A stretch of 39,829 bases of DNA from a virus. The stretch is taken from positions 1 through 39,829 of IMG/VR virus record IMGVR_UViG_3300032296_001283, one strand, 5' to 3'. The notes under the pieces are model-generated. The model had not been told where the DNA came from. It saw only the letters and a program-made list of their open reading frames with translations, and ran no database searches. Shown piece by piece: positions 1 to 39,829 of the stretch. How positions within the stretch are numbered: position 1 is the stretch's first letter; every line of letters starts with the position of its first letter. The position numbers and the translations under genes were made by a program.

Positions 1-278
1 CTCCTGCGTTGACCTCGTTCTACCAACAGCCTATGTACGCTGGTTCGTTTGGTGGTCAAGCCGCACAAAACGCGATGATGGGTCAGCAGCAAGCTGGACC
101 ACAGTACTTCAACCCAGAGTCACAAACTGGCATGGGATCGATCTATGGGGCGTACAACGCGCAGATGCAGTATGCTGCCGGGATGGCTCAAGCTAATGCG
201 GCAAGGAGTGCTGGCAAGATGGGTATGATGGGCGCAATTGGGGGAGGCATTCTTGCTGGAGCAGGAGCAGCGTTTTAA
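1..278 (+). CDS. Virion protein, C-terminal fragment (5' end outside window)
   Basis: The reading frame is open from position 3, so the true start lies upstream of the window. The visible 92 or so residues are rich in Gln, Met, Gly and Ala, with alternating QA/AQ stretches and a hydrophobic Gly/Ala tail (IGGGILAGAGAAF). Low-complexity helical proteins of this kind sit beside internal-core or ejection protein genes in podoviruses, and the following genes at 1318, 1952 and 3069 have the same flavour. The stop overlaps the next start by one base (TAATG). Function is inferred from context only. Confidence 0.6.
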   Translation, partial: PALTSFYQQPMYAGSFGGQAAQNAMMGQQQAGPQYFNPESQTGMGSIYGAYNAQMQYAAGMAQANAARSAGKMGMMGAIGGGILAGAGAAF

Positions 279-1120
279 TGAATACAACATCCACCACAGA
301 CATGATTTATAAGGCGCTCAAGAATGCCAAGCGCCCCGCTGTGCTTTGGAGTGGGGGCAAGGATTCCACTGTGCTTTTGGATCTGTGTCTAAAAGTTCGA
401 CCAGACATTGAAGTAATCCACTTCAAGCTGCCGTTCTTATCTCACAAGTACCAGCATCACCATGAGGTGCAGGAAGAGCTTAAGCTGACCGTCCACGACT
501 GGGTGCCGTCATCTATCGCACTTACGCACGGAAAAGATCGTATCGACGTTTGTGAGACATATTCACTTGGAACCGGACAGCTTAAAGTGATGCGCGGCAC
601 TGAAGCGATGGACTTAACCAAACCTTGGGTGTGCGGTAAGGAATGGCTCCATAGACCAAAGGCTCATGTTGTGAATGACTTTGACGTGTTGTTCTGCGGA
701 CACAAGAGCAGCGACGAAGACCCGTTGACTGGCTCAATCCCGCTCATGGTTGACATGAAGATCATCGGAAATGGCACCGAGATGTGGTTTCCGCTTCGTG
801 AATGGACTGACGCAGACATCTCGCTGTATATCACCGCAAACAACGTCAAGTACGACAAGAACAGGTATGACACCGACGTTGTGTCCAAGCCAGACAAGCA
901 TATGAACAGTGACTACGTTCACGCCTGTTTTCGGTGCATCGACCGCAGGGAATCCGCATTTGTGCATTGCCCAAAGTTACAGATCGACGTAGAGAACCTG
1001 CATGAGCATGTCCTTCACGAAGAGCCAAAGTTTGAATACTGCAACATGCGAACTGGACTGCCAAAAGTGCGGGGCGTGCTGCAACCACAAGGCCAGTTGG
1101 CCGATTCTGCGAAAGGATAG
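278..1120 (+). CDS. PAPS reductase-like PP-loop protein
   Basis: This 280-residue protein has the PP-loop SGGKDS at residues 25-30, which binds ATP-type nucleotides in the adenine nucleotide alpha-hydrolase fold, and FPLREWTDADI at 171-181, typical of the CysH/PAPS reductase C-terminal half. Cysteines at 216 and 220 (CFRC) could bind a metal or a sulfur intermediate. Family members reduce PAPS/APS, or activate substrates for sulfur transfer (DndC in DNA phosphorothioation, tRNA thiolation). Which reaction applies here is not visible. It starts one base inside the previous stop and lies among virion genes, with a long overlap with the YkgJ-like gene at 1002. It may be a metabolic cargo gene or act on nucleic acid sulfur chemistry. 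Confidence 0.85.
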   Translation: MNTTSTTDMIYKALKNAKRPAVLWSGGKDSTVLLDLCLKVRPDIEVIHFKLPFLSHKYQHHHEVQEELKLTVHDWVPSSIALTHGKDRIDVCETYSLGTGQLKVMRGTEAMDLTKPWVCGKEWLHRPKAHVVNDFDVLFCGHKSSDEDPLTGSIPLMVDMKIIGNGTEMWFPLREWTDADISLYITANNVKYDKNRYDTDVVSKPDKHMNSDYVHACFRCIDRRESAFVHCPKLQIDVENLHEHVLHEEPKFEYCNMRTGLPKVRGVLQPQGQLADSAKG

Positions 1121-1334
1121 ATCCGATGCAGTCAACATTCCGCCCGAGTTTATCCGAGATGACCTGCCACTGCTTAAGTGCGTTGGAACGCGCTGTGTGG
1201 CGTTGTCTGGGGTTGTGGGGCAGGAAGTTTCGTGTACAATCTATGAGCATAGGCCATTGGCCTGCAAGAAGTTTGAAAAGGGCAGTCCTCTCTGCCTAGA
1301 AGCTAGAACCAAATTTTATGGCAAAACCTCGTGA
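1002..1334 (+). CDS. YkgJ-type cysteine-cluster protein
   Basis: The 110-residue product carries CxxCGACC at residues 20-27 and a second cluster, CTIYEHRPLAC, at 78-88, the two halves of the YkgJ / UPF0153 putative zinc- or iron-sulfur-binding family. The first cluster is encoded inside the 3' end of the PAPS-reductase-like gene, so the ~119-nt overlap must be real if this protein is made. In-frame ATGs occur at 1002 and 1008. The family has no firmly assigned reaction. Pairing with a PP-loop sulfur enzyme suggests a shared pathway, but that is inference. The 3' end overlaps the next gene by 17 nt. Confidence 0.8.
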   Translation: MSMSFTKSQSLNTATCELDCQKCGACCNHKASWPILRKDRSDAVNIPPEFIRDDLPLLKCVGTRCVALSGVVGQEVSCTIYEHRPLACKKFEKGSPLCLEARTKFYGKTS

Positions 1335-1941
1335 ACTTTTTAATACGCCAGCCCCGCAGGCGATGAGCATGATGGGACAGGGAATCGCTGACGCTTACGC
1401 AAGAGCCGGGGAGATCGAGGGGAAGGGTATGATGGCAATGGGCCAAGGTATTGCACAGGGGATTACGAGTGCGGCATCGTCGATTGCTGGGTACTTGAAG
1501 GAAACCAAGCAGATGGAGTCTCAAAACAAGTCGTTTGAGAACCTTCTTAAGAACCCGGCAGGACGGCAGTTATTGGGGATGGATGAAGCCTCTGCGGAAC
1601 AGTTTCTTGCTGATGCAAAGAACCTTAACGCCAGAGACCAAAATCAACTGTTTAACTTTGCGCTGCCAAACATGATGCAGCAGAACTTTGTCATGCAGAA
1701 GATGAGCAAAGACTTTGGTTACGATGTTCAGAAGCTTGGGATATCTAATGAAAATGCCATGAATCTCCTTGGCTTACAGGCGTTGCTTGGAAATAAAACT
1801 TATCAACCTACATCTGGTGGGGCAGCTGTTCCAAATTATAGCGTAACTCCTACCAGCACGCAGCCAGCCTCCATCAACACGGATACTTTTCGGCCAAGGA
1901 AATTCACAATAAGCACTGGCTCAACTAGCTGGACGCCATAA
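1318..1941 (+). CDS. Putative internal virion / ejection protein
   Basis: This 207-residue protein has a Met/Gly/Ala-rich N-terminal half with alternating amphipathic segments (GQGIADAYA, GQGIAQGITSAASSIAGYL) and a Ser/Thr/Pro-rich C-terminal tail. I do not recognise a specific family. Its position before two larger, similarly biased proteins and the 1563-residue protein fits a podoviral internal-core set. Its C-terminus (FRPRKFTIST) resembles that of the next protein (RPRTKFTVLT), suggesting a shared terminal signal, perhaps for assembly or processing. The start has no Shine-Dalgarno sequence (preceded by AAATTTT). Confidence 0.6.
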   Translation: MAKPRELFNTPAPQAMSMMGQGIADAYARAGEIEGKGMMAMGQGIAQGITSAASSIAGYLKETKQMESQNKSFENLLKNPAGRQLLGMDEASAEQFLADAKNLNARDQNQLFNFALPNMMQQNFVMQKMSKDFGYDVQKLGISNENAMNLLGLQALLGNKTYQPTSGGAAVPNYSVTPTSTQPASINTDTFRPRKFTISTGSTSWTP

Positions 1942-1951
1942 GCGAGATAAT

Positions 1952-3067
1952 ATGCCATCTCAAATCCCTTTAAATAACCAATATATAAAGGCTGCTTTGG
2001 CGCAAAAGCAGCAGCAAGACGCTATTGCACAGCAACAGTTGGAGGCCTATAAGAGCAGACTTGCCCAAATAGATGCCGCCAGTGCTGGCGCATTATCAGA
2101 AATAGACGCTTATGCAAATAGCTTGCCTGAGCCTATTAGAATGGGGGCTGGAGTGCAATGGGAGCTTAACGCTGAAAGGAAGAGGGCACAGAAGCAGGCT
2201 GAAATTGCAAAACTAGAACTTGATCCAAGCGCCAAGGGGGTTCCCGAAAGTATTTCGATGTTGGGTAAAAAATATCCAGAGAGCGATCTTCAGCCATTTG
2301 AGTCTACGGACACTTACAAGCAAGCCTATCAAATGTTTTCTAAAATTAGCGATGATTACAGAATCGCTGATATTTTAAACGAGCAGCTTGGAACGCTTGG
2401 CAATATTTTAATACAAAGCAAGGAAGCCAAAGACAAAAATATTGAAAAAGCACTTTTACAAGATGCATCACAATATGCGCAGGCAAGCATTGCTCAAACT
2501 TTTGCAAATGCCTCTCAGCCAAACGCAATGCAGTTGAATGAATATCTTCGCGCAGCTCCGCAGCTTTTAACTCCACAGCAAACTGGCATTCTTGGTGGCG
2601 GTTGGAAAGCAATACTAGGCACTACTTTTGATAAATTTCGTACTAGCGAGCCAAATTCTGAAGAGCGCACCAACGCAGCTAATACTTTGGCAAAGGTGTT
2701 TTCCGCAGACCCAGAAAATTGGTATAAGATAGCACAGCTTGGAAATAAGGACTTAATTTCTAAAAAGTCCAACGACTTAAAAGATAAAGTCGTAAGCAAA
2801 GTTGGACCTTGGCACGCAGATGAGATGGGCGCTCGTAAGCCTGTCGTAAACGATCCGCTTGCTGAGTACATGGCAAAAAGCCAGAAGGCTCCCCAGCGAG
2901 AGTATGGCGCACCGCTTAACCAGTCTGGCGCACTCACCATCACCACAGGGGCAGGAACGTCGATTCCAGTTCAATCTGGCTCAATGCAGGCTGGTACTAT
3001 ATCCTCTGGAACTGTGATGCCAACATCACGCCCTCGCACCAAATTTACGGTTCTTACTCCTCAATAA
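1952..3067 (+). CDS. Putative internal virion / ejection protein
   Basis: The 371-residue product begins with a Gln/Ala-rich predicted coiled coil (residues ~10-50), continues with mostly helical charged sequence, and ends in a Ser/Thr/Gly-rich tail finishing RPRTKFTVLTPQ, like the tail of the preceding protein. No enzymatic motif is seen. It lies 10 nt after the previous stop and 1 nt before the next gene. The start context is AT-rich with no Shine-Dalgarno. The ejection or internal-core role is inferred from context. Confidence 0.6.
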   Translation: MPSQIPLNNQYIKAALAQKQQQDAIAQQQLEAYKSRLAQIDAASAGALSEIDAYANSLPEPIRMGAGVQWELNAERKRAQKQAEIAKLELDPSAKGVPESISMLGKKYPESDLQPFESTDTYKQAYQMFSKISDDYRIADILNEQLGTLGNILIQSKEAKDKNIEKALLQDASQYAQASIAQTFANASQPNAMQLNEYLRAAPQLLTPQQTGILGGGWKAILGTTFDKFRTSEPNSEERTNAANTLAKVFSADPENWYKIAQLGNKDLISKKSNDLKDKVVSKVGPWHADEMGARKPVVNDPLAEYMAKSQKAPQREYGAPLNQSGALTITTGAGTSIPVQSGSMQAGTISSGTVMPTSRPRTKFTVLTPQ

Positions 3068-3068
3068 C

Positions 3069-6000
3069 ATGCCTCAAGATCCCTCGCAGCCTCAAGTAGC
3101 CTCTGGATACTACCCTGCTGATGGGGGTTATTCTGCGCCAGAACAGTACGCATCCATATCTTCTGAAAAGATAATTCCTGCTGGATCTATAATCGAGCTT
3201 CCATATCACAGGAAGGACGGAAAGCCAATCCAGCTCAGGCTGGACGAGGATGTGCGCGAGAGTGATCTTCAGGCTGACATTGACGCTCAGTTTCCAAAGA
3301 CGGCCCAGAACATTGCGCTGGAAATGCTGGAGTCACCGGAGAAAGTCAGCAAGGAAGACTTTGATTTTGCTCTTCAGCAATCCGAGGCAATGCAGGGCGC
3401 TAGGGGGTTGCGTGAAAAGGGGGATCAAAAGACGCTCTCAAGGCTGGCGGATGTCCTGCCTCATGCCCTTAGTTCTCTTTATGAAGGGGCGCTGGCACTT
3501 GGACAGTCCGGCGTGATGGCAATTAACACCGAGTTAACCACTCGTCAGCAACTTAACGCTCTTGGCTCGATAGTTGAAGGTGGGATTCGCGGGACAAAGC
3601 AGCTTGCGGATATTGGAAGGATGGGATTCAACCTTGCCACTCTTGATAAATATGACGCATACGCCGCATTGAAAGACATGCAGGCTCAGGAGGAGATCTA
3701 CAAACAAGGTGGAGGCACGATCCCGTTAGACCCTTGGGCCGCTGAACAGGCAAACAAGATCAAGAACGTACTGGATGTTACGGTGTTGATGCCGGGAATT
3801 GGCAGCTTGCTTGGAAATCTTGGGAAAGAAGTTGCAGTTCAAACCATCAAAGATGTAGCAAAACAAACCAGCGTTGGAGTTGGCCGTAAGGCTGCTGCAT
3901 TTGCGGCAAGTGGAATTGGCAGCACTGGCAGGGAGATCCTCGACGCCGCTTCAAAGAAGTTTGGCGAGTCAGCAGGAAAGATAGCATTAGCTGGCGGGGT
4001 GTCGGCTGGCGTACAAGATGATGGTGGCGTGCTTACTGGCCTTGGGACTGCCCTTGCCTTGTATGGGGCACCAACTGCACTCAAGTATAGCATGTCCACT
4101 TTAAAGTGGGCAGGCAAGATTGCTGGCGCGGATGCAGCAAGTGAAGTTATTGCACAGGGGCTAAAAGACGCAACAGAAAAAGGAGTAAGCGAACCCGTGC
4201 TTAGGGCGGTTGCAAAGGCGCTGCCGGGCGATAGTGCAATGCGAGCCTTTGGTCAAATCGCAGATTCAAGCATTAACGGTGGATTGATTGGCGCGACTAT
4301 CGCTGGTGTACAAGCTGCCGCTGACCCATTTAACACTGGCGGAGACATTCTTGAACAGGCGTTTATTGGTGGCGTTGCTGGCACAGCAGTAGGGGCGGCG
4401 ATTGGTCCGATTCCAGCCATAGCTGAATACAGCGCAGCAGGACGCAACCGTGCGTTTGTGCGCGAGATGGCAAAAGACATTGCTGGTCGCCCCGAGAACC
4501 GCAGTTTTGTTGTGGACGGACAGGAGATCCCGGTTGCTGACATTCAGAACAGGATCAAGTTGCTTAATAACGAAGAGATGTCCACAACGGACAAGGCTCG
4601 TATCTTTGCCATCCTTAAAAGTGCCGAATACTCAGGCAACGACGTTGGGTTCATTGACAACAATACTGTTCTCCCCGAGTCGCTTGGCGGCAAAGGTGAG
4701 TTCATGGGCAAGGGAGTGCGGGTCACCCCGGGGTATGACGGCAAACGCTCCACTGTTCTTGTTAACGTGGATCAAATTACGCCTGCCAGTGCCATTGAAG
4801 AGGTGGCTCATACTTTTATTAGTCGCGAAGCTGCCAAGAAATTTGTTTCTGACTTGGTTGTTGACCGTGGAGGCGTGTCTGCTGCACTTGAGCCGCTCAT
4901 TGAACTTGGGCAACGCTACTACGATCTTCAATTGCAGAGCAACCCGCAGGCCGCTGCCAAGTTTGGCAGAGATCTTGCAATGGCTAAAGATGCCAATCTC
5001 CCGCCAGAGGTTCGCCAGCAAGCGGCAATTACACTCGCTGAGGAATGGGCGGCAAACGGTATTGGCGAGTATCTTAAGAATGAAGATCCAACCGTGCTTC
5101 AAGTTGGAAGAGGCAATCAGAATTTTATTGGCGACATTATTCGCAAAGGATTGTTTGAGATCAACTCAGGCCTAAATCTTAAGCCTACCGCTCCGACTTA
5201 CGATCCGATCACAGGCTTCTACTACAAAGATGGCAAGCTGATTGATGACCCTGTACTTGCGGACATCAGCAAGAAGATGAAGAATGCCATTTTGTTCTTC
5301 GACAAGAACGAAGGGGCTTATTTCCCGTCAGATAGAGCCGCAGGCAAGCCCAGAGCTAAAGCCCCAACAAAGTCTCCAGCAGAACAAGCCGGAGTGCAGA
5401 TCAATGACAAGCTCATCGATGGCACGTTAATTACTGGCACTCGGCCAATGGCTCGCTACGAGGATACCCATGCGGTGGATCAAAAGAGCGGAGCAAAGGC
5501 CGGAGCAGAGACAACCAAGACTGGAGTAAAGCCAAGAGGAAAAGAAAAGACTGAGCTTGGGAAAGATGACTATCACAACATTGTCTTCCAGCAGTTTGCC
5601 AAGATCACAGGCGAGCAGGCACTTGACCCGGAGGCAAATGCAATAGGTCTTTACTTTGGGAACACATCAAAAGTACCTGCTGGCACCCCGATTGTTTACA
5701 CAAGATCTTTAGACAACGCGCAGCTGGAAGGGTTGTTTAACATCCAAACGCATCAAGGAAAGCCTTTGATTGCGCCAGAAAACCGCGATGCCGTTGCTCG
5801 CTTCAATCAAGCCGCAAAAGACGGAAGCATCATTGTCGTGGATTACGACATGAACATTGGCAAAGAGACGGCAGGTAGAAAGTACGCAGTAAGCGGACAG
5901 CAAGTTCTCTTGCCTCTTGGCATACAGCAAACACAGACCGGAGGGCCGATTGCTGGCGTTTACAATCTTTCTTTGCTTAACGACATCATTAACTATCAGC

Positions 6001-7760
6001 GGCTTCTGCCGGGGATGGAAAAGGTTGACGGTGCATTGGCTCAGTTTGGAATCAACACACTTGCTGACGTTGTCCCGCTCGTAAGGACTCACATTGAGAA
6101 CTACTCAAGTGCAGGGGCGCTGCCCGGCGTGGATGCACTCATGGCGGCATATCCAAACGTAAGCAAGGAAAGCGCAACGATCCTTCGGGATCTTATGCAC
6201 TTGTCCTCCAATATTCAGCCAAGGAAGTCTGCTCCTGATGTGCGGAAGAATGAGCCATTTATTGGATCTCTAACAGAACTGCCAAGGCGCAAGGTTGAAG
6301 CGTACAGCGTGCAGGGTGAGCGCAGCGAGACTGTGATGGCACGCGAAAGAAGCGTGAGCAACGACATCCGTTTGGATGCCATTCGCAACACGCAGCTTTA
6401 CGCTGGGCCAGATGGGTTGCCTGTTAAAGTTAACGTCAACCTTGAGCAGTATGTTCCAAAGCAGCGTTCAAACTTTAGCCCATCAAGATCCATCCCAGAG
6501 ACTCTTGGAGACAAACAGGTCATCACTGACCCCGAAACTGGGCGCAGGGCTTTCATCCAGCCTAATGGCAGAACGAAAGTGTACGGGAATGATGGCGCAC
6601 TCATGGGCGTCTATGAGGATTTTACCGAGGCACAGACCAAGCTGAATCAAGCTGACATGCGCTTCTCCCCGAGAAGTCCTGCTGCAATCGCTCGTCGAGC
6701 CGAAGAGGCAAAGGCCATGCGTGCAAGGATGGAGGAAGAGGCTCCTGTGAGGATCATGACCGAATGGCTTTCCGCCGCTGGTCAAGCCAAGCAAAAAGAA
6801 ACTCCATCAGAACGAGCAGAGCCGCAACGCGCAAAGGGCAAGGTGCGTCCTTCGATTGTCGAGCAGGCAAAGGTGCAGGCTCAAAGTGAGTTGCTGAGAC
6901 GGGCAGAATCCACGGCAGGGTACGCCCAGCTTTCCAAGGGACAAAAGGCTCAGTTCCTTAAAGACGCAGCTGAGGCAAGAAATGGCATTGCTCAAAAGGC
7001 ACTTGAAAGAATCGCTGCACAGCAACAGGCAAAGCGAGAAGCCTTCCAGCAGGAGGTTGAAGCATTCAAGACAAACACCAAGGCCTACCTTGCAAAGAAA
7101 GATGTCCCGTTCTTGGATATCGAAGAGACAAGGCAGGTGCTGCGCAAGAAGCCAAGCAAGCGAATTGAGGCAACTCCTACACAGCTTGAGGCTATCGCAA
7201 GACTTGAAGTTGCGCCTGAGTTTGTTCGTCGCGATCTTGGCCCCACGCCAAAACCAACAAAACCCGGAACGTATAGTAGCTTTGAGGCACTTAGCAGTGT
7301 TGGGCTTCCAAAGGAAGATGTGCCAATCAAACAAACAATATCACCTCGCGTAGTCAACTTGCTTGGAACAGCCCCAACAAAGTCTATGGCGCGAATACTC
7401 TCAGGGCTTGCCCAAAGAGCCGGGGAGATGCCAAAGCGCAAACAGCCGCCCATAGGGGCAAGAAAGTTCATGGCGCAAATTCTTGATGAGCTTGCAAAGA
7501 AAGCCGCAGACATGCCAAAGCGCGAGCCTGTAAGGATAGAGCCAACGGCAATTCCTGAGCCGCAGGTTGAGATTGTCACGCCAATTGACGAACCACGTTT
7601 GCCGTCCAACATGATTGTGACTCGCACTCCAAAGGGCAACTTCCAGCTATATGTGATTACATCTGCTGGCAAGATCTCCTCGGAAGGTCTATACAAGAAC
7701 TACCGCGAAACCCTGCAACGCGCACAAACTAAACACCAAAGACGTTATGCCACTCGTTAA
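3069..7760 (+). CDS. Very large putative ejection protein (1563 aa)
   Basis: This is the longest gene in the window. Residues ~130-450 contain several long Ala/Gly-rich hydrophobic stretches that could insert in membranes, as in ejected channel proteins. Residues ~570-590 read ASAIEEVAHTF, resembling a zincin helix, but the first His of HExxH is Glu, so activity is doubtful. The C-terminal third is highly charged, Lys/Glu/Ala/Gln-rich and probably coiled coil, ending in a short ordered domain. Size and position match the largest ejection protein of podoviruses (T7 gp16 is 1318 residues), though I see no direct similarity or lytic transglycosylase motif. A polyvalent injected protein is another possibility. 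Confidence 0.65.
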   Translation: MPQDPSQPQVASGYYPADGGYSAPEQYASISSEKIIPAGSIIELPYHRKDGKPIQLRLDEDVRESDLQADIDAQFPKTAQNIALEMLESPEKVSKEDFDFALQQSEAMQGARGLREKGDQKTLSRLADVLPHALSSLYEGALALGQSGVMAINTELTTRQQLNALGSIVEGGIRGTKQLADIGRMGFNLATLDKYDAYAALKDMQAQEEIYKQGGGTIPLDPWAAEQANKIKNVLDVTVLMPGIGSLLGNLGKEVAVQTIKDVAKQTSVGVGRKAAAFAASGIGSTGREILDAASKKFGESAGKIALAGGVSAGVQDDGGVLTGLGTALALYGAPTALKYSMSTLKWAGKIAGADAASEVIAQGLKDATEKGVSEPVLRAVAKALPGDSAMRAFGQIADSSINGGLIGATIAGVQAAADPFNTGGDILEQAFIGGVAGTAVGAAIGPIPAIAEYSAAGRNRAFVREMAKDIAGRPENRSFVVDGQEIPVADIQNRIKLLNNEEMSTTDKARIFAILKSAEYSGNDVGFIDNNTVLPESLGGKGEFMGKGVRVTPGYDGKRSTVLVNVDQITPASAIEEVAHTFISREAAKKFVSDLVVDRGGVSAALEPLIELGQRYYDLQLQSNPQAAAKFGRDLAMAKDANLPPEVRQQAAITLAEEWAANGIGEYLKNEDPTVLQVGRGNQNFIGDIIRKGLFEINSGLNLKPTAPTYDPITGFYYKDGKLIDDPVLADISKKMKNAILFFDKNEGAYFPSDRAAGKPRAKAPTKSPAEQAGVQINDKLIDGTLITGTRPMARYEDTHAVDQKSGAKAGAETTKTGVKPRGKEKTELGKDDYHNIVFQQFAKITGEQALDPEANAIGLYFGNTSKVPAGTPIVYTRSLDNAQLEGLFNIQTHQGKPLIAPENRDAVARFNQAAKDGSIIVVDYDMNIGKETAGRKYAVSGQQVLLPLGIQQTQTGGPIAGVYNLSLLNDIINYQRLLPGMEKVDGALAQFGINTLADVVPLVRTHIENYSSAGALPGVDALMAAYPNVSKESATILRDLMHLSSNIQPRKSAPDVRKNEPFIGSLTELPRRKVEAYSVQGERSETVMARERSVSNDIRLDAIRNTQLYAGPDGLPVKVNVNLEQYVPKQRSNFSPSRSIPETLGDKQVITDPETGRRAFIQPNGRTKVYGNDGALMGVYEDFTEAQTKLNQADMRFSPRSPAAIARRAEEAKAMRARMEEEAPVRIMTEWLSAAGQAKQKETPSERAEPQRAKGKVRPSIVEQAKVQAQSELLRRAESTAGYAQLSKGQKAQFLKDAAEARNGIAQKALERIAAQQQAKREAFQQEVEAFKTNTKAYLAKKDVPFLDIEETRQVLRKKPSKRIEATPTQLEAIARLEVAPEFVRRDLGPTPKPTKPGTYSSFEALSSVGLPKEDVPIKQTISPRVVNLLGTAPTKSMARILSGLAQRAGEMPKRKQPPIGARKFMAQILDELAKKAADMPKREPVRIEPTAIPEPQVEIVTPIDEPRLPSNMIVTRTPKGNFQLYVITSAGKISSEGLYKNYRETLQRAQTKHQRRYATR

Positions 7761-7908
7761 GTCCCCATCAGACAAAGCATTCACAGAGAACCTTAGACGC
7801 GAACTGGGGGCTGACAAGCCAACCAAGCAAGCCTTGGCCATTGCCTACAAGGTTCAGAAGGATGCTGCTCGCAAGCAGTCTTCCAGTAAGCCTGCAAAGC
7901 GCAGGTAA
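7747..7908 (+). CDS. Small basic conserved phage protein (53 aa)
   Basis: This short gene starts 14 nt before the previous stop in another frame. The product begins MPLVKSPSDKAFTENLRREL and continues with KQALAIAYKVQ and a Lys/Arg-rich tail (SSSKPAKRR). The pattern of VKSPS near the start followed by KPxKQAxAIAY is recurrent in small phage and bacterial proteins of unknown function, which supports real coding despite the length. High basicity suggests nucleic-acid or capsid contact. It closes the virion block: A-rich sequence and hairpins follow. Confidence 0.75.
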   Translation: MPLVKSPSDKAFTENLRRELGADKPTKQALAIAYKVQKDAARKQSSSKPAKRR

Positions 7909-7935
7909 CGAAAAAAAAGAAAGAAAAAGAAGTTG

Positions 7936-7954
7936 CACACCCATTCGGAGTGTG
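7936..7954 (+). terminator. Hairpin after the virion block, possible terminator
   Basis: CACACCC pairs with GG-A-GTGTG across an ATTC loop (one bulged A), followed by TAGCTTTT. An A-rich run (7909-7932) precedes it, so the element could terminate in either direction. A second hairpin, CCTTC/GAAGG, lies at about 7970-7984 just before the leader of the SSB-like gene. This probably separates the virion transcript from the replication genes. Confidence 0.45.
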
Positions 7955-8006
7955 TAGCTTTTGGCCATGCCTTCATGGTGAAGGTACAATAACAAAACAA
8001 AGTACA

Positions 8007-8642
8007 ATGACACAAATCAAAGATCTGGAACACCTTGCCCCTAACACTGCAATCGCAGAAATGGTTTTGGGCGTGAAAGCGGTTTATCCGCCAAAGTCCC
8101 CGAAAGCGCCATACAACCTGATGGTGTTTGACTCCACTGGAGAAACCCGTTTGGCAATTTGGAGTGACGTTGATCTCTCCGAGTACCGCAACCAGCGCAT
8201 TACTGTTCGTTCCGTTGCGAAAAGAAACGGCCTTGACGGGTTGCATGTAACGTACAACGAGCGCAACTCAAAGTACGAGCTTAAGCTCAGTAAGTCCGGG
8301 CAAATCTTCAATGACGCCGAACTAGAGGCAGGAGCTGGAGGCCCAAGGCCGCACGCGCCAGTCACAAGCAAGAGTCCGATCGCTGTTGCAAGTCCGTCTA
8401 TTGCGCCAAAAGCATTCATCTTCCAGAATGCCCAGTTGATGGTCGAAGCCATCAATGCCGCACAATGGGTTGCCAAGCAAGTTGAGGCCATCAGCCCTGA
8501 ACATCTTCAGGCTATTGCATCCTCGCTGTATATCAGCGCAGAACGCGCAGGTATGGCAAAGCAATTTCCTACTTCTGAGAAGAAGGAGGTAAAGCCTGCT
8601 GCTCCAGTCAAGAAAGATGATGACGACGATCTCGGCTGGTAA
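8007..8642 (+). CDS. Putative single-stranded DNA-binding protein
   Basis: The 211-residue product has a beta-rich N-terminal ~100 residues compatible with an OB fold (YNLMVFDSTGETRLAIWSDV and RNQRITVRSV are strand-like). A Pro/Ala/Ser linker and a helical segment follow, then an acidic C-terminus, DDDDDLGW. An acidic tail ending in an aromatic residue is the hallmark by which SSB proteins recruit partners. I chose the ATG at 8007, preceded by a G-poor leader (AACAAAACAAAGTACA) without Shine-Dalgarno; upstream in-frame codons read through the hairpin region. It heads the replication block. Confidence 0.6.
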   Translation: MTQIKDLEHLAPNTAIAEMVLGVKAVYPPKSPKAPYNLMVFDSTGETRLAIWSDVDLSEYRNQRITVRSVAKRNGLDGLHVTYNERNSKYELKLSKSGQIFNDAELEAGAGGPRPHAPVTSKSPIAVASPSIAPKAFIFQNAQLMVEAINAAQWVAKQVEAISPEHLQAIASSLYISAERAGMAKQFPTSEKKEVKPAAPVKKDDDDDLGW

Positions 8643-8643
8643 T

Positions 8644-8829
8644 ATGGAAACATTAATTGGAACCTCAGAAGTTGCCCTTATCTTGGGCATTCCCACTCAA
8701 AGTGTACTTCGTTTAGTCCGCGCAAAGAAACTGCCGCATATCCGATACAACGCTCGGTGTTTGCGGTACAGACCGGACGACATTCGCAAGTACAAAGAGA
8801 ACGCAACCGTCAAGGTAAATGCCGATTAA
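8644..8829 (+). CDS. Small helix-turn-helix protein, excisionase/MerR-like fold
   Basis: The 61-residue product METLIGTSEVALILG... has the HTH_17 layout: a helix (SEVALILGIP), a recognition helix (TQSVLRLVRAKKLP), then a wing (HIRYNARCLRYRPDDIRKY). Such proteins bind DNA as excisionases or small repressors. No integrase is seen, so a transcriptional or replication-control role is likelier than excision. The ATG at 8644 follows the previous stop by one base and the 3' end overlaps the nuclease gene by 11 nt. Confidence 0.75.
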   Translation: METLIGTSEVALILGIPTQSVLRLVRAKKLPHIRYNARCLRYRPDDIRKYKENATVKVNAD

Positions 8830-9148
8830 TTCCCGAGCCAAAGGCTGCCGTGGCGAACGAATGTGGCGTGATGTTCTCCGTGAGGAGGGCTTCACCGCCC
8901 GTCGAGGCCAACAGTATGCAGGCGGAACAGATTCCCCTGATGTCCTGTGCGAGGAGCTTAAGAACCTTCATATGGAAGTGAAGTTTGTCGATAAGCTCAA
9001 CTTGGAAAAGGCTTGCGAGCAGGCCCAGCGTGACGCTAAGAAGTCATGGATTGTTGCTCACAAGCGCAATCACGGTGACTGGAAGGTGACCATGAACGCT
9101 GCGACATTCTTTGCTCTTTTGCGAGAGGGCATGGAAGGCCTGAAATGA
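8819..9148 (+). CDS. PD-(D/E)XK nuclease, Holliday-junction-resolvase-like
   Basis: This 109-residue protein has Arg/Lys-rich residues 6-14, then GGTDSPDV with Asp41 and MEVKF with Glu53 and Lys55, forming the D...ExK catalytic arrangement of small archaeal-type (Hjc-like) resolvases and related phage nucleases. Conserved basic segments (RRGQQY, HKRN) would contact DNA. A likely job is resolving branched replication intermediates before packaging. It is translationally coupled on both sides: 11 nt overlap upstream, and ATGA at its stop. Confidence 0.75.
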   Translation: MPINSRAKGCRGERMWRDVLREEGFTARRGQQYAGGTDSPDVLCEELKNLHMEVKFVDKLNLEKACEQAQRDAKKSWIVAHKRNHGDWKVTMNAATFFALLREGMEGLK

Positions 9149-9231
9149 TTTGGCGCATGTTACGCAGGGAGATCCTGCGGAGGGCATTTGTGTGCCTAAG
9201 GAAACACGCCAGCCCACAAACCGATCTGTAG
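9145..9231 (+). CDS. Possible 28-aa peptide overlapping the nuclease stop
   Basis: An ATGA overlap opens a 28-codon frame (MIWRMLRREILRRAF...) that is strongly basic and amphipathic. A perfect hairpin, CGCAGG-GAGAT-CCTGCG, lies inside it at 9163-9179, so the stretch could equally be untranslated leader for the gene at 9317. Nothing else is recognised between 9232 and 9284. Confidence 0.2.
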   Translation: MIWRMLRREILRRAFVCLRKHASPQTDL

Positions 9232-9284
9232 GTTCCGACGACTCTGTAACTAGGTCGCTTGAAGAAATCGGAGAGCAGACAGGG

Positions 9285-9301
9285 GTGCGCCTGTAACGCA
9301 C
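9285..9301 (+). promoter_or_regulatory. Leader hairpin GTGCG/CGCAC (copy 1)
   Basis: GTGCG and CGCAC pair perfectly around a 7-nt loop, 15 nt before the ATG at 9317 and inside the shared context CAGGGGTGCG...AACGCACAAC. The same stem recurs before the next gene (9493-9512) with a different loop, so it is probably a leader regulatory or RNA-processing element. Confidence 0.45.
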
Positions 9302-9316
9302 AACTTATAAAAATAT

Positions 9317-9475
9317 ATGACAACAAAACAAATAACAGAAATTGTGCAGCGCAGAATTACATCACTCAACAAGCTGTTGAGCGAGAAGGAAATCACAGCT
9401 TCAGAATATGTTGAAATGGCTCACTGTGTGCTTGAATATTGGGTGAGCAAAATTCGCGACATTAAAAGCCGTTAA
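9317..9475 (+). CDS. Small helical protein, unknown (52 aa)
   Basis: The product MTTKQITEIVQRRITSLNKL... is a predicted two-helix protein with Leu/Ile heptads and a basic end (KIRDIKSR). I do not recognise the family. The start has no Shine-Dalgarno and follows an A/T-rich leader (TATAAAAATAT) and a GTGCG/CGCAC hairpin. It stands as its own unit between two copies of that hairpin. Confidence 0.55.
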   Translation: MTTKQITEIVQRRITSLNKLLSEKEITASEYVEMAHCVLEYWVSKIRDIKSR

Positions 9476-9492
9476 TTTACATGATGGCAGGG

Positions 9493-9512
9493 GTGCGGCT
9501 GCGGCAACGCAC
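9493..9512 (+). promoter_or_regulatory. Leader hairpin GTGCG/CGCAC (copy 2)
   Basis: Second copy of the stem at 9285-9301, here with a 10-nt loop, in the matching context CAGGGGTGCG...CAACGCACAAC, 21 nt before the ATG at 9534. The stem and flanks are conserved while the loops differ. Confidence 0.45.
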
Positions 9513-9533
9513 AACCAACAACAAACTAACAAC

Positions 9534-9845
9534 ATGACCAACAAACAAAGACACTTGGTAGAGATACCGGAAGAAGTACAAACAGCCCTCCTGCTTACCC
9601 GCCACACAGACGGGCGAATCGGCCTTGCGGTTCCCAAGGGAGACCCCAGCATGATGGAGGAGATTGCAATCATATACGGCATATTTGTGAGCTTGCTGCA
9701 AGGCGCAGAGCAGAACGGTGTATCTGAGATCGAATACATCAGGCAGGCAATGCGTAACACTTCACTCGAAGATATGCGCGATAGTTTCGTGAAGATGGCC
9801 ATGCTTGCGCAGATGATCAAAGAGGAGGACGAGTCCAATGATTAA
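9534..9845 (+). CDS. Unknown small acidic protein (103 aa)
   Basis: I do not recognise a family. The N-terminal part (RHLVEIPEEVQTALLLT) looks strand/helix, followed by a helical, acidic C-terminal half ending EEDESND. The leader is G-free (CACAACCAACAACAAACTAACAAC) with no Shine-Dalgarno. The stop overlaps the initiator-like gene by 8 nt, so translation is probably coupled and the product may work with replication initiation. Confidence 0.6.
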   Translation: MTNKQRHLVEIPEEVQTALLLTRHTDGRIGLAVPKGDPSMMEEIAIIYGIFVSLLQGAEQNGVSEIEYIRQAMRNTSLEDMRDSFVKMAMLAQMIKEEDESND

Positions 9846-10677
9846 GCTACGCATCACAACCGCAGGCGGCACCAAGATTGAACTCGATATTCCAATCGAC
9901 GATTCTAAGCCAGCTTCCACCGAGTCCGCTGTACCTTGTCAGCCAGCACAGGATACCCTTGTAGAAACGGCCACAGAATCGCAGGACGAGGTAGTCCGCA
10001 TGTTCGATGAGCCAAAGCCTGTGCAGTCTGTGCAGGATCTTGTCGAGGCCTATCAAGGGAAGCTCGCCCAGTGCGCGGACATTCTCGGTGATGACACGAT
10101 GAGTGCAGAGCAGGCGACTGAGGCGTTGGATAAGGCAATGAGGAAGTACAGCACTTCACCAACCTTTCCAAGCAACAAAGATCTTGAGCCTACCGGGAAG
10201 CGGTACACTTCCGTGGAAGCAATGGTTGAGGATACTTGCCCTGAAATCCTAGAGGCTTTCATGCAAAGCCTACAGCAGGGGGAAGGGGAAAAGGGGGAAG
10301 ATGGTAGGATAGGGGGTGTGGGGGAAAGGAAGGAAGATGGGGAAAAGGGGAAACCCGAGCAATCCGAAGCCTTCAACTTTGAGTTCCCCTGCAAAGGCGG
10401 CAAGTACACTCCTCCCGTCCAACTTGTCAAAAACCACATCGCAACCTACGGTGAGCAGTTCGTGATTGAAGAATATCGTGAAGCGCAAAACTGGCTTATC
10501 TTCACCCCGGCAAGACTCAAGACTGAGGGCGGCACAGGCAAGTATCTTTCTGGCTGGCTCAAGCGTTCACGCAAGTTCCGCGAGGAGGAGGCACGCAAGA
10601 TAGCCGCGCAACCAGTGCGTGTTCACCAGAAGGCAGATAATTTACTGAGCAATGCAAACACGCAAGAAGGCTGGTAG
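9838..10677 (+). CDS. Putative replication initiator / helicase loader
   Basis: This 279-residue protein directly precedes a DnaB-type helicase, the usual place for a phage initiator or loader. Residues 1-130 are acidic and helical. Residues ~145-170 are a low-complexity Gly/Glu/Lys linker. The C-terminal ~90 residues (GGKYTPPVQLVKNHIATYG..., WLIFTPARLKTEGGTGKYLSGWLKRSRK) form a compact helical domain resembling DNA-binding or loader C-termini in phage replisome-organiser proteins. The linker is encoded by a G-run purine tract, reminiscent of lambda, where the origin lies inside gene O. The 3' end overlaps the helicase start by 26 nt. Confidence 0.5.
   Translation: MIKLRITTAGGTKIELDIPIDDSKPASTESAVPCQPAQDTLVETATESQDEVVRMFDEPKPVQSVQDLVEAYQGKLAQCADILGDDTMSAEQATEALDKAMRKYSTSPTFPSNKDLEPTGKRYTSVEAMVEDTCPEILEAFMQSLQQGEGEKGEDGRIGGVGERKEDGEKGKPEQSEAFNFEFPCKGGKYTPPVQLVKNHIATYGEQFVIEEYREAQNWLIFTPARLKTEGGTGKYLSGWLKRSRKFREEEARKIAAQPVRVHQKADNLLSNANTQEGW
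10278..10350 (+). repeat. Purine tract with seven G4-5 runs
   Basis: Within 73 nt there are seven runs of four or five G (starting at 10278, 10285, 10293, 10312, 10320, 10339 and 10347) separated by purines with very few pyrimidines. It satisfies a G-quadruplex pattern several times over and encodes only a low-complexity linker. A candidate origin, unwinding or pausing element inside the initiator-like gene. Confidence 0.6.
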
Positions 10678-11368
10678 TCCGCCACCGGAGCTGGAGTTGT
10701 GCAAGGCTGAGGAAGCGGAGAAGGGATTAGTCAGTGTCATCCTCAACCACCCCGAAGATGCCCTGCTTAAGATCACGGAACTCGCGTTCAGCACAACAGA
10801 CATCTTTGATTTGCGCCTGCGTAAGATTGCAGAGGTAACCCTGCAACAGGCGGCACAGGGCAAGGCGACAGACATTCGCGTGATATACGAGCTGGCACGG
10901 CAGGACACTCATCTGGAATTTTATGAGTTGAGTGAGTTGTACACGGTTGCGCCATTACTGTCGCTCGCTCAAGAGTTTATCGATCTTACCCGCACTGCGG
11001 CAAAGAGGAGGGCGATGCAGATCGTCATCCATAACGCGCAGGGCGAGGTTAAGACTGGGAACCTTAATGACTTCCTGACTTCCCTTGTGGCTGTTAGTGA
11101 AGGGGTTAAGAACGAGATCAGCCCTCCGAGTATTCTGGACAAAAACGCAATGCTTGTTGAAGCGACCAATCGTTACGAGAAGGGCGATGACGCAAACATG
11201 CGGATACGGACGGGATTCCCTGAGATTGACAATATCACACCAATGCGCGAGACAGACTTGATCGTGTTTGGCGGAGAAACCAAAAGCGGAAAAACAACAA
11301 TCGTACTAAACATAATAGCAAACATCCTAACACATGAAGTTCATCAACTTGACACCACACAAAATTAA
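10652..11368 (+). CDS. Replicative DnaB-type helicase, N-terminal half (split gene)
   Basis: The 238 residues comprise a DnaB N-terminal helical domain (~15-110), a linker, and the start of the RecA-like ATPase: RIRTGFPEIDNITPM, then Walker A GETKSGKT at 208-215 and the following helix TIVLNIIANILTHE (216-229). The frame then runs into the start of the next gene and adds nine unrelated residues (VHQLDTTQN) before stopping. The rest of the ATPase domain is encoded 1.6 kb downstream (12939-13535). Joining the halves at Glu229 and Lys2 of the second restores 21 residues between GKT and SLEM, the number I count in E. coli DnaB and B. subtilis DnaC. The protein should unwind the fork if the halves assemble. 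Confidence 0.85.
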   Translation: MQTRKKAGSPPPELELCKAEEAEKGLVSVILNHPEDALLKITELAFSTTDIFDLRLRKIAEVTLQQAAQGKATDIRVIYELARQDTHLEFYELSELYTVAPLLSLAQEFIDLTRTAAKRRAMQIVIHNAQGEVKTGNLNDFLTSLVAVSEGVKNEISPPSILDKNAMLVEATNRYEKGDDANMRIRTGFPEIDNITPMRETDLIVFGGETKSGKTTIVLNIIANILTHEVHQLDTTQN

Positions 11369-11660
11369 CGTCACCGGATATGGTGACTTGGAGCCCTCTG
11401 GAATCGTCAGCCGCAGTCACGGCCACCTCATGCAGGTGGATGTAATCGACGGAGTACCGATCATGGTTGCAGAATTTGCTGGAGTTTCCAACCTGCCTGA
11501 GCCAAAACGAGGAGTGATTTACATCGTGCCAACGCACGTTCGTGAAGCACTGCCAGACCGAAGTGACTTAGCGTCACCAAGTAAACTGATCCGCAACAGT
11601 GTCGGGCACGTCATCGGGTGCGGAGCATTGCAAGTCAACAAATCCTACAAAGTAAAATGA
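11334..11660 (+). CDS. Conserved phage protein of the MKFINLTPH type
   Basis: This 108-residue protein opens MKFINLTPHKINV, has a central VDGVPI-like strand region, and ends with YIVPTHVREALPDRSDLASP and GHVIGCGAL. That layout is recurrent in small proteins of actinobacterial and other phages, with no known function. It is the first gene of the cassette lying within the helicase, and its ATG sits in the helicase frame's overrun. It ends in an ATGA overlap with the nuclease gene. Confidence 0.75.
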   Translation: MKFINLTPHKINVTGYGDLEPSGIVSRSHGHLMQVDVIDGVPIMVAEFAGVSNLPEPKRGVIYIVPTHVREALPDRSDLASPSKLIRNSVGHVIGCGALQVNKSYKVK

Positions 11661-12439
11661 AACGAGAACTAATTCAAAATCTAGAGATGGCCGAGTACAG
11701 AAAGCTGCCCGGTTTGTCCAAGCATCAGCTCGATGCCTTTGGCGTGTGTCCCAAGTACTACCAGTGGCGTGGAGGACAGGAGTTCAAGCCAACCCGCGAG
11801 ATGGAGATTGGCACCTGCATTCACTCACTCCTGCTGGAGGGGCGCGTGGATTATGTGCAGGCACCGGAGATCAACCGCCGAACCAACGCTGGCAAGGCTG
11901 AATGGGAGGCTTTCTGCTACGACAATCAAGGTAAGTTCGTCATGAACGCTGAGGAGGTTGCGCGTATCGAGGGTGCGACTGAAGCTGCCCAGCCGCTCAT
12001 AAACATGATCACCGCAAAGAAGATCATCGAGGGCTCGATGTTCTGGGAGCGCGGCGGGTTGCAGTGCAAGGGCAGGCCGGATCTCATCACCGAAATCAAG
12101 GGAAAAGCAGCAATCGTTGACCTAAAGACCACTAGCGACATCCTGCGGTTTGACTCCAAGTTTTTTGGCCTGAAGTATGACAGGCAGGCGGCGTGGTACG
12201 CTTACGGTCTCAAACAGATTCAAGGCTTGGATGATGTGGACTTCTACTTCTTGGTTGTGGACACCGAGGAGCCACACCTTGCACAGTGGGTTAAACCAGA
12301 CGAGGCAGTACTGCAAAACGCAAACCTCAAGCTCGACGAGCTGGTCGCGAATCTCAAGCACTGTCAGGAACTGGACGCTTGGCCGGGGTTGCCGATCATG
12401 AAAACCATCACACTCAAGTCATGGCAGGTTGGATCATAA
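11657..12439 (+). CDS. PD-(D/E)XK nuclease, exonuclease VIII/DUF3799-like
   Basis: The 260-residue product opens with LSKHQLDAFGVCPKYYQW, a RecB/Cas4/RecE-type N-terminal signature, followed by MEIGTCIHSLLLE. The catalytic set is GRPD (Asp142), VDLK (Asp155, Lys157) and QAAWY (Gln177, Tyr181), matching the D...DxK...QxxxY order of RecE-like nucleases. It probably processes dsDNA ends for recombination, perhaps with a host or phage annealing protein that I do not see here. The ATG at 11657 overlaps the previous stop. It lies inside the split helicase. Confidence 0.85.
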   Translation: MKRELIQNLEMAEYRKLPGLSKHQLDAFGVCPKYYQWRGGQEFKPTREMEIGTCIHSLLLEGRVDYVQAPEINRRTNAGKAEWEAFCYDNQGKFVMNAEEVARIEGATEAAQPLINMITAKKIIEGSMFWERGGLQCKGRPDLITEIKGKAAIVDLKTTSDILRFDSKFFGLKYDRQAAWYAYGLKQIQGLDDVDFYFLVVDTEEPHLAQWVKPDEAVLQNANLKLDELVANLKHCQELDAWPGLPIMKTITLKSWQVGS

Positions 12440-12663
12440 CTCGAAAGACAACGGTGATTGGCGACATCAACCTGCCAAGGCCGAAGATCGTGCAGGACGT
12501 TGTGTTCAGGGGCGAGCGTGAAGCAGCCGAGCGTCACCTGCAAACCATCGTGAACCTGCCGCAGAATCAATCAACAGACATAATAAGCTGTGAAATCAAA
12601 CTACAAAAAGATGAAGGACAAAAAACAGGAACATCAGCAAGGCCCGGCAACGGGAAAAGGTAA
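12421..12663 (+). CDS. Unknown small protein (80 aa) in the cassette
   Basis: MAGWIITRKTTVIGDINLPR... is a short beta-like N-terminal region followed by a Lys/Gln-rich disordered tail. No family is recognised. The ATG at 12421 lies 19 nt inside the nuclease gene and the 3' end overlaps the next gene, consistent with a tightly packed operon. Confidence 0.5.
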   Translation: MAGWIITRKTTVIGDINLPRPKIVQDVVFRGEREAAERHLQTIVNLPQNQSTDIISCEIKLQKDEGQKTGTSARPGNGKR

Positions 12664-12994
12664 GGCGAAGAAGAAGCATTTGAGGCGCATCAAGCCTTGG
12701 AACCTATACTTCATGTGGAAGGATACGCAAAGCGGGGGTATTTCAGATGGAGAAGATAAAGCTCTTTTGTCAACGCCAATCGAGCTTCCGAAGGATTACT
12801 ACCAAAAGGCATTGGAGGAGTATGCGTCAGTATATCGTCGCCCAAAAGATCCAAAGGATGAAGTCATCAAAGGCTTGCAGGATCACATCCGCGACATGAA
12901 GCAGACAATCGCAAACTTGGAAAATAAACTATATACATATGAAAAAAGGAGTAATGATAGTCAGTCTGGAGATGTCAGCCCAGCAGATCATTGA
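12611..12994 (+). CDS. Unknown basic/coiled-coil protein running into the helicase
   Basis: The product (127 residues from ATG 12611; a GTG at 12590 would add seven) has a Lys-rich N-terminus, a middle region (RRIKPWNLYFMWKDT) and a C-terminal coiled coil (IKGLQDHIRDMKQTIANLENKL). Its last ~18 residues (from about EKRSNDSQ) are encoded out of frame by the start of the helicase C-terminal gene, so its original C-terminus seems to have been replaced at the junction. No function is recognised. Confidence 0.5.
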   Translation: MKDKKQEHQQGPATGKGKAKKKHLRRIKPWNLYFMWKDTQSGGISDGEDKALLSTPIELPKDYYQKALEEYASVYRRPKDPKDEVIKGLQDHIRDMKQTIANLENKLYTYEKRSNDSQSGDVSPADH

Positions 12995-13535
12995 TCGGCT
13001 TGTTTCGAACATCGGCGGCGTGCCGCTCAGGGCATTGGCAGAAGGCGTGAAGAGCGAGGCTGAGATGCGCGGCGTGTTCAAGGCAATGAACGTGCTGACC
13101 AAGGCCCCGCTTGTGATCCGCGATGATCTGCATGATATTGCGTCCATTGTGGCTGCGGCCCGAGCGATGGCAAAATCGCCAGAGGGCCTGAAGGTTTTGT
13201 TTGTGGATTACATACAGCTAGTCAGGTGTGATTTGACCACGCACAAGGACATCACGCGAGAGCGCGAGGTTGCCGAGGTTAGCCGCAGGCTGCGTCTACT
13301 TGGGCTGGAATTGGGTTGTGTGGTCTTTGCGATTACGCAGCTTAACGAGCAGGGCAGGGCGCGGGAGAGTCGGGCCATCGGTCAGGACGCAACAGCAGTC
13401 ATTATCGTCAAGCTCACTGAAGATCCAGCGGAGCGCGAGATTAGCATTCCGATTCAACGCTCAGGGCCGTGTGGTGTGAGTACGAAACTTGGATTCATGG
13501 GCAGGCTTGCAAGATTCTTTTCCCTTACAAAATGA
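12939..13535 (+). CDS. Replicative DnaB-type helicase, C-terminal half (split gene)
   Basis: The 198 residues begin at the strand after Walker A: VMIVSLEMSAQQ (motif H1a, SLEM at 9-12). They continue through Walker B VLFVDYIQLV (86-95), H3 CVVFAITQLN (127-136), IGQDATAVIIV (147-157), and a terminal region RSGPCGVSTKLGFMG like the H4 stretch. There is no Walker A here; it is on the other half (10652-11368). I use ATG 12939. GGAG lies just before a second in-frame ATG at 12954, too close for good initiation. All motifs look intact, implying selection to keep the split protein working. The ATGA overlap leads into the next gene. Confidence 0.85.
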   Translation: MKKGVMIVSLEMSAQQIIDRLVSNIGGVPLRALAEGVKSEAEMRGVFKAMNVLTKAPLVIRDDLHDIASIVAAARAMAKSPEGLKVLFVDYIQLVRCDLTTHKDITREREVAEVSRRLRLLGLELGCVVFAITQLNEQGRARESRAIGQDATAVIIVKLTEDPAEREISIPIQRSGPCGVSTKLGFMGRLARFFSLTK

Positions 13536-13897
13536 GCGCACAAGTCATCGACAGCCTGATGGAGCAAATAAAAACCTTGCGACTGCAACAGCAGATCGCT
13601 ATTGGTGAAAGTGTCAGTCAACTAACAAACGATATAAAACAAATGGAACTACAACTACAACAGTATATTGACGCGCACAACAGGCAGGCGCAGGTCATCA
13701 GCGAACTGAAGCAGGAGATCATGCTTCACAGGCACCTAACCGAACGCTCGATAGAAGCGATTCAGCAACTTATGGCGCGACTGCGCGGACGCACACCGGA
13801 TGATCTGGATTCATTCCCCGGCGACAGGGCGGCACTGCTGGATGCGGATCTTGTGCTGGCGGAGGCATACAGACTTAAGGCAAGTATTGCACACTAG
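13532..13897 (+). CDS. Coiled-coil protein, unknown (121 aa)
   Basis: MSAQVIDSLMEQIKTLRLQQ... is almost wholly Gln/Leu-rich predicted coiled coil to about residue 80, then a charged tail. It is translationally coupled (ATGA) to the helicase C-terminal half and might bridge or stabilise helicase parts, but only position supports that. Confidence 0.6.
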   Translation: MSAQVIDSLMEQIKTLRLQQQIAIGESVSQLTNDIKQMELQLQQYIDAHNRQAQVISELKQEIMLHRHLTERSIEAIQQLMARLRGRTPDDLDSFPGDRAALLDADLVLAEAYRLKASIAH

Positions 13898-13910
13898 AAA
13901 GGAGGGTAAC

Positions 13911-14093
13911 ATGAGAATGATTGGAATTGGAGCAAACGATAGCGATCCACGATACGACGAGCCTGAGTATTGGTGCGACAAGTGCGTAGATGAGCTGATG
14001 GAGCAGGATCTTTTCAATGAATGGTTCTGCCCTGCATGCGAGAAGAAGGAGCGCGAAGAGCGCGAGAAGGCCAAGAAGGGAGGCAAGAAGTGA
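13911..14093 (+). CDS. Small zinc-ribbon protein (60 aa)
   Basis: Two CxxC pairs (WCDKC and FCPAC) about 20 residues apart form a zinc-ribbon candidate, followed by a Lys/Glu tail ending KKGGKK. A strong Shine-Dalgarno, AAAGGAGGG, lies 5 nt before the ATG, unlike genes upstream. The next gene's ribosome-binding site is embedded in this C-terminal tail. DNA or protein binding is likely but the target is unknown. Confidence 0.7.
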   Translation: MRMIGIGANDSDPRYDEPEYWCDKCVDELMEQDLFNEWFCPACEKKEREEREKAKKGGKK

Positions 14094-14329
14094 TACCAGA
14101 TTACATCATTGAACAGATGGAGAGTGACTGGGAAAAGGCTTCAGCTCGCACGGAGAACTTCATGCAGGAGATTGAGCGTGCCCCTTTTTCTGAAAGCATC
14201 AAAACGAAAATGATCATGGCATTGGAACTTACCATTGAGCTACTGGCAGAGAACGAGAAGTTGCGGCGCGAGATAAAGCATGGCCCATGCGTTCCGATTG
14301 GGAAGCTAATGAAGGGAGGGAAGAAATGA
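14090..14329 (+). CDS. Unknown helical protein (79 aa), GTG start
   Basis: A GTG overlapping the previous stop (GTGA), with GGGAGG placed seven bases before it, is the best start. The product is helical, acidic then basic, and ends LMKGGKK, the same KGGKK end as its neighbour because both tails encode the next gene's ribosome-binding site. No family recognised. Confidence 0.6.
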   Translation: MIPDYIIEQMESDWEKASARTENFMQEIERAPFSESIKTKMIMALELTIELLAENEKLRREIKHGPCVPIGKLMKGGKK

Positions 14330-14604
14330 CCGACGAACAAATTAACGCAGCAATCACAGAGGCTATTGACGCTGACCCGCACTGGAAATGCGCCAAAAAC
14401 TACTGCCGCGACCTAAACGCGATGCATGAGGCGGAGGAGGCTATAGCTGACAAAGGAGTAAATGCTTGGTGGATTTATTGCGGCAATATTGTGAGATCAA
14501 TGCCTGCTATTTTTGGAAATGAAACCGCTGTTATGGCTTCCGCCCGCCAACGCGCAGAGGCGTTTCTGCGGACGCTTGGCAAATGGGAGGAGGCAACCAA
14601 ATGA
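14326..14604 (+). CDS. Conserved small phage protein (92 aa)
   Basis: MTDEQINAAITEAIDADPHW... CRDLNAMHEAEEAI ... ARQRAEAFLRTLGKWEEA. The ending RAEAFLRTLGKWEE and the central DLNAMHE are recurrent in small accessory proteins of many phages, with unknown function. A strong Shine-Dalgarno (GGGAGGG) precedes the ATG, which overlaps the previous stop. Confidence 0.75.
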   Translation: MTDEQINAAITEAIDADPHWKCAKNYCRDLNAMHEAEEAIADKGVNAWWIYCGNIVRSMPAIFGNETAVMASARQRAEAFLRTLGKWEEATK

Positions 14605-14837
14605 AAGTGCGAGTCTGCACATATGATAGCCCAAGAATGCGTAGAGAATGCTGGCAAAATAGGAAGTTGATTTATGCAATTGATTGCAGCCTTTTGTATG
14701 CAAAAGGGTTTAGTGGCCCAATTTTTTTTGGAGCAAACATTGGCGAATGGGAAACTGGACAAATCGTTGGAGATCCAGAAGCAATGAATAAATGCGACCA
14801 ATCTGGTGACGCTACCGAAATGGAGGCGCAGAAGTGA
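14601..14837 (+). CDS. Unknown small protein (78 aa)
   Basis: MKVRVCTYDSPRMRRECW... mixes beta-like and loop segments with four Cys and an acidic C-terminus. No family is recognised. GGGAGGAGG lies 8 nt before the ATG; both ends overlap the neighbours by 4 nt. Confidence 0.55.
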   Translation: MKVRVCTYDSPRMRRECWQNRKLIYAIDCSLLYAKGFSGPIFFGANIGEWETGQIVGDPEAMNKCDQSGDATEMEAQK

Positions 14838-15058
14838 TCCGAGATACACTTATAGACCTGCGTCTTTTGTGGGGTGACCCCGAGTATAAACAGGCTGGCA
14901 TGTCAAAGGTGCGCCCAACGTTAAAGGCGGCAATCGACGCCATTGAGTACCTGCAATGCATAGTAAACTCACAGACGCAAGACATCCACGACCTGCAAAT
15001 GCAGACCAGCGCACAGGCTGCGATCATCGAGCGGCTGAAGAAGGAGGTGCAGAAGTGA
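14834..15058 (+). CDS. Unknown helical protein (74 aa), GTG start
   Basis: The product (M/V)IRDTLIDLRLLWGDPEYKQ... is helical with a C-terminal coiled coil ending RLKKEVQK. The GTG overlaps the previous stop and is preceded by GGAGG. Its 3' end contains the AAGGAGG site for the next gene. Confidence 0.55.
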   Translation: MIRDTLIDLRLLWGDPEYKQAGMSKVRPTLKAAIDAIEYLQCIVNSQTQDIHDLQMQTSAQAAIIERLKKEVQK

Positions 15059-15177
15059 GTAAGGCCATCTTGATTATCGTGCTGCTTGTGATGTGCTACC
15101 TCGGAGCCAGATGGAAGGCCGCTTGGATCCGGTCAATTACATGCCAATGTCAGTGCCAGAAGGAGGTGCAGAAATGA
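15055..15177 (+). CDS. Tiny membrane protein (40 aa)
   Basis: MSKAILIIVLLVMCYLGARW gives a single N-terminal transmembrane helix (~4-17). A basic segment and a CQCQCQ stretch follow, ending QKEVQK. The GTG at 15055 is preceded by AAGGAGG with ideal spacing and overlaps the previous stop. The predicted topology is one-pass. Function unknown; an inner-membrane host-interaction peptide is plausible. Confidence 0.5.
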   Translation: MSKAILIIVLLVMCYLGARWKAAWIRSITCQCQCQKEVQK

Positions 15178-15380
15178 GCGATGAACCAATTGACGACATG
15201 GCAAGTCAACTTGCAGAGGCAAAGAAAAAGATCGAGCGCATGAAGCCAATGCTGTTGAAAGCTGCCAGCTTTATCGATGGATGGAATACGTACTATAAAA
15301 TTTATTCTACGGAACAATATGTGTCGTATTACCATGATATACTTAAGTTTACAGATCAATTAAGAGAGGAGGCTCAGTAA
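15174..15380 (+). CDS. Unknown helical protein (68 aa)
   Basis: MSDEPIDDMASQLAEAKKKI... is an acidic start followed by a coiled coil and a Tyr-rich helical end. AAGGAGG precedes the ATG by 7 nt, within a 21-nt stretch that is nearly identical to the junction 119 nt upstream. The stop overlaps the next ATG (TAATG). Confidence 0.55.
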   Translation: MSDEPIDDMASQLAEAKKKIERMKPMLLKAASFIDGWNTYYKIYSTEQYVSYYHDILKFTDQLREEAQ

Positions 15381-15676
15381 TGGGCTTAACCCCGCGACAG
15401 CTGTGGATACGGCGCATCGAAGCCATGACCGGGCTTGCCCCGCTCAACTTTATGATGGCTCGCTACATCGAGGCATACAATGTAACAGGCAGGGATAGCC
15501 TTATAGAGGCCATAGCAACCAAGGAACTTACAGGCATTGGAGAGGGAACAATAAACAAACTGAAGATGCTGGTCGGCTTACCAGTGAAAGCAAAGAAGCC
15601 AACATGGAAGGCGGAGGCCAAGCGGCTGTATGCGCTTTTAGATGCAGCAGGAATAGAATACATCAAACAAAAATGA
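15380..15676 (+). CDS. Small protein with possible helix-hairpin-helix (98 aa)
   Basis: MGLTPRQLWIRRIEAMTG... contains ELTGIGEGTINKLKMLVG (about residues 50-67), which resembles a DNA-binding helix-hairpin-helix (h-x-GIGxxT). The C-terminal segment is basic and helical (KAEAKRLYALLDAAG). GAGAGGAGG precedes the TAATG start. Binding of structured DNA is plausible; family not recognised. Confidence 0.55.
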   Translation: MGLTPRQLWIRRIEAMTGLAPLNFMMARYIEAYNVTGRDSLIEAIATKELTGIGEGTINKLKMLVGLPVKAKKPTWKAEAKRLYALLDAAGIEYIKQK

Positions 15677-15927
15677 CACAACACGAAGAAAACTGCTTCA
15701 TTGAAGCCGGGCTGAAATCCGATTGCGTTGATTTAAGTCGGACCGAGATTGAGGGCATCATCCAATATGGACGGCTGCTAACGAAAGACGTGTTTCAGGC
15801 TGCTCGTGACGCTAGATGCGAGAACTTTGATTTGAAGCTGGAGAACAACGCACTGCGCGTGATGAACGATGCCCTCAAGGATCAGAATAAGGAGCTCATG
15901 GATAAACTCAAAAAAACCAAACCATGA
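15673..15927 (+). CDS. Unknown coiled-coil protein (84 aa)
   Basis: MTQHEENCFIEAGLKSDC... starts at an ATGA overlap. Its C-terminal half (FDLKLENNALRVMNDALKD...) is a predicted coiled coil. It lacks a strong Shine-Dalgarno, in contrast to the genes just upstream. No family recognised. Confidence 0.55.
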   Translation: MTQHEENCFIEAGLKSDCVDLSRTEIEGIIQYGRLLTKDVFQAARDARCENFDLKLENNALRVMNDALKDQNKELMDKLKKTKP

Positions 15928-16127
15928 AACAGAAAAGCAAGATAAACAAAAACCCGATACTAAAGCTGGATTTCTATGATCTGGATGTCACTGCGTTCTT
16001 CTTGATGGCTAACAAGAAAGCCTTCATTGAAGAAATAATGGAGTTTGGCTGGTCAAGAAGCGCGGCTACTCAAATGGCAAAAGACATCATTGATAGCATT
16101 TCCCTGCAATGCATAAGAAACGCCTAG
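15924..16127 (+). CDS. Unknown small protein (67 aa)
   Basis: MKQKSKINKNPILKLDFYDL... has a basic start and a helical remainder. ATGA overlap upstream and a 19-nt overlap with the zinc-ribbon gene downstream support it as part of the operon. No family recognised. Confidence 0.5.
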   Translation: MKQKSKINKNPILKLDFYDLDVTAFFLMANKKAFIEEIMEFGWSRSAATQMAKDIIDSISLQCIRNA

Positions 16128-16453
16128 CAGAGGACTTCTACAGGCAGGCAAACCGGATCGTACTGGACGGGCTAAGGCGCAAGCTGGTCATATTCCCAGA
16201 TGTCATCTCGGAAAGAAAAGAAAACAAAATTAGAAAAACTACTGGAGTTTGCTGTAAGTGCGGGCAATCTTTTACAAGAAACGTATCTATTCAAAAGTAT
16301 TGCAGAGAATGTGGTGAACTTGAATCTCGCGAAAGATACTTCAGGCGTAAACAAAAGAGACTAGATGCAAAGAAAAAAGCCAAAGAAGCGACAATACAAG
16401 TCAGCCGAGACTCGCGCTCGTCAGTTGGCAGGGCTGGCAAACGTAAAGATTGA
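16109..16453 (+). CDS. Basic zinc-ribbon protein (114 aa)
   Basis: CCKCGQSF and YCRECGELE provide two CxxC pairs about 20 residues apart, a zinc-ribbon candidate, within a strongly basic protein (RRKQKRLDAKKKAKE). It probably binds nucleic acid. The last 89 nt overlap the next gene in another frame, so its very basic tail may be fixed partly by that overlap. Confidence 0.55.
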   Translation: MHKKRLAEDFYRQANRIVLDGLRRKLVIFPDVISERKENKIRKTTGVCCKCGQSFTRNVSIQKYCRECGELESRERYFRRKQKRLDAKKKAKEATIQVSRDSRSSVGRAGKRKD

Positions 16454-16901
16454 AGACCATGTCATTGGCGTAAAGGTCGAGAAGATCAACGGCAAAGGCC
16501 TCTTTGCGGGGGTTTCCGAGGATCAGCGCAAGCAGATACTGGAACTGTACTGTCAAGGTCATGGCTGCTACTACATTGCCGACAAAGTTGGGGTGTCTTA
16601 CAACACTGTTAACGAGATTAAGCAGTACTATTTGGATTACGATTCTCAATTTCGAAATTCATATTTTACGGCTAACCTAAAGAACAAGATGCAAGTCTTG
16701 ATCGACGGGGCAATGCAAAGGGTGGAGGATACCCTGCCGGAGATGGCCCCTAAAGACGCCGTATTAACTCTTGGCATCACGCTGGACAAGTACATGGCTC
16801 TGGAAAAGAACAAGTCCCCGGAACAGTTGCATCAACATGTACACCTGCACGCAAATACAGAGATAGCCGACCAGTTCATGAAGGCGTTAAAGCCAAAATG
16901 A
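16365..16901 (+). CDS. HTH protein, candidate small terminase subunit
   Basis: The 178-residue product has a basic N-terminus, a helix-turn-helix at ~51-89 (EDQRKQILELYCQGHG, IADKVGVSYNTVNEIKQYY), a helical middle region, and KDAVLTLGITLDKYMAL at ~130-146, an arrangement seen in phage HTH proteins that act as, or resemble, small terminases. It is the only plausible TerS in the window, but lies 4.5 kb before TerL with an opposite-strand block between. A transcription factor is the alternative. Confidence 0.5.
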   Translation: MQRKKPKKRQYKSAETRARQLAGLANVKIEDHVIGVKVEKINGKGLFAGVSEDQRKQILELYCQGHGCYYIADKVGVSYNTVNEIKQYYLDYDSQFRNSYFTANLKNKMQVLIDGAMQRVEDTLPEMAPKDAVLTLGITLDKYMALEKNKSPEQLHQHVHLHANTEIADQFMKALKPK

Positions 16902-16913
16902 AAATGGAAACCA

Positions 16914-16925
16914 AAATTCGAATTT
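16914..16925. promoter_or_regulatory. 12-bp palindrome AAATTCGAATTT at a gene start
   Basis: A perfect palindrome that includes the first two bases of the TTG start of the next gene. The same 12-mer recurs inside a 16-bp palindrome at 17979-17994. A dimeric repressor site is plausible. Confidence 0.35.
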
Positions 16926-17202
16926 GAAAATAAAACTAAAACCAAAGCCGAAGCATATCTATTGCGCCACACTTGGACACGCAGTTGAGTACCCTGTGCT
17001 GCTGGAAGAAGCAAAGCGCATTAGTGCTGAATTGCATAGAGCAAAGGAAGAGGGGTTCCTGAAATCAGCAGACGGTGACGATGCTATGAAACTGGCAAGC
17101 GTACTTGCCTGCTTTAGAGGCACGATTGAGGAGGTGCATGTCCCCCTCAAAGAGGAGGACAAGGCAAGTCAGTGGGCCAAAATTAGGAGTGTACTAGCGT
17201 GA
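16924..17202 (+). CDS. Unknown small protein (92 aa), TTG start
   Basis: From TTG 16924 the product reads MKIKLKPKPKHIYCATLG...; no in-frame ATG lies near the N-terminus. It is basic at the start and helical with an acidic C-terminal half. No family recognised. It ends the plus-strand accessory block. The 142 nt to the convergent gene (17203-17344) hold only weak hairpins, such as GGGT/ACCC. Confidence 0.45.
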   Translation: MKIKLKPKPKHIYCATLGHAVEYPVLLEEAKRISAELHRAKEEGFLKSADGDDAMKLASVLACFRGTIEEVHVPLKEEDKASQWAKIRSVLA

Positions 17203-17344
17203 GATTACAGTGATATTGCGTGCTTTGGCCCAAGCGTGAGTCTCTTTAGGGCACCGGAAGTACTTTGGCAGGCCGATAGCCGGACGCAAGGGTTCAAGTA
17301 CCCACAAGTCATCCAAGCGGCACAAAAGGCACCGTATCTTCATG

Positions 17345-17647
17345 CTATGAAATAGACTTAAGGTAGGAGTTGATCATGTCTTCAGCTTCAGCCAAGAAAC
17401 ACTCCCCTATTTGCTCTCCGTTTACCCAGATGACAGTCCTAATGTCATGACGGCTTGAGCCGTGATCCAATAGCTCGGCGGTCTTTTTGCAATTTAGCAG
17501 GCAGTCAATGGTAGAGGTGTACCCGTTGGTGTCCTCAAATACATGCATGGCCCGAGCTTTTAATGCCTTTTCAAGCGAAGAATATTGTGAGGAGCGATAT
17601 ATTTTGACTGAGCAATCGTTTAATGCGGTGGTTCTTATGTTATTCAT
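17345..17647 (-). CDS. Unknown small protein (100 aa)
   Basis: MNNIRTTALNDCSVKIYRSS... is an alpha/beta-looking protein with no recognised family. It is the last gene transcribed in the minus-strand block. The leader on the coding strand reads CCCAAAACTAAACAT before ATG, without Shine-Dalgarno, and is shared with other minus-strand genes. Confidence 0.55.
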   Translation of the reverse strand: MNNIRTTALNDCSVKIYRSSQYSSLEKALKARAMHVFEDTNGYTSTIDCLLNCKKTAELLDHGSSRHDIRTVIWVNGEQIGECFLAEAEDMINSYLKSIS

Positions 17648-17668
17648 ATGTTTAGTTTTGGGTTTGGG

Positions 17669-17950
17669 TTAAGCTGTAATTGATTCGGATAATGGCTGTA
17701 CTTTGCTTATAAGTTTTGTTGGCACTGGCTTTCCTGAGTCGATATATCGCAAATGAGCCTTGTATTTATGGCCCGTGGCAGTCTGTAAGCTGCGTCCCCA
17801 GCCGCAATAAGTGGCACGTACCCCGCGACCGTCTAAGGTGCCCTCAAGGCCTTGCCAGCCATGCACGACAGCACGCACAGCGGAGTGGACGTAAGTTACG
17901 CCGTAACGGCGGGTTTCTTTGACGTAAGGAATTAAGTTAAGGATTGTCAT
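17669..17950 (-). CDS. Unknown small basic protein (93 aa)
   Basis: MTILNLIPYVKETRRYGVTY... is basic with a GWGRSLQTATGHKYKAHLRYI core that looks like a small beta-rich fold. No family recognised. The coding-strand leader AAAACTAAAACACAT lacks Shine-Dalgarno. The TTCGAA palindromes at 17.98-18.04 kb lie just upstream, so this gene probably starts its own transcript. Confidence 0.55.
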   Translation of the reverse strand: MTILNLIPYVKETRRYGVTYVHSAVRAVVHGWQGLEGTLDGRGVRATYCGWGRSLQTATGHKYKAHLRYIDSGKPVPTKLISKVQPLSESITA

Positions 17951-17978
17951 ATGTGTTTTAGTTTTGGTTTTGCTTATC

Positions 17979-17994
17979 TAAATTCGAATTTAGT
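17979..17994. promoter_or_regulatory. 16-bp palindrome, candidate operator
   Basis: CTAAATTCGAATTTAG is a perfect 16-bp palindrome ~30 bp upstream of the minus-strand gene at 17950. TTCGAA follows immediately (17995) and again at 18032. Placement at promoter distance suggests an operator. Confidence 0.45.
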
Positions 17995-18227
17995 TCGAAC
18001 TCAGATTTCAAAATCAAAATGACTTTCAGATTTCGAATTTTATTTGACGGTAAAAACACCCTGTGTATGCACGATTGCAGGCAGGCACGGTGACAGGCCG
18101 AGGCAAGGCAAGGCTCCGCCATAATGCGACAAGCGCAAGTGTATAGGCGTTAAAGGTGCCCGTATCGATTGCGTTGAAAGTGAATGACTTGCGCTTGGCT
18201 TGCGTAAGTGTCTGAAAAGCAAAAGGA

Positions 18228-18253
18228 AAAGGCTTTCAAAAGCGAAAGCCTTT
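18228..18253 (-). terminator. Rho-independent terminator of the minus-strand operon
   Basis: On the minus strand, AAAGGCTTTC pairs perfectly (10 bp) with GAAAGCCTTT across a 6-nt GCTTTT loop, followed by TTCCTTTTGCTTTT. It lies 24 nt after the stop of the 18278-18775 gene. On the plus strand it is preceded by A runs but lacks a good T tract. Confidence 0.8.
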
Positions 18254-18277
18254 AGCCTTTAAGGTTGGAAGGTTGAA

Positions 18278-18775
18278 TCAGTGTAAAAGCTCAGATGCCC
18301 AGCCGCCGAAAGAGTTTCCACGAACGCAAGAAAGAAGCTCAGCAAAGGAAGAAAATTCGAACTGGCGACGGTTTTCCCGTATGTATCGGATGCGGTCCCG
18401 TACCCGATAACAGTTCGCCCACACTTCCAAGGCTTCCTCCTCCTCAGCTTGGCAAAAGGCCTCTTCATCTAATACGGGATACGCTTCCAAGCTATTTGCA
18501 AGGCTTTCCCCTTCCTCAAAAGCTTTAGTGCCTTCCCTTACGCATAGGGCCTCCCACCATCCGCAAGCCCAGTGACCAAAGCGAAACACCTCCACATCAT
18601 CTTCGAAGCCTTCTAAAGCCTTTTGAGCCGATTCAAAGTTTGAGCGCGTCAAAACATCCGCATCCCGAGAAGTAGTCAAAACTACGTACCATTCAGAGGA
18701 AGGGACTTCCCCTATGTAGTTTTCTAAAGAGTCAAAACCACTAGGATTTGAGATAATGTCTGAAAGCTTTTTCAT
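18278..18775 (-). CDS. Conserved protein of unknown function (RFGHWACGWWE type)
   Basis: The 165-residue product has a set of recurrent motifs: TTSRDADVLTRSNF (~34-47), VEVFRFGHWACGWWEALCV (~61-79), YPVLDEEAF (~98-106), and a C-terminal IRENRRQFEF... ASELLH. I recall this pattern from phage and bacterial proteins with no assigned role. The Trp/His-rich core and acidic helices suggest a soluble domain. Its start overlaps the next upstream gene by 4 nt, and a terminator follows its stop. Confidence 0.8.
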   Translation of the reverse strand: MKKLSDIISNPSGFDSLENYIGEVPSSEWYVVLTTSRDADVLTRSNFESAQKALEGFEDDVEVFRFGHWACGWWEALCVREGTKAFEEGESLANSLEAYPVLDEEAFCQAEEEEALEVWANCYRVRDRIRYIRENRRQFEFSSFAELLSCVRGNSFGGWASELLH

Positions 18776-19101
18776 AGAGCTTCAATCTCCTTTCCAGCTT
18801 TAAGCTTCCAAGCGTCAATTCGGGCCCTATACATTAAATCCGTCTCTATTGCCCTTGAAACGATTCTTTCAGCCTTTTCTTGCGCTTGTTTTAAAATGCC
18901 TTCTGCCGTATTCTTTGCCCCTTCAATTAGATCACTGGCGCGCTGGCCAGCTTCGAAAAGGCTTAAGGTTGGCAAATAATCGCTTCTCATAGCGTTTTCT
19001 AGTTCAATCAAAAGAGACTGCATCGCCCCTTTCGAATAGCTTTCAATCGGCAAAGACTCGGCAAAATCTTGCCAGGCCTTCAATTCTTCGTTTTTTGTCA
19101 T
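18772..19101 (-). CDS. Conserved helical accessory protein (109 aa)
   Basis: MTKNEELKAWQDFAESLPIE... has a short N-terminal region resembling phage proteins with a xFxxSLPxxSYxxxxxxSLLxxxE start, then a long Ala/Lys/Glu coiled coil. It is coupled to the following gene by 4-nt overlap. The leader AACAAACTAAACAT before ATG has no Shine-Dalgarno. Function unknown. Confidence 0.7.
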   Translation of the reverse strand: MTKNEELKAWQDFAESLPIESYSKGAMQSLLIELENAMRSDYLPTLSLFEAGQRASDLIEGAKNTAEGILKQAQEKAERIVSRAIETDLMYRARIDAWKLKAGKEIEAL

Positions 19102-19191
19102 ATGTTTAGTTTGTTTAGTTGAAGCCTAAAAAGCTTCCTTCTCTCCCCTTGCCAAGGCAAAGAGAGAGACTGGAAACGCTCTAAGATTCGC

Positions 19192-19356
19192 TTAAGCTTT
19201 AGGGAACAAAGGCTTTGCAAGCCAGTAAAGAAGGGTTCCAGAGCAAACCAAAAGACTTCCGAAGATATAGGCCTCCCAACGAAGTTCGAAAGCTTTCAAG
19301 CTTCCAAGGTCAAATAAAGCCAAGCCAAGGGTAGCAAAAAAGAGTATAGTTCTCAT
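19192..19356 (-). CDS. Small two-helix membrane protein (54 aa)
   Basis: Reading the minus strand from ATG 19356 gives a product starting MRTILFFATLGLALFDLG, with two hydrophobic segments (~3-16 and ~30-46) separated by KAFELRWE and ending LAKPLFPKA. It starts 2 nt after the stop of the upstream gene, filling what would otherwise be a 257-nt gap, which supports coding. A holin-like or host-membrane protein is possible. The 90 nt after it (19102-19191) hold no gene. Confidence 0.65.
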   Translation of the reverse strand: MRTILFFATLGLALFDLGSLKAFELRWEAYIFGSLLVCSGTLLYWLAKPLFPKA

Positions 19357-19358
19357 GA

Positions 19359-19775
19359 TTAAGCGTGTGCAATTGTGACAGTGTAGTTTTTTAGCTCTGC
19401 AAAGTCTGCAAAGGCTTTGATGGCTGACATAATAGCAGACTCCCCGACTCCACCAATTGCCTGCTCAAACCTAAGACCAGCTGACAAAAAAGCATTTTCA
19501 ATGGCTTGGCTTTCTTTGCAGTATCCCCAACCCCCAGCCTTTCCTTTGCCTACTGCGTAGGCGTCTTTAGTTGAAAGCCACACGCAAGCGTACGCTGTCT
19601 CAGCAGGCCAATAAACACGAATAATCAAAGGCTGCTCATACTGAGGGATGCCTGATGCAAGAATATGAGCTTTCTCAAAATTGATCAAAGTGTATTGCCT
19701 GAAAAGGCCATGCTTTTCTTTTCGATATGAACCTAGGTTGTTGCTTTGAGGGTTGAAGGATATAACTTTTTGCAT
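19359..19775 (-). CDS. Conserved small phage protein (GKAGGWGY type, 138 aa)
   Basis: From ATG 19775 the product opens MQKVISFNPQSNN. It contains VWLSTKDAYAVGKGKAGGWG, with a Gly-rich loop, and ends IGGVGESAIMSAIKAFADF. The combination of a WxSxxD strand, G-x-GKAGGxGY and GGVGxSA occurs in small phage proteins that I recognise only as a conserved unknown family. A longer frame to 19799 exists, but 19775 has the shared leader (AAACAAACTACACTT) immediately before it. Confidence 0.75.
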   Translation of the reverse strand: MQKVISFNPQSNNLGSYRKEKHGLFRQYTLINFEKAHILASGIPQYEQPLIIRVYWPAETAYACVWLSTKDAYAVGKGKAGGWGYCKESQAIENAFLSAGLRFEQAIGGVGESAIMSAIKAFADFAELKNYTVTIAHA

Positions 19776-19788
19776 AAGTGTAGTTTGT

Positions 19789-19944
19789 TTAGGCTTCAAC
19801 TAGTTCATACACTCCACCGTCCCCAAGGGACTGTAAATAGGCAAGGTGACTTGTGGCCTCTGCAAAAGGGATTGCATTTGAGAGGGTGACGGGTTCCTCC
19901 CCAAAGGGGACATAAGTTGTATCTAAAACGTAGTACAGTATCAT
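19789..19944 (-). CDS. Unknown small protein (51 aa), first gene of minus operon
   Basis: MILYYVLDTTYVPFGEEPVT... is a compact, mildly acidic protein. The ATG at 19944 is chosen because it is preceded by CAACAAACTAAACATC, matching the leaders of its neighbours. Longer upstream reading crosses low-complexity pyrimidine-rich sequence and is unlikely to be coding. It probably begins the leftward transcript. Confidence 0.6.
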   Translation of the reverse strand: MILYYVLDTTYVPFGEEPVTLSNAIPFAEATSHLAYLQSLGDGGVYELVEA

Positions 19945-20156
19945 GATGTTTAGTTTGTTGGTTTGAGTTTGTTCGAATTGAACGAAAGCAAAGGTAGCAA
20001 AAGAAAGAAAGCTTGCAAGGGAAAAGTAAAAGAAAAGAAAGAAAAAGCGTGCATGCAAGGGGGAAAAGCAAGCGTGAGACAAGGGGAAGGTTGAAGGGAA
20101 GCTGAGGGGTTCTAGATGCGTTGAACAGAAGCGCAAGCAAAGCAACGCGAAAGCAC

Positions 20157-20183
20157 GCACAGCACAGCATGCACAGCACAGCA
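20157..20183. repeat. Direct repeat of GCACAGCACAGCA
   Basis: Two exact 13-nt copies (20157-20169 and 20171-20183) separated by one T, each itself built of GCACA units, with further partial copies to ~20226. The array is iteron-like in layout. Confidence 0.7.
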
Positions 20184-20287
20184 CAAGGCACACGCTTCCA
20201 TGCACTTGCACAAGCACGGCACAGCATGGCATGCGTAACCTGTTGAACGTGTGCTTGTTCGAATGCAAGGTGACATGCCTGCACAGG

Positions 20288-20383
20288 AAGAGGGGGGGAG
20301 GGGGTCAAGGCTTTCCGGGCTGCCGAAACTGCGACGCATCCAACCCCTCAGATTTTATTTTTGCAAACGACTCCCCCCCTCTT
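20288..20383. repeat. 13-bp G-run/C-run inverted repeat with nested stem
   Basis: AAGAGGGGGGGAG (20288-20300) is exactly complementary to CTCCCCCCCTCTT (20371-20383), with a 70-nt spacer. Inside it GGGGT (20301-20305) can pair with ACCCC (20343-20347). TTTT follows the right arm, so it could fold as a large hairpin in RNA or a cruciform in DNA. Confidence 0.6.
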
Positions 20384-20510
20384 TTACTCTGTTGCGTGTA
20401 CCCTATGCCCGTCACCTGCAAGCCCGTACACGACCCTTATACGCACGCTAAACGGCACCTTGTGACGAATAATCTGAGTTGACGTATGATTTTTGGTCGT
20501 TTAGTTGAAG

Positions 20511-20933
20511 ATGATCATGAACTTCATTGTAAGCGAGAAACAAGTTAAAGAGGTCTACGGCGACAAGTTTGAAGATAAACTTAAGTTGTGGCAGGAAGGC
20601 CAAGATTATGTCGTTATCTTCGACAAAAGATGCAAACTTGGCCGCAAGAACGTCTATCGTGAAGACATCTTGTTATCTTTGGAGGCCAAGTTGGGCCTAG
20701 ATGAACTTAAAGTTGAAGTTGTCCCGGTTAAGTTGGAAAAACAAGTTGAGCCGCCAAGCCAAAGTGACAACATCTTTGTTGATGTAGTGGACAACATCTA
20801 TCCAAACACAAGATATGTCAGGACAAGAAGCGGCAAGACTATCTTTGTGGGAGGCAAGGGTGCCATCTTAAAGCGCGGTCAAAGGATAACCTGCAAGGGT
20901 GACACCTTGTTTCTAGGCAAAGCGCAAAGCTAA
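20511..20933 (+). CDS. Unknown protein (140 aa) before the packaging genes
   Basis: From ATG 20511 the product is MIMNFIVSEKQVKEVYGDKF..., with a helical N-terminal ~65 residues and a strand-rich C-terminus (TRSGKTIFVGGKGAILKRGQR). GKT here is not a convincing P-loop. It is the first rightward gene after the divergent control region, which suits a regulator, but no family is recognised. Its leader GTCGTTTAGTTGAAG lacks Shine-Dalgarno. Confidence 0.6.
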   Translation: MIMNFIVSEKQVKEVYGDKFEDKLKLWQEGQDYVVIFDKRCKLGRKNVYREDILLSLEAKLGLDELKVEVVPVKLEKQVEPPSQSDNIFVDVVDNIYPNTRYVRTRSGKTIFVGGKGAILKRGQRITCKGDTLFLGKAQS

Positions 20934-20943
20934 CCTTAGCTTT
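20926..20943 (+). terminator. Palindromic hairpin at the gene end
   Basis: AAAGCTAA-CC-TTAGCTTT is a perfect 8-bp palindrome spanning the stop codon of the preceding gene, followed by CCTTC rather than a T run. A weak terminator or mRNA-end stabiliser. Confidence 0.4.
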
Positions 20944-21054
20944 CCTTCAAGCTCTTCTTTGTCCGCTCGCTCGCGCTCGCTATGCCTATCTTCTACTTTA
21001 AAGGTAAAAGGTAAAAGTAAGAAACCTCACCAGAACCAGAGACCTGAGTGAGCA

Positions 21055-21111
21055 TAAGTAACCCTTCCAAATGGAATAACAAAAAGAGAAAATCTTTTTG
21101 TAAGTTACTTA
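21055..21111 (+). other. Branched RNA-like element (three-way junction)
   Basis: TAAGTAAC (21055-21062) pairs with GTTACTTA (21104-21111). Inside lie two perfect hairpins: TTCC-AAAT-GGAA (~21066-21077) and AAAAAGA-GAAAA-TCTTTTT (21081-21099). The nesting of perfect stems suggests a folded leader RNA. Confidence 0.45.
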
Positions 21112-21234
21112 GCTCAACTCAAAGTAAGATGACTCACCGTCACCGTCGCCTTTCGTTTCGCTTTTACCAAGTCACGCGCAGAGGGTACCCGAGTCAACCT
21201 ACGCTAGTCTTCTTTCGTGGACTACTTGGAAGTA

Positions 21235-21259
21235 TCGGGCTCCCAGCTCCCGAGTTTTT
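21235..21259 (+). terminator. Terminator-like hairpin before the large terminase
   Basis: TCGG pairs with CCGA and GCT with AGC around a CCC loop (two-base bulge), followed by GTTTTT. It may end or attenuate transcription arriving from the left. Confidence 0.5.
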
Positions 21260-21387
21260 AATCCCCCCCGGTTTTCATGCAAGGGGAACCTCTCCTTCGC
21301 CTGTGGGCCGACAACATGTTCGATTCCCAGAGGTTACACGGCAGGCCTATTTTGGCCTACACAAATAGAATAGCTGTGATACAGAGT

Positions 21388-23115
21388 ATGTCAATGGATT
21401 CTGAACAAAAAGACAGGCTGATAGAGAAAATTTTAAGATACAAACTGACCGAGCATCCGACTCTGCCTCTGCCCGACAAGAAGCAGCGCATGACGATGAT
21501 CGACAACATCGGTCCCGAAAAGGTCATGGAGTTGTTTATTGTCAGGGAGAACAGGGTTAACGCTGAGAACTCCGACCCGCACAGGTATGGGGCTGAACTT
21601 GAGGCTTGGAAGGATGCTGATGAACTTTTGTGCAAGTATAATGAGATCGTGGGATTGGGCGGGAACCGGGCTGGCAAGACGGAGTGGGCTGCCAAGAGGA
21701 TGGCTCAGGCGTTTGTCGGGGCTGACTTGTCCGGTAACGTGCCGCCTTGGATACTGGAAAGGATTCACCAGCGCGGTCTCCGCATTTGGTGTTTGCATAC
21801 CAGCAGTATGACCAGCATCGCGATGCAGCAGACTGTGTTCTATAAGTATCTTCCCGCAGAACTTAAAAATGCTAAAAGAAACAACAACATTCAAATCAGT
21901 TTCACTCAAAAGAACGGCTTTAGCGAAAATACGGCTGTTTACATGAAAAACCAGATTTGGTTCCTGAATTACAAGCAGGACATCAAGGTTGTCGAGGGTG
22001 GCGAGGTTGACTTTGTTTGGTGCGACGAACTTGTGCCTCAGGACTGGCTGGACACCCTGCGCTACCGCTTGGTTACCCGAAACGGCAAGTTGCTCGTTAC
22101 CTTCACCCCGGTTCAAGGCTACACCCAGACGGTAAAAGACTATGTAAATTCCGCCAAGATCACCAAGTGGAAGGAAAGTGAGCTTCTGCCTAATAACAAC
22201 GTCTTGGGCGTACCCGCAGGCCACATGCCCTATACGGCGGAAAATATTTATGGCAGGCACGCCTGTGTCTGGTTCCACTCCAAGTTGAACCCGTACAACA
22301 ACTGGACGCGCATGAAGCAGGAACTTGCCGGAAGATCCTCTCATGACATTAAGATTCGCTGCTACGGCTGGGCCGACCAGACGGCTGGCACGGAGTTTCC
22401 CTACTTTGGCGAGGTTAACATCTTCAAGGGGGATGTCATGGACATGGCCCCGGAAGGCACAAACTACATGGCAATCGACCCCGCTGGAGCGCGGAACTGG
22501 TTCATGCTGTGGGGCAGGGTGGATATGGACGGTATACTGTGGATCTACCGTGAATGGCCCGACCAAAGTTACGGCGAATGGGCGCTCCCAAGCGATAAGC
22601 CTGACGGCAGACCCGGCCCTGCACAGAGAAGCGGAGCTGGAAGAGGGGTGAACGAGTACAGTGAGCTGATCTGGGGACTGGAAACACAGGGAAACACTAG
22701 GGAAGACATCGCTGAACGCTATATTGACCCTAGAACCGCAGGCACGGAGACCATTACCAAAGAGGGTGGCGTCACCATTGTGGACTTGTTTGCCGAAGCT
22801 ACGGTTCCTCTGTACTTATTGCCTTCTGCTGCGGTTCCGGTTGAAGAACGGGTCATTTTAATTAATGACATGTTATGTTATGACAGGGAAAAGCCGCTTG
22901 ATCGCGAACATAACCATCCTAAAATAATGGTACATGAATCTTGTCAAAACTTAATTTATAGTTTAAGGGAATGGACTGGGGCGGATGGACAAAAAGGTGC
23001 CAGCAAAGATCCTATTGACGCTTTGGGGTATCTTGTAGTCATGCAACCCAGACACTACGGCGGCGAACAATGGGAAAAGCAAATGAAACAAATGTCTCAA
23101 TGCGGTTCTTATTGA
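21388..23115 (+). CDS. terL: Terminase large subunit
   Basis: This is the ATPase-nuclease motor that packages DNA through the portal. From ATG 21388 (575 residues): Walker A GGNRAGKT at 91-98, Walker B VDFVWCDE at 207-214 with the catalytic Glu, and the coupling motif VTFTPVQG at 237-244. The RNase-H-like nuclease acidic residues are MAIDPAG (Asp364), RYIDPR (Asp447) and KDPIDALGY (Asp544). An in-frame ATG at 21277 would add 37 residues reading through a hairpin-rich leader; I think 21388 or 21394 is likelier. No Shine-Dalgarno is visible. The portal follows after 13 nt. Confidence 0.92.
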   Translation: MSMDSEQKDRLIEKILRYKLTEHPTLPLPDKKQRMTMIDNIGPEKVMELFIVRENRVNAENSDPHRYGAELEAWKDADELLCKYNEIVGLGGNRAGKTEWAAKRMAQAFVGADLSGNVPPWILERIHQRGLRIWCLHTSSMTSIAMQQTVFYKYLPAELKNAKRNNNIQISFTQKNGFSENTAVYMKNQIWFLNYKQDIKVVEGGEVDFVWCDELVPQDWLDTLRYRLVTRNGKLLVTFTPVQGYTQTVKDYVNSAKITKWKESELLPNNNVLGVPAGHMPYTAENIYGRHACVWFHSKLNPYNNWTRMKQELAGRSSHDIKIRCYGWADQTAGTEFPYFGEVNIFKGDVMDMAPEGTNYMAIDPAGARNWFMLWGRVDMDGILWIYREWPDQSYGEWALPSDKPDGRPGPAQRSGAGRGVNEYSELIWGLETQGNTREDIAERYIDPRTAGTETITKEGGVTIVDLFAEATVPLYLLPSAAVPVEERVILINDMLCYDREKPLDREHNHPKIMVHESCQNLIYSLREWTGADGQKGASKDPIDALGYLVVMQPRHYGGEQWEKQMKQMSQCGSY

Positions 23116-23128
23116 ACTTCTACTATCT

Positions 23129-25237
23129 ATGTATTCAGCTTCTTCTGATCCTCTGGCTATTGCGACGAATGTACCCGATGTCGGGGATTTGTTGAGCGAG
23201 TATGGCCGCGCAATGGTCAATTCCACGCAAGGAAACCTGACCACCAAGTTTGACGATATTCGGTTTGCCCGTTGGGCTGGTCAGAGTGATGACGGCAAAA
23301 AACACAGCAATCTTCGCCCTGAGGGCGATCCAGCGTGGCCGTTTGAGGGGGCAAGTGATGTTCGCAACCGTTTGATTGACTCAACCTGCAACGAGCTGTC
23401 TTCGCTTTTGGTTACAGCTTTTGAAAGGTCAATCATCCGCGCAAGCGGGGTTGAACTTAACGACACATCCATTAGCGGAATCGCCACCACCCTTTTGCAG
23501 TGGATTCGCGACAATAAGATGCCGCTTGAACTTCGCAGGGAGGCTGAACTTGGCGCACAGTACGCTTTTCAGTACGGCTGGACGGCTTTCTTTGTAGGCT
23601 GGAGACAGAATATCAGCAAGCGCGAGCAGCAGGTTACCATGCAGGAAGTTGTTGCCATTGCACAGCAAAGCGGCAGCCCCACACTCATGCAGTTGCCTGA
23701 TCTCATCATGCAGCAATCCGAAGAAGCTGCGGCAATCATTCAGGCTGCTGTGCCGGGGACTACAGAGTCTGAGGCCAAGCGTATGGTCAGGGAACTTGCC
23801 GAAACTGGCGTAACCACCCGCGACGAGGAGTACGTCAGCAAGAACCTGCCCGAGATCATCGCACTCAAACCTTGGGATGAAATTCTTTTTCCGCCCGAAG
23901 CAGCGGACTTGCAGCGTTCCCGTGTTATCTTCCGCCGCACTTGGATGAGTGAGGTTGAGATCCGCGAGAAGATCACCACAGAAGGCTGGAACAAGGACTG
24001 GGTGGAACTTGCCGTACAGATGGCTGGCAAAAGCAGCACCGTCTACAATACAAACATTTTGCCAAGCACGGAGATGCTCGTTTACAACGGGCTGAACTAC
24101 CAAAACATGATTGAGGTGGTGTACTGCTACACCAAGAGCTTAGATGGAAAAGCCCCCTGCATCTATTACACAGTCATCTGCCCGCAGGCAGCCGTGGATC
24201 ACCGCAAGGAAAGAATCTCTTATGCCATTCACGAGAGACTGGATTACGCGCACGGAGAGTATCCGTTTGTGGAGTTTCGTCGCGAGTGCATTCGTCGCGC
24301 CATCACTGATTGCCGTGGTGTCCCTGAACTTGCTCACACAGATCAGGATGAAATCAAGGCGCAACATGACTCCATCCGGGATCATACTGCCTTCTCGACT
24401 CTTCCTCCCATCAAAGTCGTCAAACGGATTGGAGCCATCAACAAGGTTGGCCCCGGCGTATCTTTGCCAGTGGTTAACCCCACGGACTACACGTTCATGG
24501 ACCCGCCAGCACGCGAGCCAAATGTTGCCTTTGAGCTGATTAAACAAGTTGAAACAAGTCACGCAGCTTACTTTGGCACTGTAAATCCTCTTGTTGACCC
24601 TCGTAAAACGCAACTGTCACAACAGGCGCTTGTCAACACTTGGTTGCTTACTTGGCGGAGCGTCTATCGGCAGATGTTTGCGCTTTGCTGCCAGTACATG
24701 AGTCCTGAGGAGATCCAGCGCATCACCGGAGGGCAATTGCCGCAGAGTTTGTCAGAAATCCACAACGAATTTGACCTTACCGTCAAGTTTGACGTGATGG
24801 ACTTGGATAAAGAGTACATTGCCCAGAAGATCGACTTCCTTACCAAGATTGCACAGATGGACACTGGCGGAGTACTAAATCGCAACAAGTTGACAGCAAT
24901 GATGATTCAGGCTGTCGCACCAGAGATGGCGCAGGAGCTTATCCTCAACCCGCAGGATGCAAGCCGACAGATGTTCAAGGATGTCCAGTCAGACATTGGC
25001 AACATGCTGCTTGGCAACGAGGCACTTTACCAAGAAAACGATCCCGCCGCACAGACCAAGTTGCAGTACGCCCAGCAGGTCATGCAATCCAACCCGAAAG
25101 CGCAGGCGGCTCTCCAGCAGGACGAGAACTTCAAGGCTTTGTTTGAAAACTACGTTAAGAGTCTTCAAATGTCGATTATGCAGCAGCAAAACGCGCAAAT
25201 TGGCCGCATCGGTGTAACTCCTGTATCACAACAATAA
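23129..25237 (+). CDS. Portal protein
   Basis: The 702-residue product follows the terminase and precedes the scaffold and capsid, the standard portal place. Its length fits large podoviral head-tail connector portals. N-terminal features include EGDPAWPFEGASDVRNRLID and a helical core; the mid-region carries a Tyr/Trp-rich alpha/beta wing. The C-terminal ~120 residues are Gln/Ala-rich helix (coiled-coil barrel-like, as in P22-type portals). Twelve copies should form the DNA channel and bind the terminase. It ends TAATG with the next gene. Confidence 0.85.
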   Translation: MYSASSDPLAIATNVPDVGDLLSEYGRAMVNSTQGNLTTKFDDIRFARWAGQSDDGKKHSNLRPEGDPAWPFEGASDVRNRLIDSTCNELSSLLVTAFERSIIRASGVELNDTSISGIATTLLQWIRDNKMPLELRREAELGAQYAFQYGWTAFFVGWRQNISKREQQVTMQEVVAIAQQSGSPTLMQLPDLIMQQSEEAAAIIQAAVPGTTESEAKRMVRELAETGVTTRDEEYVSKNLPEIIALKPWDEILFPPEAADLQRSRVIFRRTWMSEVEIREKITTEGWNKDWVELAVQMAGKSSTVYNTNILPSTEMLVYNGLNYQNMIEVVYCYTKSLDGKAPCIYYTVICPQAAVDHRKERISYAIHERLDYAHGEYPFVEFRRECIRRAITDCRGVPELAHTDQDEIKAQHDSIRDHTAFSTLPPIKVVKRIGAINKVGPGVSLPVVNPTDYTFMDPPAREPNVAFELIKQVETSHAAYFGTVNPLVDPRKTQLSQQALVNTWLLTWRSVYRQMFALCCQYMSPEEIQRITGGQLPQSLSEIHNEFDLTVKFDVMDLDKEYIAQKIDFLTKIAQMDTGGVLNRNKLTAMMIQAVAPEMAQELILNPQDASRQMFKDVQSDIGNMLLGNEALYQENDPAAQTKLQYAQQVMQSNPKAQAALQQDENFKALFENYVKSLQMSIMQQQNAQIGRIGVTPVSQQ

Positions 25238-25488
25238 TGACGGAAGATCAAAAGAACGCCTTTGGATTTTCGGGCAAAAACATTGTTTGGACTGAAGTCA
25301 TCAAATTAATCGAAGACATGCAGCAGCAGCAGTGGATGATTGCCATCAGCAAAGACACAAAAGGTGAAGATAGAATACACGCATGTGGTTCAGCGGACGG
25401 TATTAATCTAGTTTTATCGACACTTGTACAATTTAGACAGGATGCAAGACAATTAAATGGCTTGACTCCTACAGAAGATTTGGCATAA
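25237..25488 (+). CDS. Small conserved protein between portal and scaffold (83 aa)
   Basis: MTEDQKNAFGFSGKNIVWTE... is helical, with TKGEDRIHACGSADGINLVLST resembling small podoviral proteins found in the same slot. TAATG coupling to the portal suggests a head-assembly role. Function unknown. Confidence 0.6.
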   Translation: MTEDQKNAFGFSGKNIVWTEVIKLIEDMQQQQWMIAISKDTKGEDRIHACGSADGINLVLSTLVQFRQDARQLNGLTPTEDLA

Positions 25489-25503
25489 CGCCACTGACGG
25501 GCT

Positions 25504-25520
25504 TTCCAGCGTTACTGGAA
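25504..25520 (+). other. Hairpin before the scaffold gene
   Basis: TTCCAG-CGTTA-CTGGAA forms a perfect 6-bp stem in the 62-nt gap before the scaffold gene. A weaker AAGG/CCTT stem with TTTT follows at ~25529-25547. It may act as a processing or attenuation site. Confidence 0.4.
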
Positions 25521-25550
25521 TGATAAATTAAGGACTTGCTACCTTTTAGC

Positions 25551-26549
25551 ATGACAAAAACAACTACACAGCCTGATTCCGGGAGTCAGGAGGCAGCACA
25601 AGTACCCGTTGCAAATAACCTCGGAGCGATTGATGGAGACAGTTTAACTGATTTCATTAAATCAAATTTCCTTGACGAGGAAGGGGCGGCTCCAGCCAAA
25701 GAGGAGCAGCAGGCTGAACCTGAAGCAGAGACTGAGGAGCCAATTGTGGACTCGGAAGTGGAAGCTGAAGAAGAAGCCGATCAACCCGCTGAAGAAGAAA
25801 GCGAGGCTGAAGAAAGTCCGTTGAGCAAGGGTGTCCAGAAGCGCATCAACAAGTTAGTTGCCGCGAAGAAGGCCGCTCAAGCAGAACTGGAAGCGCAAAA
25901 AGCCAAGTTGGCTGAATTGCAGCAAGAGCTTGAGACTACAAAGTCTTACGTTCCTGAAGCAAAGGTCGATTTTTCTGATGCAGTACAGCGTTTAACCTCG
26001 ATTGAACAAGTCAGGAAGGAACACCAGAATGCATTAGAGATTCTTATGTGGTGCGAAGATAATTCCGATGGTGGCGTTTTAAAGTCATCTGACGGAACTG
26101 AACATGAGTTAACCGCTCAAGAAGTTCGCAGCATGAAGAAATTGGCAATCAGGCGCAAGGAAATCGAACTGCCTGCCCGTGCTGAATATATTCAGCATTA
26201 TGCACAAGCGAAGGCTAACGCAATTAAGGAAATGCCATTTTTAGCAGATCCTAAAAGCGAAAAGTATCAAGTTGTGCAGCAAGTATTAAAGGATTTCCCA
26301 GAAATTAAACGTAGGCCAGACTTTGAGTGGCTTGCTGGTATATTTGCACTTGGCGCAGAGGCTATGGCCTCCAAGCAGGCAGCAAAGAAAACAGCAGCAC
26401 CAATCAAACGCGCCCCAGCGCAACCTGCGGTTAAGGCTGCTCCGGTGACGGTGTCTAAAACGGATCTTCAGAAAGCCAAGCAATCCTTTGCAAAGGATTC
26501 TTCGATACGTGGAGTTGAAGACCTCATTAAAGCAATGGACTTAGTTTAG
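25551..26549 (+). CDS. Putative capsid scaffolding protein
   Basis: The 332-residue product from ATG 25551 has a very acidic N-terminal third (EAETEEPIVDSEVEAEEEAD...), a long Lys/Ala/Glu coiled coil (~95-135), and a basic Ala/Pro-rich C-terminus ending in a short helix. Acidic, coiled-coil, basic C-terminus and position directly before the capsid gene are the typical scaffold signature. It would line the procapsid and exit on maturation. Confidence 0.8.
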   Translation: MTKTTTQPDSGSQEAAQVPVANNLGAIDGDSLTDFIKSNFLDEEGAAPAKEEQQAEPEAETEEPIVDSEVEAEEEADQPAEEESEAEESPLSKGVQKRINKLVAAKKAAQAELEAQKAKLAELQQELETTKSYVPEAKVDFSDAVQRLTSIEQVRKEHQNALEILMWCEDNSDGGVLKSSDGTEHELTAQEVRSMKKLAIRRKEIELPARAEYIQHYAQAKANAIKEMPFLADPKSEKYQVVQQVLKDFPEIKRRPDFEWLAGIFALGAEAMASKQAAKKTAAPIKRAPAQPAVKAAPVTVSKTDLQKAKQSFAKDSSIRGVEDLIKAMDLV

Positions 26550-26578
26550 TCCTTAACAACTCAAACCTTATTTAGTTT

Positions 26579-27637
26579 ATGGCAATTCTTACTGAACCTA
26601 ATCTTAGTGGCCGTGGTAAACGCGAAGATCTTGCTGACATGATCAGCATGGTTGACGCAAAAGACACGCCTTTTACGTCTATGGCCCGTAAGGGCAGCAA
26701 GCCCGGAAACATGTATTTCCGTTGGCAGGCAGACAGCAATCCTGCACCCAAAGTTGGTGGTACTGTTGACGGCACCGATGTGACGTCCAACCAGTATGTC
26801 AACTGGGATGTGGGCTATCGTGCGGAACTTGCGAACTACGCGCAGGTCTTCCGTATGGATCCTGTCCGTGTGTCTAAACTTTCTACTGACATTGCCCAAG
26901 TGGCAGGTGTCCGTGATGAGTTGGCATACAACGTCAGCAAGTCCATCCTTCAGTGCAAGCGTTCGATTGAGACGACTCTCTGCTCGAACCAAACTGCACA
27001 GCAGGACAACGGATCTGTTCCTTACCTCACGGCAGGGATTCAGACTTGGATCAGCAACGCTGGTACTGGCACGCCTACTCCCGGCGACATTCCTTCACAG
27101 TTTCGCACTCCTACGGATTCGATCCTGACTGGCGCGTCCAGCGGGTTGACCGATACGGCTGTGCAGGGTCTGCTCAAGAGCATCTACAATCAGACTGGTC
27201 AGTATCGCTCCTATGATGCGATTGTTGGCACGGATCTGAAGCGTGCTTTCACGAGCCTCCTTGGCACTACCGCTCTCACCACTACCAGCACTGCTGGCGT
27301 ATTGGGCGCAGGCGCAACCAAGGTGCAGACCTTCCAGCGTGATGCTTCTGCCGAGGCTTACATCCAGTCGGTCGATGTGTTTCAAGGTGACTTTGGCACT
27401 GTAAAATTGCATCCCACTGTGTTTCTCGGGACGATCTCTGGTGGAAACTGGACGGTCACCCCGTACAAAGGTCTTGTCCTGAACATGGACTTGATTGAAG
27501 TCCGTTACGGTGGAAACGTCGCTGCGGTACAGGCACTGCCTGACTTCGGCGCTGGTGCTGCTCGCCTCGTTGAAGCGGTTTGCGGTCTGGTTGTCGGGAA
27601 CCCGTTGGGTCTTGGCAAGTTTGACTTCAGCTCGTAG
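26579..27637 (+). CDS. Major capsid protein, SU10/DUF5309-like
   Basis: The 352-residue protein opens MAILTEPNLSGRGKREDLAD and DTPFTSMARKGSKPGNMYF. It has central NYAQVFRMDPVRVSKLS and ends PLGLGKFDFSS. The TPFTS...KxGxxxxxxFxWQ start and the later APxGTxxxxxxxxL-like layout match the DUF5309 / SU10 capsid family, an HK97-type fold. It follows the scaffold gene. The leader CTTATTTAGTTT before ATG lacks Shine-Dalgarno despite the high expression expected. A strongly structured intergenic region follows its stop. Confidence 0.85.
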   Translation: MAILTEPNLSGRGKREDLADMISMVDAKDTPFTSMARKGSKPGNMYFRWQADSNPAPKVGGTVDGTDVTSNQYVNWDVGYRAELANYAQVFRMDPVRVSKLSTDIAQVAGVRDELAYNVSKSILQCKRSIETTLCSNQTAQQDNGSVPYLTAGIQTWISNAGTGTPTPGDIPSQFRTPTDSILTGASSGLTDTAVQGLLKSIYNQTGQYRSYDAIVGTDLKRAFTSLLGTTALTTTSTAGVLGAGATKVQTFQRDASAEAYIQSVDVFQGDFGTVKLHPTVFLGTISGGNWTVTPYKGLVLNMDLIEVRYGGNVAAVQALPDFGAGAARLVEAVCGLVVGNPLGLGKFDFSS

Positions 27638-27915
27638 GCTTGATTGGTGACACCTACCTAGTGGCGTGACTAGCTGGAGAGACAGCCTCGTCGGCAACGC
27701 GACATGAAGCGTTGTGGTGAACGCACACCGGAAGTGGCGTGACACTCTGGAGAGACAGAGAAATTTAGCTCGCCTACCATGTGTAGGAGGAGTAACAAGG
27801 TCACTTGTGGCCTTAGCCTTGCGACACCTGCCATTCTGGATAGCTCAGAGTGCATGGACTGGGATTTCTCAGTCGAAGAGTGGTGTGACATCTGGGAGAG
27901 ATACCAGCCACTTTT
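27638..27915 (+). ncRNA. Candidate structured RNA after the capsid gene
   Basis: This 278-nt gap lacks a convincing gene but is packed with hairpins. Three copies of AGTGGYGTGAC start at 27660, 27733 and 27879 (spacing 73 and 146 nt). Each is followed by a hairpin with a GAGAGA-type loop: GCTG/CAGC (27673-27686), CTCTG/CAGAG (27745-27760), and CTGG/CCAG with loop GAGAGATA (27892-27907). The stems differ but still pair. Between them: GCAACGC/GCGTTGT (~27694-27715), GGTG/CACC (27716-27729), CCTAC/GTAGG (27773-27787), ACAAG/CTTGT (27795-27808), ATTCTG/CAGAGT (27833-27851) and GACTG/CAGTC (27857-27874). The third unit is further closed by AGTGG/CCACT and TTTT just before the next ATG. Roles could be 3'-end protection of capsid mRNA, termination/attenuation, or a free RNA. 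Confidence 0.6.
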
Positions 27916-28263
27916 ATGCTCAATATTGACCCTAGTTTAATCCCTGCAATGGAAGCCGAGTTTCGGCGTGGATGGCAAATGAGACGAGTGCGTGCTGAAG
28001 TGCAGGCCAAACAGGCTGCGAAGTTTACTCAGCAACGCCACAAGTCAGTTGAAGGACTAGGCCAAAAGATGGGCAGCATTCCCGGTGATGCTTATCACTT
28101 CTGGGGCCATAAACTTGGTTATCAATGCTGGGAAGACAAAAATTTCTTGAAAGAATTTTGGCGTGATAACCCTCAGTGCAAAGTAAACTCTGGCGGCACA
28201 AAGGAAATTAGTGTAGGCTGGGTTCCGTCTACCAACTTTAGATCCCGCACTGTCTATCAATGA
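27916..28263 (+). CDS. Putative head-completion protein (115 aa)
   Basis: MLNIDPSLIPAMEAEFRRGW... has a basic helical N-terminus and a C-terminal part, YHFWGHKLGYQCWEDKNFLK, resembling small podoviral proteins encoded after the capsid. The ATG follows the third hairpin of the structured region by only 3 nt, so folding could hide its start. Coupled by ATGA to the next gene. Confidence 0.6.
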   Translation: MLNIDPSLIPAMEAEFRRGWQMRRVRAEVQAKQAAKFTQQRHKSVEGLGQKMGSIPGDAYHFWGHKLGYQCWEDKNFLKEFWRDNPQCKVNSGGTKEISVGWVPSTNFRSRTVYQ

Positions 28264-29468
28264 AGACTGTTCCGTTTAGTGACATCCTTGCCTCTGTCTG
28301 CCAACTTGTTGGTCTGGATCGTGCTACGCTAAACGATAAGTCTTTCGGCGCAATTCGCGACTTTACAGGACGCAGGTTGTCTGTAATTTGGGATCGCGAA
28401 GAGTGGCCTGATGTGCAACGGTACATGTACACTTGGCCGGGCATGCCTGTGCAGTCAATTGAGTCAGGATTAAATATCATTGCTACAGAAAGCAATGTTC
28501 CGCTTTCAACTGAAGAAGATGAAGATCTGTTTACTGAAAACGAACTAAACACAAACACGACTCGCATCAACTTTGATACAAACTTTAAGCGGATCTACCT
28601 GCAAGATTTTGAAAATGACAGGTACAAGTTAGGTACAGTTGGCGAGTCGTACATCAAGTTTTTAAACCCGTTTTACGGCTCTGTGGGTGATGGCCCACTT
28701 ACTTCTGTCGGAGACAAGCAGTACAACTTTACTTACTCAACTGCTACGGATGAGATTGGCGAGTACATCACAAACATTGTGATTGAAGTTGAGTTCACAA
28801 ACACAAACTACTTTGATTACGCAGGCCCAAACTCTCCTTTAACTTCAAAAGTATTGTTTTTGAACAACAAGCAGTTGTTGATTCAAGTTCCACAGGGGTC
28901 CTTGCATGGACTGAACATCTACAACAACGATCCACGCCAATCCACACGGTCTATTCCGCTGGATTTTATTGTTGAAGATTTTGCAGATCAAAACCCTCAA
29001 ACATCTGAAGAGGAAGTAAGTTATCTTCGTACATTTGAATCAGGCCGTCAGTTTGTGCAATACCGCTTAACTCCACCACGCATGTTTGGCGTTAAGTACG
29101 ACAACACATCAGTATACTCTACAGGGTCACAAATTTATTTTGACGTTGGCCAGAATAGTGGCAGTTACAGTATTAACGACAAAACTAAGGCAAGTAATGG
29201 CAATTTCTTTTTTGCTACAACAACTGTAATTGCTGGAGTTACGCCAGCCAATCAGACTACAGACATTTGGCAGCAAGTTGAAATGCCAGCTAGATTTAGG
29301 GATTACTTGGCAAACTCGGTGGCTGCGGATTTTCTTAAGTCTGAAGGTCGCGCTGAAGAAGCTATGGTGTTTGAGCAGTTGGCGGAATCGGCAATTCAGC
29401 AGCAGATTGATGTTCTTGTTCGCCAGCAGGGCCAAGTTCAAAAGTTAGACATGGTCTACACTTATTAA
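28260..29468 (+). CDS. Putative head-tail connector / adaptor protein (402 aa)
   Basis: MKTVPFSDILASVCQLVGLD... opens with a helical domain (residues ~1-60, including FTGRRLSVIWDREEWPD), like adaptor proteins that line the portal base. The remaining ~340 residues are strand-rich, and the C-terminal ~60 are helical (QLAESAIQQQIDVLVRQQGQ). Location right after the capsid genes fits an adaptor or tail-tube component. I cannot assign a specific family. Confidence 0.55.
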   Translation: MKTVPFSDILASVCQLVGLDRATLNDKSFGAIRDFTGRRLSVIWDREEWPDVQRYMYTWPGMPVQSIESGLNIIATESNVPLSTEEDEDLFTENELNTNTTRINFDTNFKRIYLQDFENDRYKLGTVGESYIKFLNPFYGSVGDGPLTSVGDKQYNFTYSTATDEIGEYITNIVIEVEFTNTNYFDYAGPNSPLTSKVLFLNNKQLLIQVPQGSLHGLNIYNNDPRQSTRSIPLDFIVEDFADQNPQTSEEEVSYLRTFESGRQFVQYRLTPPRMFGVKYDNTSVYSTGSQIYFDVGQNSGSYSINDKTKASNGNFFFATTTVIAGVTPANQTTDIWQQVEMPARFRDYLANSVAADFLKSEGRAEEAMVFEQLAESAIQQQIDVLVRQQGQVQKLDMVYTY

Positions 29469-29469
29469 C

Positions 29470-29667
29470 ATGATTACCCAATTCATCAGAAAGCGGAACA
29501 TTAATCCTGCGCTTGACGTAAACAAAAACTTTGCCCGAGTTCAAGTAAGGGGAAACTCCAAGACATTTGCGTTCAAGAAAGTAGATGTTCCTGCAAGTGC
29601 TCGCATCTTGACGCAAGCAAACGACTTTCTTAATACTGAAGCTAACCAGCGCCTTAACATTGGATAA
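29470..29667 (+). CDS. Unknown small virion-region protein (65 aa)
   Basis: MITQFIRKRNINPALDVNKN... is a small basic protein with FARVQVRGNSKTFAFKKVDV as a probable beta hairpin. It sits 1 nt after the adaptor-like gene and 3 nt before the first fibre, so is probably virion-associated. No family recognised. Confidence 0.55.
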   Translation: MITQFIRKRNINPALDVNKNFARVQVRGNSKTFAFKKVDVPASARILTQANDFLNTEANQRLNIG

Positions 29668-29670
29668 TCC

Positions 29671-30591
29671 ATGAGCATCAAAATTTCTAACCTTCCAGCA
29701 GCCGTTGCTGTAAACAATGAGGATCTTGTTCCGATTGTCCAGAATGGTGTTACCAAAAGAGCAACCGCAGTATTGATTCGTCCAACATTTGGAACTGCTG
29801 CTGGCACAGCCTGTGAAGGCAACGATGTTCGTTTGATCGATCCACGCACGCCAAAAGGGCCAGCAAGCGGTGACTTGACTGCCGAGTATCCCGGACCTGC
29901 ACTTACGACGACTGGCGTTGTTGCTTTGACTTACGGTGGAGCTGGTCAAGTTGGTCAGTTCACGGTAGACGCCAAGGGGCGCATTACCTCCGCTGCTTCT
30001 GTTGCTATCACGCCTGCGGCTATCGGGGCCTTGTCGATTTCTTCACTTGGGCCAAACGTTTCGGCGTTTTTGACTACGCCATCGAGCGCGAACTTGGCTG
30101 CTGCGCTTACAGATGAAGTAGGAAGCGGATCAGCTGTATTTGCAAGTGGCGTTGTTGGATCTGGATCTGCTGTGCTTGCAAGTGGCGTTGTTGGATCTGG
30201 ATCTGCTGTGCTTGATACAAGCCCAACGATTTCGACTCCTACTATCAATGGATACATTGAGGGAAACACTAATCTTGGTACTGTAATAACAACTGCAACC
30301 CTTAATATTACAAGCAGCACGGTTTTAACAGCTACTCTTACAGCCTCAACGGCATGTACATTCACACTGCCTCCAGTGGGTGCCGGAAAGTCATTTGTGC
30401 TTTACTTAAAACAAGCGCCATCTACAGGGAACGGCACTGCTACGTTTGTAACTTCTCCTGCTGGAAATATTTCTTGGCCCGGTGGCGTTGCGCCAACAAT
30501 GACTGCCACAGCCGGAAGACTTGATATATTTTCTTTTGTTTCCGATGGAGCAAGGTGGTATGCAAGTTATATTAAAAATTACACATACTAA
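29671..30591 (+). CDS. Tail fibre protein 1 (306 aa)
   Basis: The N-terminus MSIKISNLPAAVAVNNEDLV is the same attachment-type domain as in the 1435-residue fibre (MADIKISQLPVASIVNDNDI). Next comes a fibre-like region with LTAEYPGPALTTTGV and DEVGSGSAVFASGVVGSGSA, then a strand-rich C-terminal head domain (~200-306). The motif SANLAAALTDEVGSG is common in phage fibres. It probably trimerises. An exact 36-nt tandem repeat lies inside it. Confidence 0.75.
   Translation: MSIKISNLPAAVAVNNEDLVPIVQNGVTKRATAVLIRPTFGTAAGTACEGNDVRLIDPRTPKGPASGDLTAEYPGPALTTTGVVALTYGGAGQVGQFTVDAKGRITSAASVAITPAAIGALSISSLGPNVSAFLTTPSSANLAAALTDEVGSGSAVFASGVVGSGSAVLASGVVGSGSAVLDTSPTISTPTINGYIEGNTNLGTVITTATLNITSSTVLTATLTASTACTFTLPPVGAGKSFVLYLKQAPSTGNGTATFVTSPAGNISWPGGVAPTMTATAGRLDIFSFVSDGARWYASYIKNYTY
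30142..30213 (+). repeat. Two exact 36-nt tandem repeats in fibre 1
   Basis: Copies at 30142-30177 and 30178-30213 are identical at DNA level and encode ASGVVGSGSAVL twice. A degenerate third unit lies upstream. Identity without synonymous change points to recent slippage or duplication. Confidence 0.85.
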
Positions 30592-31439
30592 TGTTTGCTA
30601 AATCATTAATTACTTTAGGCCAGATTCAAACCGCCTCAATAAACGCAATGGTTATTGCGGGTGGAGGTGGAGGTGGGTTTGATGGCGGAGGAGGTGGCGC
30701 AGGAGGTGTGTTCACGGAAAGTAATTTCACTGTTCCAGCTAATATTCCAATAGAGGTAACTGTTGGCGCTGGAGGCGGGCCTTGTGGTTTTGGTCAAGGC
30801 TCAGGAGTTAGCGGTTCATCTTCTTCTTTTTTTCAAATTTCAACAAGCGGCGGTGGTGGCGGTGGGTCAAATGGCTGGGGAGTTGCACTATCTGGAGGCA
30901 GTGGTGGTGGTGGGCCGACCAGCGCTGATTTTCCTAATGGCGGCTTTGGAAATGTTCCTGCATTAACTCCAGTGCAAGGATATAATGGCGGAACTGGATT
31001 TATTGGAGGTGGCGCAGGAGGTGGAGGAGGCGCGGGAGCAGTGGGAGTAAATGGAGCATCAACGGCAGCAGGCGCAGGCGGCGCAGGCCGATCTGTGACA
31101 GTTGCAGGCACTCCAACAACCTATGCCGGAGGAGGAGGAGGAGTGATGATTAATTCAAGTGCAGGTGGAGCAGGTGGAACTGGAGGCGGTGGAGCCGGGG
31201 CAAGAAGCACAAATCTAATTGCAGGAAACGGCACAGTTAACACAGGCAGTGGTGGCGGTGGAGGTTATAATGGACCTAATGATGTTTCAGGTTCAGGGGG
31301 ATCAGGAATTGTAAAAATTTGGTACGCAGGCACAACATCGCGTGCAACCATTACTGGAACTGGCAATACCACTACAACTGTTTCATCAAATACAGTGCAC
31401 ACATTTATCACCTCTGGCACAATCGCATTTACTTCGTAG
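30591..31439 (+). CDS. Glycine-rich putative adhesin 1 (282 aa)
   Basis: The protein is dominated by poly-Gly runs (VIAGGGGGG, GGGAGGGGGAGA) interrupted by short strand segments. It ends with a small beta domain (GSGIVKIWY ... VHTFITSGTIAFTS). Such Gly-rich repeats can pack as polyglycine-II sandwiches, as in the S16 phage gp38 adhesin, where variable loops contact receptors. A structural or adhesin role at the fibre tip is inferred. It overlaps the fibre stop by one base. Confidence 0.65.
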   Translation: MFAKSLITLGQIQTASINAMVIAGGGGGGFDGGGGGAGGVFTESNFTVPANIPIEVTVGAGGGPCGFGQGSGVSGSSSSFFQISTSGGGGGGSNGWGVALSGGSGGGGPTSADFPNGGFGNVPALTPVQGYNGGTGFIGGGAGGGGGAGAVGVNGASTAAGAGGAGRSVTVAGTPTTYAGGGGGVMINSSAGGAGGTGGGGAGARSTNLIAGNGTVNTGSGGGGGYNGPNDVSGSGGSGIVKIWYAGTTSRATITGTGNTTTTVSSNTVHTFITSGTIAFTS

Positions 31440-31479
31440 CTAGTATTGTTAAGCTTATTTTTGCAGCTCAAATAAAGTT

Positions 31480-34400
31480 ATGGCAGACATCAAGATCTCA
31501 CAACTTCCTGTAGCAAGCATTGTTAATGACAATGACATTGTTGTCTTAAACCAAGCAGGCGACACCAAGACTGCTGCGAAGAGCCTTATCGTTGCTGGAC
31601 TGGCTACAACGGATCAAATATCCGGGCTTACAGATAGCGCACAAGTCGAAGCCCTCGCTTCCGCGCAAATCGCTGCTATTACGCCTGCGTCTATTGGAGC
31701 TGTAGCAACCAGTGATGTCATTGCTATCAGCAAAGGTGGAACTGGAGCGACAGACGCTGTTAGTGCGCTGACCAACCTTGGCGGCATTACTTCCGCACAG
31801 GTTCCTGCGTTTGATACGCAACAGCTAAACGCTTATGTGCTCAAGTCTGGCTCGACAATGGAAGGTCGCCTCATCATGGCGGCAACCACAGATCAACCAA
31901 AAGCCAACATTGGCAGTGCTTTGCCTAGTGCTACAGTAAACTCGACTATTGGCGGCGACCTTTGGATTAGCAATCAAAGCAAACTTACATTTTCTCCAAC
32001 CACAGGAACTGCTGTGGCTGTTGCTGGGCTTACTCAGTCCAACCAATTTAATCAGCAGCAAACTATTGGCGCTGGCACAGCGGTAACCTCGCTTGTGGTT
32101 AGCCCAAGCAGTACGGGTCGAGCTGCTACGTTTGCGGCAAACAGCACTGTTCCTGCTGTTGCAATTACACAGAGCGGCACAGGCGCGGCGTTGTCTGTGG
32201 ATAGCAAGGGAATCTTGTTCTACGACAACACGACTCAGTCTGGAGCAACTCGTCATTACGCAGTAGATTTAGCTGCCACATCAAATCAAAGCGGGACTCC
32301 CAACATAGGAGTTACACCAAACACGTTTACTTACTCTACTTTTGGTAGCGTGCAAGTTGATCTTGTTTCGATTTCTGTTGGCACCCTTTTGCTTTTTACT
32401 GCACAAGCTGATCCAAAGCAGAATGGGCCTTGGATTGCAACTCAGGCAAATGTTTCTGGAGTATCTGGTTTTGTTTTAACTCGCCCTACTTGGTTTAGTG
32501 GAACAATTGGACAGGCAGTCACAATCAGTGTTGGTCAAGGTAACACAAGGTCTGGATACATTTACACCTGCGGGAAAGCCACAAACGGGCCAATTGCTGT
32601 TGGATCTAGTGATATCGCTGTCTCAGTTGTTAACTACAACCAGAACGCACTTACTACCGCACAGATCACTGGGTTTGCCACAACCGCTCAACTTGGCGGA
32701 TACGCGACCACTTCACAGCTTTCCGGCATTGCCACAACAGCACAACTTTCAGGGTTTGCGACAACGACGCAACTTGGAGGCTACGCAACCACAACGCAGA
32801 TTAGCACGCTTCAGCCTGCGCTGACATCTGCCGCGCCCCTTGCGCTTTCACAAGGAGGAACCGGGGCAACGACCGCTGTCGCTGCGTTGTCTAATCTCGG
32901 AGCACTGTCTGCTACGGCTGCTGCTGGCGGAGATCTGTCTGGCAACTATCCCAACCCAACGGTAGCAAAGATTCAGGGACAGGCTGTATCATCTGCGTCT
33001 CCGTCAACCGGGCAAGTGTTAACTTGGAATGGAACAACGTGGGTTGCTACGGCTCCAGCAGCAGGGGGATCTGGCGGCGGCGGGGTGTTGTTTTATTTTA
33101 ATAATGCAACTGGAGGTGGAACTATTCCAGCAGGAGCCAAGGAACTTGGTCGTGTTGCTGAAATTAGTCAATCCACCATCACAAGTGGAACGCTTACAAG
33201 TGGAGTTTGGACGCCAATTGCAGGATTTGTTTCTGACAACGATCCTCTTGATCCCAATCTTGAGTTTCTTCCTGCTGGCATTTTTGATTTTAATGTCTGG
33301 TGCACTAGCACGGCAAACATAAATGCCCCAACATTACTAAGGGCAGTTGTATATCGGTGGACTGGCTCTGCATCAATACAAGTTGGAAATCCGTCTGGAA
33401 GCGCAGTGGTAACAAATGGGGCAACAAGCACGCAAACTGCTATTTCGATGGTAATTCCGCAAACAGACATCGACCCGAGTGATCGTCTGTATATTGTGTT
33501 GGAGGCGCAAGCATCTGGATCTGGGCATCAAGTTAGCATTGACCTTGGCAACAACACGCCTTCGCATGTCCACACGACGATCCCATCAGTTGGCGGCACG
33601 GGCGTAGTTAAGGTCATCAACGGTGTTCCGCAAAACCCGGCTTCGTTCATCATTGACGCTGATATCGCTACTAACGCAGCTATTGCGCTTAGCAAAGTAC
33701 AAATGTCTCAAGTCAGCGTGTCTGCGGGTGCAGGACTGACTGGTGGTGGAAATCTTTCAACTAGCCGCACTCTCGCACTGCAAACCACTGGGATCGCTGC
33801 TATTACTGGTGCAGGTTCTTCTGTGGCAGTACCCGTAATTTCGGCCAACATTTACGGTCAAATCACCGCGCTTACAACGGAAGCAATTGCTGTCGGCGGA
33901 TCTGGCACGGTAACGTCGATTACGGCTGGCACTGGCCTTACAGGTGGCACGATTACTGGAACTGGAACGATTGCGCTACAGACGGCTGGTCCGGGAGTGC
34001 TATCGAACGTAGGATCGAGTACAGCGGTGCCAGTCATTAGCGTGGACGCTTACGGGCGTATCAGTGCGCTTCAGACGGCTTCCTTGTCGCAGCTTGGCGT
34101 TGGCACAGTGACGAGCATTGCGATGACGAGCCAAGTGTCCGGTTTGTCGTTCGCTCCAACGAGCGCGATTACTGACAATGGCACGTTCAACCTGACTGGC
34201 GTGCTTGGAATCGACGGTGGCGGCACAGGGGCCACAACGGCAGTAGCAGCACTAACAAATCTTGGCGCCTTAAGCGCAACAGCAGCGGCTGGAGGAGATT
34301 TGTCTGGGAATTATCCGAGTCCAACAGTGGCAAAGATTCAAGGCAATACAGTATCTTCCACAACTCCATTAAGCGGACAGGCATTGATCTACAATGGAAC

Positions 34401-35787
34401 ACAATGGGAGCCAGCCGCAACGTCTGGAACAGGAACGGTAACCAGCGTAACCGCAGGCAACGGGTTGACTGGTGGCACTATTACTTCCAGCGGAACTATT
34501 GCACTATCAACCACAGGGCCGGGGGCAATTACAGCAGGATCTAGTTCGGCAGTGCCAGTTATTACCCTTGATCAATATGGGCGTGTTAGCTCGCTTACTA
34601 CTGCTCCAATTTCAGGTGGCGGTGGCGGTGGAACTGGCGAAGGAATGCAGTTTGCGATTGTGCGCCACAGTTCGGCAGTTACTCCAGCAAATGCAGGAGC
34701 GGTTAACATAAGTGCCTGGGGAGTAAACGCAACAACAATTAACTTTTCTGCTACACCATCGTTTACGTTGGTTCCGGGGATGGTGCTTAGTGTTGCCGGA
34801 TTAAACACAATTGCAATTAGAACTGTAAATAGTCCTACGCAAGTTGTTTTAGCAAGCGGAGCTACAGCGGCAGGATCTTCCCAAAGTAATGTTAATGTTC
34901 AAAACACAACCACAACTACATTTACAGTTACTGTTGGAGCACTTCCAACTTATGACGGAAGAACCTTGCAGCAGAATGATGTAGTTTTTCTTACAGGACA
35001 AGCGGCAACAGCGCAAAATGGTCCATGGATTGTAACTACGCTTGGAGCAGCTGGAGTTTCAGCAGTATTTACTCGTCCTTCTTGGTTTACTGGAACATTG
35101 TCTGGGCCAAAACAAGTAGGCATTCAGGGTGGAACAGTTGGTTTTGGGTTTACTTTCAGTATTGCAGGAAATATACCATCAAACACTTCATATCTTGTTG
35201 GTGTTGATCCACTGCTTGCACTTGCTGTGGCGCAAAGAGCCAGCTTTGCTCTTACAGGCGCAGCTAACACATTTACACAAAAGCAAACATTTGCAGCAAA
35301 CTCAACAACGGTTAATCCGTTTAGCTTTTCGACAGCCAGTCAGGCGCTATTGACCGCTGCCACACTTGGCGCTGTTGAGTGGGACAACCAGCAGATGTAT
35401 GTTACCAGCTCAACGACTGCTGCTGGAACAGCGCGAAATCCGATTGCGACATCAATGGTGCCCATTAACAATCAGACTGGCACAACTGTAAGCTACACAC
35501 TTACACACATTAATAGCGGATCAGATGCTGGAAAATTAATTGTTGTAAACAGTACGAATCCAGCCACAATTACAATTCCACTTGAAGCAAGCCCAAATTC
35601 AAACTTTCCAATAGGAACGCAAATTCTTGTAATGCAACTTGGCCTTGGTCAAGTGACCATTTCTCCAACTGCTCCAGTTGCGTTAAACGGAAGAAATGGA
35701 TTAAAAACATTTGCAATTTACTCTATTATTTCATTGATTAAAATTGCCTCAGATTCTTGGATAGTTGCAGGAGACGCTACTGTATGA
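31480..35787 (+). CDS. Long tail fibre (1435 aa)
   Basis: The N-terminal domain (MADIKISQLPVASIVNDNDI) matches fibre 1. The shaft contains TTAQLGGYATTSQLSG-type tandem repeats (~390-435). A duplicated module runs GGTGATTAVAAL(S/T)NLGALSA then GGDLSGNYPxPTVAKIQG, at ~462-510 and ~910-960. Two related segments contain QNGPWIxT ... RPxWFxGT (~310-345 and ~1175-1210). The C-terminal ~150 residues are strand-rich (VINLTxTSGTTVSYTL-like). The duplications indicate growth by internal recombination. It follows the 40-nt gap after adhesin 1 and overlaps adhesin 2 by 4 nt. Confidence 0.8.
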   Translation: MADIKISQLPVASIVNDNDIVVLNQAGDTKTAAKSLIVAGLATTDQISGLTDSAQVEALASAQIAAITPASIGAVATSDVIAISKGGTGATDAVSALTNLGGITSAQVPAFDTQQLNAYVLKSGSTMEGRLIMAATTDQPKANIGSALPSATVNSTIGGDLWISNQSKLTFSPTTGTAVAVAGLTQSNQFNQQQTIGAGTAVTSLVVSPSSTGRAATFAANSTVPAVAITQSGTGAALSVDSKGILFYDNTTQSGATRHYAVDLAATSNQSGTPNIGVTPNTFTYSTFGSVQVDLVSISVGTLLLFTAQADPKQNGPWIATQANVSGVSGFVLTRPTWFSGTIGQAVTISVGQGNTRSGYIYTCGKATNGPIAVGSSDIAVSVVNYNQNALTTAQITGFATTAQLGGYATTSQLSGIATTAQLSGFATTTQLGGYATTTQISTLQPALTSAAPLALSQGGTGATTAVAALSNLGALSATAAAGGDLSGNYPNPTVAKIQGQAVSSASPSTGQVLTWNGTTWVATAPAAGGSGGGGVLFYFNNATGGGTIPAGAKELGRVAEISQSTITSGTLTSGVWTPIAGFVSDNDPLDPNLEFLPAGIFDFNVWCTSTANINAPTLLRAVVYRWTGSASIQVGNPSGSAVVTNGATSTQTAISMVIPQTDIDPSDRLYIVLEAQASGSGHQVSIDLGNNTPSHVHTTIPSVGGTGVVKVINGVPQNPASFIIDADIATNAAIALSKVQMSQVSVSAGAGLTGGGNLSTSRTLALQTTGIAAITGAGSSVAVPVISANIYGQITALTTEAIAVGGSGTVTSITAGTGLTGGTITGTGTIALQTAGPGVLSNVGSSTAVPVISVDAYGRISALQTASLSQLGVGTVTSIAMTSQVSGLSFAPTSAITDNGTFNLTGVLGIDGGGTGATTAVAALTNLGALSATAAAGGDLSGNYPSPTVAKIQGNTVSSTTPLSGQALIYNGTQWEPAATSGTGTVTSVTAGNGLTGGTITSSGTIALSTTGPGAITAGSSSAVPVITLDQYGRVSSLTTAPISGGGGGGTGEGMQFAIVRHSSAVTPANAGAVNISAWGVNATTINFSATPSFTLVPGMVLSVAGLNTIAIRTVNSPTQVVLASGATAAGSSQSNVNVQNTTTTTFTVTVGALPTYDGRTLQQNDVVFLTGQAATAQNGPWIVTTLGAAGVSAVFTRPSWFTGTLSGPKQVGIQGGTVGFGFTFSIAGNIPSNTSYLVGVDPLLALAVAQRASFALTGAANTFTQKQTFAANSTTVNPFSFSTASQALLTAATLGAVEWDNQQMYVTSSTTAAGTARNPIATSMVPINNQTGTTVSYTLTHINSGSDAGKLIVVNSTNPATITIPLEASPNSNFPIGTQILVMQLGLGQVTISPTAPVALNGRNGLKTFAIYSIISLIKIASDSWIVAGDATV

Positions 35788-36584
35788 TTGCGTATTTAGG
35801 AACATTAAGAAATGGATCAACGGCTCCGCCTCCGCCAGATCCAACAAATATTACGTTTAGTTCTGTGATAGTTGCTGGCGGAGGAGGCGGTGGTGGAGAT
35901 TGGGGAACTTCCGGCGGAGGAGGTGCAGGTGGAGTATTGCTTTTAAGCGACATTATTACACAAAATGGCTTTATTAATACTGTATATATAGGCGCTGGAG
36001 GCCGTGTTGGATCAAGGTTTCAAGCGGGGGTAAATGGAGTAAATTCACAACTTTTACTTTCTGGAAATACATATTCCTCAGTTGGAGGAGGCCGTGGTGG
36101 CGGAAATGGAGACAGTGAGGCAACTACCGTAGCTTCTAATGGTGGATCTGGTGGCGGACAGTCTTTTAATTCAGGTGGTTCTACAAGTCGCCCTAATACC
36201 GCTGGAGGTTTAGGAACACTAAATCAAGGCAACAATGGAGGAGCAACATCGTCAGTAGCTAATACGGCTGGTGGCGGAGGTGGATATAGCACAGCGGGGC
36301 AAGATGCAACTACAACTCAAAATGGAATAGGCGGAAGCGGATATTTGTCAATTATATCAAAAACATATTCAACTGGAGGAAATGGAGGAAGTGGAATAAA
36401 CGGAAATCCAAACACAGGAAATGGTGGCGCGGCAGTAAGAACTGGAGGATCTGGAGCAGTTTTAATTTACGTTCCTATTGGTAAAACATTTAATTTAATA
36501 TCTGGAACAGTCGTGACGTATTCGGTTGCAGGATATGATTCAATAAAAGAGTTTGTGACGTCTGGACAGTTTTCACTTTCTTAA
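35784..36584 (+). CDS. Glycine-rich putative adhesin 2 (266 aa)
   Basis: From ATG 35784 (ATGA overlap with the fibre stop) the product is MIAYLGTLRNGSTAPPPPD followed by VIVAGGGGGGGDWG, further Gly-rich repeats, and a C-terminal GSGAVLIYVP ... IKEFVTSGQFSLS. The order of segments parallels adhesin 1, so the two are probably paralogues flanking the long fibre. Receptor binding or capping of the fibre is inferred. Confidence 0.65.
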   Translation: MIAYLGTLRNGSTAPPPPDPTNITFSSVIVAGGGGGGGDWGTSGGGGAGGVLLLSDIITQNGFINTVYIGAGGRVGSRFQAGVNGVNSQLLLSGNTYSSVGGGRGGGNGDSEATTVASNGGSGGGQSFNSGGSTSRPNTAGGLGTLNQGNNGGATSSVANTAGGGGGYSTAGQDATTTQNGIGGSGYLSIISKTYSTGGNGGSGINGNPNTGNGGAAVRTGGSGAVLIYVPIGKTFNLISGTVVTYSVAGYDSIKEFVTSGQFSLS

Positions 36585-36587
36585 TCT

Positions 36588-36920
36588 ATGGCACACTTTG
36601 CTGAAATCATCGACGGTGTAGTGCAACGAGTTATCGTTGCGGAACAAGACTTTATTGACTCTATTCCCGGTCAATGGGTTCAGACCAGCTACAACACACA
36701 CGCTGGGCAACATCCAGAAGGACGTCCTTTACGAAAGAACTACGCTGGAATTGGAAGCATTTATGATAGCGTCAGGGATGCTTTTTATTCTCCGCAACCG
36801 TACCCATCTTGGGTGCTAGACGAGGAAACATGCGAGTGGCAACCTCCTGTGCCTTATCCAACTGATGGCGGTAGATATACTTGGAGTGAGGAGTCTTTGT
36901 CTTGGGTTGTTATCCCTTAA
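36588..36920 (+). CDS. Conserved fibre-region protein (110 aa)
   Basis: MAHFAEIIDGVVQRVIVAEQ... WVQTSYNTHAG... LRKNYAGIGSIYD ... YPSWVLDEETCEWQPPVPYP matches a small protein widely found beside fibre genes in cyanophages and other environmental phages. It is thought to be a minor virion or fibre-associated protein; function is not established. Confidence 0.8.
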   Translation: MAHFAEIIDGVVQRVIVAEQDFIDSIPGQWVQTSYNTHAGQHPEGRPLRKNYAGIGSIYDSVRDAFYSPQPYPSWVLDEETCEWQPPVPYPTDGGRYTWSEESLSWVVIP

Positions 36921-36923
36921 TTT

Positions 36924-37184
36924 ATGCCAAGAAAATCCGTATCCCTAGCAGTTGGCCGAGGTGAAAAACTTCCCGTGTCTAAAGGCGCAGGACTTACAGC
37001 CAAAGGTCGAGCCAAATACAACAGGGCCACAGGCAGCAACCTAAAGGCTCCTGCACCTAATCCAAAGACAAAAGCTGAAGCTGGCCGCAAGAAGAGCTTC
37101 TGTGCTAGAATGGCTGGTGTCGTAGCCAAGGCTAAAGGCCCGGCAGAACGGGCTAGAGCAAGCATGAGACGCTGGAAGTGTTAA
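36924..37184 (+). CDS. Small basic conserved protein, DUF6321-like (86 aa)
   Basis: The product contains GLTAKGRAKYNRATGSNLKA, a Pro/Lys-rich linker and RKKSFCARMAGV, ending ARASMRRWKC. That combination is a recurrent, highly conserved pattern of unknown function in phage genomes (I recall it as DUF6321). Strong basicity suggests DNA or capsid-interior contact. No Shine-Dalgarno precedes the ATG. Confidence 0.75.
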   Translation: MPRKSVSLAVGRGEKLPVSKGAGLTAKGRAKYNRATGSNLKAPAPNPKTKAEAGRKKSFCARMAGVVAKAKGPAERARASMRRWKC

Positions 37185-37188
37185 TCCT

Positions 37189-37404
37189 ATGAAATACCTA
37201 CTAGAACGGCTCAAAGAGCCATCCACATGGCGCGGTTTGTTTGCTGTACTCACAGCAGTTGGCCTAAAGTTGCACCCAGAGATGCAGGAGGCTATCTTGA
37301 CAACTGGGTTGGCATTAATCGGCATGATCAACGTCTTCCGAAAGGAATCAAATGATACCAAACCTGCTGCAAATAGTACGCCTGTGGTTGGAGATCAAGG
37401 CTAA
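37189..37404 (+). CDS. Small membrane protein, holin candidate (71 aa)
   Basis: MKYLLERLKEPSTWRGLFAV... has one or two hydrophobic segments (~15-27 and ~34-48) and a polar C-terminus. The start KEPSTWRGL is common in small phage holins of the one/two-helix class. It opens the lysis group. The 3' end overlaps the next frame by 53 nt. Confidence 0.65.
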   Translation: MKYLLERLKEPSTWRGLFAVLTAVGLKLHPEMQEAILTTGLALIGMINVFRKESNDTKPAANSTPVVGDQG

Positions 37405-37573
37405 ACGGGCTTCATGGGAGTTGGAACGTGACATAGCCAAGTACTGCGATGATGTCGAAACTCAGATCCTTGAAGCTAGGGCCAGTGGCCGTGATGCTTT
37501 GGCTGACAGGTTGCGTCACCAATTCACGCGATCAAGCAAGATACTTGTATCCTCCCAGCAAGGAAATCCTTGA
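37352..37573 (+). CDS. Helical protein overlapping the lipoprotein gene, possible i-spanin partner
   Basis: MIPNLLQIVRLWLEIKAKRA... is helical and charged. It has a weak hydrophobic start (residues ~3-14) too short for a standard transmembrane helix. Its frame overlaps the Rz1-like lipoprotein gene by 125 nt, the geometry of Rz/Rz1 pairs. It may be a degenerate or unusual inner-membrane spanin partner, or unrelated. Confidence 0.45.
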   Translation: MIPNLLQIVRLWLEIKAKRASWELERDIAKYCDDVETQILEARASGRDALADRLRHQFTRSSKILVSSQQGNP

Positions 37574-37700
37574 GCTTCAGGCAGGACAAACGTACACTGC
37601 CGAGGTGGCGCAGAAATGGCATTCAGACTCCCGATACCAGCGACTTGAGTTGGATTTACTGAATGCTGTGTCCGCCGTAAAGCAGGCACAACACCGATGA
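37449..37700 (+). CDS. Rz1-like outer-membrane lipoprotein (o-spanin candidate)
   Basis: Residues 1-21 form a basic-hydrophobic signal (MMSKLRSLKLGPVAVMLWLT), and the lipobox LTGC has the modified Cys at 22. The mature part (~61 residues) is polar and helical. A small lipoprotein embedded out of frame in a lysis cassette is the hallmark of Rz1. Together with an inner-membrane partner it would fuse the outer and inner membranes at lysis, which implies a Gram-negative host. Confidence 0.7.
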   Translation: MMSKLRSLKLGPVAVMLWLTGCVTNSRDQARYLYPPSKEILELQAGQTYTAEVAQKWHSDSRYQRLELDLLNAVSAVKQAQHR

Positions 37701-38014
37701 ATCTTAAAGATGCTGGTATTGATATTGGTCTTGCTATTGCTGGCCTCTTCGGGGCGATCTTAATGTCGTCTAAGCAGGCAGGACAGAACATTGGACGTAC
37801 CGTTGCATCGTTGATCGGAGGGGCTGCTAGCGCAAACTATGTGACTCCACTTATCTTGAAAATCGCACACTTGGACGGTGAACCTCAGTATGGGTATGCC
37901 GCCGGGTTTCTTCTTGGGTTCTGTGGTTTGCGAGCCGTAGAAAACTTGTCTGAAAAACTTTTAGCCAGCCATGACGTTAAGCCCCTTAGTTCTATTAAAC
38001 GCCCTCGCAAATAG
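37697..38014 (+). CDS. Membrane protein in the lysis cassette (105 aa)
   Basis: MNLKDAGIDIGLAIAGLFGA... has hydrophobic segments at ~9-23, ~34-47 and ~67-80, with conserved-looking AANYVTP-like and YGYAAGFLLGFCGLR parts. This resembles multi-pass phage holin-like proteins. ATGA overlap upstream, 44-nt overlap downstream. Confidence 0.6.
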   Translation: MNLKDAGIDIGLAIAGLFGAILMSSKQAGQNIGRTVASLIGGAASANYVTPLILKIAHLDGEPQYGYAAGFLLGFCGLRAVENLSEKLLASHDVKPLSSIKRPRK

Positions 38015-38327
38015 CGTTCTGGCTATAAGCGCAATCCATCTGTGGCTGAAGGTATTCGGTCACGAAGATAGTGCTATTTACAAGCATAAGTACGCTGCTC
38101 ATCTTTGCAAACTTGCAACTACAGTAACGATTTGCGGAAGCGTAGCTAACATCTTTGCACATCAAGAACCTCCAGTCACAGAGTTCATCCTGAATATTGG
38201 GGTGGCCTGCAACTATGTGTGGCTATCTTGGTTTTCAACAGTTTCCGATCCAGTTAAGCCTGAGCCAAAGAAACCATTAACTCCCAAATCCAATGGAAAG
38301 CCCAAGCGAAATGTTCGACGATCTTAA
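37971..38327 (+). CDS. Membrane protein in the lysis cassette (118 aa)
   Basis: MTLSPLVLLNALANSVLAIS... has three predicted helices (~4-24, ~45-62, ~72-88) and a Lys/Pro-rich cytoplasmic-type tail. Function could be holin, antiholin or host-membrane interaction; its neighbours argue for a lysis role. Confidence 0.6.
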   Translation: MTLSPLVLLNALANSVLAISAIHLWLKVFGHEDSAIYKHKYAAHLCKLATTVTICGSVANIFAHQEPPVTEFILNIGVACNYVWLSWFSTVSDPVKPEPKKPLTPKSNGKPKRNVRRS

Positions 38328-38469
38328 GGAGATTGGATCAGTTTTAGGTGTAAACGTAGCCGCGCTTGCGTTGTCTTTGTCTGAAGTTGAGCAGACAGTT
38401 CGCGTGATTAGCGGGGTGCTGGCAATCATCTACACGACTGCAAAGCTGTATAAGACACTATGGAAATGA
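38293..38469 (+). CDS. Small holin-like membrane protein (58 aa)
   Basis: From ATG 38293: MESPSEMFDDLKEIGSVLGV..., with a hydrophobic stretch at ~14-29 and a probable transmembrane helix at ~36-50, ending in a basic tail (KLYKTLWK). Acidic start and basic end suit a class-II/III-like holin. It fills the gap between neighbours, overlaps the upstream gene by 35 nt and overlaps the lysozyme start (ATG 38460 or 38466). Confidence 0.65.
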   Translation: MESPSEMFDDLKEIGSVLGVNVAALALSLSEVEQTVRVISGVLAIIYTTAKLYKTLWK

Positions 38470-39065
38470 ACCTTTCTGAAAAGGGACTAAAGTTTATCGT
38501 CGATCAGGAGACTGGTGGACGCGCCTACTATGAAAAGATGCTCAAATACCCCACATGGCCCGGAGTTGAGTCAGGGGTCACTATTGGCGTTGGCTGGGAT
38601 TGCGGCTACAACACTGTTAGTCAGCTCTGTAGCGATTGGGGTACACTGCTTGATGAGGAGGCTATTGAACCGCTAAAGGAGTGCTGTGGACTCAAGGGGC
38701 GTGCTGCTATGGCCTTGTTGCCAACCGTCAAAGACATCGAGATTCCTTGGGAGGCTGCTGTTGAGGTGTTCAATAAACATACAGTTCCTCGGTTCTATCT
38801 GATGATGCTTCGGACTTACCCGCAAGCTGAGTATCTGCATCCCGACGCTGCTTCTGCACTTTTGAGCCTTATCTTCAACCGTGGAGGATCGCTTAACGGT
38901 GAGCGCAGGATCGAGATGTCAGACATCAAAGCATGTTTGATCAACAAGGAGTACTCTGATATACCTGACTTGTTCCGCAAAATGAAGCGTCTGTGGCCTG
39001 ACACGGCAGGGTTACGGAAACGTAGAGACGCAGAAGCCGCACTATTTGAACAAGCATATGCTTAA
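38460..39065 (+). CDS. Endolysin, lysozyme (GH24-like)
   Basis: The 201-residue product has QETGGRAYYEK with a candidate catalytic Glu17, GVTIGVGWDCGYNT (39-52) with Asp47 and Thr52 completing a Glu-Asp-Thr-like set, ALLSLIFNRGG (substrate cleft), and GLRKRRDAEAALF near the C-terminus, as in T4-type lysozymes. It should cleave the glycan strands of peptidoglycan. There is no signal peptide, so a holin is needed for release. ATG 38460 is used; 38466 is also possible. Confidence 0.85.
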   Translation: MEMNLSEKGLKFIVDQETGGRAYYEKMLKYPTWPGVESGVTIGVGWDCGYNTVSQLCSDWGTLLDEEAIEPLKECCGLKGRAAMALLPTVKDIEIPWEAAVEVFNKHTVPRFYLMMLRTYPQAEYLHPDAASALLSLIFNRGGSLNGERRIEMSDIKACLINKEYSDIPDLFRKMKRLWPDTAGLRKRRDAEAALFEQAYA

Positions 39066-39351
39066 ATCGACCAAATCCCTAATGATGATCCTTAACGGGC
39101 CAAGCAATGGCCGTGAGCGTTATTGTCCTGAATGCACTTCTCCAATGGAAGAAGATGGTTGTTGTTCTGCGTGCGGGTATGGCGAGGAAGAGGACGAGGA
39201 AGAGGAGGGTATGGAATCTGAACGTGTTGCAGAGCTTCGCGACGATCTTCAGCGGATTGTAGACAAGATGAGCAAGTACTGTGAGCCAGAGGCAGAAGAA
39301 GAACAAGAATACATGCTTCCGCTTCCTACTGTCTATTCTGTCAAAAAGTAA
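39058..39351 (+). CDS. Acidic zinc-ribbon protein (97 aa)
   Basis: From ATG 39058 the product has YCPECTSPMEEDGCCSACGY (paired CxxC, zinc-ribbon-like), followed by an Asp/Glu-rich stretch (GEEEDEEEEG) and a helical end. Starts 8 nt inside the endolysin. Its function is unknown; the acidic tail may mimic nucleic acid or bind a basic partner. Confidence 0.65.
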   Translation: MLKSTKSLMMILNGPSNGRERYCPECTSPMEEDGCCSACGYGEEEDEEEEGMESERVAELRDDLQRIVDKMSKYCEPEAEEEQEYMLPLPTVYSVKK

Positions 39352-39353
39352 AT

Positions 39354-39829
39354 ATGGCAGAAGAACTTCAAGCTGAAGGTGATGACATGTTTTTGGGGTT
39401 TGCCAGTAGGCTTGACCCTGCAAACTTGCAGCCCGGCATCTTGCAAGCGAGCTTCAACACTCGACTTCAGCGCGGCATTGCCCAGCCTCGGAAAGGCACC
39501 AAACGTCTTACTGACAACGACCTTATCAACCTGATAATGGTTGGCTCGGGTTTGTACGTTGACGCTGACGGGCGCGACAACATTGTATTGGTATTTACGG
39601 ACAGGATGTACCTGTACAAGCCTGCTCAAGGGCAAGATATTAAGGTGTTGTATGGGCCTTATGACTTTCCTCCAGATCGTGTAATTCAAGAAGGTGGCAT
39701 TTGTGACGTTGTTACGGCCTTAAACAAGATATTTATCTTTCGCGGCAAGTACGACAAGAAGACGTTTGCGGCTACCGAATCAAATGCTGATATTCTAGAC
39801 AACGATACTGGCATAATTACTATAACAAC
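39354..39829 (+). CDS. Putative tail/virion protein, 3' end outside window
   Basis: MAEELQAEGDDMFLGFASRL... opens with FASRLDPANLQPGILQASFN, then TRLQRGIAQPRKGTKRL. This resembles N-termini of tail-nozzle or beta-propeller-like virion proteins (DPxxLxxGxLxxxxNxxxxxGxAxxRxG). The following strand repeats (IVLVFTDRMYLYKP, KIFIFRGKY) fit a propeller-like fold. The frame is open to the window end. It probably leads into the virion genes at the window start if the genome is circular or permuted. Confidence 0.65.
   Translation, partial: MAEELQAEGDDMFLGFASRLDPANLQPGILQASFNTRLQRGIAQPRKGTKRLTDNDLINLIMVGSGLYVDADGRDNIVLVFTDRMYLYKPAQGQDIKVLYGPYDFPPDRVIQEGGICDVVTALNKIFIFRGKYDKKTFAATESNADILDNDTGIITIT

Follow-up and report, generated by a model that had tools for sequence, protein, structure and literature searches.

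Two helicase genes and the genes between them

The window, the whole 39,829-base stretch analysed here, comes from one virus record and carries on the same strand two ORFs with DnaB-type helicase motifs, referred to as the N-half and the C-half (Table 1). Both lie where the earlier note had placed them, the N-half ending past the Walker A helix and the C-half opening at the next strand. Walker A of the N-half reads GETKSGKT, with codons from 11273; the C-half contains the catalytic Glu in SLEM, Walker B as LFVDYIQL, the DNA-loop motif RESRAI and the arginine-finger motif QRSGP. Against Pfam, the N-half gives a weak DnaB match (E 0.0027) and a match to DnaB_C model positions 2-46; the C-half covers DnaB_C positions 49-253 of 255 (E 3.5e-31). 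Neither half alone attains the curated TIGR00665 score. DnaB is here not a single continuous polypeptide: two ORFs stand 1570 bp apart, from the N-half stop to the C-half start.

Table 1. ORFs of the helicase locus, in window coordinates
Feature	Coordinates	Strand	Remarks
DnaB N-half, 238 aa	10652..11368	+	Helical N-terminal domain, linker, P-loop strand, Walker A, helix A; stop codon shortly downstream
ORF, 108 aa	11334..11660	+	Start overlaps N-half end; family phrog_30542/21731; in 49/75 gaps
PD-(D/E)XK nuclease, exonuclease VIII-like, 260 aa	11657..12439	+	DUF3799; phrog_412; between the halves in 75/75 loci
ORF, ~80 aa	12421..12663	+	ATG at 12421, open frame from 12379; family in 62/75 gaps
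ORF, 134 aa (~127-134)	12590..12994	+	Variable slot; overlaps C-half start; replaced by other genes in relatives
DnaB C-half, 198 aa	12939..13535	+	Strand 2, SLEM, Walker B, DNA loop, arginine finger; without Walker A

The earlier note described the intervening DNA as a 1.6-kb cassette. Genes do lie between the halves, but they do not form a single mobile insert; the gap consists of a conserved exonuclease VIII-like gene (75/75), usually two small genes, and then a variable slot. ORFs cover 100% of the gap in the window and a median of ~98% among relatives, and gap length and gene content vary among relatives (1.3-3.6 kb). Members of the ~80-aa ORF family, seen in 62 of the 75 gaps, range over ~80-105 aa, and a nucleotide-kinase-like P-loop ORF occurs in 18/75 gaps. 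The variable slot ahead of the C-half (e.g. L065, L116 and L148) often holds an ORF of differing length that is labelled cytosine-methyltransferase-like from our own reading of the slot sequences. In other contigs, relatives of the exonuclease at ~35% identity have no DnaB nearby. The window ORFs of 108, 260 and 134 aa match no homing-endonuclease family.

Position of the cut and predicted folds

On the NCBIfam DnaB model TIGR00665, N-half residues 19-229 align with model positions 5-223 and C-half residues 2-197 with positions 224-434 of 435. Profile searches of PDB sequences place the two halves on Geobacillus (Bst) DnaB 2r6a at positions 11-228 and 233-440, respectively. Because these matches complement each other, the two halves are, as judged by profile alignment, one complete DnaB cut at the loop joining helix A and strand 2. 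The rejoining of Glu229 to Lys2 suggested earlier is borne out by the model, in which N-half residue 229 (position 223) and C-half residue 2 (position 224) abut. The count of 21 residues from GKT to SLEM, presumably also that of E. coli DnaB, for which the earlier note gives it, holds in the majority form of the clade as well: 13 residues follow GKT, then MNKGILVI precedes SLEM, the start Met being counted as a loop residue. In most members the N-half ends 11-16 residues past GKT (maximum 37), and across the clade the C-half opens with M-x-x-G immediately ahead of strand 2. Among close relatives the start MKKG (ATG-AAA-AAA) is constant while the bases preceding it are unrelated, and this is therefore the true gene start of the C-half.

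The C-half modelled alone has the DnaB C-domain fold (pLDDT 79.5, TM ~0.7-0.8 of query); of its 347 PDB matches at E<=0.001 the best are all DnaB, and they identify a RecA-type fold. The N-half model is good only in the N-domain, with pLDDT ~40-58 in the P-loop region when modelled alone, which is expected if the N-half needs its partner. Matches of the N-half model include 2r5u, the N-domain of DnaB from M. tuberculosis (TM of target up to 0.84), as well as full DnaB chains. The helical N-terminal domain of the DnaB family is thus recognisable both in this model match and in TIGR00665 positions 5-223, and Walker A, the SLEM Glu, Walker B and the arginine finger are all present, the Lys next to the finger not being kept.

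Relatives, selection and descent

Protein scans identify at least 10 close IMG/VR contigs, at 72-97% identity, with the order N-half, small ORF, exonuclease VIII-like ORF, small ORF, C-half. The repetition of this layout in independent contigs disposes of the assembly chimera that the earlier note had named as a danger. A wider IMG/VR search used a degenerate pattern for the clade motif QLNEQGxARESRAI. It returned 110 contigs: 98 with a stand-alone C-half that has its own start, 8 cut by contig ends and 4 intact; since the pattern was derived from the split clade, 98/110 does not estimate how often DnaB genes at large are split. The equally split relatives proposed as a check thus exist, together with four intact outgroups (L049, L060, L107 and L149). 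These are the nearest intact forms found; they have RESRAI in common with the split clade and keep their own Walker A. The N-half lies upstream on the same strand, 1.3-3.6 kb away, in all 75 loci that hold both halves. Each of the 18 records of 37-43 kb has exactly two DnaB_C matches (~2-47 and 46-255), and no intact DnaB copy is present in any of the 18, although such records may be incomplete. The split is ancestral to a large clade, neither recent nor peculiar to this phage.

All members of the split clade are metagenomic contigs, one of them inside a Verrucomicrobiota MAG, and none is a cultured phage. This contig, from a Pedosphaera MAG and found in the motif scan, has both halves and the intervening genes, and it gives a weak hint at the host. 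A protein scan of host genomes with the C-half gave no match. Among cultured phages the N-half has no match and the C-half reaches at best 31% identity; for the halves of the wider clade the best identities are ~34% and ~30%.

The earlier observation that the motifs look intact in both halves extends to the clade: Walker A is invariant in 72/72 N-halves, and none of the 95 C-halves examined departs from SLEM, DYxQL, REREVAEVSR or QRxGP. Overall dN/dS is 0.01-0.07 for the C-half and 0.02-0.13 for the N-half; against the window, where computable, it is ~0.05-0.07 and 0.07-0.13. Each half is under strong purifying selection. Relative to canonical DnaB, the C-half lacks about a dozen residues ahead of the DNA-loop motif. 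Its finger retains the Arg, with I, Y or F standing where the usual K-Q-R has Lys. With these residues missing and the finger lysine replaced, function could be affected and the motor may be altered.

In a C-domain tree with long branches and an unknown root, 28 split rows fall on one side of a branch (support 100/98) and 11 intact rows on the other, and one fission would be the simplest reading. The distance matrices of N-half and C-half agree (Mantel r 0.95, 0/2000 permutations), and distances of the N-half, C-half and exonuclease are strongly correlated with one another (r 0.88-0.95), as joint inheritance predicts.

A proposed two-chain helicase and its alternatives

The interpretation held with high confidence is an old gene fission of single origin, whose products reassemble non-covalently as a DnaB-like hexamer with two chains per ATP site. 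Established structures of DnaB show the P-loop strand as part of the RecA sheet, with the catalytic Glu and Walker B beyond the position of the cut. An ancestral phage dnaB would have undergone a single break, in the surface loop that leads from helix A, past Walker A, to strand 2, ahead of SLEM. Genes centred on the nuclease would have come to sit between the pieces. N-half and C-half would be made as separate proteins of one gene module and associate non-covalently, the N-half completing the RecA-type core of the C-half with its P-loop strand, Walker A and helix A. The catalytic Glu, Walker B, the DNA-binding loop and the arginine finger are on the C-half. Six such heterodimers may form a DnaB-like ring unwinding phage DNA. 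The C-half core would need the N-half strand because the P-loop strand belongs to the RecA sheet, and each ATP site would need both chains because the P-loop and the catalytic Glu/Walker B flank the cut. Homology, exact complementarity, conservation, selection and the lack of an intact copy in the long records are direct results; we infer single origin, assembly, and ATPase and helicase activity. The earlier note thought a two-chain ATPase plausible, its P-loop and Walker B being divided between the chains; this proposed enzyme gains support from the invariant motifs and from the missing intact copy (18/18). It is likely, with less assurance, that the whole phage clade uses an obligate two-chain RecA-fold ring helicase with the P-loop strand in trans and with assembly as a control step.

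The halves might instead never reunite: the N-half could act by itself, perhaps as a host-helicase decoy, and the C-half could act unaided on DNA. Modelling predicts a good fold for the N-domain by itself, and some phage proteins do hijack host helicases and loaders, but Walker A is invariant in N-halves, as are the catalytic Glu, Walker B and the finger in C-halves, and motifs that would be useless apart argue against separate action; nor do the 18 long records hold another DnaB. This reading is unlikely. Removal of the 1.6 kb at the RNA level, through group I or group II intron self-splicing or another form of joining, would yield a full-length DnaB, and it is very unlikely despite the fact that the rejoining point would be a natural loop and that phage introns are frequent in replication genes. 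No Rfam match reaches the gathering score in the window, only chance-level matches occur in 11250-13000, and the gap, being fully covered by ORFs, has no space outside coding sequence for a ribozyme core; neither Rfam nor the ORF coverage of the gap revealed such a core. The variable gap length and gene content, and the unrelated sequence ahead of the constant ATG-AAA-AAA, also speak against an intron.

Ligation of the halves after translation by a split intein, as reported for fractured gp41-type helicase genes, is extremely unlikely. The gp41-1 split inteins, which take their name from a T4-type helicase, are widely known as a tool, and a literature on split inteins, gp41 and fractured genes exists, but the short N-half tail past GKT and the M-x-x-G abutting strand 2 leave no room for intein parts, and neither half matches an intein family. 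An assembly error or a decaying pseudogene carries next to no probability, given the same layout in many independent metagenomes (~100 contigs) and the low dN/dS: independent relatives rule out a chimera, and values of ~0.01-0.13 per half rule out a recent pseudogene. Excision at the DNA level at ATGAA, a sequence shared near both junctions, was rejected by inspection; the copies lie in different frames and therefore simple recombination between them would leave the reading frame unrestored.

The preferred two-chain helicase resembles DnaB (TIGR00665; Geobacillus 2r6a/4esv, E. coli and Vibrio cholerae) in its full domain set, their order, the core motifs and the lack of loss at the junction. 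It differs in that a cut puts Walker A and the catalytic-Glu strand on separate chains, that the stretch ahead of the DNA loop is shorter and that the finger lysine is replaced. Phage genes in pieces include Aeh1 NrdA split by mobE, the T4 gene 39/60 topoisomerase and the Aeromonas phage 25 gene 43A/43B polymerase; activity is reported for NrdA and the polymerase once their split chains are reassembled (PMC2988022). As in such genes, the coding region is split, both parts are conserved and intact relatives exist, and one enzyme would arise from the reassembly of two polypeptides. Unlike in those cases, the enzyme is of the RecA-fold hexameric helicase type, the cut falls inside the ATP site, and the split has become fixed throughout a large clade. 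What separates the parts is an exonuclease VIII-like nuclease gene together with small ORFs, with no homing-endonuclease family among the ORFs scanned; a homing endonuclease gene is one route to such splits, not an obligatory one. The gp41-1-type fractured genes likewise have a helicase gene divided in two within phage-like DNA; here intein parts are absent, and so no ligation of the halves is expected. A literature search that stopped short of subscription papers and bioRxiv brought up no earlier description of a replicative helicase whose cut separates Walker A from the catalytic Glu/Walker B.

If true, a hexameric replicative helicase can have its ATP site shared by two polypeptides, with the break running through the central RecA-fold sheet, and stay under selection for long. 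Such a natural split motor could serve in P-loop dissection and in the design of switchable helicases. Half-by-half annotation overlooks a helicase in a common phage group.

Elsewhere in the window, an ORF at 278-1120 has a phosphoadenosine phosphosulfate reductase domain (E 6e-11). A 1563-aa protein at 3069-7760 has no significant family match, and in the relative L018 its place is taken by a protein only ~23% identical. Upstream of the split helicase, 8819-9148 matches the RusA-like Holliday junction resolvase family (phrog_244). The region 23129-27637 gives a weak SU10-type portal match and encodes a clear SU10-type major capsid protein.

Follow-up and report, generated by a model that had tools for sequence, protein, structure and literature searches.

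An apparently uncatalogued, compact RNA motif repeated behind a phage capsid gene and widespread in mobile DNA

The array behind the capsid gene and its counterparts in relatives

What occupies the 278 nt between the major capsid protein gene and the next gene of a 39.8-kb virus record, the whole of which we refer to as the window? In this gap, we found one plus-strand RNA motif repeated three times in tandem (Table 1). The initial annotation had noted a hairpin after each of the boxes reading AGTGGYGTGAC at 27660, 27733 and 27879. Both the boxes and the stems (GCTG/CAGC, CTCTG/CAGAG and CTGG/CCAG, with loops GAGAGA, GAGAGA and GAGAGATA) are present as described, and the only three occurrences of the 10-mer GTGGYGTGAC in the 39.8 kb are those in the gap. 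What this description of the array had missed is a further hairpin 5' of each box, the loop of which pairs with the box. In full, a unit starts with hairpin S1. Base pairing between the S1 loop (GACACCU or AACGCA) and the box (GGYGU, then GAC) gives helix S2, so that S1 and S2 together make up an H-type pseudoknot; after it comes hairpin S3, with a GAGAGA-type loop. Between the S1 hairpin and the box lies an insert of 0 to ~100 nt, often consisting of hairpins, and the GATAGCT hairpin that was formerly suspected to be a decayed fourth unit turned out to be such an insert within unit 3, common to relatives.

Folding, proposed at the outset as a check, yielded z-scores of -1.95 and -1.91 on the two strands, barely beyond shuffled sequences and equal on both strands, and hence energy alone could not reveal the structure, which became visible by comparison. 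A covariance model built mostly from relatives (R2) recovered the three units and no other convincing unit in the window. The gap of the window contains no tRNA and no Rfam match, and a search of annotated phage DNA with the whole region returned no match.

Table 1. Coordinates of the array and its flanking genes in the window
Feature	Position	Strand	Details
Major capsid protein gene (352 aa)	26579-27637	+	phrog_1328 major head protein, E 1e-37
Unit 1	27646-27686	+	R2 hit 27643-27692, 45.1 bits, E 4.6e-11
Unit 1 S1	27646-27648/27656-27658	+	GGT/ACC; loop GACACCT 27649-27655
Unit 1 S2	27650-27654 with 27663-27667	+	ACACC/GGCGT, one A-C mismatch
Unit 1 GAC	27668-27670	+	
Unit 1 S3	27673-27676/27683-27686	+	loop GAGAGA 27677-27682
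Accessory hairpin 5' of unit 2	27695-27714	+	CAACGC/GCGTTG; folding
Unit 2	27716-27760	+	R2 hit 27718-27765, 38.9 bits, E 2.2e-9
Unit 2 S1	27716-27719/27726-27729	+	GGTG/CACC; loop AACGCA 27720-27725
Unit 2 S2	27721-27724 with 27737-27740	+	ACGC/GCGT
Unit 2 GAC	27741-27743	+	
Unit 2 S3	27745-27749/27756-27760	+	loop GAGAGA 27750-27755
Spacer between units 2 and 3	27761-27819	+	two further hairpins; folding
Unit 3	27821-27907	+	R2 hit 27817-27913, 25.5 bits, E 8.3e-6
Unit 3 S1	27821-27822/27830-27831	+	GC/GC; loop GACACCT 27823-27829
Unit 3 insert hairpin (GATAGCT)	27832-27852	+	folding
Unit 3 insert hairpin	27857-27874	+	folding
Unit 3 S2	27824-27828 with 27882-27886	+	ACACC/GGTGT
Unit 3 GAC	27887-27889	+	
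Unit 3 S3	27892-27895/27904-27907	+	loop GAGAGATA
Gene after the array (115 aa, MLNIDPSLIPAMEAEF...)	27916-28263	+	no PHROG match

With the capsid protein as query, we obtained 80 IMG/VR loci (L001-L062 at 86-98% identity and L063-L080 at 77%), and nearly all loci that reach beyond the capsid gene carry units of the same kind between the capsid stop and the next gene. R2 was applied to 48 distinct relatives, every one of which has units, and recognized 90 units in total, all of them on the plus strand and directly 3' of the capsid gene, and none away from the capsid gap over those 302 kb. The gaps hold mostly 1-4 units, and in the majority of the capsid-clade gaps ~8-12 nt separate the end of the last unit from the start codon that follows; as gap length varies from 73 to 393 nt and no frame is kept, we rejected a protein-coding origin. 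Unit interiors fall into ~40 cassettes that recur in varying order: the cassette with the accessory hairpin (m2) is present in 10 of 47 distinct gaps, and the window's spacer between units 2 and 3 recurs in L019 and L022. Because the cassettes are shuffled, the 73-nt period emphasized in the initial annotation is incidental, being the property of one cassette, with spacings in relatives of 56 to 145 nt. The A-C mismatch in S2 of unit 1 is absent in relatives with GGTGT.

Furthermore, several relatives have another site, of one or two units, before replication genes (L353:1766-1818, L354:1691-1745, L355:1655-1709 and L356:332-491); it corresponds to 9148-9317 of the window, where the window itself has no unit. 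We also observed a second structured module, GACCYGTCAAGGCTAG..GC.AAAGC..CCTCAAACCG..GGGTC, between units in the capsid gaps of L006, L052, L065, L072, L074, L117 and L121; it had no Rfam match.

Covariation and strand of the motif

When 49 units were aligned, nine pairs varied on both sides, and the covariation score was 0.274, compared to 0.094 for shuffles and at most 0.080 for slid controls, S2 and S3 pairing having been required when these units were picked. The test was repeated with pairing not used as a selection criterion and S1 never selected. Upon this repetition, the inner S1 pairs were formed in 125 and 132 of 137 units, significantly above the shuffle means of 116 and 112.5 (maxima 121 and 120), and the third pair was borderline (58/137; shuffle 43.7, maximum 59). 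The S1 stems vary among GGC/GCC, CGC/GCG, AGC/GCT, GGT/ACC, AGT/ACT, CCC/GGG, GGTG/CACC and others. For S3, units picked by sequence alone (n = 136) were paired at positions 2-5 in 131, 122, 114 and 90 cases, compared to shuffle means of 58.7, 81.6, 57.6 and 54.6 (maximum 77 at position 2), with six pair types occurring at position 2. As G-U pairs outnumber A-C by 28 to 4 at positions 2-3, the plus strand is the RNA.

S2 3' strands that depart from GGYGT have a matching 5' loop (ACACA/TGTGT, ACGAC/GTCGT, ACGTC/GACGT and ACGG/CCGT) in units found without any S2 criterion. In this set, a further match in L154 seems to be spurious, and pairing covers just 4 bp in L040 and L209. In two plasmids, S2 reads UCACC/GGUGA, and the plasmid variants keep the helices with GAC and the GAGAGA loop lost; the closing S2 pair is A-C in some units. 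Overall, covariation in the aligned units supports all three helices, S1, S2 and S3, and with them the earlier proposal of a structured plus-strand RNA with compensatory changes. Missing covariation in relatives, or conservation of a protein frame, had been named beforehand as grounds for abandoning that proposal; both were looked for and the motif survived, as the helices covary and no frame is conserved.

Spread in mobile DNA, tRNA neighbors and remote relatives

The motif is not specific to capsid genes, judging by where its sequence recurs. Its core pattern gave more than 120 matches in viral contigs among the matches listed, and 66 matches in GTDB genomes compared to roughly 7 estimated by chance, most of these GTDB matches with the 5' box also present. 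Whole-genome searches found 1-9 copies in 27 of 28 GTDB genomes with a match, a copy number on which we rejected a REP-like high-copy repeat. The taxa include Marinobacter, Microbulbifer, Cobetia, Xenorhabdus, Alcanivoracaceae and other gammaproteobacteria, a Chloroflexota isolate (Bellilinea), and metagenome-assembled genomes labelled Sphingomonas, Micavibrio, cyanobacteria and Bacilli. Within one class (274 genomes around the Marinobacter genome G010, strict filters), the motif was present in two genomes, one of them G010 itself, indicating a sporadic distribution.

The contexts of the units are equally varied. A unit lies behind the capsid gene in Stenotrophomonas phage phiSHP3 and right behind it in L169, while a Morganella phage/plasmid has one 5' of a holin or HNH gene and terminase, and other phages have units before or after capsid, portal, protease, terminase, primase and methyltransferase genes. 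Conjugation operons (including the end of one operon), bacterial chromosomes and prophages carry the motif as well, and an IS1595 transposase gene adjoins one annotated unit. No neighboring protein gene was shared across unrelated phages, plasmids and chromosomes. With so many unrelated contexts, the original idea that the motif serves the capsid mRNA, the gene after it or the particle is not supported. In Marinobacter (L204, L207, L221 and L296), the unit is embedded in a conserved RNA that extends over ~100 nt, with an IS1595 transposase gene alongside in several strains, and in plasmid and gammaproteobacterial loci (L298, L300, L297, L274, L235 and L266), an extra conserved hairpin, ..CGCT-CGCC..GGCC.AGCG.., lies directly 5'.

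We observed a striking strand bias among tRNA neighbors. For 210 distinct units, 52 tRNAs within 400 nt were on the same strand (28 upstream and 24 downstream) and 0 on the opposite strand, with about 3 per bin by chance, where a tRNA close to two units was entered twice and clustering of tRNAs and gaps inflates the figure. Some tRNA genes are only 9-16 nt from a unit. One 51.9-kb viral contig (L099) contains an array of ~20 tRNA genes with one unit inside.

BLAST searches with the consensus core also led to an E. coli prophage leader, found in 446 of 5426 complete genomes (at least 80% coverage), and to SPN1S-, D6- and SopranoGao-like phages. At these enterobacterial sites, S1 is kept (TTGAT/ATCAA, AGGAT/ATCCT or GCGAT/ATCGT) and encloses a CACC loop able to pair with GGTG, the hairpin loop is GAAGAG or GAAAGA, and R2 gave only 6-10 bits on the sites tested. 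We treat these sites as probable relatives; a promoter-like sequence precedes them. The same E. coli prophage (446 genomes) and phage groups share a long structured leader with boxes GGCAYATGGCACATGTGCCG and GGTAGCCGGAATGTGCAAGCC (L303:2900-3700, L306:2880-3460, L307:2720-3370 and L308:2870-3250); a tRNA or tRNA-like sequence lies 3' of this leader in SPN1S and the E. coli prophage and 5' of it in D6.

Known RNA families and possible functions

Rfam 15 yielded no family match at the gathering score, in line with the initial annotation, which had recognized no known family, and no convincing match on any unit with permissive E-values. The motif is not described in the open-access literature that we searched, outside of which large phage RNA-structure surveys may lie. 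Relative to these sources, we are apparently dealing with an uncatalogued RNA motif that is compact, strongly supported and widespread in mobile DNA, with phages and plasmids among the elements between which it has been copied and shuffled in cassette form.

Judged by topology, the closest known system is the putRNA of HK022. Put RNA binds the beta' zinc-binding domain of RNA polymerase and, with no protein factor dedicated to it, suppresses both pausing and termination (PMC9378689). We read putL from the HK022 genome, numbered as in PMC9378689, and checked its pairs letter by letter: A3-G7 pair with C15-U19 (5 bp) around a 7-nt loop (8-14), C10-G14 pair with C30-G34, next to A9.G35, and stem II runs from 36. 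The order of elements is the same, namely a loop hairpin, a pseudoknot between the loop and a downstream strand, and at once a second hairpin. Both RNAs have a 7-nt hairpin loop, are phage-borne, occur in more than one copy per genome and have no dedicated protein, and both have a variable linker (10 nt in putL and 4 nt in putR, by our own reading). However, S1 of the motif usually has 2-5 bp compared to 5-6 in put, S3 is short with a GAGAGA-type loop whereas stem II of put is long with internal mismatches, the GAC linker is absent from put, and put sites follow PL and PR whereas motif sites lie in many places. The equivalent of A9.G35 is A-U in the motif, and put G35U retains 70% of antitermination (PMC9378689). 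R2 gave no match at putL or putR, and BLAST with putL found annotated put sites and similar enterobacterial phage sites and none of the units. A loose descriptor of the put architecture was satisfied by 38-87% of random sequences and was rejected as undiscriminating; since the topology is so easily met by chance, sharing it is weak evidence of kinship. Homology by way of a 10-nt string common to phiSHP3 and putL (AACCATGCGT) was rejected as well, the string being out of structural register. With no covariance-model match, the motif was not filed as put.

The helix order also resembles that of the pistol ribozyme (P1 hairpin, pseudoknot and P3), but the conserved letters differ, and the motif has no conserved strand 3' of its last hairpin and no Rfam match. 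Pistol, hammerhead and HDV-like ribozymes are all represented in Rfam, and their models gave no match to the units in our scans. ToxI repeats are near-identical 34-40 nt units 5' of a toxin gene. These type III antitoxins are tandem RNA pseudoknots, as is the motif, whose units, by contrast, differ widely inside; no ToxI-type toxin gene was recognized among the genes scanned. The lambda nut site (boxA and boxB) likewise offers a short purine-loop hairpin in phage leaders, with a pentaloop in boxB compared to the hexaloop of the motif, near which no boxA was seen. CsrA sites, attC sites, 16S mimicry and ToxIN repeats fitted poorly in an informal comparison and were dropped. Theta (HDV-like) ribozymes process phage tRNAs and lie near tRNA genes (PMC10879173). 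They share with the motif a location in phages beside tRNA genes, but there is no HDV-like Rfam match, and the covariation gives no sign of a nested double pseudoknot.

The motif probably acts on bacterial transcription or RNA machinery. We tentatively favor, at somewhat less than an even chance, a cis-acting element of the nascent RNA that would modify transcription in a put-like way. The RNA would fold while emerging from RNA polymerase, and the folded unit would bind the polymerase and suppress downstream pausing and termination, either intrinsic or Rho-dependent, to the benefit of untranslated stretches, long late operons and tRNA arrays, with several copies acting additively. Sites in several bacterial phyla suggest a target conserved in all bacteria, or none, and as the window's ORFs of at least 500 aa (smaller ORFs were scanned in part) did not match a phage RNA polymerase, the host polymerase is the likely target. 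The spread across phyla without a partner protein, the co-direction with untranslated RNA genes and the tandem copies fit such put-like action. On the other side, terminators were not in excess 3' of the motif (12/169 compared to 8/169 upstream), the window showed no terminator or promoter excess, the array lies inside a late operon and apparently not directly behind a promoter, and A-C pairs occur in S2 of some units, unit 1 of the window among them.

Units that immediately follow the capsid gene, as they do in the clade of the window, in phiSHP3 and in L169, would also suit protection or processing of mRNA 3' ends, in which hairpins block exonucleases or are cut by RNases and stabilize the capsid mRNA in excess over the downstream genes; the copy number of 1-4 would then mean more protection from more units, and tRNA neighbors need processing too. 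We nevertheless consider it unlikely, because the unpaired letters and the pseudoknot conserved across unrelated genomes exceed the needs of a protective hairpin and many copies lie 5', not 3', of highly expressed genes. A new self-cleaving ribozyme with the pistol-like helix order appears improbable: while the small conserved core, the independence of the host and the tRNA genes at 9-16 nt point to one, no Rfam ribozyme family matches, and it would be unusual for a catalytic core to keep its helices in plasmid variants without GAC and the GAGAGA loop, or to lack conservation 3' of S3.

No more probable than a ribozyme is a site for a phage- or host-encoded RNA-binding protein (nut/boxB-like or a repressor) that would recognize S3. 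Unrelated phages, plasmids and chromosomes lack a common neighboring protein gene and no boxA was seen, which argues against such a site despite the purine-rich hairpin loop beside a conserved single strand and the repetition of sites. Finally, the short distance from the last unit to the next start in most capsid-clade gaps, and the many other copies just 5' of a start, could suggest a riboswitch-like 5'-UTR element governing translation of the next gene or early transcription, a reading that we find very improbable given that the next genes are unrelated, that some copies lie before tRNAs or hundreds of nucleotides from genes, and that tandem copies are ill-suited to a simple switch.

Returning to put-like action on the polymerase, it is conceivable, if doubtful, that the motif represents a pan-bacterial family of factor-free polymerase-modifying RNAs in phages, plasmids and prophages, and that the put RNAs of a few lambdoid phages are the one branch of it studied so far. 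Cassettes would then be exchanged by mobile DNA to tune the transcription of late operons and tRNA arrays, and a remote relative would be present in one prophage leader of ~8% of complete E. coli genomes. If the polymerase is indeed the target, phages and plasmids would be making general use of factor-free RNA antitermination, so far known from a few lambdoid phages; should the motif instead be a ribozyme or processing site, it would define a new class in the vicinity of phage tRNAs. The cassette array provides a natural series of 1-4 copies.

Elsewhere in the window, a leader hairpin (GGGGTGCG..CGCAC) occurs in two copies (9282-9301 and 9490-9512; 0.01 expected by chance), with an ATG ~15-25 nt 3' of each, and may represent another leader element of early genes. 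The early region also contains a PAPS-reductase-domain gene (278-1120) and a DUF3799 PD-(D/E)XK nuclease gene (11618-12439).
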